A stretch of DNA of 52,597 bases from Flavobacteriales bacterium. GTDB lineage: Bacteria > Bacteroidota > Bacteroidia > Flavobacteriales_D > Sanyastnellaceae. Positions 1 through 52,597 of this stretch are shown here, piece after piece (the stretch's first letter is position 1; each line of letters begins with the position of its first letter). The stretch is taken from the NCBI GenBank assembly GCA_028823145.1, contig JAPKCA010000004.1, positions 1-52,597 of the forward strand. The letters run 5' to 3'. A program made the translations under genes and the position numbers. The notes below the pieces were generated by a model. That model was not told the DNA's origin and made no database searches. It saw only the letters and a program-made list of their open reading frames with translations.

Positions 1-156
1 TTGCGGCGAGTAGTCCTCGAAGAGCAAGACATTCCAGCCATTGTATTGAACAAACGCGACAGCAGCTATTTGTTTGGATTTCTTGAGCTTTTGGTTCGCG
101 AAGAGGATGCCGAAAGCGCAATGGAATTGATTCGACCTACCAACGATCTGCAATAG
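1..156 (+). CDS. DUF2007-type putative signal-transducing protein, 3' part
   Basis: The reading frame is open from the window edge to a TAG at 154-156, so only the last 51 residues are visible and the start lies outside. The visible part carries an I-V-L-N-K-R-D-S-S-Y segment followed by E-L-L-V-R-E-E-D-A-E-S-A. This is the pattern of the small DUF2007 proteins (a ferredoxin-like fold of unknown function). In Bacteroidota such a gene often sits just before cdsA, as here, with a 3 nt gap. The family assignment rests on this short pattern and on the neighbourhood. No function can be given. Confidence 0.7.
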   Translation: MRRVVLEEQDIPAIVLNKRDSSYLFGFLELLVREEDAESAMELIRPTNDLQ

Positions 157-159
157 AAG

Positions 160-810
160 ATGAAGGAGACCATGATCCGCAGCATGACCGGGCTGTTGTT
201 TGCTTTGGTTGTTTTGGGTGCGATCATGTGGAATACATGGTCCAATTTGGCATTGTGGGGATTGGTAAGTGTCATGGGTGTTGCTGAATGGAGACGCCCT
301 CAACAAGCTGTTGGAATCTTGGGGTCTATCGGCTTTTCTTTGGTGATGGTGGTGCTTTCAGGGATGTTGTTGGGAATGGTTTGGGATCCAGTTCAAGGGT
401 TCGATCCATCTTTGATGTTGGCATTCATCCTACTCATATGGACGAATGATACGGGCGCTTATTTGATCGGGAAACCAATCGGGAAGCACAAGTTGATGCC
501 CCGTGTTTCACCTGGAAAATCTTGGGAAGGCCTGTTGGGAGGGATGGCTCTTGCATCACTCGTTGCGTCGATCACATTGGGCGAGAATTTCTGGTGGGTT
601 GGCGGATTGATTGGGGCAACTGCTACAGCGGGCGATTTAGTGGAAAGCGCATGGAAGCGAAAGCATGGGATGAAAGACTCAGGAGCTATTTTACCTGGAC
701 ACGGCGGGATTCTCGATCGGTTTGATGGGTTTTTATTTGCGGTGCCACTCTTTTCGCTTTTGGATTTCTTGTTTCAATTTGACTCAACCTTCTTCAAGTC
801 TTTTCTATGA
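160..810 (+). CDS. cdsA: Phosphatidate cytidylyltransferase (CDP-diglyceride synthase)
   Basis: Makes CDP-diacylglycerol from phosphatidic acid and CTP in the inner membrane, the branch point of phospholipid synthesis. The CDS family signature is complete near the C-terminus (residues ~161-190: S-A-W-K-R-K, then M-K-D-S-G, then H-G-G-I-L-D-R-F-D), and W-x-N-D-T-G-A-Y and G-K-H-K-L-x-P-R-x-S-P precede it. The protein has 216 residues, whereas family members usually have about 260-285. The stretch between the first membrane segments and the N-D-T-G-A-Y motif looks shortened. An alternative start at 172 lies just after AAGGAG (163-168), a rare Shine-Dalgarno-like site. The stop overlaps psd by 4 bp (ATGA), so the two are probably co-translated. 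Confidence 0.93.
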   Translation: MKETMIRSMTGLLFALVVLGAIMWNTWSNLALWGLVSVMGVAEWRRPQQAVGILGSIGFSLVMVVLSGMLLGMVWDPVQGFDPSLMLAFILLIWTNDTGAYLIGKPIGKHKLMPRVSPGKSWEGLLGGMALASLVASITLGENFWWVGGLIGATATAGDLVESAWKRKHGMKDSGAILPGHGGILDRFDGFLFAVPLFSLLDFLFQFDSTFFKSFL

Positions 811-1466
811 CATTTCATCGCGAAGGAACCGCAACGCTTTTGGTTGTTTTGATTTTTGATGCGGCTCTGGTATGGGCTTCACACACCTATCTACCGAACT
901 GGTTGGCTTGGGTGCTCACAATGGGAGCAGCGGTCTTGTTGGGCCTCATACTTAACTTCTTCAGGATGCCTGTGCGTGAAATTGGGCAATGGTCTGATCG
1001 TCAAGTGATTTGCCCAAGTGATGGAAAAGTAGTGGTCATCGAGGAAGTGGAAGAGACGGAATGGTTTCATGACAAACGAATACAGATTAGTATTTTCACG
1101 AGCCCGCTCAACGTGCATGCCCAATGGGCTCCCATGGCTGGAAAAGTTCTCGCAGCGCGACACCATCCAGGTAAATTCTTGGTGGCTTGGCATCCAAAAA
1201 GCAGTACGGAGAATGAACGGACGACCCATGTGATTGAGGGCAGCGCTGGAACGGTGCTTTTTCGTCAAGTTGCCGGTGCCGTTGCTCGACGTATTTGTTG
1301 GTACATGAAAGAGGGGGATGTCGTCGAATCTGGGAAAGAAATTGGCTTTATCAAATTTGGATCTAGGGTAGACGTTTTGTTGCCAATGGGCTCCGAAATC
1401 CAAGTGGAAATTGGGCAGATGGTGGTCGGGCGCAATTCCCTTTTGGCACTTTTGCCTGGGAATTGA
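807..1466 (+). CDS. psd: Phosphatidylserine decarboxylase, short (type B-like) form
   Basis: Converts phosphatidylserine to phosphatidylethanolamine at the inner membrane with a pyruvoyl cofactor made by self-cleavage. The protein has 219 residues, the size of the short bacterial family. It starts M-T-F-H-R-E-G, as relatives do, then has two hydrophobic segments (residues ~10-50). The cleavage motif F-G-S-R-V-D-V lies at ~188-194; cleavage before this Ser would make the small pyruvoyl subunit. H-V-H-A-Q-W-type residues in the middle (N-V-H-A-Q-W) fit the family. The ATG overlaps the cdsA stop, so cdsA and psd form one pathway unit, followed by a 71 bp gap. Confidence 0.95.
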   Translation: MTFHREGTATLLVVLIFDAALVWASHTYLPNWLAWVLTMGAAVLLGLILNFFRMPVREIGQWSDRQVICPSDGKVVVIEEVEETEWFHDKRIQISIFTSPLNVHAQWAPMAGKVLAARHHPGKFLVAWHPKSSTENERTTHVIEGSAGTVLFRQVAGAVARRICWYMKEGDVVESGKEIGFIKFGSRVDVLLPMGSEIQVEIGQMVVGRNSLLALLPGN

Positions 1467-1537
1467 ATAAGTTCCGTGGTTTTTGGTGGCATTTTTGCGC
1501 ACTTTGAGGTACTTTTTCGGCACCAAAACCAATCTTT

Positions 1538-3454
1538 ATGAAGCATTTTACACTCTCGCTCTTTGCATGCGGCATTGGAATCGCAGCAATGGCGCAATCT
1601 CCTTCGCATAAAGGAGAAGCACTCCTGCAAGATGTGCCGCAATTGGCACCAGCATTTCGAACCGCTGCGCCTATGCCGACAATGGCGATTGCAGAGTTTT
1701 CAGATCGCCCTCAACTTCCTTTGGAGGGACAGTCTACGACAGACATTGAGCACTACATGAGCCGTGAATTGGTCGTTGAGCGTCAGGTGATTGGGATTAC
1801 CCAATACGATTTGCAATCGAATGCGGCCATTGACGATCGCATGGCTGGTAGTGGATCAGCGGTTTCTGCTGCTTGGACGATGAGCTTAGAGTTAACGCCA
1901 TTCAATGATCGTGGAACAGGCTACAACTTCTTCGACGGAAATGTGTGGGATGAGAGTCCATATGAAAGAATTGAGTCTGTCCGTGTGGGGTGGCCTTCAA
2001 TTGTTCATACTGGAAACGGACGTGAAGTGGTTGTAAGCCACCCGGGAATCGATACTCCGTTGCACATGGCATGGAGAGCGGCAGGTTCAGGCGCAGTTTG
2101 GACAGAAGCCTCGATTCCAAGTGACCTTGTTGTGGGCAAACTTTGGCCGAGGATGGCTGCTGGTGGAGAAGACGGAAACACGCTGCACGTGATTTGTGTT
2201 ACCACCCCTGTAGCCAATGGCGGAACGATTCACCAAGACCAGGATGGAGCGTTGCTTTATTACCGATCTCAGGATGCGGGAGATACATGGGATGTAACGG
2301 ATATGGTGTTTGCAGACCTAGATAGCTCGGCATTTGCGAACTTCAGTGGCGATACATATGCCATACATGCTCGTGGCAATACGGTTGCTTTCTCCGCATT
2401 CAATGATTTTTCGGATACGTTCGTGATGATTTCTCAAGACAACGGTGATACGTGGGAAAAGCAATTGTTGGTTGACTTCCCGGTTGACATGTATGTCACT
2501 GACATGGGCTTGCCAGAAATCGGAGAAGACTACAATGAGGACGGTTTATTCCAAGAATTTTTCAATTCCGATGGTGCGGGAGATGTGCACGTAGATACTT
2601 ATGGTCAAGTTCACGTTTCATACGGATCGATGTACTACATGGATGCCGACACCCTCGATGGAACCACGAGCTATTTCCCTGGAACCAATGGTATGGCGTA
2701 TTGGAACGAGTCCATGGGCGCAGATAGCGCTCAGATCGTTGCATATTCATATGACATTGACGAAAGTGGAACATTGGATTTTGAAGATGACATTGCTGCG
2801 TACTATGTGGGATGTGCGGCTTTCCCATCCATTGGATCGGATGACGCAGGAAACCTCTACATTACCTATTCGGCGATTATGGAGAACTTCAGCACCGGCG
2901 CCCAAAACTACCGTCACCAATATGTGATCCATTCCAACGATGGCGGAACGACATGGAACACCGAGGAAGCATGTGACTTAACTCCGGACATTGACTATGA
3001 TGGGTACGAATCGGTCTTTGGAAGTATTTCTCCAGATGTGGTAGACGGTATGCTCGAAATCATTTATCAGCGGGACTTCGAGCCAGGATTGCACGTCCGT
3101 GGTGACCTGGATCCGGTGGACATCAACGATATTGTACACTTGCGTGTACCTGCGAATGATTTAGGCGATTGTGCGGATATCGACTTTGAAGATTGGGTAG
3201 GTGTAGCTGAAGCAATGGATCCTCAGGACATCATGATGTATCCTAATCCGGCTCTAGACCAAGTGGAGTTGATCATTGATCGGCCAGGTGCACACCAAGT
3301 GACCGTCATGAGCACGACAGGTCAGGTAGTTTATTCTTTCCAAACGACCGCCACTCTAGAGCGATTGGAAGTTGGTGGATGGGCTCCAGGTATTTATTTG
3401 GTCAAGATTGCTCAAGGGCAACAACAAATGGTTGTTCGCCTCGCGGTGCAGTAA
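1538..3454 (+). CDS. Secreted T9SS-sorted protein with Asp-box (BNR-like) repeats
   Basis: A 638-residue exported protein. A signal peptide is visible (M-K-H-F-T-L-S-L-F-A-C-G, then A-M-A-Q-S at ~17-21). The body carries three Asp-box-like motifs of form S-x-D-x-G-x-T-W at residues ~244, ~299 and ~466, typical of sialidase/BNR beta-propeller folds. A calcium-loop-like D-x-D-x-S-G-x-x-D segment lies at ~406-414. The last ~75 residues are a type A T9SS sorting domain: Y-P-N-P, then a G-Q-V-V-Y strand, then A-P-G-I-Y-L-V-K. It is therefore expected at the cell surface or outside. The substrate is unknown; Asp-box motifs alone do not show sialidase activity. It is a single-gene unit ending in a terminator. 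Confidence 0.85.
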   Translation: MKHFTLSLFACGIGIAAMAQSPSHKGEALLQDVPQLAPAFRTAAPMPTMAIAEFSDRPQLPLEGQSTTDIEHYMSRELVVERQVIGITQYDLQSNAAIDDRMAGSGSAVSAAWTMSLELTPFNDRGTGYNFFDGNVWDESPYERIESVRVGWPSIVHTGNGREVVVSHPGIDTPLHMAWRAAGSGAVWTEASIPSDLVVGKLWPRMAAGGEDGNTLHVICVTTPVANGGTIHQDQDGALLYYRSQDAGDTWDVTDMVFADLDSSAFANFSGDTYAIHARGNTVAFSAFNDFSDTFVMISQDNGDTWEKQLLVDFPVDMYVTDMGLPEIGEDYNEDGLFQEFFNSDGAGDVHVDTYGQVHVSYGSMYYMDADTLDGTTSYFPGTNGMAYWNESMGADSAQIVAYSYDIDESGTLDFEDDIAAYYVGCAAFPSIGSDDAGNLYITYSAIMENFSTGAQNYRHQYVIHSNDGGTTWNTEEACDLTPDIDYDGYESVFGSISPDVVDGMLEIIYQRDFEPGLHVRGDLDPVDINDIVHLRVPANDLGDCADIDFEDWVGVAEAMDPQDIMMYPNPALDQVELIIDRPGAHQVTVMSTTGQVVYSFQTTATLERLEVGGWAPGIYLVKIAQGQQQMVVRLAVQ

Positions 3455-3473
3455 GCCAAGAGTGATTTTTTTG

Positions 3474-3510
3474 AAACGGCTCATCTCTCTTGGAGGTGGG
3501 CCGTTTTCTT
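3474..3510 (+). terminator. Rho-independent terminator after the T9SS protein gene
   Basis: Inverted repeat AAACGGC (3474-3480) and GCCGTTT (3500-3506) followed by T-rich sequence. It lies 19 nt after the stop at 3454. Confidence 0.75.
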
Positions 3511-3544
3511 TTTAGATCACCCAAAAAAACGATGGAATTGGCTG

Positions 3545-3552
3545 TAATTTTG
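3545..3552 (+). promoter_or_regulatory. -7 box of cinA (TAATTTTG, 4 nt before ATG)
   Basis: Exact match to the Bacteroidota -7 consensus TAnnTTTG, separated from the cinA ATG by GTGC. Transcription would begin at or next to the start codon. No clear -33 TTG is seen. Confidence 0.7.
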
Positions 3553-3556
3553 GTGC

Positions 3557-4810
3557 ATGCAAGCAGAGGTAATCACCATCGGGGATGAATTGTTATTGGG
3601 ACAAACCATTGACACCAATTCCGCTTGGATGGGCGAACATTTGGCCCTCTCAGGGATTACCGTGAAACGAATCGTTTCCATAGCGGATGATGCTGCGGAG
3701 ATTGTTTCAGCGTTGGATGATGCATTGACCCGAAGTGACCTTGTTTTAGTGACCGGCGGATTGGGGCCGACGCGAGATGACATCACCAAAGCGGTTTTGG
3801 CTGAATACTTCAAGACCCCTTTGATCATGAATGAGGATGTGCTGAGGAACATCACCGAATGGTTCAATGGAAAGGGCTTGACCATGTTGGAGGTCAATCG
3901 TCAACAAGCTCGAATGCCTGCGGCTTGCGAAGTTTTGGACAATCCCCAAGGAACAGCCCAAGGCATGTGGTTCAACGTGCCCGATTCAAACCGGGTGGTT
4001 GTGAGCATGCCGGGGGTCCCTTATGAGATGAAGGGCATCATGCGGGAGCAGGTGATTCCTCGTCTGCAGGATCGGAGGGTATTGCCCATTTTGTGCCATC
4101 GAACCATTCTTACTCAAGGGATTGGAGAAAGCTATCTGAGTGAGCTTGTGAAGGACTGGGAAGAGGGGTTGGCTGATAAAGGCGTATCGATTGCCTATTT
4201 GCCCGCAACGGGTCAAGTGAGGGTTCGGTTGAGCGCGGTTGGTGAAAAAGCTAGGGAATGCGTAGATCAAGAGGTAGGGGTCTTTCAAACGATGGCTGGT
4301 AACTGGGTGATTTCGGACAATGATGAAACATTGGCCTTCGCTTTAGGTCGCGAATTGCAAACTCAGGGATTGACATGCGCAACAGCAGAATCGTGCACTG
4401 GAGGTGCGATAGCCGGGTCATTGACATCCCAAGCTGGATCGAGCGCTTATTTTTTGGGGAGCGTGGTTGCGTACTCCAATGAAGTCAAGAGCCAAGTGCT
4501 CGGAGTAAATCAAGAGGACCTTAAGAAGATGGGCCCAGTGAGCGATACCGTCGTCCGTCAAATGGCGGAAGGCGTGAGACGACTCACAGGAGCGGATTAT
4601 GCCATTGCAACCACCGGAATTGCGGGCCCAGATGGTGGGACAGAATCTGTTCCCGTCGGTACTGTTTGGGTAAGTATTGCTAGCTCCAATCAGACATGGT
4701 CCAAATGTTTGCAATTGGGTCAACACAGAGGGCGCAACATCAGTCGGGCTGTATCCGAGGCTCAGGCCTGGCTTTTTCGAATCCTTAGGCAAGACAAATC
4801 ACTCAGGTAA
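3557..4810 (+). CDS. cinA: CinA family protein (NMN amidohydrolase-type, two-domain)
   Basis: 417 residues, usual for full-length CinA. The N-terminal MoCF/MogA-like domain (about 1-165) starts M-Q-A-E-V-I-T-I-G-D-E-L-L and contains T-G-G-L-G-P-T-R-D-D-I-T. The C-terminal PncC-type domain (about 255-410) has T-A-E-S-C-T-G-G and T-T-G-I-A-G-P-D-G-G. Related enzymes deamidate nicotinamide mononucleotide in pyridine nucleotide salvage and act on ADP-ribose; the old competence link is not implied here. The first ATG matches the family N-terminus exactly and lies 4 nt after a -7 box, so the mRNA may be leaderless. rpmB follows after 63 bp. Confidence 0.93.
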   Translation: MQAEVITIGDELLLGQTIDTNSAWMGEHLALSGITVKRIVSIADDAAEIVSALDDALTRSDLVLVTGGLGPTRDDITKAVLAEYFKTPLIMNEDVLRNITEWFNGKGLTMLEVNRQQARMPAACEVLDNPQGTAQGMWFNVPDSNRVVVSMPGVPYEMKGIMREQVIPRLQDRRVLPILCHRTILTQGIGESYLSELVKDWEEGLADKGVSIAYLPATGQVRVRLSAVGEKARECVDQEVGVFQTMAGNWVISDNDETLAFALGRELQTQGLTCATAESCTGGAIAGSLTSQAGSSAYFLGSVVAYSNEVKSQVLGVNQEDLKKMGPVSDTVVRQMAEGVRRLTGADYAIATTGIAGPDGGTESVPVGTVWVSIASSNQTWSKCLQLGQHRGRNISRAVSEAQAWLFRILRQDKSLR

Positions 4811-4873
4811 CTTCCCGAAGTCTAGGATGCATGGGTTTTCTTTCGTTTCTTTGCGCTCTCTAAAAGTGAAGCT

Positions 4874-5116
4874 ATGAGCCGCGTTTGTCAACTCACAGGA
4901 AAAAAGGTTATGGTCGGAAACAATGTGTCGCACTCCAAGCGGAGAACGAAGCGCACGTTTTATCCAAACCTTCAAAAGAAGCGTTTCTTCAATGAAGTAG
5001 ACGGCACGTTCATGACGTTGCGCGTGTCAGCTGCTGCTATGCGTACCATTAGCAAGTTGGGATTGGCTGCGGCTATCGCACAGTCAAAGGAGAAAGGAAT
5101 CTTTACCGAAAAGTAA
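4874..5116 (+). CDS. rpmB: 50S ribosomal protein L28
   Basis: 80 residues, beginning M-S-R-V-C-Q-L-T-G-K-K and containing S-K-R-R-T-K-R-T-F-Y-P-N-L, standard L28. Only one cysteine is present, so it is the zinc-free form. In many Bacteroidota rpmB is followed by rpmG (L33), a DUF4295 gene and ftsY; here a strong terminator follows 20 nt after the stop and the next gene is convergent. An imperfect -7 box (TTTCTTTG) lies upstream at about 4844-4851. Confidence 0.97.
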   Translation: MSRVCQLTGKKVMVGNNVSHSKRRTKRTFYPNLQKKRFFNEVDGTFMTLRVSAAAMRTISKLGLAAAIAQSKEKGIFTEK

Positions 5117-5136
5117 ATCAGGATTTTTCTTGGAAT

Positions 5137-5167
5137 AAAAAAAACCCGCTCATTGGCGGGTTTTTTT
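5137..5167. terminator. Bidirectional Rho-independent terminator (rpmB / prohibitin gene)
   Basis: AAAAACCCGC (5140-5149) and GCGGGTTTTT (5156-5165) form a GC-rich hairpin with an A-run on the left and a T-run on the right. It can stop transcription from rpmB and from the convergent gene ending at 5188. Confidence 0.9.
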
Positions 5168-5187
5168 CGTTTAAGAAGATCGAGTCC

Positions 5188-6018
5188 TCAATTGTCACCG
5201 AGGATCAAGGGTAAACCATCTTTCGCTGAACCGATGACCACCACCTTCGTGTTGGGACTATTGGCCAAAGCAGATGTCGCTTCAATGCCTTTCCATTTAA
5301 GGAGCTCTTGGCTGATTCCTTTCGAAACGATGGCCTGGTAGTCCCGAATGCCTTCAGCTTCAATCCGCATGCGGTCCGCTTCTTTGGAAGCTTTCTCCAA
5401 ACGGAATTCATATTCCAAGGACTCTTGTTCCTGTTGAAGTTTACGTTCAATGGCTTCTTCCAGCTTTTTTGGAAGGCGAATGTTGCGAATCAACACATCA
5501 TTGAGTTGCAAGTAATTCTCTGAGAGCTTTTCCGTCATCCGAGCGTCAATTTCGGTTTGGATTTCATCACGACGGGTGGTGTTGAACTCCTCGGGCAAAT
5601 ATTTGGCGATGACCTCCCGCGCAACCGAGCGCATAGCAGGAACGACCACCTTTTCCTCATAATTCCTTCCGCGTTCAATTTCCAGCAAACCCAAATTAGA
5701 GAATTGAGGTTGGAAGAAAATCGTCATATCCATTTCGATTTTGAGCAAATTGGAACTTAGAACTTCAATGCGTTCCATGCGTTCTTTCTGGCGAACTTCA
5801 TAATCGTACACCTTGTTCCAAGGGGCCTTGAAATGAAAACCGGAAGTCAATGGAGCTTCATCGGGGTCAATTCCTTCTCCGAAGGTGTAAAAAACGAGTC
5901 CTGCATGTCCCGAAGGGATGGTGACGGTTAATGAACCCCATAATAAGAGAATAGGAGCAAAGACAAGCGCGGCGATCATAAGCCCGCGAATGCGAGCTGG
6001 ATTTGGTTGTTGTGACAT
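5188..6018 (-). CDS. Prohibitin / SPFH (band 7) family membrane protein
   Basis: 276 residues from the chosen start (M-S-Q-Q-P-N-P). One membrane segment (residues ~13-32) is followed by an SPFH domain: V-T-I-P-S-G-H-A-G-L-V-F, then a long charged helix (E-E-A-I-E-R-K-L-Q-Q-E-Q) that would form a coiled coil. Such proteins form ring-like membrane scaffolds, sometimes modulating FtsH-type proteases; the role here is not known. A longer frame opens at 6039, but it would read through the -7-like box TACCTTCG (6023-6030), so 6018 is preferred. The C-terminus ends with S-A-K-D-G-L-P-L-I-L-G. Confidence 0.87.
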   Translation of the reverse strand: MSQQPNPARIRGLMIAALVFAPILLLWGSLTVTIPSGHAGLVFYTFGEGIDPDEAPLTSGFHFKAPWNKVYDYEVRQKERMERIEVLSSNLLKIEMDMTIFFQPQFSNLGLLEIERGRNYEEKVVVPAMRSVAREVIAKYLPEEFNTTRRDEIQTEIDARMTEKLSENYLQLNDVLIRNIRLPKKLEEAIERKLQQEQESLEYEFRLEKASKEADRMRIEAEGIRDYQAIVSKGISQELLKWKGIEATSALANSPNTKVVVIGSAKDGLPLILGDN

Positions 6019-6022
6019 GGGC

Positions 6023-6030
6023 CGAAGGTA
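6023..6030 (-). promoter_or_regulatory. -7-like box of the prohibitin gene (TACCTTCG, 4 nt before ATG)
   Basis: One mismatch to TAnnTTTG; GCCC separates it from the ATG at 6018. The spacing equals that of the exact boxes before cinA, bshB1, tatA and the DUF4159 gene. Confidence 0.55.
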
Positions 6031-6067
6031 CATGCACAATGTGTTATGCCACCGACTTTAGGTTTTT

Positions 6068-8308
6068 TTAATATCCAAGGGTCCGCCGGCGAATGATCCA
6101 CTCGCACGTTAGCCAACCAATGAGTAGCCATAAGATAAATCGCCATTGAATCAAATCATCCAAATGGACTTGTTCATGCATGATGGGAGCAGGCCAACCA
6201 TTGGCTTTCATCGCTGCAATGATGCGCTCAGAAGTTTCGTTGTCGAAACCACCGCAAAAGGAACCTCCCGTCTTTTCGGCAAGCCGGATCAATATGTCGT
6301 GATCGGCTGCTTTGCTGCTCATTTCTGCGCGCAATGCTTCGACAATGCAAGCGCCGTTGGCGTTGAATATTTCTTGATCTAAGGTGCATTGAGCCGTCCA
6401 GGTATACCTTCCAGCGGGCAGTCGTCCGGCGTCTATTGCATAACGATTTCCACGTCGAAGGAAACTGTATGAATACACATCACCGTCTTGAGCTTCGAGT
6501 TCGAGCGTCATATTCGCCGCTTCGACGGGGGTCATGGTCGCGTCGTAGACCTCGCCAGTGAAAACGAGACGTTGATCTGATTCAATTCGCTTGGGTGCAT
6601 CGACTCGGAAACGATCTAGGTTTTCTTGCGACCCCAAGAATTGCACTTGTTTTTGAATGATGGCATTGAACAGGTCGTGATTTCCCTCTTTTAAAAAGCT
6701 GCGCATACGCCAGCTCCAAAAACCTTGACCAAAGCTGACGGCCATTCTTCGGGTCGATGCATCCGTTCGAACTGCCCAAAACGCCTGTTCGGTTTCCAAT
6801 GCCCCCAGCTGTCGGTACATCAAGGGAGTCCATGCTGGTGACCATGCGATGTTCCCGAAAGGTCCTTGAATAGGAGGCCATTGGCGAATGGCATTTTCAA
6901 GTCCAATGGGAAAATCAAAAAGGGCAAAAGTCGGATTGAGTCGGGATTGGTGAGCTTCTGTGATACCGGTGGACTGCTCAATTTGAACCCCCCATTGGCG
7001 ATGAAATTGGAGAGCATCCTGCGTTTCTAAGTTGCCCAAAATCCACCAAACGGGCTGTGTGTTCATCTCCATAATATTGGTCCAATCCAGGCCTCCAAAA
7101 GTTTGCCCTAGGATGTTATGGGCCAGGATGACATCGGCATTTTGAATGGACGCCAGCAATTCTGAAGCATTTTTGAGAAGGGACAAATGAACCACCTCCA
7201 CCTCTGTTTGCTCGTTGGCTTGCAGGGCCAATAGGATAGAATTTACATCTGGATGGGGTGCTGCAGTGATGCAAAGGACTTGCCGCTTGCTCTCTAAGAC
7301 TTCGACATAGAAGGTGACTGCATTGTTTTGAGGATTGGCCTCACGGTCGCCAATACTGCATCGAATTTCAAACCTTTGGTTGCCAATTTTCTCGGCAGGA
7401 ATAACGAATTCCAATCGTTTCGAAGCGTTGTCGGATGAGGGGGTCCAACTGGTTTTTCCCAGTCGGTCATTCCCGTGAAAAATTTCTATGATGGCCTCTT
7501 CTCCACTCATGTCTTGCGCCTGGATCACCGCTTCTAGTGGAAATGTGTTGCCCAAGTATGCGACCCTATTGTGGTCCACCCGGTCAATCCAACGATCCCT
7601 GATGGCAAGAGTGTCACCCAAACCAACGGTAAATAGCCGGGCTTTCGGCCAGGAAGTCATGTATTCAGGATTCGAGCCACGGTTGCTTAAACCATCGCTT
7701 GCCAGAATAAGTGCCGCAATATTGCGGTGCTCAAAGCGGCTGTTAATTTCTTGAACAGCAGCATCCAAATTGGTTTGCTCTCCGTCCCACGTAGACTCAG
7801 ACCAAGTTTGCGCGTTTCGGGGTTTGATATCACCTGCAAAACCAAAGGATTCGAGGTGAACGCCTTCGGCAAGGAGCCGTTCTTCTAACTCCCCAGGCCA
7901 GGCCCGGAGGGTCTTAAGCATTTGTGTGGAGTCTGCATTGCGCAATACCGATGCACTTTCATCCATCAACAAAACAGCCACGGGGTTTTCTTGGTCAATT
8001 TTAACGGTTCGAACCAATGGCTTCAGGAGTAAAAAGGCCAGAGTTCCGATACTGAGCATCCTTAACAGGGCGAGAGCCAATCGACCGGATATGCGGAGTC
8101 CACCACCAGTGGATTGCTTTTGAATGCCTATTTTTCTTCCGTACAACCACCACCCACCAAGTAAGCAGACCAAAGCGATGGCGGCGTATTGCCATGGCTC
8201 TCCTCCCACCAAAAGCTGTGGCTGGACAAACGTCAGCAAGGGAGGGGTGAAATGGAGTGTCGGCACGTGGAGTGGATTCAGGCCGTAATCATGCCTCCGT
8301 CCACGCAA
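6068..8308 (-). CDS. VWA-domain membrane protein with a GATase-like region
   Basis: About 730-746 residues. Two N-terminal membrane segments (~39-56 and ~77-96) are followed by a von Willebrand A-like domain with the metal site D116-E-S118-A-S120 (DxSxS). An Ig-like region and a segment resembling class I glutamine-amidotransferase folds (from ~residue 340) come next. A C-terminal membrane helix (W-R-F-I-L-W-L-L-I-G-W) ends the protein. Similar uncharacterised proteins are common in Bacteroidota and planctomycetes. The given start is a TTG inside fabG; a GTG at 8266, 12 nt after the fabG stop, is an equally good start. It is the last gene of the operon that begins with the amidase gene at 13377. 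Function unknown. Confidence 0.75.
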   Translation of the reverse strand: MRGRRHDYGLNPLHVPTLHFTPPLLTFVQPQLLVGGEPWQYAAIALVCLLGGWWLYGRKIGIQKQSTGGGLRISGRLALALLRMLSIGTLAFLLLKPLVRTVKIDQENPVAVLLMDESASVLRNADSTQMLKTLRAWPGELEERLLAEGVHLESFGFAGDIKPRNAQTWSESTWDGEQTNLDAAVQEINSRFEHRNIAALILASDGLSNRGSNPEYMTSWPKARLFTVGLGDTLAIRDRWIDRVDHNRVAYLGNTFPLEAVIQAQDMSGEEAIIEIFHGNDRLGKTSWTPSSDNASKRLEFVIPAEKIGNQRFEIRCSIGDREANPQNNAVTFYVEVLESKRQVLCITAAPHPDVNSILLALQANEQTEVEVVHLSLLKNASELLASIQNADVILAHNILGQTFGGLDWTNIMEMNTQPVWWILGNLETQDALQFHRQWGVQIEQSTGITEAHQSRLNPTFALFDFPIGLENAIRQWPPIQGPFGNIAWSPAWTPLMYRQLGALETEQAFWAVRTDASTRRMAVSFGQGFWSWRMRSFLKEGNHDLFNAIIQKQVQFLGSQENLDRFRVDAPKRIESDQRLVFTGEVYDATMTPVEAANMTLELEAQDGDVYSYSFLRRGNRYAIDAGRLPAGRYTWTAQCTLDQEIFNANGACIVEALRAEMSSKAADHDILIRLAEKTGGSFCGGFDNETSERIIAAMKANGWPAPIMHEQVHLDDLIQWRFILWLLIGWLTCEWIIRRRTLGY

Positions 8309-9024
8309 ATGGTCTGTCCCGTGATATAGGAGCTCATGTCACTCGCAAGGAATACACATAAGTTGGCGACATCTTCGGGCTTGCCACCGCGTTTCAATGG
8401 AATGGCATCGCGCCAACCTTGGACGGTCGTTTCGTCCAACGCAGCGGTCATTTCCGTTTCAATGAATCCAGGTGCAATAGCATTGCAACGGATGTTCCGC
8501 GATCCCAATTCCAACGCCACTGATTTGGTGAAGCCGAGAATTCCGGCTTTTGACGCCGAGTAATTGGCTTGGCCTGCATTGCCTTGAACTCCTACCACAG
8601 AACTGACATTGATGATACTGCCTGAACGCGCCTTCAGCATGGTGCGAAGAACCGCTTTGGTTAGAGCGAAACACGATTTAAGGTTGACATCAATGACCCG
8701 ATCCCATTGGTCTTCAGACATCCGCATCAACAAAGTGTCATCCGTGATACCCGCATTGTTGACCACAATGTCCACAGTTCCAAAAGCTTCAATAACGTCA
8801 CTGACTAGCTTCTCGGCTTCCACCATTTGTGCTGCGTCTGATTGAAAGCCTTTGACCTCGCCGCCGTTAGCGGAAAGTTCAGCCTCGAGTGCACGTGCTT
8901 TCTCTTCAGATGATCGATAGGTGAAGGCCACTTTAGCCCCTTGGCGGATGAATTCTTGGGCGATGGACTTTCCAATGCCTCGAGAGGCTCCGGTAATGAT
9001 GGCAACTTTTCCGTTCAATAACAT
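8278..9024 (-). CDS. fabG: 3-oxoacyl-[ACP] reductase (SDR family)
   Basis: 248 residues, the usual FabG length. It has the NADP-binding T-G-A-S-R-G-I-G (11-18), the N-N-A-G motif, and the active-site Ser (I-N-V-S-S), Tyr and Lys (Y-S-A-S-K). It ends with T-G-Q-T-I-C-V-D-G-G-M, the classical FabG C-terminus. It reduces beta-ketoacyl-ACP in fatty acid elongation. The start is 25 nt after the upstream Fe-S gene. Another SDR dehydrogenase role cannot be excluded, but the ends of the protein favour FabG. Confidence 0.93.
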   Translation of the reverse strand: MLLNGKVAIITGASRGIGKSIAQEFIRQGAKVAFTYRSSEEKARALEAELSANGGEVKGFQSDAAQMVEAEKLVSDVIEAFGTVDIVVNNAGITDDTLLMRMSEDQWDRVIDVNLKSCFALTKAVLRTMLKARSGSIINVSSVVGVQGNAGQANYSASKAGILGFTKSVALELGSRNIRCNAIAPGFIETEMTAALDETTVQGWRDAIPLKRGGKPEDVANLCVFLASDMSSYITGQTICVDGGMITA

Positions 9025-9049
9025 GGGTCAGGGTTTGAAAATCTATACT

Positions 9050-9844
9050 TCAGAGTAAATCGGCTGCTTCCGCAATGAGTTCCGCCACATCTTTGACAAT
9101 CACTTCACCTTCTTTGTTGGCGTTCTTCACACCATCGGTCATCATGGTGTTGCAAAATGGACAGCCCGTGGCAACCACTTCCGCTTTCGATTCGATTACG
9201 TCGTCGGTTCGTTCGTGGTTGACTTCGCGATCGCCTTTTTCAGCTTCTTTGAACATTTGGGCACCTCCGGCACCACAACACATGGCGTTTTGTTTGCAAC
9301 GGCGCATTTCCACCAATTCGGCATCCAATGTGGCGATGACATCGCGGGGTGCGAGGTACTCACCATTTCCACGTCCGAGATAGCAGGGATCATGAAAGGT
9401 GATTCTTTTGCCTTTGAAGGGAGCACCATCGGCCATCTTCAGTTTTCCTTGCTCAATGAGTTCTCGGATGAATTGCGTGTGATGCTGAACTTCGTAATGC
9501 CCACCGAGTTCCGGGTACTCATTTTTGAGCACGTTGAAACAATGTGGGCAGCCCGTGATAATACGTTTGATGCCGTATCCATTCATGACGGCGATGTTTT
9601 GAGCGGCTTGCATTTGATACAAAAACTCATTTCCAGCTCGCTTGGCAGGATCACCGGAACAGGATTCTTCTTGTCCGAGCACCGCAAAGGAGGTGTCTGA
9701 GGCATGCAAAATTCGGGCAATGGCCTTGGTGATGCTCTTGGCACGATCGTCGAAACTGCCGGCGCAACCAACCCAGAACAACACCTCTGGAGTTTGGCCA
9801 GCAGCGGTCATTTCGGCCATGGTGGGAATGTTGAAGCTGTTCAT
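9050..9844 (-). CDS. (Fe-S)-binding protein with two CCG domains (HdrB/LutA-like)
   Basis: 264 residues with the cysteine-rich CCG architecture: W-V-G-C-A-G-S at the start, T-G-C-P-H-C-F in the middle, then D-P-C-Y-L-G-R, M-C-C-G-A-G-G and T-G-C-P-F-C-N. Such domains bind Fe-S clusters in heterodisulfide reductase subunit B, glycolate oxidase GlcF and lactate oxidase LutA. It starts 12 nt after the stop of the membrane-bound 4Fe-4S protein gene, and the pair probably forms one redox complex. The substrate is unknown; no flavin dehydrogenase subunit is encoded nearby. Confidence 0.87.
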   Translation of the reverse strand: MNSFNIPTMAEMTAAGQTPEVLFWVGCAGSFDDRAKSITKAIARILHASDTSFAVLGQEESCSGDPAKRAGNEFLYQMQAAQNIAVMNGYGIKRIITGCPHCFNVLKNEYPELGGHYEVQHHTQFIRELIEQGKLKMADGAPFKGKRITFHDPCYLGRGNGEYLAPRDVIATLDAELVEMRRCKQNAMCCGAGGAQMFKEAEKGDREVNHERTDDVIESKAEVVATGCPFCNTMMTDGVKNANKEGEVIVKDVAELIAEAADLL

Positions 9845-9856
9845 CTTTCGCTCTGC

Positions 9857-11176
9857 TTACAATTCGTTGGTCCAATCAGAACGGCTCTCAGCGGGGAAGG
9901 CCCAAGGGGCGCCGTTGTTTTCAATGTTGTTGAACATGGACGTTATGGACTCGGGTGATTTGCTGTCTTCCATGATTAAACTCCGGCGCATGTCCAGGAT
10001 GATGCCCATGGGAGAAATATTGATAGGACACGCTTGCACACAGGCTTGGCAGCTTGTGCAGGCCCACAATTCTTCTTCCGTGATAAAGTGCCCGAGCAAA
10101 CTTTTGCCATCATCCTCAATTTGGCCACCATTTGCATCGCGTTTCTTTCCGATCTCTTCGATCCGGTCACGGGTGTCCATCATGATTTTCCGTGGACTGA
10201 GCAATTTGCCCGTTTGATTGGCTGGACACTCAGAAGTACATCGACCACATTCGGTGCAGGAATATGAGTCCATCAATTGCTTCCAAGTCAAATCTGTTGC
10301 GTCCTTGACTCCGAATCGCGCTGGTGGTTCATCTGCTTCTGCAGGCGTGGCATAGGGATCAGCGGTGGGATCCATCATGAGCTGAACTTCTTTCGTTACA
10401 GTGGGCATGTTGTCCAATGCAGCAGCGGGCCGTAGGTTCGAGTAATAGGTGTTGGGAAAAGCCAACATGATGTGGAAGTGCTTGGAATACGGAACGTACA
10501 CCAAGAACGCCAACACTCCGGTGATGTGAAACCACCACATGCCGCGCTCTACGGCGATCAAACCCCCGTCCGACAAGCCCGAGTAAAGGGGCATCAACCA
10601 TTGACTCACAGGAAAAGAGCCGGCTTCTACAAAGTGATCCAACCCGCGGCCCTGCGCAATGCCATCGGCAGCATTCATGCTGAGAAAGGCAAACATTAGC
10701 AGAATCTCAGCGACCAAAATGATGTTGGCATCCAAGGAAGGCCAGCCGCGCAATTCGGGAGATTTGAGTCGAGCCAATGCAAGCACATTGCGGCGAATGA
10801 AAAACACCACGCATGCCAATATGACTCCTGCTGCGAGGACCTCAAACGCACCGATGAGCCCATTGTAAATGGGCCCCATGAATGAAAAAATGCGGTGGGT
10901 CCCAAGTAAGCCATCGATCACAATCTCCACCATCTCAATGTTGATGATGACAAAGCCGACGTAGATCAAAATATGCATGATTCCCGCAACGGGGCGGGCC
11001 GTCATTTTGGACTGACCCAGCGCCACTCGGGCCATGGTCTTCCAGCGAAGCATTTTTTGGTCGGACAAATCCACATCGCGGCCGGATAGAATGTTCTTCC
11101 GGATAAAAAGAATTCGGCGGGTAAACAGGAACAACCCGGCAGACAGCAAAAGGAAGAAAATAAACTGGCTTGTCAT
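9857..11176 (-). CDS. Membrane-anchored 4Fe-4S dicluster oxidoreductase subunit
   Basis: 439 residues. The N-terminal part (~1-240) contains about five hydrophobic helices resembling the haem b-binding gamma subunit of nitrate reductase (NarI) or HdrE. Two ferredoxin-like cluster motifs follow: C-T-E-C-G-R-C-T-S-E-C-P near residue 305 and C-T-S-C-Q-A-C-V-Q-A-C-P near 371. It would pass electrons between the quinone pool and the CCG-domain partner encoded 12 nt downstream. The same pair occurs next to amidase and MCE genes in other Bacteroidota as I recall it, but its substrate is not known. The preceding mlaD-like gene ends 21 nt upstream. Confidence 0.85.
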   Translation of the reverse strand: MTSQFIFFLLLSAGLFLFTRRILFIRKNILSGRDVDLSDQKMLRWKTMARVALGQSKMTARPVAGIMHILIYVGFVIINIEMVEIVIDGLLGTHRIFSFMGPIYNGLIGAFEVLAAGVILACVVFFIRRNVLALARLKSPELRGWPSLDANIILVAEILLMFAFLSMNAADGIAQGRGLDHFVEAGSFPVSQWLMPLYSGLSDGGLIAVERGMWWFHITGVLAFLVYVPYSKHFHIMLAFPNTYYSNLRPAAALDNMPTVTKEVQLMMDPTADPYATPAEADEPPARFGVKDATDLTWKQLMDSYSCTECGRCTSECPANQTGKLLSPRKIMMDTRDRIEEIGKKRDANGGQIEDDGKSLLGHFITEEELWACTSCQACVQACPINISPMGIILDMRRSLIMEDSKSPESITSMFNNIENNGAPWAFPAESRSDWTNEL

Positions 11177-11197
11177 GGCGGTCTACTCAGGTTTCAA

Positions 11198-12256
11198 TCA
11201 AGGGTTGGGTGATTCTTCTGCTTCCAATTCCTCTTGAATTACTTTACGCAACCGGTCCATTTCTTTTTTGGACAGGTTTTTTTCTTGCTTTTTTCCGAAA
11301 ACAGATACCCTGACATAACGCCACGGATTCAGGTACAAATCGTTGATGAGGTATTGCAATTCTCGGTTGGTGGCGATCAGGCCATCGTGCAAGGAGTCAC
11401 TGTTGACCAATTGCCCGAGCGACCCTTGACCACTATTGATTTTGCGGGTGATTTCTTCGATTTGTGCCAGAGATTGGTCCGCGCGGTTAATGGTCGCTGC
11501 AAAGTTCACGGCTGCCAACGAATCGGAGATGTCAGAAAAGTTGGTCATGACATTGGCCAATTCGTCGTTGTGGTTCTTAAAATTCGTCGTGATACCATCC
11601 ACGTTTGTCATGATGCTGCTCAACGTTGAGCGGTTCTCGGCCACCATCGCATCCAATTGAAGGGAAGTCTTTTCCAAACTCTCAACGGTTCGCTGGATAC
11701 TCTCAAAAGCAGTGGGCAGTCCCAAGGTGGCATCGGCCTCAAAAACGGCTTTCAGATTCTCCAAGATGTCGTCCACCCCGTCGATGAGTTGGTCCGTCTT
11801 GTTTTTCAAGGGAAGTAATTCGATCCGAACAGCCTCTGCAATTCCCATTTCTAAATCGGCAATCAAGGTATCACCGGGCACCGCTAAGGTTGGGCTTTCC
11901 CCAGCAATCAAATCAATCGCTTTGGTGCCGAACAAGTCACTGCTGAAGATCTTTGCCCGGGTATCATCGGGCATCTTTAAATTGGATTGCTCGATATCAA
12001 AAGCGACCAAAAGCGTTCCGTCACCTGCATCCGAAAAACGAACATCGGTCACTTGTCCCACTTTGAAACCATTGACTAAAATGGGATTGGAAACAGCCAA
12101 TCCATCGATCTTCTCATAGGAGGCATAGTACGTGTTGGATGGACTAAAGGGGTTGAATCCCTTGAGGTAATTGACTCCAAGGATGAGCAGCGCCAAACCG
12201 GCTATTACCAGCATCCCGATTCGAAATTCTTTGGAAAGATGGGTCACGTGAATCAA
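11198..12256 (-). CDS. MCE/MlaD family lipid-transport protein
   Basis: 352 residues. A single N-terminal membrane segment (F-R-I-G-M-L-V-I-A-G-L-A-L-L, ~11-28) is followed by an MCE domain (~38-125) with N-P-I-L-V-N-G-F-K-V-G-Q-V and G-T-K-A-I-D-L. A long helical region then runs to a charged C-terminus. MCE proteins form hexameric rings that carry phospholipids across the periplasm, usually with an MlaE/MlaF ABC transporter, which is not encoded in this window. The ATG overlaps the amidase stop by 4 bp (12253-12256), pointing to coupled translation. Confidence 0.9.
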   Translation of the reverse strand: MIHVTHLSKEFRIGMLVIAGLALLILGVNYLKGFNPFSPSNTYYASYEKIDGLAVSNPILVNGFKVGQVTDVRFSDAGDGTLLVAFDIEQSNLKMPDDTRAKIFSSDLFGTKAIDLIAGESPTLAVPGDTLIADLEMGIAEAVRIELLPLKNKTDQLIDGVDDILENLKAVFEADATLGLPTAFESIQRTVESLEKTSLQLDAMVAENRSTLSSIMTNVDGITTNFKNHNDELANVMTNFSDISDSLAAVNFAATINRADQSLAQIEEITRKINSGQGSLGQLVNSDSLHDGLIATNRELQYLINDLYLNPWRYVRVSVFGKKQEKNLSKKEMDRLRKVIQEELEAEESPNP

Positions 12257-13377
12257 TTTCCTTTGACAGCGGTTACTCCTTGCTCCTCAAGCGTAGAACC
12301 CTCGAAAGACACCACAAATGCACCGGGGAATTGATCCGAGCGCAAGGTGCGTTTCAGGGCGTTGGCTTCTTCGGATGAAGGCGCAGCGCCGACTGCATAT
12401 TTGTAAAGTCCGTTACGAAGATACTCAACGACAGGCGCGAGCCCTGTAAACCGAGCATCATCTTGCGGAATGCGAGTTTTGGATGCCAACACTTGAACCC
12501 GATACGTGGGGTTGTACCATGTGAGTCCAGGTGCTTGAATCTCTTGATGCTTGGGTGCGTCAGGTGTTTGTTGGGTGGTTGGCCCTGGGTGGTATTTTTC
12601 TTTGTAAACGCGAAATGCACGAAGCAGGGCGGAGGCCATGAGGTCTTTGCCTTGATTGGTGTTGAGGAAATCCTCTTCCTTCGGGTTGCTCAGGAATCCA
12701 AGCTCTACAAGGACGGAAGGCATTTGGGTGTAACTGATGACATAATAACCTGCTTGCCGCACACCTCGATCAATTCTGCCCACCCGCTTGCTAAACTGAT
12801 TTTGAATCAAGCTTCCCAATTCTAAACTTTGATTCAGGAAAACCGATTGTTTAAGTGCCAGAGCGATAAAGGTGTCCGGGTCTTTGGGGTCAAATCCAGC
12901 ATAACGTCTTTCGTAATCTTCCTCCTTGTAAATGGAAGCATTTTCCTGCATTGCAACACGCAAGCTTTCTTCGGTTTTGTGCATGCCCATGACAAAACTG
13001 CTGGAGCCGATCGCATGGGCCGAAGTGAAGGCGTCGCAATGGATGCTGATAAATAAATCGGCTTGAGCATTGTTTGCCTTATTTACACGATCCTTCAAGG
13101 AAGGAAAGGCGTCATTCGTGCGGGTCATGACAATTTTCACGTCAGGAAAGCGTTCGGAGATAAAATCACGCAGCTTAAGCGACACATCCAAGGTGACCGT
13201 TTTTTCCGTGGAAGGGTAGCGTCCGGTGCCCAAATTCCCGGGATCAGATCCACCGTGTCCTGCATCGATGACCAAAACCATGCTCGGCGGTACAGGAGCA
13301 AATGCCACAGACAGGATTACTGTGCCCGCGATGGCGCACAGCACCGCCTGTTTCGTTAGTTTTGACCGCAGTTTCAT
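12253..13377 (-). CDS. N-acetylmuramoyl-L-alanine amidase with C-terminal SPOR-like domain
   Basis: 374 residues from the chosen start (M-K-L-R-S-K-L-T-K). A signal-anchor segment (A-V-L-C-A-I-A-G-T-V-I-L-S-V-A-F-A) is followed by an Amidase_3 domain. Zinc ligands are visible: His in D-A-G-H-G-G (~38-44), Glu in P-S-T-E-K-T, and His in S-I-H-C-D-A. The catalytic Glu lies in V-L-V-E-L-G-F-L-S-N. The C-terminal Y-R-V-Q-V-L-A-S...A-L-K-R segment resembles a SPOR peptidoglycan-binding domain. It cleaves the amide between muramic acid and the stem peptide in the periplasm. The frame is open up to 13461, but the -7 box at 13387-13394 favours the ATG at 13377. Confidence 0.9.
   Translation of the reverse strand: MKLRSKLTKQAVLCAIAGTVILSVAFAPVPPSMVLVIDAGHGGSDPGNLGTGRYPSTEKTVTLDVSLKLRDFISERFPDVKIVMTRTNDAFPSLKDRVNKANNAQADLFISIHCDAFTSAHAIGSSSFVMGMHKTEESLRVAMQENASIYKEEDYERRYAGFDPKDPDTFIALALKQSVFLNQSLELGSLIQNQFSKRVGRIDRGVRQAGYYVISYTQMPSVLVELGFLSNPKEEDFLNTNQGKDLMASALLRAFRVYKEKYHPGPTTQQTPDAPKHQEIQAPGLTWYNPTYRVQVLASKTRIPQDDARFTGLAPVVEYLRNGLYKYAVGAAPSSEEANALKRTLRSDQFPGAFVVSFEGSTLEEQGVTAVKGN
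13357..13364 (+). promoter_or_regulatory. -7 box of lptD (TAGTTTTG)
   Basis: Exact TAnnTTTG match, 11 nt before the ATG at 13376. It lies inside the coding part of the divergent amidase gene. Confidence 0.6.
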
Positions 13378-15841
13378 GCTTTTCATCAAATCTAAAACGC
13401 CTAAGCAGGTGAATGCCATATCCCGCGGATGGATTTTCCGTGCTGTTTTGTGGATAAGCATCCCATGTCAGGTCGTCGCTCAAGCGCCTGATTCGACGTT
13501 GGTGGAACAGCCTGCCCCGGCGGTTCAGTCAACAATCCTTTGGGGTGCATCGGACTCCACGAGGGTCATATCAGAGACATCCCAAGTACAGCTTTTTGGG
13601 TCGGCATTTGTCGCTGTGGATGATATTCGATTGGAGGCGGATCGGATCACATACGATGAGATAACAAATCAAGCGTGTGCCTTTAGCCGCAAGGACTCAA
13701 TGGGCGTTTGGATTGGACGACCAGTTTTGACACAAGGTGGACAAACTTTCGAGCAGGATGAGTTGTGCTTTGATTTGGAGACGCGACGTGGTTTGAGCCG
13801 GCATTCGGTCACCGTTCAAGGGGAAGCGGTTTTTCATGCGGAGGTAGCAAAACGTCAGAGCGATGAGCGCATTCATGTTTCCAATGCCAAGTTTACCACG
13901 TGCGATGCTGAAAATCCTCATTTTCATTTTCATTTGAAGCGCGCTATCATGATTCCTGGTGAAAAGGTCATTTCGGGCCCATTTTACTTGAAATTCCGAA
14001 AAATTCCTACGCCTTTGGCCTTGCCCTTCGGTTGGTTTCCGACCCCCCCCGAAAAGCGAAGCCACGGCTTATTGATGCCAGGTTATGGCAACGGAGGTTC
14101 ATTGGGTTTTTTCCTAAAAGATTTAGGGTATTACCTGCCTCTTGGAGAACAGGCAGATACCCGTCTAATGGGTGATATCTACAGTGGAGGATCTTGGGCA
14201 ATCAGGAGTCAAACGAATTACAATGTTCGGTACCGGGCCAGCGGCAGTGTTAACCTGAGTTTTCAGCAAACAAGGACTGGATTTACCGGATTGCCATCGT
14301 TGAGCTTGAGCAACCAGGCTTTTGTTCGTTGGAGTCACAACCAGGATAGCAGATCCCGGCCAAACAGTCGCTTCAGTGCAAGTGTCAATTTTGGATCAGC
14401 GAACAATTTCACGACCAACCTGAGCAGCACGCAGCAGGATTACCTATCCAATACGTTTCAGTCAAGCGCCCAATGGTCCAAATCATTTCCAGGGAAACCC
14501 ATCAATTTGGCTTTGAGTGCCCGCCATTCGCAAAACTCATTGACCCATCAGGTGGATGTTACGCTTCCGTCATTGACGGCCAATTTGCAACGAACGAGCC
14601 TTGCCGAATTGCTCGGGTTATCCAATTCGGCGTGGCAGTTGCTTCAAGAAGTCGCGGTCACAGCTTCGAGCAGATTCGAACAAACCCTGCAAGCACCGGA
14701 CAGCATTTTTGCCATGGGGGCATGGGACCAGGTGTCATTTCAAAATGGCATCAAGCATTCCGCTTCAGCATCGAGTCAGATGCGCCTTGGGTTTGTGAGC
14801 ATTACCCCCAATTTCCAGTTCAATGAATACTGGGGGTTTGAGGAAATTCAAGGGCGACTGGAAGAGATTGAACAGGGAGTGGTTGAACAGATCAGTGACA
14901 CGTTGTCTGGATTCAACACGACACGTGACTGGAGGCTATCGGCCAATGCATCGACCAGGTTTTATGGAACATTTCAGTTTGGACCGGACAAGCGCATTCC
15001 GGCCATTCGCCATGTCTTAAGTCCCAGTTTAGGGATGAGTTATACACCTGAAAACAGCCGGACTCAAATAGTTGAGTTGGACGATGAAAGTTGGGAATAC
15101 AATCCTTACGGTTTGAATCGATTCAAGCCACAGAATATCCGAGCATCGAAGGCTTTTAACTTTTCGCTTTCTCAAAATTTAGAAGCCAAGGTGCGGGACA
15201 TAGAGACGGGCGAGTTGAGGAAAGTTCGGATCATTGACAACATCGTTACCTCGGCCAATTATAACATGGTCGCCGACTCGCTGCGACTGAGTGACATCAC
15301 TACGCGTGCCAACACCGATTTGTTTGACAAGGTTCGGGTGAACGTCGGATTTACACACAGTGCGTACGATCGGGATTCCACGGGGCAAAGGGTCAATTCA
15401 TTTTTGATTGATGCAAAAAAGGGCATGGTACGGTTGACTCGGGCCAATGCCGCTTTAGGGACCAATTTCCGTGGAGGCCAAGACACAGATCTTCCGTGGG
15501 ATATGCGTCTGGACTACAATTTAAATGTGCAAAAAAACTGGGTCACTTCCTTGCAGCAAGACACGTTGGCATTGACCCAAACGGCACGTATTCGAGGTGG
15601 AGTTCGGATTTTCGAACGGTGGAAAATCGACGTGAATGGAGGCTATGATTTTGTCAATGGCGAATTCACCAATACCCAACTGGATTTGTATTGGGACCTC
15701 CATTGTTGGGAGCTTGCCGTGAATGTGGTTCCCTTTGGATACCGCAAGAGCATCTATGTGCGCCTCAATATCAAAGCTTCCATGCTGAAGGATCTGAAAA
15801 TGGAATTCCGGGAAAACCTCAGCGAACTGAACTACTGGTAG
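13376..15841 (+). CDS. lptD: LPS-assembly protein LptD (OstA family outer-membrane barrel)
   Basis: 821 residues from the ATG at 13376. A signal peptide ends in C-Q-V-V-A-Q-A (residues ~31-37). An OstA-like N-terminal jellyroll follows (V-Q-L-F-G-S-A-F-V, then A-D-R-I-T-Y-D). The LptD segment F-T-T-C-D-A-E-N-P-H-F-H-F and P-L-A-L-P-F-G-W-F-P is typical of Bacteroidota members. The rest is a long beta-rich barrel. It inserts LPS into the outer leaflet. A GTG at 13409 would give a more compact signal peptide and is an alternative start. No lptE or surA homologue lies nearby. Confidence 0.9.
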   Translation: MLFIKSKTPKQVNAISRGWIFRAVLWISIPCQVVAQAPDSTLVEQPAPAVQSTILWGASDSTRVISETSQVQLFGSAFVAVDDIRLEADRITYDEITNQACAFSRKDSMGVWIGRPVLTQGGQTFEQDELCFDLETRRGLSRHSVTVQGEAVFHAEVAKRQSDERIHVSNAKFTTCDAENPHFHFHLKRAIMIPGEKVISGPFYLKFRKIPTPLALPFGWFPTPPEKRSHGLLMPGYGNGGSLGFFLKDLGYYLPLGEQADTRLMGDIYSGGSWAIRSQTNYNVRYRASGSVNLSFQQTRTGFTGLPSLSLSNQAFVRWSHNQDSRSRPNSRFSASVNFGSANNFTTNLSSTQQDYLSNTFQSSAQWSKSFPGKPINLALSARHSQNSLTHQVDVTLPSLTANLQRTSLAELLGLSNSAWQLLQEVAVTASSRFEQTLQAPDSIFAMGAWDQVSFQNGIKHSASASSQMRLGFVSITPNFQFNEYWGFEEIQGRLEEIEQGVVEQISDTLSGFNTTRDWRLSANASTRFYGTFQFGPDKRIPAIRHVLSPSLGMSYTPENSRTQIVELDDESWEYNPYGLNRFKPQNIRASKAFNFSLSQNLEAKVRDIETGELRKVRIIDNIVTSANYNMVADSLRLSDITTRANTDLFDKVRVNVGFTHSAYDRDSTGQRVNSFLIDAKKGMVRLTRANAALGTNFRGGQDTDLPWDMRLDYNLNVQKNWVTSLQQDTLALTQTARIRGGVRIFERWKIDVNGGYDFVNGEFTNTQLDLYWDLHCWELAVNVVPFGYRKSIYVRLNIKASMLKDLKMEFRENLSELNYW
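13387..13394 (-). promoter_or_regulatory. -7 box of the amidase operon (TAGATTTG)
   Basis: Exact TAnnTTTG on the minus strand, 9 nt before the ATG at 13377. It touches the upstream ATG at 13386, which would then not be on the transcript. It faces the lptD box at 13357-13364. Confidence 0.6.
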
Positions 15842-15851
15842 AAGCCGAAAG

Positions 15852-16016
15852 TTATTTGGTCAACCAACGGACCGCGAGCACAATCATGCAAATCAAGAAG
15901 AGCAAAATGCTGATTTTGTTTACACCATGCATCATCCGAAGATTGACGTCCGCCTCAGGATCCCGATGGAACAAATTCAAAGGATTGAGGTAGTACAGAA
16001 TTTTTTTTAAGAACAT
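15852..16016 (-). CDS. Small DUF6728-type membrane protein
   Basis: 54 residues. A basic N-terminus (M-F-L-K-K-I-L-Y-Y) is followed by N-L-R-M-M-H-G-V-N-K-I-S-I and one membrane helix (L-L-F-L-I-C-M-I-V-L-A-V). The N-L-R-x-M-H-x-x-N-(K/R)-I-S-I pattern is the hallmark of the small flavobacterial DUF6728 family as I remember it. The start lies 15 nt after the ridA stop, so it is the second gene of a ridA operon. Function unknown. It fills the apparent gap between lptD and ridA. Confidence 0.75.
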   Translation of the reverse strand: MFLKKILYYLNPLNLFHRDPEADVNLRMMHGVNKISILLFLICMIVLAVRWLTK

Positions 16017-16031
16017 AGGAGGGGTGTTTGT

Positions 16032-16415
16032 TCAGCGATTGCGATGAGCAATCACAGAAATTTCAACACGAGCATTTTTTGGAAGTCCCCGAACAAATAC
16101 CGCTTCCCGCGCTGGAAATGGCTCGGGCATCACTTGCCGGTAGGTGGCGTCCATTCCACCATAATCTTCAGAGTCAATCATAAAAATGGTGGCCTTGACC
16201 ACGTCTTTGAATCCCAAGTCCGCAGATTCCAAGATGTTTCTGACGTTGGAAAGACTCTGCAGCGTGGCCGCTTCGATGGTTTCGGTCGTCAAATGTCCGG
16301 TTTTGGGGTCCATGGGGATTTGTCCACTCACAAAAACGAGATCACCGGCTTCTACGGCTTGACTATAGGCTGCAACAGGTGCAGCAGCATGGGAAGATTT
16401 AATCGGCTCAGACAT
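16032..16415 (-). CDS. ridA: RidA family enamine/imine deaminase
   Basis: 127 residues, typical length for the Rid/YjgF/UK114 family. It has A-P-V-A-A-Y-S-Q-A-V near the start, F-V-S-G-Q-I-P in the middle, and R-G-L-P-K-N-A-R-V-E-I-S at the end. RidA hydrolyses reactive enamines such as 2-aminoacrylate released by PLP enzymes. The Arg that normally binds the substrate carboxylate lies in the conserved R-x-x-V-F-V-R-G-L-P region. The ATG lies 4 nt after TAGTTTCG (16420-16427), one mismatch from the -7 consensus. Confidence 0.92.
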   Translation of the reverse strand: MSEPIKSSHAAAPVAAYSQAVEAGDLVFVSGQIPMDPKTGHLTTETIEAATLQSLSNVRNILESADLGFKDVVKATIFMIDSEDYGGMDATYRQVMPEPFPAREAVFVRGLPKNARVEISVIAHRNR

Positions 16416-16419
16416 GACA

Positions 16420-16427
16420 CGAAACTA
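16420..16427 (-). promoter_or_regulatory. -7-like box of ridA (TAGTTTCG, 4 nt before ATG)
   Basis: One mismatch to TAnnTTTG (TTCG for TTTG, as before the prohibitin gene); TGTC separates it from the ATG at 16415. Confidence 0.5.
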
Positions 16428-16440
16428 CGCAGGTATTTCC

Positions 16441-16448
16441 CACCTTTG
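16441..16448 (+). promoter_or_regulatory. -7-like box of trpG (CACCTTTG)
   Basis: One mismatch to TAnnTTTG. It lies 19 nt before the preferred trpG ATG at 16468 and 13 nt from the divergent ridA box. Confidence 0.45.
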
Positions 16449-16467
16449 CATGATCCAACGAAAAACT

Positions 16468-17130
16468 ATGCGCATCCTGCTGATTGACAATTATGATTCC
16501 TTTACTTGGAATTTACAGCATTTGCTGGTGTCTGAGGGGGCTCATGTCGACGTCTACCGGAACGACGAGGTATTTCCCGCAGGTGCGGTCCATTACGATG
16601 GGTTGGTTCTTTCACCTGGCCCAGGCTTGCCTGAGGAAGCTGGCCACTTGATGCGAATCATCACTGTCGCTTCAGCCCACCGCATTCCAGTTTTAGCGGT
16701 ATGTCTCGGAATGCAAGCCATGGCGGAACATTTTGGTGCTACGCTGCGAAATTTGGATGAGGTGTTGCATGGGCAGTCCACCGAATTGACGCAAGTGATT
16801 TCAGAAGGGATATTTCGTGGAATTGAAGCGCCTTGTGAGGTAGGGCATTACCACAGCTGGGTGGTGGATGAATTGGATTTTCCGCGCAACCTTGAAATCA
16901 CAGCCCGGAATGCTGCTGGATTGCCATTGGCAATGAGGCACCGATCCTTGCCCATGGAAGCAGTGCAGTTTCATCCGGAATCGGTGTTAACTCCATCCGG
17001 ACCTCGCATGGTGCGAAATTGGTTGGAGGATGCACGGGCCTTTCGATTGGCTCATCCTGTTGAGCCTTCCATGGCCCCTGTTCGGATGCCGAAACCAGAT
17101 GAGGGTTGGTCTGATTTGGAAGATGAATAG
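16468..17130 (+). CDS. trpG: Anthranilate/aminodeoxychorismate synthase glutaminase subunit
   Basis: 220 residues from the ATG that gives the family N-terminus M-R-I-L-L-I-D-N-Y-D-S-F-T. Class I glutamine amidotransferase: oxyanion segment S-P-G-P-G, nucleophile Cys in A-V-C-L-G-M-Q, His-Glu in Q-F-H-P-E-S. It supplies ammonia from glutamine to TrpE or PabB. No synthase large subunit lies beside it, so it may be an amphibolic TrpG/PabA. The C-terminus has an acidic tail (P-D-E-G-W-S-D-L-E-D-E) beyond the usual end. A longer frame from 16414 would overlap ridA and is less likely. Confidence 0.88.
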   Translation: MRILLIDNYDSFTWNLQHLLVSEGAHVDVYRNDEVFPAGAVHYDGLVLSPGPGLPEEAGHLMRIITVASAHRIPVLAVCLGMQAMAEHFGATLRNLDEVLHGQSTELTQVISEGIFRGIEAPCEVGHYHSWVVDELDFPRNLEITARNAAGLPLAMRHRSLPMEAVQFHPESVLTPSGPRMVRNWLEDARAFRLAHPVEPSMAPVRMPKPDEGWSDLEDE

Positions 17131-17131
17131 T

Positions 17132-17168
17132 CAAAAAAAAAGCCCCTGATGCTTTTGGCAACAGGGGC
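17132..17168 (-). terminator. Rho-independent terminator of the lipoprotein operon
   Basis: GCCCCTG (17142-17148) and CAGGGGC (17162-17168) form a hairpin. On the minus strand it is followed by a run of nine T, so it ends transcription from the gene stopping at 17201. Confidence 0.85.
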
Positions 17169-17200
17169 AAATCTGACAAGACAGGATAAAGGGCGAACCG

Positions 17201-17782
17201 TTAGCGGTCTTTGTAGTTTGACATGACTTCTTCAAAGGTATCCTTGAATTGATCGTAGTTGTATTCTGCCCGAATTCGTTCTTCCTGCTTCAAGCCTTCA
17301 ACATAGGCATCGGCGATGTTTTGTCCGCTCAACTCGATGGCCAGATACGCAATGTATTTCTTGCCTTCGGTCATCGTGAGCTCTTGGCAAATGGTGATGG
17401 CTCCTGTCAACTGTTTGTTGACGATGGTGCGCGATAGTTCGTTGAATTTGCTGGTTGCTTCTTCAGTATTGTTGAATCCCAGTTGGGTCGCTTGGTTTTC
17501 AGCGACAATTTCAATGGTCGCTTCTACCGCACGAGCAAGCGTGGCTTCCGCATTTTGACGAGCTATTTTCTTGGCAATTTCGCGCTGTGGGCTTGTGCCT
17601 GTGGCAGATGCACGAAAGAATTCTCCATTGGTCAAGAAGTCTGGTCCAGAGCAATACTCTACAATGCGAACTTCCCCACGACTATCTGGGGTTGACGCCG
17701 TTTCCTTGTTGCCTTTGCAACCCGCGAATGACATCCCGCAAATGATTGCGATGGAAGCCAAGTAGGTGAATTTCGTTTTCAT
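17201..17782 (-). CDS. Small LPP20-like lipoprotein
   Basis: 193 residues. The lipoprotein signal ends S-F-A-G-C with Cys at about 21, followed by K-G-N-K. The mature part has R-E-I-A-K-K-I-A-R-Q-N-A-E-A-T-L-A-R, an LPP20-type helix also present as A-E-V-A-Q-R-Q-A-L-S-E-L in the next gene upstream. The last part is helical and charged. The function is unknown. Transcription may start at TACTTTCG (17842-17849, minus strand) in the 72 bp gap, or continue from the upstream lipoprotein gene. Confidence 0.75.
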   Translation of the reverse strand: MKTKFTYLASIAIICGMSFAGCKGNKETASTPDSRGEVRIVEYCSGPDFLTNGEFFRASATGTSPQREIAKKIARQNAEATLARAVEATIEIVAENQATQLGFNNTEEATSKFNELSRTIVNKQLTGAITICQELTMTEGKKYIAYLAIELSGQNIADAYVEGLKQEERIRAEYNYDQFKDTFEEVMSNYKDR

Positions 17783-17854
17783 GGTTATTTTTTTCGATGT
17801 ATTACCTTCTATACCAGAAGCATGCCAAAATGCTCAGTTGTCGAAAGTAAGGCA

Positions 17855-19237
17855 TTATTGGTAAAGGGACTCCACCAATTTCTTGATGAATGTTTCTTGA
17901 ATTTCTTTTTGAGCTTTGGTGTAGGCGGCTGCATGGGCCGCCTCCCAATTCAATTGGACGCCTTTGATGTTGTTCAGGTTTTGCTGCACTACGGGTTCTC
18001 CGTCCCGAGTCCGAATCACCACAGAACCATCGAGCATAGCCGTGAAGAATCCGGAAGCTTCACCGGCTTGTCGGGTATCCGTCTCAAGCTCCAAAATCAA
18101 ATCTGCGTTTCGTTCATTTTCCACCCATTGCAAGCCTCGTTTGTTGAGCCCTTGGGCCAAAGCGTCCCGGAGCAATGCATTCCCCGTGGGGCGTCCATTT
18201 TTCCATTCTTTGGAAATGATTTGAATAACGGGCGAGGGAAGTTCAATGACGCACGTCTTCTCCGGTACGACCAAATTCCGGATCAAAGCCGCGGCGGGGG
18301 AAAGGTCTAGTTGGGGCATGAGCGATTCCAACCGAATGGTCACGCGCAATTCTGTTTGATTCAATCCCGCATCAAACCCTTCCAACCGGACTTCACTTTT
18401 CCCCGACCCATCCGTTACGCTCTCCACCTTGCGTGGAAGTGTTCCACGGTGATACCGCCAAGTCAGCGGCAATTGTCTTACAGCGCCACCATCTAGTTCA
18501 ATTTGGCAACTTGCGGTCCCGGTATAGCGGCTTGAAAAACCCAATACAAGAGGTTCATCCAACCCGACGATTTCGAGCGACCCAATCAGGTCACTTATGC
18601 CATCTAAGCATGCGCGATCCAAGGTGATGGTTTGAGCAGAGGGGTTTTCCCAAAGATTGATTTCACCCCAATAATTTTGCAAAGCCTCCAAGCTGCGGAT
18701 ATACCGATCCAAAGCTTGGGCTACATCGCGGTTTTCACGAAAACTGACTGCAGACGTCCAAAATCCTCCAGCTTTATCCATGGCCGCGGATTTCCGTTCG
18801 TGTCGGATGCGCTCGTATTCCAGCTTACTCAACCGATAGTACGTCCAGATTTCCTCCTCGGTTTCGTAAAATCCCACCCGCTCATATCCTTCCAAATCCT
18901 CGGCTGAGGAACTTTGGATTTCTTCGGAGAAATTTTGACCGGCAATGCCTAGAAATTGGGTGGTGTGTAACACCGATGTAGCTTCGATTTTTACACGGAT
19001 TTGACCAGCCAATTCCGACAAGGCCTGTCGCTGAGCAACTTCCGCCGCATTTGTTGGGTTGATCGATTTGTCGGCACTTGCGACGCCGATGTAGTATCCA
19101 GGAATGTTGGGCCGATTCAGCACCCAATCGGGGATGGGTTCCACCAGTTTTTTGGACCCGCTGCACCCAAACGTAGCCAAAGAGATCCAGATTAAGCCCA
19201 CAAGCAGCCGAAGCGATGATGCAGATGGCGGGGTCAT
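17855..19237 (-). CDS. LPP20-family lipoprotein with C-terminal Lpp/FlgP-like region
   Basis: 460 residues. A lipobox (A-T-F-G-C) is followed by S-G-S-K-K and P-D-W-V-L-N-R-P-N-I-P-G-Y-Y-I-G-V-A-S-A, the start of LPP20-family domains (as in Helicobacter Lpp20 and Vibrio FlgP). The helix A-E-V-A-Q-R-Q-A-L-S-E-L-A-G-Q-I-R-V follows. The C-terminal half (from ~330) has N-A-L-L-R-D-A-L-A-Q-G-L and A-D-L-I-L-E-L-E-T-D-T-R, resembling a LPP20/CsgG-type repeat. Its ATG overlaps the stop of the CsgG-like gene by 4 bp. An outer-membrane-linked assembly is inferred; no function is proven. Confidence 0.8.
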   Translation of the reverse strand: MTPPSASSLRLLVGLIWISLATFGCSGSKKLVEPIPDWVLNRPNIPGYYIGVASADKSINPTNAAEVAQRQALSELAGQIRVKIEATSVLHTTQFLGIAGQNFSEEIQSSSAEDLEGYERVGFYETEEEIWTYYRLSKLEYERIRHERKSAAMDKAGGFWTSAVSFRENRDVAQALDRYIRSLEALQNYWGEINLWENPSAQTITLDRACLDGISDLIGSLEIVGLDEPLVLGFSSRYTGTASCQIELDGGAVRQLPLTWRYHRGTLPRKVESVTDGSGKSEVRLEGFDAGLNQTELRVTIRLESLMPQLDLSPAAALIRNLVVPEKTCVIELPSPVIQIISKEWKNGRPTGNALLRDALAQGLNKRGLQWVENERNADLILELETDTRQAGEASGFFTAMLDGSVVIRTRDGEPVVQQNLNNIKGVQLNWEAAHAAAYTKAQKEIQETFIKKLVESLYQ

Positions 19238-20604
19238 GGGATCAAACGTTTCAACTCGTTTTCAATCAATACGCGAATGCCTCGAGCGGTTTCCGCGACG
19301 GCGTTGTTCACCATAACAGATTCTGCAGCCAACTCCTGATTGGCATTCATCAACCGTTTCAATTGTGACTTTCCAGTTCGTTTTACGGTCCCAGTTGAAC
19401 TTGCTGGATAAAGGTTGTTTCGGTTGCCGTCATATCGGATGTAGCGAACCTCATCAGAAGATCCCTTCGTCACCATTTCGGAAAGCTCTGTCCGCCCGGT
19501 TTCCAAAGAAATCAAAATCACTTGAAAGGTGATTTCAACGGATCGGCTCCGGCTGTATTCCCGGTACATAACAGGTCTGTACTTTGTGTCGTACACCTTT
19601 TTTCCATTTTCGTTGACCCGCTCTACGCGGTAGCTTTCATAGCCTTGCTTATCGCTTTTCCTCAAACTAGAAGTGACGACCTCACAGTCCACGACATTTC
19701 CCTTGAGCAGGGTTTTGGCTCCCAAAAGCCCTCCAACTTCGACTGCTGTACCGGCGTCGAGCATGCCGCTCAAAGCCAATTGCTGTTCTTGCAGAATGAG
19801 GGCTTGATTTTCTCGGTCGACGAGCTGAAAGAAGGGATCGTCGGTTTGGGCCAATTCTTGTTGGACATACGATCGGAATTTGGTTTCCAAACCACTTCGA
19901 TTGCTGCCATTCTGGAAGGCTACTATGGCCACAGTGAATTGGCCATTCTTTAGAGCCTCGTCCATCATCTCCGCGGCATCTTTATAATCAGGGTCTTTGG
20001 CCAACACTTCACGGCATTGGTTGTACGTAGATCGCCAAGCACCCGACTCCATGAATGAGGAAGCTTGGCGGTAACGGGGCTCGCAATACGATACCGAGGC
20101 GAGGGCTGCGGCATCTTCATACGTCGGTTCGAGCCGGATGATTTCATTGAATGCGGACTGAGCGTCGACGAAAATCTCATTTTCTAAAGCCTCCATGCCT
20201 TGGTTGTACAAATCGTCCAAGTGTGCATTTTTCACGTTGCGGTATGCGTGCTTGGCACTCTCAGGAAAGAGCAGCCTGACGGCGATTTTCTCAATCTTTT
20301 CGAAGTATGCTTCAGCCTGCTCGTACGAGGCGACTGCTCCTTCTCGGTTTCCTGCCAACCGCGCATCATCGAATGCCCGGATGTGGTCGTTCAACACCCA
20401 TTGTCCCGCGCGTTGCATGGCGGCCAAGGCCTCGGGGTTGCTGCGGTCTCTCATGACCGCTGAGTAGTAATAATTGCCCGCTTGCTCCATCATCCCCACT
20501 TCTTCCATCTTCATCCCGCGTTTCACAAACGCCTTCGAGCCATTGCATCCCGCAAAGACGAGAATGATGGAAGTGAGTAAGAATAGATAGGGCAGTTGCC
20601 GCAT
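19234..20604 (-). CDS. CsgG/FlgO-like lipoprotein with TPR-type helices
   Basis: 456 residues. The lipobox V-F-A-G-C is followed by N-G-S-K. Residues ~30-215 contain TPR-like helical repeats (A-G-N-Y-Y-Y-S-A-V-M-R-D, N-P-E-A-L-A-A-M-Q, A-Q-S-A-F-N-E-I-I-R-L). The domain from ~223 starts F-T-V-A-I-V-A-F-Q-N and contains V-E-V-G-G-L-L-G-A-K-T-L-L-K-G-N-V, the CsgG/FlgO/LpoB type of fold. CsgG is a curli exporter and FlgO a flagellar ring protein; no curli or flagella genes are seen. First gene of the lipoprotein trio; divergent from the saccharopine dehydrogenase-like gene. Confidence 0.8.
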   Translation of the reverse strand: MRQLPYLFLLTSIILVFAGCNGSKAFVKRGMKMEEVGMMEQAGNYYYSAVMRDRSNPEALAAMQRAGQWVLNDHIRAFDDARLAGNREGAVASYEQAEAYFEKIEKIAVRLLFPESAKHAYRNVKNAHLDDLYNQGMEALENEIFVDAQSAFNEIIRLEPTYEDAAALASVSYCEPRYRQASSFMESGAWRSTYNQCREVLAKDPDYKDAAEMMDEALKNGQFTVAIVAFQNGSNRSGLETKFRSYVQQELAQTDDPFFQLVDRENQALILQEQQLALSGMLDAGTAVEVGGLLGAKTLLKGNVVDCEVVTSSLRKSDKQGYESYRVERVNENGKKVYDTKYRPVMYREYSRSRSVEITFQVILISLETGRTELSEMVTKGSSDEVRYIRYDGNRNNLYPASSTGTVKRTGKSQLKRLMNANQELAAESVMVNNAVAETARGIRVLIENELKRLIP

Positions 20605-20705
20605 GAGGAGGTGAATTCTCGTTAAGTGACCGTTTGAATGTGGCGCAATTTACAGTTAATGCGCTTTGTGGAAAGCTAAATTCATGCCAAGCTTGTCGCG
20701 TGCAG

Positions 20706-20713
20706 TATCTTTG
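20706..20713 (+). promoter_or_regulatory. -7 box of the saccharopine dehydrogenase-like gene (TATCTTTG)
   Basis: Exact TAnnTTTG match, 24 nt before the ATG at 20738. Confidence 0.65.
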
Positions 20714-20737
20714 TTTTTTTGAATACGGGAATATCCA

Positions 20738-22081
20738 ATGAAACCACGACAAACTATACTGGTTCTTGGAGCTGGTCGCTCCAGCTCGTCTTTAATCCAA
20801 GAATTACTCAACCGATCGGAGTCCAATCAGTGGCAAGTAATGGTTGGGGATGTCGATTTGCAATTGGCCCAATTGAAATGCGGAGGGCATCTACGTTCAG
20901 AGGCTTTTGGAATTGATCCCAGCAATGATGCGGTGCGTGACCAGCGGATTGCTTCGGCAGATTTGGTCATTTCCATGGTTCCCCCTTTTTTGCACCCAGC
21001 AATTGCTTCCGTGGCAATAGAGGCGGGTGTTCCGGTCATCACGCCGAGTTATGTGGGGCCAGAAATGGCTGCTCTTCATGAAAGGGCAGTAGAACAAGGG
21101 GTTTTGGTTCTGAATGAAATAGGTTTGGATCCGGGCATTGATCACCTCAGTGCCATGCAGATTTTGGACCGTGTCCGGGAGGAAGGAGGCGAGATGTTGG
21201 CATTTGAATCGTACTGTGGTGGGTTGATTGCGCCGGATTCAGACAACAATCCTTGGCATTACAAATTCAGTTGGAATCCGCGCAATGTGGTTCTGGCTGG
21301 TCAAGGCGGGTCGGCGACCTATTTGGAGGATGGGCAAGACCGATTGGTGCCTCCACACCGGGTTTTTCAAAACCCTCGAAAAATTGAAGTAAACGGAACT
21401 GTTTTCGAGGGCTACGCCAACCGAGATTCATTGGCTTACATTGAAAAATATGGATTGACAGGAATCAAAACATTGATCCGTGGTACGTTGCGCGGAGAGG
21501 GTTTTTGTGACGGATGGGATGCGTTGGTTCAATTGGGGTGTGTGCGGGACCATGTCCAGATGACCTGGGAAGCTGGCGCTTCATGGGCAAATTGGTTGCG
21601 GTCTTTTACACCAGCCAGCGAAGGAGGGAATTCGTTAAAGGAAGCAGTACGGGCTGTGACGGGCGCTTCTGATGAGGTGTTGAGCAGGCTGGAATGGCTT
21701 GGCTTGATGGATGATGATCATGGCCCTGAAAGATTGCAAGGCACTCCGGCTGAATTCATCCAAGATTTACTGGAAGCGAAGTGGAGACTGGAGTCAGATG
21801 ATCGGGATATGATTGTGATGTGGCATCGGTTCCAATATGCATTGAACGGGATGAAGCACGAAATCATTAGCTCCCTCTATTTGGAGGGACGTGACTCCAT
21901 GTATACGGCGATGTCGGATACGGTGGGTTGGCCAATGGCGCTGGCTGCCGAAGCGATGTTGCAGGGACGCATCGATCGGGTCGGAGTGGATGTTCCGTTG
22001 CACCGGGATTATTATGAATGGTTGCTTCCAGGCTTGGAGGCGATGGGCGTTCGGTTTGAAGAATCCCACCGAAGTTGGTGA
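20738..22081 (+). CDS. Saccharopine dehydrogenase family protein
   Basis: 447 residues. The N-terminal NAD(P)-binding fold starts T-I-L-V-L-G-A-G-R-S-S-S-S-L. The catalytic domain has L-N-E-I-G-L-D-P-G-I-D-H and F-E-S-Y-C-G-G-L, diagnostic of LYS9-type saccharopine reductases. It probably acts in lysine catabolism, cleaving saccharopine or making it. No lysine ketoglutarate reductase gene lies nearby. The stop TGA at 22079-22081 shares a base with the ATG of the next gene (TGATG). Confidence 0.88.
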   Translation: MKPRQTILVLGAGRSSSSLIQELLNRSESNQWQVMVGDVDLQLAQLKCGGHLRSEAFGIDPSNDAVRDQRIASADLVISMVPPFLHPAIASVAIEAGVPVITPSYVGPEMAALHERAVEQGVLVLNEIGLDPGIDHLSAMQILDRVREEGGEMLAFESYCGGLIAPDSDNNPWHYKFSWNPRNVVLAGQGGSATYLEDGQDRLVPPHRVFQNPRKIEVNGTVFEGYANRDSLAYIEKYGLTGIKTLIRGTLRGEGFCDGWDALVQLGCVRDHVQMTWEAGASWANWLRSFTPASEGGNSLKEAVRAVTGASDEVLSRLEWLGLMDDDHGPERLQGTPAEFIQDLLEAKWRLESDDRDMIVMWHRFQYALNGMKHEIISSLYLEGRDSMYTAMSDTVGWPMALAAEAMLQGRIDRVGVDVPLHRDYYEWLLPGLEAMGVRFEESHRSW

Positions 22082-22494
22082 TGCTGTCTCCCTTGGTTTG
22101 TTGGTTCTGCATGGGGGCGCCTGCTTGGCCTGCAGATGGGACGCCAAACCGTGATTGGGTTCAGCAAGCCATTGAATGGCGGGTGCATTACGGGCTCCAT
22201 GATTGTCAAGATGTGATGCTAGCGTTGGATGCCATGACATTGGAATGGATTTCTGAATCGTCGGAATTGTCGATTGAAATCAACCAAGACGACTGGTCGT
22301 TTTTGTTGCAGTCTCCGGAATTGTTGAGTCCGTTGATCCAAGTCCAAGCCATGTTGCTCTTGCAAGGACATGCATTGGATTCAAAACAAATCATGCGGCA
22401 TGTTCGCCGCATTGGTCGTAAAACAAACGGAATATCACACCGGTCCTTGCGTCAAGATTGCCGAACGATCAGTCGTTCAAGCAATGAGAAATGA
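22081..22494 (+). CDS. Hypothetical protein, translationally coupled to the upstream gene
   Basis: 137 residues from the ATG at 22081. The N-terminus is hydrophobic (M-L-S-P-L-V-C-W-F-C-M-G-A-P-A-W-P-A-D) and may be a signal peptide. The rest is helical, with acidic Trp-containing stretches. The last ~30 residues are basic and lack clear structure. I recognise no family. The TGATG overlap with the saccharopine dehydrogenase-like gene supports a real gene. The 189 bp between its stop and ispH contain only the ispH promoter region. Confidence 0.5.
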   Translation: MLSPLVCWFCMGAPAWPADGTPNRDWVQQAIEWRVHYGLHDCQDVMLALDAMTLEWISESSELSIEINQDDWSFLLQSPELLSPLIQVQAMLLLQGHALDSKQIMRHVRRIGRKTNGISHRSLRQDCRTISRSSNEK

Positions 22495-22647
22495 CGTCAC
22501 CGATGCAATGAAAAGCAAGATAATGAGCGCCATGTAGCGCAATGGGATAGATTGCATGGTTTTTCTTACGCGCTATGAGTCTAAAAGGTTTCACTGAGAT
22601 TGACGTCTTTTTGCTTTGTCTCTATCCCTTCTTTCGCCAGACGGGGT

Positions 22648-22655
22648 TAGGTTTG
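22648..22655 (+). promoter_or_regulatory. -7 box of ispH (TAGGTTTG)
   Basis: Exact TAnnTTTG match, 28 nt before the ispH ATG at 22684. The in-frame ATG at 22657 lies directly after it and would be at or before the transcription start. Confidence 0.65.
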
Positions 22656-22683
22656 AATGCTCAATAGCATTTTTAGGACATCC

Positions 22684-23937
22684 ATGCGTTCATTTCACGT
22701 TCCCGATTTTTATCACAGTCCCATCATTTCGAGGGTTAAACACTTGAGAAAGGCACAGGATCCTAGAAAACAGGATTTCACTCCATCCGTATTGGATTTT
22801 GGCTCGGTTCGTTTCATTTTGGCTCGTCATTTTGGATTCTGTTATGGAGTTGAAAACGCCATTGAAATTGCCTATCAAGCCATTGAGGAGAATCAGGGCA
22901 AGCGCATTTTTCTGTTGAGTGAAATGATTCACAACTCGGAGGTCAATTCGGATTTAAGCAGCCGTGGAGTGGGTTTTTTGATGGATACTGAAGGCCAGGT
23001 GATTACCCCATTTGATCAGCTGACTTCCGAAGATGTGGTCTTGATTCCCGCCTTTGGCACGACCTTGGAAATGGAACAACAGCTGCAAGCCATCGGTTTG
23101 GATGTGGAGCGTTACAACACCACCTGTCCATTTGTGGAAAAAGTATGGAAGCGAGCGGCCAAATTGGCGATGGAGAAATACACCATCATTATCCATGGAA
23201 AACCAGAGCATGAAGAGACGCGGGCAACCTTCAGTCATGCCCAAGAAAAAGGACATGCGGTCGTAATTCTGAATATGGCTGAAGCTGAAATTTTATCGGA
23301 TTTCATATCGGGTGAACGGCCATTGGATACATTCGATGCGACTTTTGGCCCACGCTGTACACCAGGATTTGATCCAAACGTCCATCTTCAGAGTGTTGGG
23401 GTCGTCAATCAAACCACCATGTTGGCATCGGAAACGAAGGCCATTAGTCATCGGATTCGCAAGGCCATTGAAAGCCGCGAGGAAGGACAGTTTGCCAATA
23501 CGCGAGATACGTTGTGTTATGCAACCAATGATAATCAGCAGGCGACGATGGGAGCTTTGGAGGCAAGAGAAGCGGATTTGGCAGTGGTCGTCGGAGGGTA
23601 CAACAGTTCCAATACATCCCATTTGGTTGAATTGTGCGAAGAAAATCTTCCAACCTTTTTCGTTCGCAATGAATTGGAGTTTGATACCGACGGTACGTTG
23701 AATCATTTTGACTGGCGGACCGGGTTGCATCAATCCACCATGTCACCATGGCCTGAAACGGGACGTTCAGGCGTTCCAACCATTTTAATTACGAGTGGAG
23801 CCTCATGTCCAGATGCGTCGGTGGATCGGGTCATGAAGGAAGTCATCGGGCAATATGCCAACACGCGCATTGTGGATGAAGTGTTGAAGGAATTTGAACA
23901 ACGTCTTGCGGTGAATCAAAGCTCCAGTGAAGGTTGA
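22684..23937 (+). CDS. ispH: 4-hydroxy-3-methylbut-2-enyl diphosphate reductase (long form)
   Basis: 417 residues. Last step of the MEP pathway, making IPP and DMAPP with a 4Fe-4S cluster. Three cluster cysteines are visible: H-F-G-F-C-Y-G-V, T-T-C-P-F-V and S-G-A-S-C-P-D-A. The start M-R-S-F-H-V-P-D-F-Y matches the N-terminus of the long IspH type found in Bacteroidota and cyanobacteria (about 400 residues, against ~315 in E. coli). Insertions such as H-F-D-W-R-T-G-L are typical of this form. Isoprenoids from this pathway would also feed carotenoids, whose genes appear lost at 28966-29315. Confidence 0.95.
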   Translation: MRSFHVPDFYHSPIISRVKHLRKAQDPRKQDFTPSVLDFGSVRFILARHFGFCYGVENAIEIAYQAIEENQGKRIFLLSEMIHNSEVNSDLSSRGVGFLMDTEGQVITPFDQLTSEDVVLIPAFGTTLEMEQQLQAIGLDVERYNTTCPFVEKVWKRAAKLAMEKYTIIIHGKPEHEETRATFSHAQEKGHAVVILNMAEAEILSDFISGERPLDTFDATFGPRCTPGFDPNVHLQSVGVVNQTTMLASETKAISHRIRKAIESREEGQFANTRDTLCYATNDNQQATMGALEAREADLAVVVGGYNSSNTSHLVELCEENLPTFFVRNELEFDTDGTLNHFDWRTGLHQSTMSPWPETGRSGVPTILITSGASCPDASVDRVMKEVIGQYANTRIVDEVLKEFEQRLAVNQSSSEG

Positions 23938-23955
23938 AATGTACCTTAGCACGTG

Positions 23956-24318
23956 ATGAAGGCCCCTCGACTTAAATCCATGTTTCGCAATGTTCGCACT
24001 GAGCCGCGGCGATTTGAATTCCGTTCCAGGCATTTGCCGGAATTGGATAGGCGTTGGCTGGAACGTAAACAAAAGTTAGAAGAGGAATTCATGGGAGCGG
24101 ACTCAGATCAAAAACGATCCATTCGCATTCGCCGTTCAGGTCCATCAAATGCAACGGATCGAATCTCACTTAAAAAGGATCGAATCCGTGCATCCCGGAT
24201 CGCGATGATCCGGGCCTCGGTCATTGCCGTTGGATTGATTTGGTTGGCATATAAAGGCATTCTTTGGGTGGAGCAAAGTGATTTTAGTGGAGTACTTGAA
24301 TGGATGGAGCATGCCTGA
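23956..24318 (+). CDS. Small basic protein with C-terminal membrane helix (upstream of mutL)
   Basis: 120 residues from ATG (a GTG one codon upstream is possible). The N-terminal half is very basic (R-N-V-R-T-E-P-R-R-F-E-F-R) with a short helix (R-W-L-E-R-K-Q-K-L-E-E-E-F). One membrane segment (A-V-G-L-I-W-L-A-Y-K-G-I-L) lies near the end. A similarly built small protein stands before mutL in many Flavobacteriia and is often mislabelled riboflavin synthase subunit beta. It overlaps mutL by 8 bp. A -7-like box TACCTTAG lies at 23942-23949. Function unknown. Confidence 0.7.
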   Translation: MKAPRLKSMFRNVRTEPRRFEFRSRHLPELDRRWLERKQKLEEEFMGADSDQKRSIRIRRSGPSNATDRISLKKDRIRASRIAMIRASVIAVGLIWLAYKGILWVEQSDFSGVLEWMEHA

Positions 24319-26167
24319 AGTTATTCGTCAATTGCCGGAGATCGTTGCGAATCAAATTGCAGCCGGAGAAGTGGTGCAAAGGCCTGCTTCTGCGGTTAAG
24401 GAGTTGATGGAAAATGCCGTTGATGCGGGCGCAAGTCGCATTGAGGTTCGCGTGGTAGATGCGGGAAGGACGTCGATTCAAGTGGTCGACAATGGGGTTG
24501 GGATGATTCCGTCGGATGCCAAGCGATGTTTCGATCGCCATGCAACTTCCAAAATCTCGACGGCGGAAGATTTGTATTCCATAGTATCAAAGGGCTTTAG
24601 GGGTGAGGCGATGGCTTCCATTGCCTCGATTTCTCATGTGGAATTGAAGACGCGTCATGCCGATGAAGAGCTTGGGTTTCATCGGCAATTGGAAGGAGGG
24701 AAGTTGACGGAAGAACGAGCATGTGCGCTCGAAGTAGGTACAACGGTTTCCGTGAAGCATTTGTTTTTCAATGTTCCTGCCCGTCGGAATTTCCTCAAGT
24801 CTGATGCTGTGGAATTGCGCCATGTCTTGGATGAATTCCAGCGGGTGGCCTTGGCCCACGAAACCATCCATTTTTTGATGTTTCACAATGGATCGGAGTT
24901 GTTCAACCTGCGTCCAGGAACTCGCCGGCAACGTGTGGTCGGGGTGTTTGGAAGCAAATACGATGAGCGATTGGTCCCGATTGAAGAGTCAACAGATGTC
25001 GTTTCTGTCGCAGGGTTTGTTGGAAAGCCGGCTTTTGCAAGGCGGAGCCGGGGTGAACAATTTCTGTTTGTCAACCAACGGTTTGTCAAACACCACGTGC
25101 TGAATCGGGTCATCATGGATGCCTATGAAGGATTGCTCCCATCGGGTCAATATCCCTTGTATGTTTTGTTTTTGACCATTGATCCAGCGCGTTTGGACGT
25201 GAACATCCACCCGACTAAAACGGAGGTAAAATTTGACGAAGACCGGTATATTCAGGCCTTATTGCTTCCCGCTATCCGAAGAGGATTAGGGAAATATGCG
25301 GTTGCGCCTTCATTGGATTTTGATCAGGAAACGGCCATCGATGTTCAACCTTTGGACGTTAATCGATCCATACCCCAGCCGGAGGTTCGGGTCAACCTAG
25401 ACTACAATCCATTTCATGAACCACGCAAATCGTCTCAAGGTTCGGGGTCGTTAAGGCCCAGTGGGGGACAGATTGACGCTTGGAAAACACTGTACGGTGA
25501 GGACGCGCCGGCGGTGGAAAACCTGAAGAGAGCGAATCCATGGGAAGTCAATGAAACGACGAAGCCCTTGGCAGTTGGAATCACTCCAGGGGAAGAGATG
25601 AAGGTTGAACAGGATCGTCCAATGTTCCAATTCCAGCAACGTTATATCGTGGCATCGACTCGTTCTGGGATGTTGCTCATCGATCAGAATCGTGCACACC
25701 AACGGGTGTTGTATGAATCGTTGGTGATTCGCCTCGAAGCATCCGAACCGGCAATAAGCACGCAGCAATTGTTGTTCCCTGAGCGGGTGACCTTGTCGGT
25801 TGTTGATCGTGAATTTATGTTGGAGTCTGCCGAGTGGTTGGCCCAATTGGGATTGCATTTCACGGCGCATGAAGACGGCATAGAAATCACCGGTTTACCT
25901 GCAGAAGGCGAGGCAACGCCTCAGGATTTGGTGGAAGCGGTGTTGTTGGATCGCGAAGAAGAATCAGCCGAGATCAGCCGTGCGGAGCGCGTAGCAGCGC
26001 AGATGGCGAGAACCCTTTCCGTTAAACCGGGAAAGTCTTTGACTTCTGCAGAAATGGCTGATTTACTGGACCGCTTATTTGGTTGTTCAACCCCCGGATT
26101 GGACCCGTTTGGTAGAGTCGTCATTGTTACCTTTGGTTTGACAGATATTGAGCAACGATTCCGCTAA
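24311..26167 (+). CDS. mutL: DNA mismatch repair protein MutL
   Basis: 618 residues from M-P-E-V-I-R-Q-L-P. The GHKL ATPase motifs are present: E-L-M-E-N-A-V-D-A-G, D-N-G-V-G-M, and H-A-T-S-K-I, then S-K-G-F-R-G-E-A. The C-terminal dimerisation domain follows a proline/charged linker (~370-440). In endonuclease-type MutL the metal motif is DQHA(X)2E(X)4E; here the site reads D-Q-N-R-A-H-Q-R-V-L-Y-E (~457-468), with His and the first Glu replaced. The C-P-H-G-R-P motif is replaced by D-P-F-G-R-V. It therefore looks catalytically dead as a nuclease. The stop overlaps the rhomboid gene (TAATG). Confidence 0.94.
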   Translation: MPEVIRQLPEIVANQIAAGEVVQRPASAVKELMENAVDAGASRIEVRVVDAGRTSIQVVDNGVGMIPSDAKRCFDRHATSKISTAEDLYSIVSKGFRGEAMASIASISHVELKTRHADEELGFHRQLEGGKLTEERACALEVGTTVSVKHLFFNVPARRNFLKSDAVELRHVLDEFQRVALAHETIHFLMFHNGSELFNLRPGTRRQRVVGVFGSKYDERLVPIEESTDVVSVAGFVGKPAFARRSRGEQFLFVNQRFVKHHVLNRVIMDAYEGLLPSGQYPLYVLFLTIDPARLDVNIHPTKTEVKFDEDRYIQALLLPAIRRGLGKYAVAPSLDFDQETAIDVQPLDVNRSIPQPEVRVNLDYNPFHEPRKSSQGSGSLRPSGGQIDAWKTLYGEDAPAVENLKRANPWEVNETTKPLAVGITPGEEMKVEQDRPMFQFQQRYIVASTRSGMLLIDQNRAHQRVLYESLVIRLEASEPAISTQQLLFPERVTLSVVDREFMLESAEWLAQLGLHFTAHEDGIEITGLPAEGEATPQDLVEAVLLDREEESAEISRAERVAAQMARTLSVKPGKSLTSAEMADLLDRLFGCSTPGLDPFGRVVIVTFGLTDIEQRFR

Positions 26168-26856
26168 TGTTCCAAAACATCCCTGTGGTTGTACGCAACC
26201 TCATCATCATCAACGTTTTGTTTTTTCTCGCCTCCATGCAAATTGGCGAGGAACAGGCCATTACGTGGTTTGCTGGGACTTATCCAGGTTCGCCGTTTTT
26301 CCGTCCATGGCAAATCATCACCCATATGTTTATGCACGGAGGGCTTATGCATTTGTTTTTCAACATGTTTGCATTGTACATGTTCGGTGGTCAGCTAGAG
26401 CGTGTTTGGGGCCCAAAACGCTTTTTGAATTATTACATCATCAGTGGACTCGGAGGGTTTTTCTTGCATGAGCTTTTCATTGGCTTAGAATTTTATAGTG
26501 CTTTCCAGACGTTTTTTCCTTCTAGGGAAATGATGATTCCGATGGGCATGTCAGATTTAAGGGCTGTACAGGTTCAGGAGTTTGCCTTTGGAAGGGTAGT
26601 CGGGGCTTCAGGTGCCGTTTTTGGTATTTTGTTGGCCTTTGGGATGTTGTTCCCCAACACCAAATTGATGTTGCTTTTCCCTCCCATTCCAATTAAAGCC
26701 AAGTACTTTGTTATGGGATACGGATTGATCGAGTTGAGCTTGGCATTTCAAAACGGGTCTGGCGATAACGTGGCCCATTTTGCGCACTTGGGTGGCATGC
26801 TTTTTGGATATGTCATGCTCAAAAGATGGCAAAAGGATCGAGGCACATTTTATTGA
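26167..26856 (+). CDS. Rhomboid family intramembrane serine protease (first of two)
   Basis: 229 residues, about six membrane helices. The catalytic Ser lies in V-V-G-A-S-G-A-V-F-G (~residue 146-152) and the catalytic His in F-A-H-L-G-G-M-L-F-G (~residue 201). The M-H-G-G-L-M-H-L-F-F-N-M segment matches the conserved H/N of helix 2. It cleaves membrane proteins inside the bilayer; the substrate is unknown. The start is one base into the mutL stop codon. A second rhomboid follows after 18 bp. Confidence 0.92.
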   Translation: MFQNIPVVVRNLIIINVLFFLASMQIGEEQAITWFAGTYPGSPFFRPWQIITHMFMHGGLMHLFFNMFALYMFGGQLERVWGPKRFLNYYIISGLGGFFLHELFIGLEFYSAFQTFFPSREMMIPMGMSDLRAVQVQEFAFGRVVGASGAVFGILLAFGMLFPNTKLMLLFPPIPIKAKYFVMGYGLIELSLAFQNGSGDNVAHFAHLGGMLFGYVMLKRWQKDRGTFY

Positions 26857-26874
26857 TATTAGGTCAAGTACACG

Positions 26875-27807
26875 ATGTGGAATGAATTGAAAATGCAGTG
26901 GAAGCAGGGCGGCATTTTAGTGCGCCTGATCTTGGTCAATGCGGGAGTTTTTGTCGTGATGACCACTCTGCAATTGCTGGTTACCTTAAGTGGTGGGCAA
27001 CCATTTCCATTGGACGAAGCCTTGGGTTTAGCTACGACTTGGAATCCACAGCTTTTGATGGAGCGGCCGTGGACGATCTTGACCCACATGTTCGTTCATA
27101 TGCGGGTGTGGCATCTGGTGATCAACTTGGCTTTGCTTTATTGGATGGGCCGTTTGTTTATGATTCAATTTGGATCCCGTCGGCTTTTAAGCACATACAT
27201 TGTCGGTGGGTTGGCTGGTTTTGTCTTGTATTTCGTGGCGACCAATGTTTTCCCAGCTTTGCAACAAGGTCAATATGCCTACGGGGCGAGTGCTGCGGTG
27301 ATGGCCATCTTTGTTGCTGCAGCGACAAAAGAGCCGGAGCGTCCGATTGGACTGATTCTGCTTGGGTCCGTTCCGCTGAAGTACGTTGCGATTGGATTCG
27401 TATTGTTGGATTATTTCGCATTGAGCAATGGAGAGAATATGGGCGGGAATTTGGCTCATCTGGGTGGGGCACTCTTTGGGTTTTTAATGGTACGTCAGCA
27501 GCGAAACGGAAGAGATCTGGTCGGTTGGTTTGAGCGATTGTTGGATGCGATCATCTCACTTTTTCAGAGCCGCTCGGATTCGAAGATGCGCATGGAAAAA
27601 GGGGGGAGATTCAACCGTTTTTCCAAGAAAAAAAAGAGGACTGAGAGAAAAACTTCCCGCGCGCAGTCTGACGATGAATTCAACGCACAGAAACAAGAGC
27701 GCGAATCTCGGATGGATGGCATCTTGGATAAGATATCCAAACATGGCTACGACAATTTGTCAAAGGAGGAAAAGGCTTTTCTGTTTAATGAGTCCAACCG
27801 GGGATGA
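26875..27807 (+). CDS. Rhomboid family protease with C-terminal charged domain (second of two)
   Basis: 310 residues. The membrane core has Ser in A-Y-G-A-S-A-A-V-M-A and His in N-L-A-H-L-G-G-A-L-F-G. The C-terminal ~95 residues are cytosolic and basic (R-F-S-K-K-K-K-R-T-E-R-K), then end with I-S-K-H-G-Y-D-N-L-S-K-E-E-K-A-F-L, a motif shared by many Bacteroidota rhomboids (DUF6576-like). G-A-S-A replaces the usual G-A-S-G. The stop overlaps the next start by 4 bp (ATGA). Tandem rhomboids at this place are common in Bacteroidota. Confidence 0.9.
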   Translation: MWNELKMQWKQGGILVRLILVNAGVFVVMTTLQLLVTLSGGQPFPLDEALGLATTWNPQLLMERPWTILTHMFVHMRVWHLVINLALLYWMGRLFMIQFGSRRLLSTYIVGGLAGFVLYFVATNVFPALQQGQYAYGASAAVMAIFVAAATKEPERPIGLILLGSVPLKYVAIGFVLLDYFALSNGENMGGNLAHLGGALFGFLMVRQQRNGRDLVGWFERLLDAIISLFQSRSDSKMRMEKGGRFNRFSKKKKRTERKTSRAQSDDEFNAQKQERESRMDGILDKISKHGYDNLSKEEKAFLFNESNRG

Positions 27808-28952
27808 AAAAGGAACGTCGGGCGGTTTGGCCCATGCTGCTTGTTATTTCTGGTCTTTTAGGGGTTGTTTTGGCAGAGATCGGAGTCCGATTCAACATGC
27901 CTTCGTGGCCATGGCTCGGAGTGGCTTGCATGCTTTTTCCACTGAGTTGGATGGTTTTATTCATCGGAGCGATCGGAGGACTTTGGTCGCGTCGCATGCG
28001 TTCTGTTGCCTGGGCGTTGGGGGCATTGTTTCTGTCATACCCGCATGCTGCTCAAACGTTTGGATGGCCAATTATTAGGACATCATGGGGGATTGAATCT
28101 CCAGCTTTGAATTATGCGCCAGGAACGTCATCTCGGTTTCAAGAATCGGATGAAAAGGTGGATTCAAAGGAGTTGCACGTCCTCAGTTGGAACGTTCGGC
28201 AATTTGATCGTTTGGAGTGGTTAAAGAATACCAATTCAAGGTCGGAAATGTTGACGTATATCGAGGAGGTGGCTGCTGATGTCGTGTGTATCCAAGAATG
28301 TTTTTTGGAAGAAAACAATGATCCCTGGATGACCAAGAAGCGGTTGTTGCAGGCTTCCGGTTTATCCCATTGGGCGGAAGAATTCAAGTTTGGTCGGGGT
28401 CACCAGAAGTTGTTTGGACTAGCGGTGATGTCCAGGCATCCAATCATCCAAAAACGCGCCATCGTATTTCCAGATGAGCCAAATAACAGCGGGATGTTGG
28501 TGGATATCGAATTGGACGGTGATACCATTCGTGTGTTCAACGTTCATTTGAGTAGTATTCACTTTGAAGAAGAGGATTACGAAGCGGTTCGTACCGGTCC
28601 TGATTCAGCGGAACGCTTAAGGTTGCTGAGCCGATTGGAAAGGGCTTGGGAAAAGCGTGCTGTGCAAGCAAAAATAGTTGCCCAACATGTGGCGGATAGT
28701 CCCTACCCGGTGGTGTTGATGGGTGATTTCAATGATGTCCCTGTTTCCTTTGCAGCACAGCAATTTCAGCCATATCTCGTGGATGCATATTCAGGTGGAC
28801 AAGGATTTTTGGGAGCAACCTACATTGGAGATATTCCGGGAATGCGCATCGACTTTGTCCTGCACAGCCCCATAATGAAATGCCGGTCCTATGAAACGGG
28901 CGATGTGGTCTTATCGGACCATCGACCGGTCAGCGCTCACCTGATTTGGTGA
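27804..28952 (+). CDS. Membrane-anchored endonuclease/exonuclease/phosphatase (EEP) family protein
   Basis: 382 residues. Two to three N-terminal membrane helices (~9-75) are followed by an EEP domain. Its motifs are L-S-W-N-V-R-Q-F, V-C-I-Q-E-C-F, V-H-L-S-S-I-H-F, M-G-D-F-N-D-V-P and L-S-D-H-R-P-V. The family includes DNase I-like nucleases and inositol phosphatases; a periplasmic phosphodiesterase role is inferred from the membrane anchor. It ends the mutL-rhomboid operon. Confidence 0.88.
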   Translation: MKKERRAVWPMLLVISGLLGVVLAEIGVRFNMPSWPWLGVACMLFPLSWMVLFIGAIGGLWSRRMRSVAWALGALFLSYPHAAQTFGWPIIRTSWGIESPALNYAPGTSSRFQESDEKVDSKELHVLSWNVRQFDRLEWLKNTNSRSEMLTYIEEVAADVVCIQECFLEENNDPWMTKKRLLQASGLSHWAEEFKFGRGHQKLFGLAVMSRHPIIQKRAIVFPDEPNNSGMLVDIELDGDTIRVFNVHLSSIHFEEEDYEAVRTGPDSAERLRLLSRLERAWEKRAVQAKIVAQHVADSPYPVVLMGDFNDVPVSFAAQQFQPYLVDAYSGGQGFLGATYIGDIPGMRIDFVLHSPIMKCRSYETGDVVLSDHRPVSAHLIW

Positions 28953-28965
28953 TGCGAACACCTCT

Positions 28966-29315
28966 TCATTGCTTCTGAGATCGGCCCAAGTTCAGTCTTC
29001 GATTTTTGAGAATTTCGAAACCCGCAATGTGCATTCCAATCAAAAGAAAACCATAAATCAAGTCATCTGCTGGCATGCTGAATATTCGCCAACCCATGTT
29101 GTGGTCAGGATTGTACCAAACAATGGATTCAGTGACCTGTTCGCTTAGTTGGTGAATGAAGACATCATGGACCAAGAAAAAGGCACCTTCAACGGCATGC
29201 AACCATGGTGGGGAGATTTGCCTTTTGATGCGATGGTGGTTGCTGCTTCAATTCCTGAGAAACCAGCCCCAATAATCAGCGCGTCGGCTGTGTGTGCAGA
29301 TGAGTTGGTGTCCAT
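28966..29315 (-). pseudogene. Carotenoid operon scar: crtI-like N-terminus joined to lycopene cyclase C-terminus
   Basis: Reading the minus strand, an ATG at 29315 opens a frame with D-A-L-I-I-G-A-G-F-S-G-I-E-A-A, the FAD-binding start of an oxidoreductase of the phytoene desaturase (CrtI) type. It loses similarity after residue ~33 (about 29217) and stops at 29145. In another frame, from about 29225 to the stop at 28966, lies the C-terminal repeat of a lycopene cyclase domain protein (CrtYcd): I-V-W-Y-N-P-D-H-N-M-G-W-R-I-F, then A-D-D-L-I-Y-G-F-L-L-I and F-E-I-L. The two ends are out of frame, so nothing functional is made. One internal deletion that removed the middle of both genes and all between them explains this. 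The cyclase assignment is firmer than CrtI, which could be another FAD enzyme. Confidence 0.75.
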
Positions 29316-29385
29316 GGTTTGGGAACAGTTTTAATCGCATTCTTGTTCAATCTTCCTCCCGTATTCAAGAAATGGCACACGGCAC

Positions 29386-29393
29386 TATCTTTG
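29386..29393 (+). promoter_or_regulatory. -7 box of bshB1 (TATCTTTG, 4 nt before ATG)
   Basis: Exact TAnnTTTG match; AGTC separates it from the ATG at 29398. Confidence 0.7.
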
Positions 29394-29397
29394 AGTC

Positions 29398-30141
29398 ATG
29401 ACACAATCACCAATCGACCCCATGGATGTGTGTGCATTCGGTGCACATCCAGATGATGTGGAGTTGGCAGCCGGTGGAACGGTGGCGCTTTTGACATCGC
29501 AGGGAAAGCGTGTCGCCCTGGTGGATTTGACCCGCGGAGAATTGGGAACGCGTGGAACAGCTGAAACACGTAAATCCGAAGCAGCTGCTGCTGCTGCTAT
29601 TTTGGGTGTTGCCCATAGAGAAAATTTAGATCTTGGCGATGGCTTTTTTGAGATGAATGAAGCTTCCTTGTTGGCTGTGGTAGAAGTGTTGCGCCGGTTG
29701 CGTCCTTCTGTCGTCATTGCCAATGCGAAGTCGGACAGGCACCCAGATCATGGCCGGGCAAGTGAACTCGTCAGTCGCGCGTGTTTTCTGAGCGGCCTTT
29801 CAAAAATTCAAACCGTCGATGATCAGTCTGGATTACCGCAGGAGGCTTGGCGCCCTCGTTCGGTTTATTTCACTATTCAAGATCGGTGGCGAGAGCCAGA
29901 TTTTGTGGTGGATATCGAAGGTTTTGAAGAAATCAAATCACGCGCCATCATGGCGTATGCCACCCAATTTTATGGAGGTGTTGATGACAATGCCCCGGTC
30001 ACTCCCATCAGCTCTCCAGATTTTTTAGATTATCTAAAGGGCCGGAATCTGGCCATGGGAAGATCTGGGGGAGTGCGGATAGGAGAGGGGTTTGAAGCCG
30101 AACGTCCGCCCGTTGTGAATGATTTATTCCACCTCGCCTGA
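29398..30141 (+). CDS. bshB1: Bacillithiol biosynthesis deacetylase BshB1
   Basis: 247 residues, LmbE/PIG-L deacetylase fold. Zinc site G-A-H-P-D-D at 15-20, with the third ligand in S-D-R-H-P-D-H-G. D-L-T-R-G-E-L-G-T-R-G and Y-A-T-Q-F-Y-G are characteristic of BshB1. It deacetylates GlcNAc-malate in bacillithiol synthesis. BshA and BshC are not in this window. The start follows a -7 box by 4 nt. The 3' end overlaps the convergent flippase gene by 18 bp. Confidence 0.93.
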   Translation: MTQSPIDPMDVCAFGAHPDDVELAAGGTVALLTSQGKRVALVDLTRGELGTRGTAETRKSEAAAAAAILGVAHRENLDLGDGFFEMNEASLLAVVEVLRRLRPSVVIANAKSDRHPDHGRASELVSRACFLSGLSKIQTVDDQSGLPQEAWRPRSVYFTIQDRWREPDFVVDIEGFEEIKSRAIMAYATQFYGGVDDNAPVTPISSPDFLDYLKGRNLAMGRSGGVRIGEGFEAERPPVVNDLFHLA

Positions 30142-31389
30142 GCGGCGTCGAATGATGTTCCAGTCGCCTTTTTGAGGCCATAAGTCCCACGCTTTGGCCT
30201 TTTCTGCTTGGCACCAACCCGCCACGAGTCCTCCTGTCTGAACAATCGCGGCCAATGAGGCGGCCAAAGCAGCACCGACGGTTCCGTGCAATGGAATCAA
30301 CAACGAAGCCGAAACGATGAGAACAATCAAACCCAACCCAGACGTCCAAGCGTTCCACCGGTGTTGGCCGATTCCAGATAAATGATGCGCCAAAATGGAC
30401 GCCTTGCATCCCGCAATCGCTGCCGGCCCCAAGCACCAGATTAGAGGTTGGATGCCTCCAAATCCAAAGACCCACGTGTATAGATCATCGGGGATGAGAG
30501 CTGCCACCACGAGCAACGAAGTTGTGATGACCAATGCCAGGCTCAAGAAAGCCCGGGTTTGTTCGATGCGTTTTTGGCGATCGGAGGTATGTGCGGTCCT
30601 CGTGTGCAACACGGGTGCCAACCCTCGGGCAGCGACCCAAATAGCTTCGAGGCCATAGAAAGCCACCGAATAAACTCCGGCAGCTGCCGCTCCACCCATT
30701 CCTTGTTGGGCCAAGAGACTGAAATTGGTCCGGTTGGTCAGCATCTGCAACAAAGCGCCAGATTGCGACGCGCTACCGTGCTTCCAAAGCAAAGTCCAAA
30801 CGCGTGACGTTGGAACCGCTCGGTCAATGTGAGGAAGCGATCGAAGCTTCCACGTCGAAACCACAGTGGTGCATGCCAAGCTGATGAGCAGGGCCGCCAG
30901 AAATGCATCAATGGATTGCCAGCCCCATCCGAAATAGGCAACAACCATCCCCGTGACGAGAAGTCCGGTTTGCATGACTTGAAGGCGGTTGTGCCACACC
31001 ACAGCTTGTGCGCCCAAAAGCAGTTGGCTGTGGAAGACCACGATTCCTTGCAACCAACCTAGCAGGGCGATATCGTACGCGTATGCTGCGGGAAGAAATC
31101 CAGTAGATACGCCGAGTAAACTTGCTAAGACGGAAGAAATCAGCAGCCAAATATGTCCTGGTAAAATCGTCGAACGCAAGGGAATGGATTGCTGCAAATA
31201 CACGACCGCACCACCGGCAATAAAACCACTGAATCCGGTCACCAACAAAATGCCCAATTGCACCCATGCGATTTCGCCTTGACCCTCTGCTCCCAAGGTG
31301 CGTGAATTGATGAGGATGACGCATGTCGAAAACAAGAGCAACCAGCCCCGGCTGCGAATGGAGTGCAGGATGTGCGATCGCAGGCTCAT
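30124..31389 (-). CDS. Polysaccharide flippase-like (Wzx/MATE superfamily) membrane protein
   Basis: 421 residues with about 12 hydrophobic segments. The N-terminus (S-R-T-L-G-A-E-G-Q-G-E-I-A) matches the first-helix pattern of Wzx-type flippases and oligosaccharide exporters. It would move lipid-linked sugars across the inner membrane. The ATGA start overlaps the stop of the GT4 gene, so the two form one glycan unit. The substrate cannot be read from sequence. Confidence 0.78.
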   Translation of the reverse strand: MSLRSHILHSIRSRGWLLLFSTCVILINSRTLGAEGQGEIAWVQLGILLVTGFSGFIAGGAVVYLQQSIPLRSTILPGHIWLLISSVLASLLGVSTGFLPAAYAYDIALLGWLQGIVVFHSQLLLGAQAVVWHNRLQVMQTGLLVTGMVVAYFGWGWQSIDAFLAALLISLACTTVVSTWKLRSLPHIDRAVPTSRVWTLLWKHGSASQSGALLQMLTNRTNFSLLAQQGMGGAAAAGVYSVAFYGLEAIWVAARGLAPVLHTRTAHTSDRQKRIEQTRAFLSLALVITTSLLVVAALIPDDLYTWVFGFGGIQPLIWCLGPAAIAGCKASILAHHLSGIGQHRWNAWTSGLGLIVLIVSASLLIPLHGTVGAALAASLAAIVQTGGLVAGWCQAEKAKAWDLWPQKGDWNIIRRRSGEVE

Positions 31390-32501
31390 CGCTTCTCGAG
31401 AGATTGATACACTCCATGGAATGCTCGCGCTACGGCTTTCACACTGAACACGTTTTCCGCATGTGTCCGCAATGCCATGGAGTCCCAGAGCGATTGTCGA
31501 ATCTCCCGAATGGCCTTGATCAGTGCCTCTTCATCTCCAGCAGGTACGAGCCTTCCGCGTTCATCGTTGAGGTGTTCTCGGATCCCGCCGACGTCACTTG
31601 AGATGACCGGAATACCACTGGCCCACGCTTCGGGGATGACGCACGGAAAATTTTCAAAATGACTGAACAAAATCAATGCGCTGGCTTGCCTCATGCGTTT
31701 TGCGACTTCGTCGAGCTTGATTTCACCGCCAATGGTTACGTGTTGTCCGATGCCCAATGATTTGGCAAATTCTTGGTGTGGCTTTGGGTCACCGTCACCG
31801 AGAATGGTCCATTGTAAATTATCCTGCTCGTTCAAACAAACAGCGGCCGCGCGCAAGATGCCGCTCACGTTTTTGTGATCATCCACGAGAGAGCTGATGT
31901 GCAGGAATTCAAAAGAGTCTTTGGATGATGGTTCAGCGCTGGGGTGAAACAATTCGGTATCCACGACATTGGGGACCACGCGAAATTCTTCTCCCATGCC
32001 AAACGTGCGCATGCTCTCAGCAAGGTCTTCCGATACGGGGCAAATGAGTTGGCACGCCCGCCCGGTCAGACGCATGGAGCGTTTTCGCCAGAACGGCAAT
32101 TTTTGACGTTGGTCGGCATGGTAAGCAGTCCAATGCTCTGTGAGGATCAGGGGAATGTTCCAGCGTTTGGCCAAAATGCGTGCGGCTTGACCCGCAGGGT
32201 AGGCGACATGCAAATGGATGGCATCGAAGGATGACTCTTGCCCTTCAGCCAAACGGAGCAGGGCACGGGTCGTATGCATCACCACCGGACGCTCGGCTTT
32301 GAAATATGCGATTCGTTCGGTGAGCCTCTCTGATTCGTTGGTTTCATTGAGTGGTATGTCCCGACCAGCTTCCACCGGTGCGGCATACCAAACTTCGGAA
32401 GGGTGGAGGGTGGCTATGGCCTGTACATGGCGTTGAACGAAGTTGCCCAATGTCCTGTGAGCCATGCTTGGGTACCAACTTGCGATGTGCAAAATGCGCA
32501 T
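31386..32501 (-). CDS. Glycosyltransferase family 4 (GT-B fold)
   Basis: 371 residues from M-R-I-L-H-I-A-S-W-Y-P-S, the typical GT4 start. Acceptor domain: H-L-H-V-A-Y-P-A-G, T-E-H-W-T-A-Y. Nucleotide-sugar domain: F-E-N-F-P-C-V-I-P-E-A-W-A-S-G-I-P-V, with the E-x7-E motif. An alternative ATG at 32540 follows GAACTTTG by 7 nt and would add 13 residues. Paired with the flippase, it probably builds a surface glycan or lipid-linked sugar. Confidence 0.88.
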   Translation of the reverse strand: MRILHIASWYPSMAHRTLGNFVQRHVQAIATLHPSEVWYAAPVEAGRDIPLNETNESERLTERIAYFKAERPVVMHTTRALLRLAEGQESSFDAIHLHVAYPAGQAARILAKRWNIPLILTEHWTAYHADQRQKLPFWRKRSMRLTGRACQLICPVSEDLAESMRTFGMGEEFRVVPNVVDTELFHPSAEPSSKDSFEFLHISSLVDDHKNVSGILRAAAVCLNEQDNLQWTILGDGDPKPHQEFAKSLGIGQHVTIGGEIKLDEVAKRMRQASALILFSHFENFPCVIPEAWASGIPVISSDVGGIREHLNDERGRLVPAGDEEALIKAIREIRQSLWDSMALRTHAENVFSVKAVARAFHGVYQSLEKR

Positions 32502-32628
32502 ATTATCAGGGGCATAGGTTGGAGTTGACTGCGGGGCCATGGGATTGCAAAGTTCGCTGAACCAATGGGATTCTTAATCTTTCCTTGGAATGGGTTAAAT
32601 TAGTCCAGATTTCAAACGCACCTCAAGC

Positions 32629-34215
32629 ATGTACCGTATAATCACTTGTTCCTTTTTTCTTTTCGTCGCCAGCAATCTTCAAGCACAGGCTCCAACGTTT
32701 CATGCAGATGTAGCGCCCATTATCTACCTAAACTGCACTCAGTGCCACCGTGTCGGTGAAATCGGCCCTATGCCGTTTACCAATTACGATGAAGTATCCG
32801 GTTACGGAGAATTCATTTCGTACGTCACAGAGAGCGGCTACATGCCACCATGGACACCTGACCCGTCATATTCGACTTTGCGTGGTGAACGTTTCCTAAC
32901 CGACGAACAAGTTCAAGTCTTGGCTGATTGGTATGAGGGCGGGATGATCGAAGGTGACCCGGCTGATAATCCGGGATTGCCAGAATTCCCTGAAGGAAGT
33001 CAAATTGGAGAACCGGACTTAGTCTTGTCCATGCCGGAGCCGTATGTTCACGCTGGGGACATGCAGGAACAATACCAAGTATTTGTGCTGGAAACGGGGG
33101 TGACTGAGGAAAAGGAAATCCGTGCTGTGGAAATCCGTCCCGGCAATTCGGCGATCGCACATCACACCTTGATTGGCTACACAGAGAGCCCAACTGCGAT
33201 TTCTGGTGCTGAGGCACTCGACGCAGCAGATCCATCGCCAGGTTATGAGAGCTTTGGTGATTATGGGGTGAATGTGGAAGACTTTTTATTTGGTGGCTGG
33301 GTTCCAGGAGCTTCGCCTACAGAATTCCCTTCGACCATCGGAAAGAAAATCGGTCCTGATGGGCGGCTGCTTTTGCAAATGCATTACGGCCCAACTCCAA
33401 TTGAGGAGATTGACCAAACCGAATTGAACTTATTCTTTGCTCAAGAGCCGATTCAGCGTGAAGTGGATTTGATTACAATGGGCCCTGGGAATCTGACCGA
33501 ACCGTTTTACATTCTGCCAAACCTAGTGACCACATTCCACGGCATCTACGACAACCCGAGCGATATCAGTGTCTTGTCGATTACGCCACATTGTCATTTG
33601 TTGGGCCAGGCCTGGGAGGTGTATGCAGTTTCTTCGAATGAGCAGGATACGATCCCATTGATTTCCATCCCGCAATGGGATTTCAATTGGCAAGGCATTT
33701 TTAGTTTCCCCCAGTTGAAGCACATCCCGGCTCAATACCGCATCCATGCTTTTTGCACCTATGATAACACCTCAGATAACCCCTACAATCCCCACAACCC
33801 TCCAGAATGGATGTCTTGGGGTGATTTGACTGGCGATGAGATGTTCGTGATGTTTTTGCAAACTGTGGACTACATGCCGGGAGATGAGGACATCACCTTG
33901 TCTTCAGCGGATGAAAACACCCGCATTGTGTACCAAACAGACAATCTCTTTCCTGCTTGGCCGAATCCGGCAGCCAACGGCCAAGAAGTGACCATTGGAT
34001 TCCATTTGCAAGAACCAGCTTCTGTGACTTTGGAGTTGTTTGATATCCAAGGACGATTGGTTGAATCCTGGCAGGAAGGCGTTTCATATCCAGCAGGCCA
34101 TCACCTGTTCCGCACCACGTTGAGCGGACTGCATGAAGCCACATACGTGTACCGATTGACTACAGCCGAAGGGACCAAGCGCAGCCATGTCCTCTATGTC
34201 GTAGGCGGGCGCTGA
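32629..34215 (+). CDS. T9SS-exported cytochrome c / copper monooxygenase (PHM-like) protein
   Basis: 528 residues. A signal peptide (about 1-19, ending L-Q-A-Q-A) is followed by a haem c site C36-T-Q-C39-H40 in the context P-I-I-Y-L-N-C. The next part resembles peptidylglycine alpha-hydroxylating monooxygenase (PHM). All six expected copper ligands are in order: H178-H179 and H252 for one copper, H321-x-H323 and M405 for the other. A T9SS type A sorting domain forms the last ~80 residues (A-W-P-N-P, V-T-L-E-L-F-D-I-Q-G-R-L). The substrate is unknown. The thioredoxin-fold gene starts 1 nt after the stop. Confidence 0.82.
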   Translation: MYRIITCSFFLFVASNLQAQAPTFHADVAPIIYLNCTQCHRVGEIGPMPFTNYDEVSGYGEFISYVTESGYMPPWTPDPSYSTLRGERFLTDEQVQVLADWYEGGMIEGDPADNPGLPEFPEGSQIGEPDLVLSMPEPYVHAGDMQEQYQVFVLETGVTEEKEIRAVEIRPGNSAIAHHTLIGYTESPTAISGAEALDAADPSPGYESFGDYGVNVEDFLFGGWVPGASPTEFPSTIGKKIGPDGRLLLQMHYGPTPIEEIDQTELNLFFAQEPIQREVDLITMGPGNLTEPFYILPNLVTTFHGIYDNPSDISVLSITPHCHLLGQAWEVYAVSSNEQDTIPLISIPQWDFNWQGIFSFPQLKHIPAQYRIHAFCTYDNTSDNPYNPHNPPEWMSWGDLTGDEMFVMFLQTVDYMPGDEDITLSSADENTRIVYQTDNLFPAWPNPAANGQEVTIGFHLQEPASVTLELFDIQGRLVESWQEGVSYPAGHHLFRTTLSGLHEATYVYRLTTAEGTKRSHVLYVVGGR

Positions 34216-34216
34216 T

Positions 34217-34717
34217 ATGTGGTTTGTTTGGGTCTTTTTGGCGCCGCTTTGTCCGGTATGCCAGGATTACACATTTTACCTCAATCAATTGGATGAGGTT
34301 TGGGAGTCGGAGCATTTTGGTGAGGTAGAACTCACAGGTTGGTTTCCAAATCCCGATGTGGACCGTGCTGCCATAGACACGTTTCGCGAACGATACTCGG
34401 TTGAGTGGGAGCTCGCTCCTGACACCGTCGGATGGGCTGATGTGCTAGATGCCCGTTGGACACCTGAAGTGTTTGTACTGGATTCGCTTGGCAACGTGCG
34501 GTACCGAGGCCGGATCAATGATTTGTATTTCGCCTTGGGAAAACACCGGAATGCGCCAAGGGTCAACGACCTGGAGCTTGCGTTGGCAGCCCTAATGGCT
34601 GGTCAAGCGCCAGCTGCTGAGCGCACGGACGTCATTGGTTGCCCCATTGAATCCAAGCGCTTATTCAACGAGTTTATGGGGAAGACGATATTCCCTGATT
34701 TGGTGCGTGCGAATTAA
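34217..34717 (+). CDS. Thioredoxin-fold (redoxin-like) protein with CPVC motif
   Basis: 166 residues. The first strand V-F-L-A-P is directly followed by C12-P-V-C15, then Q-D-Y-T-F-Y-L. Later T-P-E-V-F-V-L-D-S-L-G-N and Y-R-G-R-I-N-D match redoxins that accompany PHM/cytochrome proteins, as does V-I-G-C-P-I-E. Relatives usually carry a signal peptide and an extra strand before the CxxC. Here the in-frame stop TAG at 34202-34204 rules out a longer N-terminus. It may be cytosolic, or its hydrophobic start may act as a weak export signal. Probably an electron donor or chaperone for the upstream protein (inferred). Confidence 0.7.
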   Translation: MWFVWVFLAPLCPVCQDYTFYLNQLDEVWESEHFGEVELTGWFPNPDVDRAAIDTFRERYSVEWELAPDTVGWADVLDARWTPEVFVLDSLGNVRYRGRINDLYFALGKHRNAPRVNDLELALAALMAGQAPAAERTDVIGCPIESKRLFNEFMGKTIFPDLVRAN

Positions 34718-34728
34718 ATCATCACGAT

Positions 34729-34736
34729 TATCTTTG
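34729..34736 (+). promoter_or_regulatory. -7 box of the tRNA-His gene (TATCTTTG)
   Basis: Exact TAnnTTTG match, 19 nt before the first tRNA base. Confidence 0.6.
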
Positions 34737-34755
34737 CGCACCCTTTGTGGGATAC

Positions 34756-34830
34756 GGTGGCTATAGCTCAGCTGGTTAGAGCATCGGTTTGTGGTACCGA
34801 GGGTCGTGGGTTCGAGCCCCATTAGCCACC
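34756..34830 (+). tRNA. tRNA-His (anticodon GTG)
   Basis: Full cloverleaf: acceptor GTGGCTA/TAGCCAC, anticodon stem TCGGT/ACCGA with loop TTGTGGT (anticodon GTG), T arm GTGGG-TTCGAGC-CCCAT. The extra G-1 at 34756 pairs with the discriminator C at 34830, as in tRNA-His. CCA is not encoded. Confidence 0.96.
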
Positions 34831-34842
34831 CAAAAAGAAAAA

Positions 34843-34870
34843 GCCTCGCACGTTTGTGTGAGGCTTTTTT
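34843..34870 (+). terminator. Rho-independent terminator after tRNA-His
   Basis: GCCTCGCAC (34843-34851) and GTGTGAGGC (34856-34864) form a hairpin followed by TTTTTT. Confidence 0.9.
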
Positions 34871-34935
34871 GTTGGCTCTTTTGCTGTGTCTAATTCAGAC
34901 CGGCACCATTTTAGAAAGTAATAAAAAACGTCGAA

Positions 34936-34998
34936 TTTTGCTCAAAAAGAGCATTTATTGACTCTTTTTGATGAAAAAACGAGCATTTATGAGCAAAA
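34936..34998. repeat. AT-rich nested inverted and direct repeats beside tRNA-His
   Basis: Outer pair TTTTGCTC (34936-34943) and GAGCAAAA (34991-34998). Inner perfect pair CAAAAAGAG (34943-34951) and CTCTTTTTG (34962-34970). Exact direct repeat GAGCATTTAT at 34949-34958 and 34981-34990. The 169 bp between the tRNA terminator and trxB are clearly more AT-rich than the neighbours and hold no gene. It could be an operator, a weak trxB terminator, or an old insertion scar. Confidence 0.55.
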
Positions 34999-35039
34999 TG
35001 GTCAATATGGAGAATACGTTAAGAAGCCCGATTTCCTTC

Positions 35040-36002
35040 TCAGTGAACCCCACGTGCAGCTAAATAACGCTCGGCATCGAGGGCAGCCATGCAACCGGTT
35101 CCAGCAGCGGTAACCGCTTGGCGGTAAACTTTGTCCGCAGCATCTCCGCTAACGAAAACCCCATCACGGTTGGTTTTGGATGTACCTGGTTGGTCGTATT
35201 TGATGTAGCCCTGCTCGTCCAAATCAAGCCATCCCTTAAACACATCGGTGTTCGGTTTGTGGCCGATGGCAACGAAAAATCCCGTAGCCGGGATGTCGTG
35301 TGTTTCTTGGGTTTGGTTGTTCTTGACCCGAATCGCTTCAACACCTTCTTGGCCCAAAACTTCAACCGTTTCGCTATTCCACAACACCTCAATGTTCTCC
35401 ATATTTAACACGCGATTCTGCATCGCTTTAGATGCGCGCATGGTGTCCTTGCGGATTAACATGGTGACCTTGGAACAAAGCTTGGCTAAGTAGCTGGCTT
35501 CTTCGCATGCTGTATCTCCGGCACCGACAATGACCACTTCTTGTCCGCGGTAAAAGAATCCATCGCAAACGGCACACGCGCTCACTCCGCCACCAGCATC
35601 GCGAAGACGCAATTCCGATTCCAGACCCAGCCATTTGGCTGAAGCGCCGGTTGAAATAATCACGCTGTCGGCGAGTATTTCAGTTCGATCAGCCCCTTCG
35701 CCGACCCAAATTTTATGCACGGGACCGGTCAAGTCGACTTCGGTCACCCAACCGTTCCGAACATCCGTATCAAACCGCTTAGCCTGTTCCTCCAAATCCG
35801 TCATCATCTGAGGACCGTTAATTCCTTGCGGATAGCCTGGGAAATTGTCCACTTCCGTAGTTTCTGTGAGCTGACCTCCAGGTTGCATGCCTTGGTAAAG
35901 GACAGGCTTCATGTCGGCGCGAGCAGCATATATAGCGGCTGTGTAGCCTGCAGGTCCTGACCCAATGATGAGGCACTTGACGTGTTCCGGTTGCGTATTC
36001 AT
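35040..36002 (-). CDS. trxB: Thioredoxin-disulfide reductase
   Basis: 320 residues from M-N-T-Q-P-E-H. FAD site I-I-G-S-G-P-A-G-Y-T-A-A, NADPH site V-I-V-G-A-G-D-T-A-C-E-E-A, redox-active C-A-V-C-D-G-F-F (about residues 138-141). It reduces thioredoxin with NADPH in the cytosol. The frame is open to 36020, but the -7 box TATCTTTG (36008-36015) lies over that extension, so 36002 is preferred. Confidence 0.96.
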   Translation of the reverse strand: MNTQPEHVKCLIIGSGPAGYTAAIYAARADMKPVLYQGMQPGGQLTETTEVDNFPGYPQGINGPQMMTDLEEQAKRFDTDVRNGWVTEVDLTGPVHKIWVGEGADRTEILADSVIISTGASAKWLGLESELRLRDAGGGVSACAVCDGFFYRGQEVVIVGAGDTACEEASYLAKLCSKVTMLIRKDTMRASKAMQNRVLNMENIEVLWNSETVEVLGQEGVEAIRVKNNQTQETHDIPATGFFVAIGHKPNTDVFKGWLDLDEQGYIKYDQPGTSKTNRDGVFVSGDAADKVYRQAVTAAGTGCMAALDAERYLAARGVH

Positions 36003-36007
36003 GGCGG

Positions 36008-36015
36008 CAAAGATA
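36008..36015 (-). promoter_or_regulatory. -7 box of trxB (TATCTTTG, 5 nt before ATG)
   Basis: Exact TAnnTTTG match on the minus strand; CCGCC separates it from the ATG at 36002. Confidence 0.7.
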
Positions 36016-36050
36016 CGCACCTCGCGATGCTCTGAAAACGCTAAATTGGG

Positions 36051-36827
36051 TTAAGCGTCTGTGAGGCCGCTATCAATCCGCAACCACTCGTTCCAGACGG
36101 GATCATCTGGCAGAGGAGCAAGGATGCTCATCGGTTCACGCTTCACGGGATGCATAAAATCGATGCGACGTGCATGTAGGTGTATCGAAGCGTTGTCGTT
36201 GGTGCGTTTCGCTCCGTACTTGATGTCGCCTTTGATCGGGCTGTCTAGGCTTGCCATCGTAGCACGGATTTGGTGGTGCCTGCCCGTTTTGGGTTGCACT
36301 TCCACAAAGGTGTAGTGATCCGATTTCCCCACAGTGCGGTATTTCAATTCCGATTCTTTGCGACCGGGACCGGGATGGTCGGAAGCGAAACTCTTGTTGG
36401 TTTTTTCGTTCTTCTCGAGGAAGTTGATGATGTGCCCTTCCAATGAGCTAGGTGCTGGTCGGACCACGGCCCAATAAGTCTTTTGGACTTCGCGAATCCG
36501 AAACATGTTGGTCAAGCGCGACAGCGCTTTGGAAGTTCGCGCATAGAGAATCACACCGCTGACCGGGCGGTCTAAACGGTGGACTGTGCCGATGAAGGCG
36601 TCGCCGGGTTTGTTGTACTTCCGCTTGATGTATTCACCTACGACCTGACACAACGTAACGTCGCCGCTAGCATCGCTCTGGACGATGTCGGAGGAACGTT
36701 TGTTGACAGCGATGACGTGATTGTCTTCGTAGAGCACTTGCAAATTGTCCACTGTGCTCATGACAATGGGCAGCTTCGGTTTTTTGGCCCATTGCGGGCC
36801 TTCTGATGCAGGACTCTGATCACCCAT
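36051..36827 (-). CDS. RluA-family RNA pseudouridine synthase
   Basis: 258 residues. Core starts V-L-Y-E-D-N-H-V-I-A-V-N-K, then the catalytic H-R-L-D-R-P-V-S-G (Asp near residue 84) and R-H-H-Q-I-R-A. It converts uridine to pseudouridine in rRNA or tRNA; the exact site is not deducible. No S4 domain is seen. It starts 3 nt after the panB stop, a pairing often seen in Flavobacteriia. An internal ATG at 36761 is an alternative start. Confidence 0.9.
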   Translation of the reverse strand: MGDQSPASEGPQWAKKPKLPIVMSTVDNLQVLYEDNHVIAVNKRSSDIVQSDASGDVTLCQVVGEYIKRKYNKPGDAFIGTVHRLDRPVSGVILYARTSKALSRLTNMFRIREVQKTYWAVVRPAPSSLEGHIINFLEKNEKTNKSFASDHPGPGRKESELKYRTVGKSDHYTFVEVQPKTGRHHQIRATMASLDSPIKGDIKYGAKRTNDNASIHLHARRIDFMHPVKREPMSILAPLPDDPVWNEWLRIDSGLTDA

Positions 36828-36830
36828 GGA

Positions 36831-37646
36831 TCAATACTGTTCGTCTTGGTTGGGGAAGTCCCGACTCCGCACGTCTTTCACATATTGGTCAATGGAAGAG
36901 AGCATCTGTTCCCCCATGTTGCCATAACGACGCAAGAAACGCGGGCTGAATTCCTGTGTGATACCAAGCATGTCATGAAGGACCAATACTTGACCATCGC
37001 ATGCGCCACCGGCTCCAATGCCGATCGTGGGGCAATGAATCGACTTGCTGATCTCGCCAGCAAGACCCGCAGGGATTTTTTCAAAAACGACAGCGAAACA
37101 GCCGATTTCATCCAAAAGTTTGGCATCCTTCCGCAACTGCTCGGCTTCCATTTCTTCTTTGGCCCGGACGGTATAGGTGCCAAATTTGTAGATCGATTGA
37201 GGCGTCAGGCCGAGGTGACCCATCACCGGAATGCCCGCGCTCAAAATGCGCTCGACGCTTTCCCGAATTTCGTGTCCGCCTTCCAATTTCACAGCGTGGC
37301 CTCCACTTTCCTTCATGATGCGGATGGCTGATTTCAATGCCTCTTTCGAATTGCCTTGGTAGGTTCCGAAAGGCATGTCAACAACGACCAATGCCCGTTT
37401 GGCCGCACGTACCACACTCGAGGCGTGGTAAATCATTTGGTCCAAGGTGATGGGTAGAGTCGTTTCGTGACCAGCCATGACGTTGGAGGCGCTATCACCG
37501 ACGAGGATGATATCGACGCCTGCCAGGTCCACAATGGTGGCCATGGAATAATCATAAGCCGTCAGCATAGCGATTCGTTCGCCGTTGGCTTTCATTTCAG
37601 CGAGCACCTGCGTGGTGATTCGCTTGGCTTGTTTGTGCACAGACAT
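36831..37646 (-). CDS. panB: 3-methyl-2-oxobutanoate hydroxymethyltransferase
   Basis: 271 residues. Motifs [28 protein letters not shown] and H-L-G-L-T-P-Q-S are standard PanB. It adds a hydroxymethyl group from methylene-THF to ketoisovalerate, the first step of pantothenate synthesis. A -7 box lies 21 nt upstream (37668-37675). Cotranscribed with the pseudouridine synthase. Confidence 0.96.
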
Positions 37647-37667
37647 GGTCGGTGATTAAAGTGGATT

Positions 37668-37675
37668 CAAAGTTA
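37668..37675 (-). promoter_or_regulatory. -7 box of panB (TAACTTTG)
   Basis: Exact TAnnTTTG on the minus strand, 21 nt before the ATG at 37646. Confidence 0.65.
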
Positions 37676-37789
37676 CCGCAGAAGATTGGTAACGTCATAT
37701 CCTGAAACGTGAAGCAGTCGAAATGTTCATGTTTATCCGAAAAATCAACGATGTCGTGGCGTGATGAAGTTAAAAAAAGACTTCTGGAA

Positions 37790-38740
37790 TCATGTGCCAA
37801 GAATCACCACGGTGATATAGATGGCATAGGTGGCGAGAAGAATGATGCCTTTCCAACGGTGGATCAAACGTTGGTGAATCATCATCGGGAGGATCATCGC
37901 AGCCACCAAAAGCATCCACCAAAAATCGGAGGCGATGGCTTGTCCATCAACGGGCATCGCCGTGATGCCAGCGCTCACACCGATTGCGAGGAAGATGTTA
38001 AAGATGTTGGAACCGATGAGGTTGCCCAATGCCAGGTCCGACTCCCTTTTCATGGCGGCCACGCCCGATGTGACCAATTCCGGTATGCTGGTCCCAAAGG
38101 CGACTGCTGTGAGGCCGATGACGTGGTCGCTCACACCCGCTGAAACGGCCAGTCCACTTGCTCCCTGAATGAACCATTCCGAACCGTAGTACAGACCAGC
38201 GCACGCCAGTCCAATGCCCGACATAAGCCAAATAACAGGTCGATGGAGGACGGGTTCAACGCCCAAGTCCAGTTCTTCTTCTTCTTTGGGTCTGCGGTCT
38301 TTCTTGCTTCTCCAATAAAGCATGGCGATGAGCACAAACGTGCATGCAAAGAGTACGCCACCTTCCCATTGCTCTAACTGGCCATCATAGGCAAAAAACA
38401 CAAAGAGTATGCTGGCCGCAAACATCACCGGCCAATCCGACCGTATCAAGGATCGGTTGACAGCGACCGGATGAATCAATGCGGTGATGCCCAAAATCAG
38501 TGCCAAATTGGCAATGTTGGAGCCGATGACGTTGCCGATGGCGATGCCGGGATTGCCGTTCAAAGCGGCGCGAACCGACGCCATCACTTCTGGGGCAGAT
38601 GTTCCGAGCGAGACGATGGTCAATCCTATGATAACAGGTGGGATGGATGCTTTGACGGCAATGCTTGAAGCATACCGGACCAACAACTCACCGCTCAATA
38701 CCAATGCTGCAAGACCTAAGAGGAGAAGCAATGCATCCAT
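37790..38740 (-). CDS. Calcium/sodium antiporter (CaCA family, YrbG-like)
   Basis: 316 residues, about ten membrane helices in two inverted repeats. Each repeat has the alpha motif: G-N-V-I-G-S-N-I-A-N with S-L-G-T-S-A-P-E in the first half, and G-N-L-I-G-S-N-I-F-N with A-F-G-T-S-I-P-E in the second. It exchanges Na+ or H+ for Ca2+ across the inner membrane. Its ATG shares a base with the tatA stop (TGATG). Confidence 0.92.
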   Translation of the reverse strand: MDALLLLLGLAALVLSGELLVRYASSIAVKASIPPVIIGLTIVSLGTSAPEVMASVRAALNGNPGIAIGNVIGSNIANLALILGITALIHPVAVNRSLIRSDWPVMFAASILFVFFAYDGQLEQWEGGVLFACTFVLIAMLYWRSKKDRRPKEEEELDLGVEPVLHRPVIWLMSGIGLACAGLYYGSEWFIQGASGLAVSAGVSDHVIGLTAVAFGTSIPELVTSGVAAMKRESDLALGNLIGSNIFNIFLAIGVSAGITAMPVDGQAIASDFWWMLLVAAMILPMMIHQRLIHRWKGIILLATYAIYITVVILGT

Positions 38741-39003
38741 CAGCTGGCGGGGGATTCGGACGATTTGGAATCCTCGTCTTTTGCCTTGGTGCGGGAAGTC
38801 GTGGGGTCGGCTGCGTCGCGAACCTTGTTGACTTCGTCTCGGATGCCATCGGTTGTTCCTAAGATTTCGCGCTGGATTTCATCCGTAGCGCTCCGAAACT
38901 CACGTACGGCAGAACCCATCGTCCGTGCCATCGACGGAATGCCTTTAGCCCCGAAGAGCAAGAGGTAGATCAAAAAGATGAATACAATTTCCGTCGCTCC
39001 CAT
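38740..39003 (-). CDS. tatA: Twin-arginine translocase subunit TatA/TatE
   Basis: 87 residues. M-G-A-T-E-I-V-F-I-F-L-I-Y-L-L-L-F-G-A-K-G-I-P is the membrane helix with the F-G hinge, followed by the amphipathic helix (R-T-M-G-S-A-V-R-E-F) and a charged tail. It forms the pore for folded proteins. tatC is not in the window. The ATG lies 4 nt after a -7 box. Confidence 0.92.
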   Translation of the reverse strand: MGATEIVFIFLIYLLLFGAKGIPSMARTMGSAVREFRSATDEIQREILGTTDGIRDEVNKVRDAADPTTSRTKAKDEDSKSSESPAS

Positions 39004-39007
39004 GGGG

Positions 39008-39015
39008 CAAAGTTA
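39008..39015 (-). promoter_or_regulatory. -7 box of tatA (TAACTTTG, 4 nt before ATG)
   Basis: Exact TAnnTTTG on the minus strand; CCCC separates it from the ATG at 39003. Confidence 0.7.
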
Positions 39016-39027
39016 AAGCAGTGCTTT

Positions 39028-39050
39028 TAAGTTTGGGCGGAGTATTTTTG
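39028..39050 (+). promoter_or_regulatory. Two tandem -7 boxes upstream of the M1 peptidase gene
   Basis: TAAGTTTG (39028-39035) and TATTTTTG (39043-39050) both match TAnnTTTG exactly. The second is 43 nt before the ATG at 39094. They could be two starts for one gene. Confidence 0.5.
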
Positions 39051-39093
39051 ATTGAATTACTATTGTTTAATTACCCACTTTACATTGAACTCC

Positions 39094-42000
39094 ATGGATT
39101 CCTTTTATTCGGATTATCAGGGTTGGCTATTGGTTGCGGGAAGCTTCATTCTGGCACTGGGGCAGATGGTAGCTCAGACTTCGGAAGCTGCATATTTTCA
39201 GCAACAGGTGGACCATGTGATTGAGGTCGCATTGGACGATCAATCCCATCAAGCTCGGGGTCACATCGCCACGACGTACATCAACAACAGTCCGGACACC
39301 TTAGACGCCCTCTGGATTCATTTGTGGCCCAACGCGTATGCCAATGGCAAGACGGCTTTGGCCAAGCAGGAATTTCGCAACGGCAATATGTTCATGTTTT
39401 ACGCCATGCAACGCCAACTGGGCGGCATCGATTCATTGGATTTCCGGGTCGATGGTTCTCCCGTGACGTGGGAATTTCATCCGGAGCACATCGATATCGC
39501 TCGGCTTGTCCTTCCCAAACCGTTGCTTCCTGGAGCGAAATTGACGTATGAAACACCGTTTCGCGTTCGCATTCCATTGGGACGAATCAGTCGTTTGGGA
39601 CACATCGGAGAATCGTACCAAATGACCCAATGGTATCCGAAGCCAGCAGTTTACGACCGGGATGGATGGCACGAAATGCCCTATTTGACCCAAGGCGAAT
39701 TCTATTCGGAATACGGTTCTTTCGATGTTTCCATTACGTTGCCGAAGAATTATGTCGTCGGTGCTACGGGGGATATGTCACCGGAAGAAGCGGACAACGC
39801 ACGGGAAATGCAGTTTCTAGATTCTCTCGCACTTGCGACTTCTAGGCAAATGGATATGGCTTTTTTCGAGTCTGAAGAAGCGCGATCTGATTCGTTTCCC
39901 CCATCTTCTTTGGAGACGAAAACCTTGCGATTCAAGCAAACACAGGTGCATGATTTTGCGTGGTTTGCAGACAAGCGCTGGATGGTTTTGAAAGGCTCAG
40001 TTGCGTTGCCGAATAGTACTCGGGAGGTCACTACTTGGGCGATGTTTACATCAGATCAAGCCAAGCTTTGGGGGGAGTCCTTGGAGTATTTGGCAGATGC
40101 CACATATTGGTATTCCAAATGGAACGGGGATTATCCATACAATCACGTGACTGCTGTGGACGGCACCATCAGTGCTGGAGGAGGGATGGAATACCCCAAT
40201 ATCACCGTGATTGGTCGCGCGGGAAGTGATTTGGGGTTGGAACAAGTGATTGTCCATGAGGTTGGTCACAATTGGTTTTATGGAATTTTGGGTTCCAACG
40301 AGCGGACCAACGCGTGGATGGACGAGGGCATCAACTCCTTCAATGAATCACGTTATTTCGTGGAGAAATACGGCGATGAACTCGGGTTGGCCGGATCCCG
40401 CGCCACGCCTCTGATGGAGAAACTAGAGGTCACGCGTTTTTCCTATCAGAGTAAGGATCAATTGGCCTACCTCTTGAGTGCGCGTATGCTAGTGGATCAG
40501 CCCATGCAATGCCATTCGGATTCATTCAGTCAGGTCAACTACGGAACCATCGTTTACATGAAGTCCGCTGCAGCATTCGAGTATTTGCGCCAAGCTCTAG
40601 GGTCGGACGTGTTTGATGTGGGAATGCAGGCGTATTTCGATGCGTGGAAATTCAAGCATCCGTCACCAGCAGATTTGAGAACTTCTTTGGAAACCTCAAC
40701 CGGGAAAGATTTGTCCTGGTTTTTTGACGACATCGTCCAAACCACGGGTCATACGAATTATGCGTTGCATAGTCTGAAACGTCAAGGCGACGACTACACG
40801 CTACGAGTGCAAAACCGAGGTGACATCGCGGGCCCATTCTCGGTGTCCGGCCAAACGGGTGACTCCACGTGGGTTGAATTCGGATGGTACAACGGTGTGG
40901 CACCTGGGGACGTTGCTGTGGTTCCGCTGCCTTCCACGGATGAAACGGGATTGCGGTTTCGTCAATTCCGGCTCGATGAAAAGGAACAAATGTTGGAATA
41001 CGATCGGCACAACAACAGCATACGCACCCGAGGATTGTTGCGCAAGATTGAGCCGCTTTCCATCCGGCTTCTTACGCGTCTGGACCGCTCTGACCGGACC
41101 CAGTTGGGGTATTTGCCCATCACTGGTTGGAATGACCGGGATGGGTGGATGCCGGGCTTGGCCTTACACAACACGGTTTTGCCGGCGCGTGACTTTGAGT
41201 GGTTGCTCATGCCTATGTGGAGCACGCAGATGTCGAATTTGGGAGGTGTTGCCCGCCTGTCACTGCGACGCAATGAATGGCGCATGGAAGCGCAAGCGAG
41301 AAGGTTCACGAGCGATGTCCAAGATTGGAATACGGAGACTGCTAACCGGAGTTCGCTTCGTTTGATCGGTCAATTCAACCGGCAACCCTCTATGCCTTTG
41401 TCATCTGAGTTGTTGATCGAAGGGGTTGATTTGCGGTTGATTCGCAACTACAACAACTCCGTGAACGACCCGGGATTTGCTCCGTTGAGCAGTAGCTACA
41501 AACAGGCTTTTTCCATTGAGTATGAGGTGAAATTGAAGCAGCCGCTGTTGCTTCAATCGATGAATATCGGCTGGCGTGTTTTGGGGTCATCACAACACAT
41601 GGCAAACTCTTCTTGGTTGGGCTTGGATCAAGGTCCTGGATTGTTCCCTTCCATGGACCATCAGGCGAAAGTGTTGCATTTTGGTTACGATGGCAAAAGG
41701 CGCATCAATGAGCAAGGCCGCACGTTGGATTGGCGTATTTATGGGGCCATCGTAACGGGTGATGAGGGAGTCTATCCGCTTTTGGCCGCAGGGCCAACGG
41801 GCTCGGTAGATCCCATGATGGATCACACCTTCTTTAGCCGTTCTGGCGAGGGTTGGCTAGGGCAGCAAGTGTCGGTATACCAGGGAGGTTTGCCTTTGCA
41901 AAGTATCCAGGCCAGTCAATCGCTGCTTTCCGCTTCGGTTTCATGGGACAGTCCGTTGTTTTTTCAGCTTTTCGCGGGGGGAATCATGGCGGACACTGAC

Positions 42001-42171
42001 CCGCATTGGGTGGCCGGAGTATCCCTGCCTTTGGGATTCATGGACATCCAATTCCCGCTGATCATCGATGGGGAATTCGGAGTTGATTGTGCCAGGTTGA
42101 CCTGGCGTCTTGATCTTCAGGCATTGAGTCCTTATCAACTCTTCCGGAATGGCATGATATCCATCAATTGA
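39094..42171 (+). CDS. M1 family metallopeptidase, exported
   Basis: 1025 residues from M-D-S-F-Y-S-D. Signal peptide about 1-31 (ending M-V-A-Q-T). The M1 exopeptidase motif G-G-G-M-E-Y (~361-366) precedes the zinc site H388-E-V-G-H392 with the third ligand E411 in W-M-D-E-G-I-N-S. The C-terminal ~400 residues are beta-rich and do not resemble the usual ERAP-like domain. No T9SS sorting domain is seen. It probably trims peptides in the periplasm. It has its own promoter region and ends at a bidirectional terminator. Confidence 0.9.
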   Translation: MDSFYSDYQGWLLVAGSFILALGQMVAQTSEAAYFQQQVDHVIEVALDDQSHQARGHIATTYINNSPDTLDALWIHLWPNAYANGKTALAKQEFRNGNMFMFYAMQRQLGGIDSLDFRVDGSPVTWEFHPEHIDIARLVLPKPLLPGAKLTYETPFRVRIPLGRISRLGHIGESYQMTQWYPKPAVYDRDGWHEMPYLTQGEFYSEYGSFDVSITLPKNYVVGATGDMSPEEADNAREMQFLDSLALATSRQMDMAFFESEEARSDSFPPSSLETKTLRFKQTQVHDFAWFADKRWMVLKGSVALPNSTREVTTWAMFTSDQAKLWGESLEYLADATYWYSKWNGDYPYNHVTAVDGTISAGGGMEYPNITVIGRAGSDLGLEQVIVHEVGHNWFYGILGSNERTNAWMDEGINSFNESRYFVEKYGDELGLAGSRATPLMEKLEVTRFSYQSKDQLAYLLSARMLVDQPMQCHSDSFSQVNYGTIVYMKSAAAFEYLRQALGSDVFDVGMQAYFDAWKFKHPSPADLRTSLETSTGKDLSWFFDDIVQTTGHTNYALHSLKRQGDDYTLRVQNRGDIAGPFSVSGQTGDSTWVEFGWYNGVAPGDVAVVPLPSTDETGLRFRQFRLDEKEQMLEYDRHNNSIRTRGLLRKIEPLSIRLLTRLDRSDRTQLGYLPITGWNDRDGWMPGLALHNTVLPARDFEWLLMPMWSTQMSNLGGVARLSLRRNEWRMEAQARRFTSDVQDWNTETANRSSLRLIGQFNRQPSMPLSSELLIEGVDLRLIRNYNNSVNDPGFAPLSSSYKQAFSIEYEVKLKQPLLLQSMNIGWRVLGSSQHMANSSWLGLDQGPGLFPSMDHQAKVLHFGYDGKRRINEQGRTLDWRIYGAIVTGDEGVYPLLAAGPTGSVDPMMDHTFFSRSGEGWLGQQVSVYQGGLPLQSIQASQSLLSASVSWDSPLFFQLFAGGIMADTDPHWVAGVSLPLGFMDIQFPLIIDGEFGVDCARLTWRLDLQALSPYQLFRNGMISIN

Positions 42172-42190
42172 CCCAGACCTCAGACGAAAC

Positions 42191-42219
42191 AAAAAAGCCA
42201 CCCGTGAGGGTGGCTTTTT
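42191..42219. terminator. Bidirectional Rho-independent terminator (M1 peptidase / secDF)
   Basis: GCCACCC (42197-42203), loop GTGA, GGGTGGC (42208-42214), with A-run before and T-run after, between two convergent genes. Confidence 0.9.
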
Positions 42220-42257
42220 CATGATGCATATACCGCTGATTGCGGTTTGCTAAAATC

Positions 42258-45188
42258 TTATGCTTTCAACTTCTTGCTGAAGTCCAATACGCTTGGGGTT
42301 GCAATGAAGATCGAGCTGTATGTACCAACAATTACACCGATCATCAGAGCAAATACGAAGCCTTTGATGTTGTCTCCGCCTAACACGAAGATGGTCAACA
42401 AGACCACAAATGTCGAGAGGGAAGTGTTGATCGTCCGACTGAGCGTGCTGTTCAGCGCATCATTCATCAACGTCGCATCAGCGCGTTTGTCTCCATACAA
42501 GCCAACGTACTCACGGATCCGGTCAAACACAACCACCGTGTCGTTGATCGAGTAACCGATAACGGTCAAGATCGCAGCGATGAATGCTTGGTCGATTTCC
42601 ATGGTGAAGGGTAAGATGCCACTGAAGATACTGAAGCAGCTCAATACAATGACCACGTCATGCACCATCGCAATCAAGGCGCCCAAACCATACTGCCACT
42701 TCCGGAAACGGAAGAAGATGTACAAGAAGATAATCAACAACGAGAAGACCATCGCTTTCTTCGCCCCAGCACGGAAGTCATCCGAAATGGTGGGGTCTAC
42801 TTTGTTGTACTGGTCAACCGTGTAGCCTACACCAACTACCGCCAATCCCTCGCTCAAAGCAGCTTGAATCATCTCGTCTTGGTTGGGGTCTTGGTTGTTG
42901 ATCAAGTAGTTGGTCATGATCCGCAACTTGGAGTCGCTGTCTTTGGTCTGCACGATGGGATTGCCCATTTTGCCTTCTTCGGTAAATGCCTCAGATAATG
43001 ACTCCCGAATCGCTTGTGCATCGACGGGCTCTTCAAAAGAGACGTCAAAAGTCGTTCCTCCAGAAAACTCAACACCGTATTGCAAACCCTTGGTCGATAA
43101 GCTGGCCAATCCCGCAAGAATAACCACACTGCTCAGAATGTAGAAACGCTTCCGGTTGCCTACGAAGTTGGCATTGATAGAAGTGAACCAATTCTTGGTG
43201 GTTTCGGTATAGAAGCTGATCGGCTTCTTGTTTTCTAGGCGGCTGAAGAAAACCAAACGGGTCAACACAATCGCTGAGAACAACGAGGTGAAAATACCGA
43301 TGATCAACGTCGTCGCGAATCCGCGAATCGCACCGCTACCGAAGCTATACAATACGAAGGCTGTCAACAAGGTGGTCACGTTGGCGTCGATAATCGCGCT
43401 GTACGCTTTGGAATAACCATCCTTCACGGCCATCATCATGCCTTTTCCTCCGCGCATCTCTTCCCGAATGCGTTCATAAATCAATACGTTGGCATCAACG
43501 GCCATTCCGATGGTCAAAACGATACCTGCGATACCCGGCAACGTCAATGCCGCTCCCAAAGAGGCCAAGGCACCGATCAAAAAGAACAGGTTGGCAATCA
43601 AAGCCATGTTCGAGATCAAACCGGCCCCCTTGTAGTAAAACATCATGTAGAGCAGGATGACCATCAAGGCGATGACAAACGAGCTCATACCGGCCTGGAT
43701 ATTTTCCTCACCTAACTGCGGTCCAATACTCACTTCGTCCACGATACGCGCTGGAGCAGGAAGTGAACCGGCTTTCAAAAGGCCAGCCAAATCGGCGGCT
43801 TCCACCATTTTCTGTTCGATGGATTGATTGGATCCAAAGCTGATTTGAGAACGACCGCTCGTAATGGCTGACTGTACACTTGGTGCGCTGAAAACCAATC
43901 CGTCCAATACCACCGCTACGGCGCGTTGGTTGTCCTTAGCACATGCTTCAGTGATCTGTCCCCAAATACGCGCTCCTTCGGTGTCCATGGTCATACTGAC
44001 TACCACATCTCCAAATTCGTCATACGATACCCGAGCATCTACAATGCTCTTACCAGACAACTTGGCCTTTCCTTTGCCGCTCTCGTCTTTGATAGCATAG
44101 AGCGCTGCAACATTTTGGTCGGCCTGGGCCTCCCACAACAACCGCAAATCGGACTGGAGTGAACGACGGGCTTCTGGCATGGAAAGCAAGTCGTTGACAC
44201 GGTTGGTGTCCGACACAGCGGCATAACCGACGACTGCAGATCGGCGTTGTAATTCCGGCTGGAAATACGAGAAGAGAGGGTTTTTTGCCTTCTGTTGCTC
44301 GAGCGTTAAAACGCTGTCTGCAAGAGCATTCTCACCAAACAATTCAGGACTCAAGGCGCTGCCCAATGCGTTGTTGGCAGCACTAATCCTTGGAAAGATT
44401 TCGTCGTTGAACCATGTCTCCCAGAATTCGAGATTCGCGGTGCTCTTCAATTGCTTCCTTGCACGCTCTCGGTCATCTATTCCGGGCAATTCAACCAAAA
44501 TCCGACCGCCACTAACTTTTTGCACGTTGGGTTGTGCGACACCCAATTGATCAATACGCTTGCGAATGATGCTTTCGGTATTGGAAATCGCAGTTTCCGA
44601 TTCAGCACGCAGGATGGTAAAAATGTCATCATCCGTTTCCACTTCATCGAAGAGTCCGCCGTTTTCAGGGTGGTCAAACAACCACAACAGTGGAGTGGGG
44701 TTGTCCGACTCAGCACTTAAACGGATCCATGATTGCTCGAACAAATCCACATAGGACATCCCTTGTGTAGTCTGTTGCTTTGCTTTCGCATCGGAAATGG
44801 CAGCTCGGAATGTCGGGTCATCATCATAGTCGCTCAAGGCGATGAACAAATCGGGAATGCTGACTTCCAATGTCACGGACATGCCGCCTTGCAAGTCAAG
44901 GCCCAGGTTTAATTCCTGTTCAATGACTTCACGGTAGCTATGTCCAAATACCGGATAAACTTCGGCATCGGCACTGTCGCGAAGGAATTCACGGGCTGCT
45001 TGCGCGGCTTCTAGACTCCATTCGTCGTCAGTGATTTCGCCAGCAGTTACCAATGAATCGGCTACGTAGGCACCATATATGTCCGCTTTTTTCTCAAAAA
45101 TATTAGCTACCCAATTGAAACTCAATGTGTAAAGAGTTGCAAAGGACAACAGGATGGTGAAGAGGAGGACGGCGTTCTTGTTTTGCAT
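42258..45188 (-). CDS. secDF: Protein translocase subunit SecDF (fused)
   Basis: 976 residues. The SecD part (~1-650) starts with a membrane helix (A-V-L-L-F-T-I-L-L-S-F-A-T-L), has D-L-Q-G-G-M-S-V-T-L-E, the large periplasmic domain, then G-M-A-V-D-A-N-V-L-I-Y-E-R. The SecF part (~680-976) has Y-G-V-E-F-S-G-G-T-T and N-D-T-V-V-V-F-D-R-I-R-E. It uses the proton gradient to pull exported proteins through SecYEG. The fused form is usual in Bacteroidota. A long insert (~240-350, L-G-S-A-L-S-P-E-L) between SecD motifs is also usual there. Confidence 0.97.
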   Translation of the reverse strand: MQNKNAVLLFTILLSFATLYTLSFNWVANIFEKKADIYGAYVADSLVTAGEITDDEWSLEAAQAAREFLRDSADAEVYPVFGHSYREVIEQELNLGLDLQGGMSVTLEVSIPDLFIALSDYDDDPTFRAAISDAKAKQQTTQGMSYVDLFEQSWIRLSAESDNPTPLLWLFDHPENGGLFDEVETDDDIFTILRAESETAISNTESIIRKRIDQLGVAQPNVQKVSGGRILVELPGIDDRERARKQLKSTANLEFWETWFNDEIFPRISAANNALGSALSPELFGENALADSVLTLEQQKAKNPLFSYFQPELQRRSAVVGYAAVSDTNRVNDLLSMPEARRSLQSDLRLLWEAQADQNVAALYAIKDESGKGKAKLSGKSIVDARVSYDEFGDVVVSMTMDTEGARIWGQITEACAKDNQRAVAVVLDGLVFSAPSVQSAITSGRSQISFGSNQSIEQKMVEAADLAGLLKAGSLPAPARIVDEVSIGPQLGEENIQAGMSSFVIALMVILLYMMFYYKGAGLISNMALIANLFFLIGALASLGAALTLPGIAGIVLTIGMAVDANVLIYERIREEMRGGKGMMMAVKDGYSKAYSAIIDANVTTLLTAFVLYSFGSGAIRGFATTLIIGIFTSLFSAIVLTRLVFFSRLENKKPISFYTETTKNWFTSINANFVGNRKRFYILSSVVILAGLASLSTKGLQYGVEFSGGTTFDVSFEEPVDAQAIRESLSEAFTEEGKMGNPIVQTKDSDSKLRIMTNYLINNQDPNQDEMIQAALSEGLAVVGVGYTVDQYNKVDPTISDDFRAGAKKAMVFSLLIIFLYIFFRFRKWQYGLGALIAMVHDVVIVLSCFSIFSGILPFTMEIDQAFIAAILTVIGYSINDTVVVFDRIREYVGLYGDKRADATLMNDALNSTLSRTINTSLSTFVVLLTIFVLGGDNIKGFVFALMIGVIVGTYSSIFIATPSVLDFSKKLKA

Positions 45189-45213
45189 GTCGCAACAATG
45201 TTTTTCAGGGGCG

Positions 45214-45221
45214 CAAATATA
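45214..45221 (-). promoter_or_regulatory. -7 box of secDF (TATATTTG)
   Basis: Exact TAnnTTTG on the minus strand, 25 nt before the ATG at 45188. Confidence 0.6.
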
Positions 45222-45263
45222 ACTTAAATCCCGTCACAGATGAGGCTGTGCATACCTACGAAG

Positions 45264-45271
45264 TACCTTTG
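45264..45271 (+). promoter_or_regulatory. -7 box of the DUF4159 gene (TACCTTTG, 4 nt before ATG)
   Basis: Exact TAnnTTTG match; AGCT separates it from the ATG at 45276. Confidence 0.7.
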
Positions 45272-45275
45272 AGCT

Positions 45276-45965
45276 ATGTTTCGCTTGAAAAAGTATTTAT
45301 TTCTGGGCTTTTGTTTCGTGTGGTTGACTCTCAGTTTGTTGGGGCCAGTACGTGCGCAAAATGATTTTTATCAATTGGCAGTCTTAAAGTACCGTGGAGG
45401 TGGTGATTGGTATGCCAATCCCACTGCTGTGCCAAACTTGGTGGCTTTTTGCAATGAGAAGATGGGGATGATGATCGATTCGGAGGTCGCCACCGTAGAT
45501 ATTGGTTCTTCTGAATTGTTTGACTATCCGTGGATTCACATGACGGGCCATGGCAACGTGGTCTTTTCGGCATCTGAAGCCCGCAATTTGAAGACGTATC
45601 TAGAAGCGGGCGGGTTTTTACACATCTCGGATAATTATGGGATGGACCCATATGTTCGCAGGGAATTGCGCAAGGTGTTTCCAGAATCAGATTGGGTTGA
45701 GTTGCCTTGGTCGCATGAGGTGTTCCACTCGGCATTTGAATTCGATAAGGGACTTCCTAAAATTCATGAGCACGACGATGAGCCGGCTCGAGGATATGGC
45801 ATGTTTCACGAGGGGCGACTTGTGGTCTTCTACGATTACGAGTCGGATCTGGGTGACGGATGGGAAGACTGGCAGGTCCATCGCGACCCAGAAGATGTGC
45901 GGTTGTTGGCCCTCCGAATGGGGGCGAACCTGATCACCAAAGCATTTGGAGGTAAGGTGAATTAA
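45276..45965 (+). CDS. DUF4159 domain-containing exported protein
   Basis: 229 residues. Signal peptide (F-L-G-F-C-F-V-W-L-T-L-S-L-L, ending V-R-A-Q-N). The body matches DUF4159: L-K-Y-R-G-G-G-D-W-Y, then Y-P-W-I-H-M-T-G-H-G, then Y-L-E-A-G-G-F-L-H-I-S-D-N-Y-G. The fold is related to glutamine amidotransferase-like domains, and the function is unknown. The stop codon shares T-T-A-A bases with the convergent M61 peptidase stop. Confidence 0.88.
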   Translation: MFRLKKYLFLGFCFVWLTLSLLGPVRAQNDFYQLAVLKYRGGGDWYANPTAVPNLVAFCNEKMGMMIDSEVATVDIGSSELFDYPWIHMTGHGNVVFSASEARNLKTYLEAGGFLHISDNYGMDPYVRRELRKVFPESDWVELPWSHEVFHSAFEFDKGLPKIHEHDDEPARGYGMFHEGRLVVFYDYESDLGDGWEDWQVHRDPEDVRLLALRMGANLITKAFGGKVN

Positions 45966-47395
45966 TCTTTTAGGGGTGAGAGCTGAACACGCTTCAATCC
46001 ATTTTCATCCACGCTTTGGGTGAGCTTAAGACCTTGCCATTCCATTGCTGCGGCCAACTCATCCCACGTCTCTTCACATCCGTAAGCATGTTTTTCTCGA
46101 AGATCGGCCAAGGCTTCGGGAGCACCCGCGACTTCATTCAATACAGACCAATAATCTTCAGCTGTAATCCCTATCCGGTCCTGGCCATATTGTTCCCAAA
46201 GAATGCGCATAGCCGTTTGGAGAGAATATTGGCTACCGGTGAGCTGCATGATCCGCACATCGCACAATAATGCGAGTACAGCACCTTCAACATAAATTGA
46301 TCCCTTTCTTCCAGGTACGCCCATTTGGTAGCCATCCAACCATGTGTCATAACTCGACTCGGCAACACTCATGTTGAGTCGGCCGGGGTTGTTGATGTGT
46401 CGCATCAGCAATTTTTCGGTCAGCCGACACCATTGCTCCAAGTCAATGCATCCACTTTCAAAGAGGAATAAATCACCCATGTACGTGGTGACGCCTTCTG
46501 CGATGTAGCCCAACCGACTGGGGCACGCACGACTGAAATCGTAAGGCATCCACTCCGCGGGACGGATGCGCTTCACATTCCAAGCGTGATACAGCTCGTG
46601 AGAGGCAATGCCAATCAATTCATCGTACCCTTCGTTGGTCAAACACTTGGCAGAAGGCCCGAGGGCAATCACCGTGCTGTCTTCGTGTTCCACCCCATGA
46701 CGTACTTCACGTTCTGGAAACAAATAGAGGAAGTGATAATCAGGGGCAGGGAAGGAGCCGAAATGATCGATCTGGCCGTCAGTGAATCGCTGGTGGTCCG
46801 CAATAAATCGGTTTTTTTCGGGCGTTTGCTGTCCATAAGCCCAGAGGTGAAACGGAATGCCGTGAGAGGTATACTCGGCGTGCCAAAGCTTTGGGGAGGC
46901 CATGAATGGGCTATCCATGAGGTGCTGGACATCGCGCGCTATGAAGTGTCCATCGACCTTTGGTAGCGCCGTGCCGATCATCCAATCGCTGGGGATGTCT
47001 GTCAGACTTAATTGATAATTCCAATCCATGCCGTCCGGGTGGTACAGCATGCAATTGACCGGATTGACATAGAGCAAATCGTCCATGACACAGGTCGAAC
47101 CTGCATTCAAAATATCCGCATGGAATGCCCAGCGAACCCGTTGCACCCCAGCTGGAATATCCCACCTGTGTAAGTCGGATTTTTGAAGCTGTTCCCACGT
47201 TCCATCCACAAGTTGCCCTTCCATACTGCAGATGTACTGAGCGAATTGCCCCAATTCATACCGACCCGGTCTCCAAGTAGGTAGTTGGAGTGAATACGGC
47301 CCAGCCACGGGAAAAGTGGCATCGATATGCAGCACAGGCTCACCCGAAGGATCCCGTCGAAGATCTACTCGGACTTGTTTCTGCGTTTCAGTCAT
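45962..47395 (-). CDS. M61 family metallopeptidase (glycyl aminopeptidase-like)
   Basis: 477 residues, no signal peptide visible. N-terminal beta domain with P-T-W-R-P-G-R-Y-E-L, typical of M61. Zinc site H266-E-L-Y-H270 followed by A-W-N-V-K-R-I-R-P and, downstream, A-E-G-V-T-T-Y. A PDZ domain, present in many longer M61 proteins (~600 residues), is missing or cut short. The start overlaps the pafA-like gene by 8 bp. Confidence 0.9.
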   Translation of the reverse strand: MTETQKQVRVDLRRDPSGEPVLHIDATFPVAGPYSLQLPTWRPGRYELGQFAQYICSMEGQLVDGTWEQLQKSDLHRWDIPAGVQRVRWAFHADILNAGSTCVMDDLLYVNPVNCMLYHPDGMDWNYQLSLTDIPSDWMIGTALPKVDGHFIARDVQHLMDSPFMASPKLWHAEYTSHGIPFHLWAYGQQTPEKNRFIADHQRFTDGQIDHFGSFPAPDYHFLYLFPEREVRHGVEHEDSTVIALGPSAKCLTNEGYDELIGIASHELYHAWNVKRIRPAEWMPYDFSRACPSRLGYIAEGVTTYMGDLFLFESGCIDLEQWCRLTEKLLMRHINNPGRLNMSVAESSYDTWLDGYQMGVPGRKGSIYVEGAVLALLCDVRIMQLTGSQYSLQTAMRILWEQYGQDRIGITAEDYWSVLNEVAGAPEALADLREKHAYGCEETWDELAAAMEWQGLKLTQSVDENGLKRVQLSPLKD

Positions 47396-49229
47396 GCTCG
47401 AGGACGGCTTGAATGGGACGGCCGGAGCAGGCGTTGGGTAGTGGACTATGAATTAAGGCGGAAATCGTCGGAGCGATGTCCCGGATGTGAGTCCGATCGT
47501 ACGTAATGCCCGGTTGAATATTCCAGCCATAGAAGATGCAAGGAACATGCGTGTCATATGGGAATGGAGATCCATGAGATGTTCCGGTCAGCCCATAATT
47601 CAGCCAACCCGGTTCAGGAACGACCATCACATCACCGGATTTGGCGCTGTGCAATCCCATGCGCAACCGCTCCATGATGTCATCTACACCCGCAGATGCA
47701 CCACCCAATTCCAACGAAGTGGACGCGGTCAGTACGCCAGGAGTTTCGAGGCAAATGGAACGAACAAATTGTTGTACTTCTTCCAAAGCGATGCCTTGGG
47801 ACCGAATGAGTGGACGATTCAGAAAAAATTGATCGTTGCTGTAGCGGAGCATCCATTCTCCCTCTCCGTATTTTTCTTGCAAGCTCTGTTCTACAGATTC
47901 GATCATGTTGCCCGGTTTCCAATACTCCACAGGCAAGCCCTCTGAAGCAGCCAATGAAGGAACCGTTGCCCCTCCGTGGTCAGCAGTCAACCAACAAAGC
48001 CATTCGCCTTCACCGACAAATTCATCGATGTTTTTAAAAAGCCGAGCCAACTGCATGTCTAGTCGCACATAGGTGTCCATGGTTTCCCATGCATGCGCAC
48101 CGAATTGATGACCCACATAATCTGTGGAGGAGAAACTCAAGGCCAACAAATCTGTCACGGCATCGCTCCCCAAACCTTCATTTTCGATGACTGCCACCGC
48201 GAAATCGACCAGCATGGTGTTTCCATGGGGCGTGGCCTTCAAGATGTCAAAACCTCCATTGGCTTCCTGCAAATTTTTCAAATTATAAGGAAAGGAAGGG
48301 CGTTCACCACCTTTGAAGTTTCCTTCATAGGGATTGTTGTCTGGCCAAGCGTCGCCATAAGCTTCACGCGGAAGAACCGGAATCCAATTGGCTTTCATGT
48401 AGCGATTGGCCAAGCCCTTCTTGTTCCATTTGGAAGCCCACCGGGGCAATTCATCCATGTAATAGGTGCTTGTGATAAACTTGCCTTCATCTTTTCCGTA
48501 AAACCAATACGCGGCATCGGCGGTATGGCCGGCCGGAAGGATGGCACCTCGATCCTTTAAACTGATACCGATGACTTTGGCTTTCATGTCGGTGGCGAAT
48601 TTCAATTCATCACCGATGGTGCTTGCATGCATCCGGTGCGGGGACATTTGTCCGTCTCGTATGCCGGTGCGCTCGGCTCCGACGATTTGATGGGTAGAAT
48701 CAAACGTGCAATAGACCGATTCACCTGCACGGCGATCGAACCAGTCGTTGCCGATAATTCCGTGAAACCGGGGGGTGGTGCCGGTAAAAATGGACGCGTG
48801 TCCTGGTCCCGTGTAGGTGGGGGCATATCCAAAATGGTGATCCGCGCACACCATGCCGTTCTGGACGATGCGCTTGAATCCGTCGTCACCAAAGGAATTC
48901 CAATAACGGTAGAGGTAATCCATGCGCATCTGGTCGATGGTGATCCCAATCACAAATTTTGGACGGGAACTTAGATCGATACTTGGTGCAGCAGGGGGTG
49001 CTTCATTTTGGGGTTCAATCAATTTTGGAGCGCGCTTCTTAGGCTTAGGCTTTGGTGTCTCCTTCCCTTCCTTCACGGGTGGTTTTTCCTTCACCGCTTT
49101 TCCTTCTTGTTTACCCAATTGGGATTGATTGACCGTTGGCTGGGTCAAGGGAGTGGGAGTTCTCTGTCCCCAGAAAGATGGAGAGAATGTCGACAGAACA
49201 CAAAATACAAACAAGCATCGATAGAGCAT
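47388..49229 (-). CDS. PafA-type alkaline phosphatase, exported
   Basis: 613 residues. A signal peptide (about 1-21) is followed by a Lys/Pro-rich linker (~30-75). AlkP superfamily sites: I-T-I-D-Q-M-R-M-D (metal), T-Y-T-G-P-G-H-A-S with the nucleophilic Thr, T-D-Y-V-G-H-Q-F-G (metal), T-A-D-H-G-G (metal), and G-T-S-H-G-S-P (metal). Thr in place of Ser marks the PafA group, phosphate-irrepressible phosphatases that release phosphate from organic monoesters. It is separated from crcB by 63 bp. Confidence 0.9.
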   Translation of the reverse strand: MLYRCLFVFCVLSTFSPSFWGQRTPTPLTQPTVNQSQLGKQEGKAVKEKPPVKEGKETPKPKPKKRAPKLIEPQNEAPPAAPSIDLSSRPKFVIGITIDQMRMDYLYRYWNSFGDDGFKRIVQNGMVCADHHFGYAPTYTGPGHASIFTGTTPRFHGIIGNDWFDRRAGESVYCTFDSTHQIVGAERTGIRDGQMSPHRMHASTIGDELKFATDMKAKVIGISLKDRGAILPAGHTADAAYWFYGKDEGKFITSTYYMDELPRWASKWNKKGLANRYMKANWIPVLPREAYGDAWPDNNPYEGNFKGGERPSFPYNLKNLQEANGGFDILKATPHGNTMLVDFAVAVIENEGLGSDAVTDLLALSFSSTDYVGHQFGAHAWETMDTYVRLDMQLARLFKNIDEFVGEGEWLCWLTADHGGATVPSLAASEGLPVEYWKPGNMIESVEQSLQEKYGEGEWMLRYSNDQFFLNRPLIRSQGIALEEVQQFVRSICLETPGVLTASTSLELGGASAGVDDIMERLRMGLHSAKSGDVMVVPEPGWLNYGLTGTSHGSPFPYDTHVPCIFYGWNIQPGITYDRTHIRDIAPTISALIHSPLPNACSGRPIQAVLEHD

Positions 49230-49292
49230 GGAATAGCGTTTCAGAAGTTACCAAACGGTTGGCTAAAATAAGGGCGGTTCATCCCGCAGCAG

Positions 49293-49673
49293 TCAGTTGG
49301 GCTGAAATGCTGACCAAGACCACCATCCTGCGAGCAAACAGCACGCCAAGTTGCATCCAATGTTGGTGGCGCCCCATCCTAAACCATGGTTTTGAACCAA
49401 TTGAATGGTGTCAGCACTGAAGGTTGAAAAGGTCGAAAACCCACCGCAAAAACCGGCCGTCAGGAGCAACATCCATGGCCCAATTACAGGCGTTTTTTCA
49501 TTTCCCAAGCCCAGTTGGTAGCCCAGCAATCCCATGAGCAGAGCTGTAGCCAACACATTGGATACCAGGGTCCCAATGGGGGCTATGCCTCCCCATTTGA
49601 CCACTCCCTGCCCCAAGAGATAGCGCACGACACTGCCCAAACCTCCGCCTAGAAAAACGGCAATGACATTCAC
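49293..49673 (-). CDS. crcB: Fluoride channel FluC/CrcB
   Basis: 126 residues, four membrane helices. Start V-F-L-G-G-G-L-G-S-V-V-R-Y, then G-T-L-V-S-N-V-L-A-T, then G-F-C-G-G-F-S-T-F-S-T-F-S, the fluoride-pore motif. It exports toxic fluoride. The usual second Gly of G-T-L-x-V-N-x-x-G is Ala here. Its ATG overlaps the PAP2 stop by 4 bp. No fluoride riboswitch is seen, since the gene lies inside an operon. Confidence 0.93.
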   Translation of the reverse strand: MNVIAVFLGGGLGSVVRYLLGQGVVKWGGIAPIGTLVSNVLATALLMGLLGYQLGLGNEKTPVIGPWMLLLTAGFCGGFSTFSTFSADTIQLVQNHGLGWGATNIGCNLACCLLAGWWSWSAFQPN

Positions 49674-50260
49674 GAGTTATTCTCTTTCAAGACCAATTTA
49701 TTCTGGACACGCCAGAGTATGTAACCCCAGAACGCACCGAGCATCATTCCTCCAGCGATATCCAACGGGAAGTGCACACCCAAGTAAATGCGGCTGTACC
49801 CAATCAGGAGACTCCAAAGTAGCAATCCCATTAGCCAATTCATTCCGCCTAAAGACAGGCCAATCAATACCGCAATGCCGGTGTAATTCGCCGCATGGGA
49901 GCTTACAAAGCCATAGCGTCCACCTCGATATGGTAGCGTAGCGCCAGCGGGTACCACCAAATGCACTTGATCGCGCAACTCGACGGAATGCGATGGCCGA
50001 AACCGTTGAATCGATGGCTTGATGACACGGCTAGAAACCACATCCGTTCCCGTTACACATGCCCCAATGAAGAACAAATACAGGGCCATGGTTCCCCGTT
50101 TCTTCTGCGCTTTATTCCACAATTCCCAAAGCAGCAGGGCGTAAAGTGGAATCCACCACCAATTGCCAGAGACGGCCCACATGATTTGATCGCCACCTGG
50201 CCAAGGGGTGTTGAACAGATGAAACAGCTGAAAATCTAAATTGATGATGCGCTCAATCAT
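49670..50260 (-). CDS. PAP2-type membrane phosphatase
   Basis: 196 residues, about five to six membrane helices. The three PAP2 motifs are K-P-S-I-Q-R-F-R-P, F-V-S-S-H-A-A-N (for P-S-G-H) and S-R-I-Y-L-G-V-H-F-P-L-D. It dephosphorylates lipid phosphates such as phosphatidate, PGP or undecaprenyl diphosphate. The start is 9 nt after the acyl-CoA ligase stop, so a lipid role is inferred. Confidence 0.9.
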   Translation of the reverse strand: MIERIINLDFQLFHLFNTPWPGGDQIMWAVSGNWWWIPLYALLLWELWNKAQKKRGTMALYLFFIGACVTGTDVVSSRVIKPSIQRFRPSHSVELRDQVHLVVPAGATLPYRGGRYGFVSSHAANYTGIAVLIGLSLGGMNWLMGLLLWSLLIGYSRIYLGVHFPLDIAGGMMLGAFWGYILWRVQNKLVLKENNS

Positions 50261-50269
50261 GACCTTGCG

Positions 50270-52045
50270 TTATACGTAGAGGTTTTCGATGAGATGATTG
50301 TAGCGTTCCTTAATGGGCTTGCGCTTGAGCTTCATGGTGGGCGTTAATTCCCCATTCTCAATGGTGAAGAGTTGACCCAAGACTCGAATGGCTTTAACAC
50401 GTTCCCATTGGGCGAATGGTTCCATTAACTGTACCACATCCTCCATGATGCGCTGAACAATCCGTTCGTCTTGTGCGATACCTTCCATTCCAGGAAATGG
50501 ATGATTCTTGCGTTTGCACCATTCTTCAACTCCAGCTTCATTAGGAACGACCAAGGCTCCAGGAAATTTTTGACCGTCGCCCACAACCATCACCTGTTCG
50601 ATGTAAAGCGACGCTTTCATGGCATTCTCCAGCAATTGAGGCGCAACATATTTCCCTCCAGATGTCTTGAACATCTCCTTTTTCCGATCGGTTATTTTTA
50701 AAAACCCTTCATCAAATTGGCCAATGTCTCCTGTATGGAACCATTCTCCGCTCATGACTTCGGCCGTCTTTTGCTCGTCTTTATAATACCCCATCATGAC
50801 GTTGTGGCCCTTGACGAGAATCTCTCCGTCATCCCCAAACTTCACGTCCACGCCATCAATGAGTTTCCCGACATATCCGATTCGCATCAGGCCTGGCTCC
50901 ACATTCGTGTTGACTGTGACAACGGGGGATGTTTCGGTGAGTCCGTAGCCTTCATAGATTGGAATGCCAGCGGCATTGAAAAAACGCGCCAAACGCGGAG
51001 CCAATGCGGCAGATCCACACGCGACCGCTCTAATGTTGTCCAACCCTAGGGCCGTCTTGACTTTGCTGAAGACCAATTTGCGGGCCAATCCCAATCGCCA
51101 TTCATACCATGCGCCATTCTGACCATCCGGTTCCCAGCGCAATGCCAAGCCAAGTGCCCAGTTGAAAATCCCGGCTTTGATCCCTCCAGCGGCTCGACCT
51201 TTGGCGACAATGCCATCGTAGAATTTCTCCAACAATCGCGGGACTGCCGTAAAAACGGTGGGTTGCGAATGGGCCAAATCTTCCTTGATCGTCTCAAGGC
51301 TTTCTCCAAAGTAAATGTTGGCCCCGATGTACATGTACAAGTAATGGATCATGCGCTCGAAAATGTGGCATACGGGCAAGAAACTGAGGGTACGGTATGG
51401 CTCGTTTATTAAAACGCCTGGAATTCTTGGAATGCTCTTGAGGATATTTTGAACGATGTTGCTGTGGCTCAACATGACTCCTTTCGGAGTTCCAGTCGTT
51501 CCAGAAGTGTAAATGATGGTTGCCATATCCTCCGGCTTGACAGCGGCCATCCGCCGCTCCATTTCTTCTTGTTGTGCTTCGCTGCCGGCTTCTGAAATTG
51601 TCGACCAATTCGTTCCATTGGCAGCGTGTTCGAAAACAAAAACTGCTTCAAGCGATGGAACACGCGTCTTCACGGCCATCACCTTATCATATAAGTCTTG
51701 ATTGCTCACCACGCAGAACTTCGATTCACTGTGGTTCAAGATGAACTCGTAATCCGCTTCAGTCATGGTTGGATAAATCGGCACGTTGATGCCGCCTGCC
51801 GACATGATACCGTGGTCCATGATATTCCATTCGCAGCGGTTGTTGTGCGAGATGAGGGCCACCTTATCCCCCGAATTCATCCCCATGGCAATCAATCCAC
51901 GGGATACCTGTTCCACGGCTTCGATGAACGTTGCGGTGGAATAGGTCATGCGGTTGCCGCCGTTGGGCATCGTCATCATTATATCCAAAGGCTGATTTGC
52001 AAGCTGATAACGAGGAAAGTCAAAAAGACGAGTTGGAGAATTCAT
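50270..52045 (-). CDS. Long-chain-fatty-acid--CoA ligase (AMP-binding)
   Basis: 591 residues. The AMP-binding motif I-Y-T-S-G-T-T-G-T-P-K-G-V-M, then Y-G-L-T-E-T-S-P and the hinge/dehydratase motif T-G-D-I-G-Q-F, D-R-K-K-E-M-F-K-T-S-G-G-K-Y are clear. The C-terminal Lys segment is T-P-T-M-K-L-K-R-K. It is of the eukaryotic-like FAA1/FadD15 type. It activates fatty acids for lipid synthesis or degradation. First visible gene of the operon that continues with PAP2 and crcB. Confidence 0.94.
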   Translation of the reverse strand: MNSPTRLFDFPRYQLANQPLDIMMTMPNGGNRMTYSTATFIEAVEQVSRGLIAMGMNSGDKVALISHNNRCEWNIMDHGIMSAGGINVPIYPTMTEADYEFILNHSESKFCVVSNQDLYDKVMAVKTRVPSLEAVFVFEHAANGTNWSTISEAGSEAQQEEMERRMAAVKPEDMATIIYTSGTTGTPKGVMLSHSNIVQNILKSIPRIPGVLINEPYRTLSFLPVCHIFERMIHYLYMYIGANIYFGESLETIKEDLAHSQPTVFTAVPRLLEKFYDGIVAKGRAAGGIKAGIFNWALGLALRWEPDGQNGAWYEWRLGLARKLVFSKVKTALGLDNIRAVACGSAALAPRLARFFNAAGIPIYEGYGLTETSPVVTVNTNVEPGLMRIGYVGKLIDGVDVKFGDDGEILVKGHNVMMGYYKDEQKTAEVMSGEWFHTGDIGQFDEGFLKITDRKKEMFKTSGGKYVAPQLLENAMKASLYIEQVMVVGDGQKFPGALVVPNEAGVEEWCKRKNHPFPGMEGIAQDERIVQRIMEDVVQLMEPFAQWERVKAIRVLGQLFTIENGELTPTMKLKRKPIKERYNHLIENLYV

Positions 52046-52155
52046 ATGGTGATCGTTTGGTCTGGGTAAACTGGAGACAAAATCTTGTCAAACAGGCACA
52101 TCGAGGGCAATTTAATACAAGGACTATAAAATGCAAGGGAAAGTTTGTGTCACCA

Positions 52156-52597
52156 TCACAAGGGGTGTCCACAGTACTTGCAATGGGATGCATCTACATC
52201 GTGTCCGTCACGTCCACAACTGGGGCATGCTTGAGTCGAAACAGGGGGAGTCGCTTTGCCGGATAGACGTGGGCGAACCAATTCCATCCCCAGCATCCCG
52301 GTTGGTACGGCAATGATGGCGTAGCCGATGATCATCATGATGGACGCGAGCATTTGTCCCAAAACCGTCACAGGGGCAATGTCGCCATATCCCACGGTGG
52401 TCACTGTAACGATGGCCCAATAGATACTGCGCGGAATACTTGAAAAACCGGCTTGACCATCTTCAATGATGTACATCAACGTGCCGATGATGGTTACCAA
52501 GGCTACAACGACACTCAAAAACACGACGATACGCTTACGGCTTGCTCGAAGAGCCGCCTGCAATCCTCGAGCTTCATTTAGAAATCCGACGAGCTTG
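52156..52597 (-). CDS. Voltage-gated-type potassium channel, 3' part, with zinc-ribbon tail
   Basis: The frame is open to the window edge, so the start lies outside; about 146 residues are visible. The first visible part (F-L-N-E-A-R-G-L-Q-A-A-L-R-A-S-R-K-R) resembles an S4-S5 region. S5, the pore helix, the selectivity filter T-V-G-Y-G-D and S6 follow. The C-terminal tail has C-P-S-C...C-K-Y-C-G, two CxxC pairs forming a zinc ribbon. A TTG at 52563 could be misread as the start, but the similarity continues upstream. It conducts K+ across the inner membrane. Confidence 0.88.
   Translation of the reverse strand, partial: KLVGFLNEARGLQAALRASRKRIVVFLSVVVALVTIIGTLMYIIEDGQAGFSSIPRSIYWAIVTVTTVGYGDIAPVTVLGQMLASIMMIIGYAIIAVPTGMLGMELVRPRLSGKATPPVSTQACPSCGRDGHDVDASHCKYCGHPL

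Follow-up and report, generated by a model that had tools for sequence, protein, structure and literature searches.

Carotenoid gene pieces between the EEP gene and bshB1

The window analysed here is the whole 52,597-nucleotide stretch of contig JAPKCA010000004.1 (assembly GCA_028823145.1) of a Flavobacteriales bacterium, whose genome is called G000 below. Its minus strand carries a 350-base remnant of a carotenoid gene cluster at 28966-29315. To the left lies an endonuclease/exonuclease/phosphatase (EEP) family gene (27804..28952, plus strand; PF03372, 81.2 bits), and to the right bshB1 for the bacillithiol biosynthesis deacetylase (29398..30141, plus strand; TIGR04001, 268.7 bits, cut-off 182.5). 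Translated comparison showed three gene pieces in native order, the remnant being collinear with the cluster of relatives: 33 crtI codons, 32 bases, 12 crtZ codons and about 62 crtY codons. No intact cluster gene is left in the window, and about 6.5 kb is missing compared with the cluster of the relative G018. The initial annotation had placed two minus-strand pieces here, a crtI-like head and a lycopene cyclase tail. Both lie where it put them and both identities were borne out by tblastn and tblastx, by synteny and, for crtY, by PF18916, but the count was too low, the third piece being crtZ. A literature search among open-licence papers found no description of this scar.

The crtY (lycopene cyclase domain protein) 3′ remnant runs from the second repeat to the stop (28966..29154, minus strand). 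Its frame is open over 93 codons and ends at 28966. The predicted lycopene cyclase match of the 28966-29225 frame was confirmed with the Pfam model Lycopene_cyc PF18916 (45.7 bits, cut-off 27, profile positions 41-91 of 92), while the NCBIfam model TIGR03462 stayed below its cut-off (24.8 vs 39.4). In tblastn the tail matched all 17 same-genus loci with 54.0-69.5% identity, and at the DNA level none of 480 shuffles reached its score. The tail holds one partial repeat and is not a complete two-repeat CrtY; the same-genus relatives with a PF18916 match have two repeats.

The crtI (phytoene desaturase) 5′ remnant comprises the first 33 codons from an ATG at 29315 (29217..29315, minus strand) and includes a Rossmann FAD site. 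A CrtI profile match had been expected for this frame and was not obtained: no CrtI profile, TIGR02734 included, exceeded its cut-off, and only weak generic FAD/Rossmann matches appeared (best E 0.0056). The crtI starts of relatives, on the other hand, were matched. With tblastn (E up to 0.01) this was the case in 6/17 same-genus loci (E 0.009 to 5e-9), including all five sister genomes (E 5e-6 to 5e-9), and with tblastx in 16/17, the exception being a contig that ends inside the cluster. The residues at the crtI start read GFSGIEAATTIASKG in the window, GFSGIAAATELAS(K/Q)G in the sisters and GFAGIAAATQLA.LG in the other clade. The start-to-start distance of crtI and bshB1 is 83 nt in the window and 79 nt in G018 and G020. 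N-terminal homology to crtI is present at the syntenic start beside bshB1. Because 141 of 480 shuffles reached the DNA-level score of the head, which is thus not above shuffles overall, its identity rests on translated homology together with synteny.

The crtZ (carotene hydroxylase) remnant consists of 12 codons, AFFLVHDVFIHQ (29149..29184, minus strand), in frame with the crtY piece. It was 66.7-91.7% identical to crtZ in 17/17 same-genus loci. The same crtZ position was best in 15 of the 16 clusters tested by shuffling, and 6/480 shuffles reached the score; this test was run without the G017 locus L045, whose contig ends inside the cluster. The piece is therefore homologous to the cluster gene that occupies this position in relatives. 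It meets the crtY piece in frame at a point where crtZ and crtY of the nearest relatives both read CACCA (29150..29154, minus strand); in locus L048, for example, crtZ reads ATT CAC CAA and crtY reads TTG CAC CAT. Judged by these nearest relatives, CACCA is a possible microhomology at the joint. The 32 bases that separate the crtI piece from the crtZ piece (29185..29216, minus strand) may be filler or an unrecognisable remnant. Aligned as DNA and in three frames against the relatives' loci, they gave nothing above shuffles and no consistent place. One deletion joining crtI directly to crtY, as first proposed, does not account for the locus: because the crtZ fragment separates the two ends, there are at least two joints and a single simple deletion is insufficient.

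Further to the left in the window, the plus-strand open reading frame 22657..23937, a putative ispH gene, is open over 426 codons and has homologues with 66.9-73.7% identity in the 10 relatives' stretches that reach this gene. The initial claim that ispH is intact agrees with this, and the supply of isoprenoid precursors would be kept.

The intact cluster in relatives

PF18916 was searched over 60 relatives, of which 48 had a match, including 17/21 same-genus genomes. The loci of these 17 genomes were fetched, and gene order was checked with the eight cluster proteins of G018 as queries. All eight genes, in the order crtI-crtB-hyp-idi-crtD-cruF-like-crtZ-crtY, were found in 16/17 same-genus loci, and in the remaining one (L045, from G017) the cluster is cut by the contig end. 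Both flanks are visible in 13 of the 17, and in all 13 the cluster sits exactly between the EEP gene and bshB1, as the initial annotation had anticipated for close relatives. EEP adjoins crtY in 16/17 loci and bshB1 adjoins crtI, in divergent orientation, in 14/17. The exceptions are G011, which ends before EEP, G010 and G017, where the contig ends before bshB1, and G015, which has bshB1 on another contig. Of the genomes from outgroup genera, G023 and G033 carry all eight genes between EEP and bshB1, and G030 carries seven of the eight (no hyp match); in the outgroup G024 there was no EEP, hyp or cruF match, and the best matches of crtD and crtI fell at one place. The intact ancestral state is thus seen in sisters and outgroups alike. 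A scan of the wider genome contigs for bshB1 gave three loci, two of them distant (48-50% identity).

In G018 (L046) the cluster spans about 6.9 kb. Its proteins exceeded the cut-offs of the lycopene cyclase, Caroten_synth, CrtD (553 bits), idi, SQS_PSY and CrtID (685 bits) profiles, but did not reach those of the CrtB and CruF equivalog models. The G018 crtZ had no meaningful match in Pfam and NCBIfam; of 109 plasmid records, the ten listed (from Pantoea, Paracoccus and Sphingomonas) carry 'sterol desaturase family' genes with 38-43% identity to it, and in the one Pantoea record inspected the crtZ-like gene adjoins crtB. Several crtD matches were reported with an in-frame TGA, which may reflect matches overrunning the terminal stop. 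Compared with such an own-genus cluster, the remnant has the same place and strand and lines up with it at the crtI start, the crtZ piece and the crtY end; the cluster is complete in G018, whereas in the window no gene is intact. Relative to G018 and G020, the missing sequence amounts to about 5.8 kb plus about 0.75 kb.

Carotenoid, rhodopsin and blh genes in the rest of the genome

The draft assembly of G000 comprises 2,257,071 bases in 196 contigs and is 85.42% complete, and genes not found in it could in part be unassembled. The only PF18916 match in these contigs is the window's own 51-position crtY remnant. The contigs of this 85%-complete genome gave no crtB, no idi and no crtI over the cut-off; three CrtI-model matches of 19-28 bits, far below the cut-off, were weak matches to FAD starts. 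Within these contigs, the genome-wide check called for earlier turned up no crtB, no idi, no crtI over the cut-off and no other lycopene cyclase match. Among the 22 genomes compared (G000 and 21 of the same genus), crtI over the cut-off, crtB and idi were each found in 18, G000, G006, G017 and G021 being without. No bshB1 was found in G006, G017, G021 and G003, and the G017 contig ends inside the cluster; because bshB1 is missing there too, the absence of crt genes from G006, G017 and G021 may reflect incompleteness. G006 has rhodopsin and blh matches together with no crtY, crtI over the cut-off, crtB, idi or bshB1, and the locus is possibly missing from that draft. All five sister genomes have matches to crtI, crtB, idi, crtY, rhodopsin and blh.

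Rhodopsin (PF01036) was found in 18/22 genomes, that is in 18/21 same-genus relatives, and in none of G000, G005, G007 and G021. Because G005, G007 and G021 also lack a match, rhodopsin is not universal in the genus. A relative's rhodopsin matched solved proteorhodopsins, with a best E of 2.7e-96. Among eight rhodopsin loci fetched from both clades, the order selD, rhodopsin, maf, guaA was seen in seven, and the eighth ends before selD. In G000 the neighbours of this site lie on one contig (C7, L096), where the selD stop (6455-6457) and the minus-strand maf stop (6454-6456) overlap; in G014 (L083), 949 bases holding the rhodopsin gene separate the two stops. A rhodopsin search of the G000 selD-maf stretch gave a best match of E 4.1 and no remnant, indicating that rhodopsin is absent from this conserved site. 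G007, which is 95% complete, combines carotenoid genes and blh with the lack of a rhodopsin match, and may be another case of loss in the genus, a partial one.

For blh (PF15461), 18/22 genomes matched at E 0.001 or better, 17 of them over the cut-off. No match was obtained in the 85%-complete contigs of G000, nor in G003, G004 and G021. The blh neighbourhood of G000 is broken up over contigs C8 and C44. Its left neighbour stands at a contig end (L112), just past which blh would lie, and the right-hand neighbours (asnS, lolD, adhesin) are followed by other genes than in relatives (L121, 7984-13286). With one side cut off by a contig end and the other rearranged, blh is scored as 'not found' and not as 'shown deleted'. 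In the sister G011 the reading of blh (L104, 1492-2391) is 85% identical to that of G018 but interrupted by two in-frame stops (TAG, TAA), which may be decay or sequence error. The initial annotation had missed that the carotenoid loss is accompanied by an empty proteorhodopsin site and by the lack of any blh match.

The number of photolyase genes was considered as a sign of a dark habitat and dropped. PF03441 has one match in G000 and three in 15/21 relatives; G017 and G021 also have one, and G010, G016, G018 and G020 have two. The photolyase kept by G000 matched deoxyribodipyrimidine photo-lyase models best, below their cut-offs.

Polarity and age of the loss

A tree of the window, four outgroups and 18 same-genus relatives was built from eight proteins around the locus; some data were missing, and G024 contributed only 229 residues. 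In this tree the window is sister to G018, G020, G014, G008 and G011, inside the genus, with support 1.0. Since these five sisters keep the cluster, it was the G000 lineage that lost it.

The conservation of the pieces was used for a rough estimate of age. Over 50 codons the crtY remnant had a mean identity of 0.647 to 12 intact copies from the other clade, and the five intact sister copies had 0.587-0.635; over 40 codons the values were 0.735 vs 0.671-0.752. In simulations started from the sister copies, an outcome with no stop and identity at least as high as observed occurred in 0.93% at 0.05 neutral substitutions per site, 6.3% at 0.02 and 10.7% at 0.01; these figures are to be read against 20%, because without any decay one of the five sisters reaches the observed identity, and the age bound is rough. 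Synonymous sites between G000 and the sisters are near saturation (pS 0.79-0.86). With the crtY remnant about as conserved as intact copies, these rough estimates suggest that the carotenoid loss came late on the G000 branch. The crtI head, short and with its last codon at the joint, had an identity of 0.609 over 23 codons vs 0.692-0.719 in the sisters, and this lower conservation points to decay older than one would infer from the tail. The 'dated record' of pigment loss put forward at the outset thus stands as a rough upper bound on age and no more, the remnant being only 40-50 codons long.

Discussion

We interpret the 350-base stretch as the deletion scar of an eight-gene carotenoid cluster, in a lineage that dropped its proteorhodopsin light-energy system, and give this full explanation a probability of about 0.85. 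In the ancestor, the stretch from the EEP gene to bshB1 would have held crtI-crtB-hyp-idi-crtD-cruF-like-crtZ-crtY on its minus strand. One loss would have removed about 5.8 kb, from about codon 34 of crtI to the middle of crtZ, and another about 0.75 kb, starting again in mid-crtZ and reaching the second repeat of crtY, with a joint that coincides with the 5-base CACCA identity and may have formed by slippage or end-joining. Going by what is known of the pathway, a cell with no phytoene synthase, phytoene desaturase and lycopene cyclase would make no beta-carotene, the source of retinal. The conserved selD-maf site holds no proteorhodopsin gene, and blh was not found in the 85%-complete genome. 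With the opsin, the carotenoid cluster and probably blh lost, proteorhodopsin photoheterotrophy would be lost as well. The system was most likely dropped since light would have been of no benefit in the habitat. A tentative extension, which we hold to be rather doubtful, is that rhodopsin was lost first and that two or more deletions then removed the cluster, less than about 5% neutral divergence ago, as the last step of an ordered dismantling of photoheterotrophy in a genus that otherwise uses light.

How the joints arose allows a different account, in which one complex event, a single break repaired by template switching, copied in a short crtZ stretch, and perhaps the 32 bases too, as filler. 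The crtZ piece is just 36 bases long, shows the 5-base identity at its joint with crtY and follows 32 bases whose origin could not be traced, all of which favours such a repair. However, the piece is placed and oriented as in the intact cluster, and two ordinary deletions explain it with no filler; a complex event is conceivable, at odds that we put well below even. It is far harder to believe that the metagenome assembler bridged crtI and crtY while the organism still has the cluster. The draft is fragmented enough, with 196 contigs and 85% completeness, for this to be considered, but a wrong bridge would hardly insert a crtZ piece and 32 unassigned bases, no crtB, idi, crtI over the cut-off or other lycopene cyclase match occurs in the G000 contigs, and rhodopsin is independently absent from a contiguous site.

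The crtZ-crtY fusion frame, with up to 93 codons between stops, could be selected as a small membrane protein instead of being decaying DNA, as its lack of a stop and an identity to relatives about equal to that of intact copies might indicate. A recent loss accounts for the same facts, though; the frame covers roughly half a repeat of a cyclase that has two, and its first ATG falls within the crtY part, with only TTG codons before it. We consider a selected fusion protein very improbable. Finally, the G000 lineage might never have had rhodopsin at selD-maf, with others in the genus having gained it and only the carotenoid loss being real. The site is clean of any remnant, and the rhodopsin-site survey covered the window's own genus, both of which leave some room for this view. 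Against it, the same site is occupied in both main clades, inside one of which the window is nested, and 18/21 same-genus relatives have rhodopsin, making a primary absence unlikely in our judgement.

Taken as a deletion scar, the locus can be compared with known systems. In the part of PMC3587595 considered here, beta-carotene is converted to retinal through blh, and Dokdonia and related flavobacteria likewise have rhodopsin present or missing at syntenic places together with beta-carotene and blh genes for retinal; the strains compared in that part have the carotenoid genes, which are deleted in G000. For marine archaea, the relevant portion of PMC6461757 likewise describes a pump absent from some lineages and present in their relatives, and proposes its loss in deep-water lineages, the hypothesised cause being life below the photic zone. 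That portion deals with presence and absence across genera, whereas G000 has a readable pigment-cluster scar with a rough age bound and has kept one photolyase.

The locus is a clear new case of a known process, the loss of photoheterotrophy. When a lineage is said to have lost a light pump, the claim often rests on nothing more than the absence of the gene. In G000 there is more to go on: with a readable scar, a further empty site on a different contig and a good range of relatives for comparison, the loss can be polarised and its age roughly bounded, and the question of habitat can be asked. The lineage appears to have given up the use of light late in its history. The case also suggests that carotenoids in the genus are dispensable for life as such, so that their main use may be to supply retinal or to protect against light.
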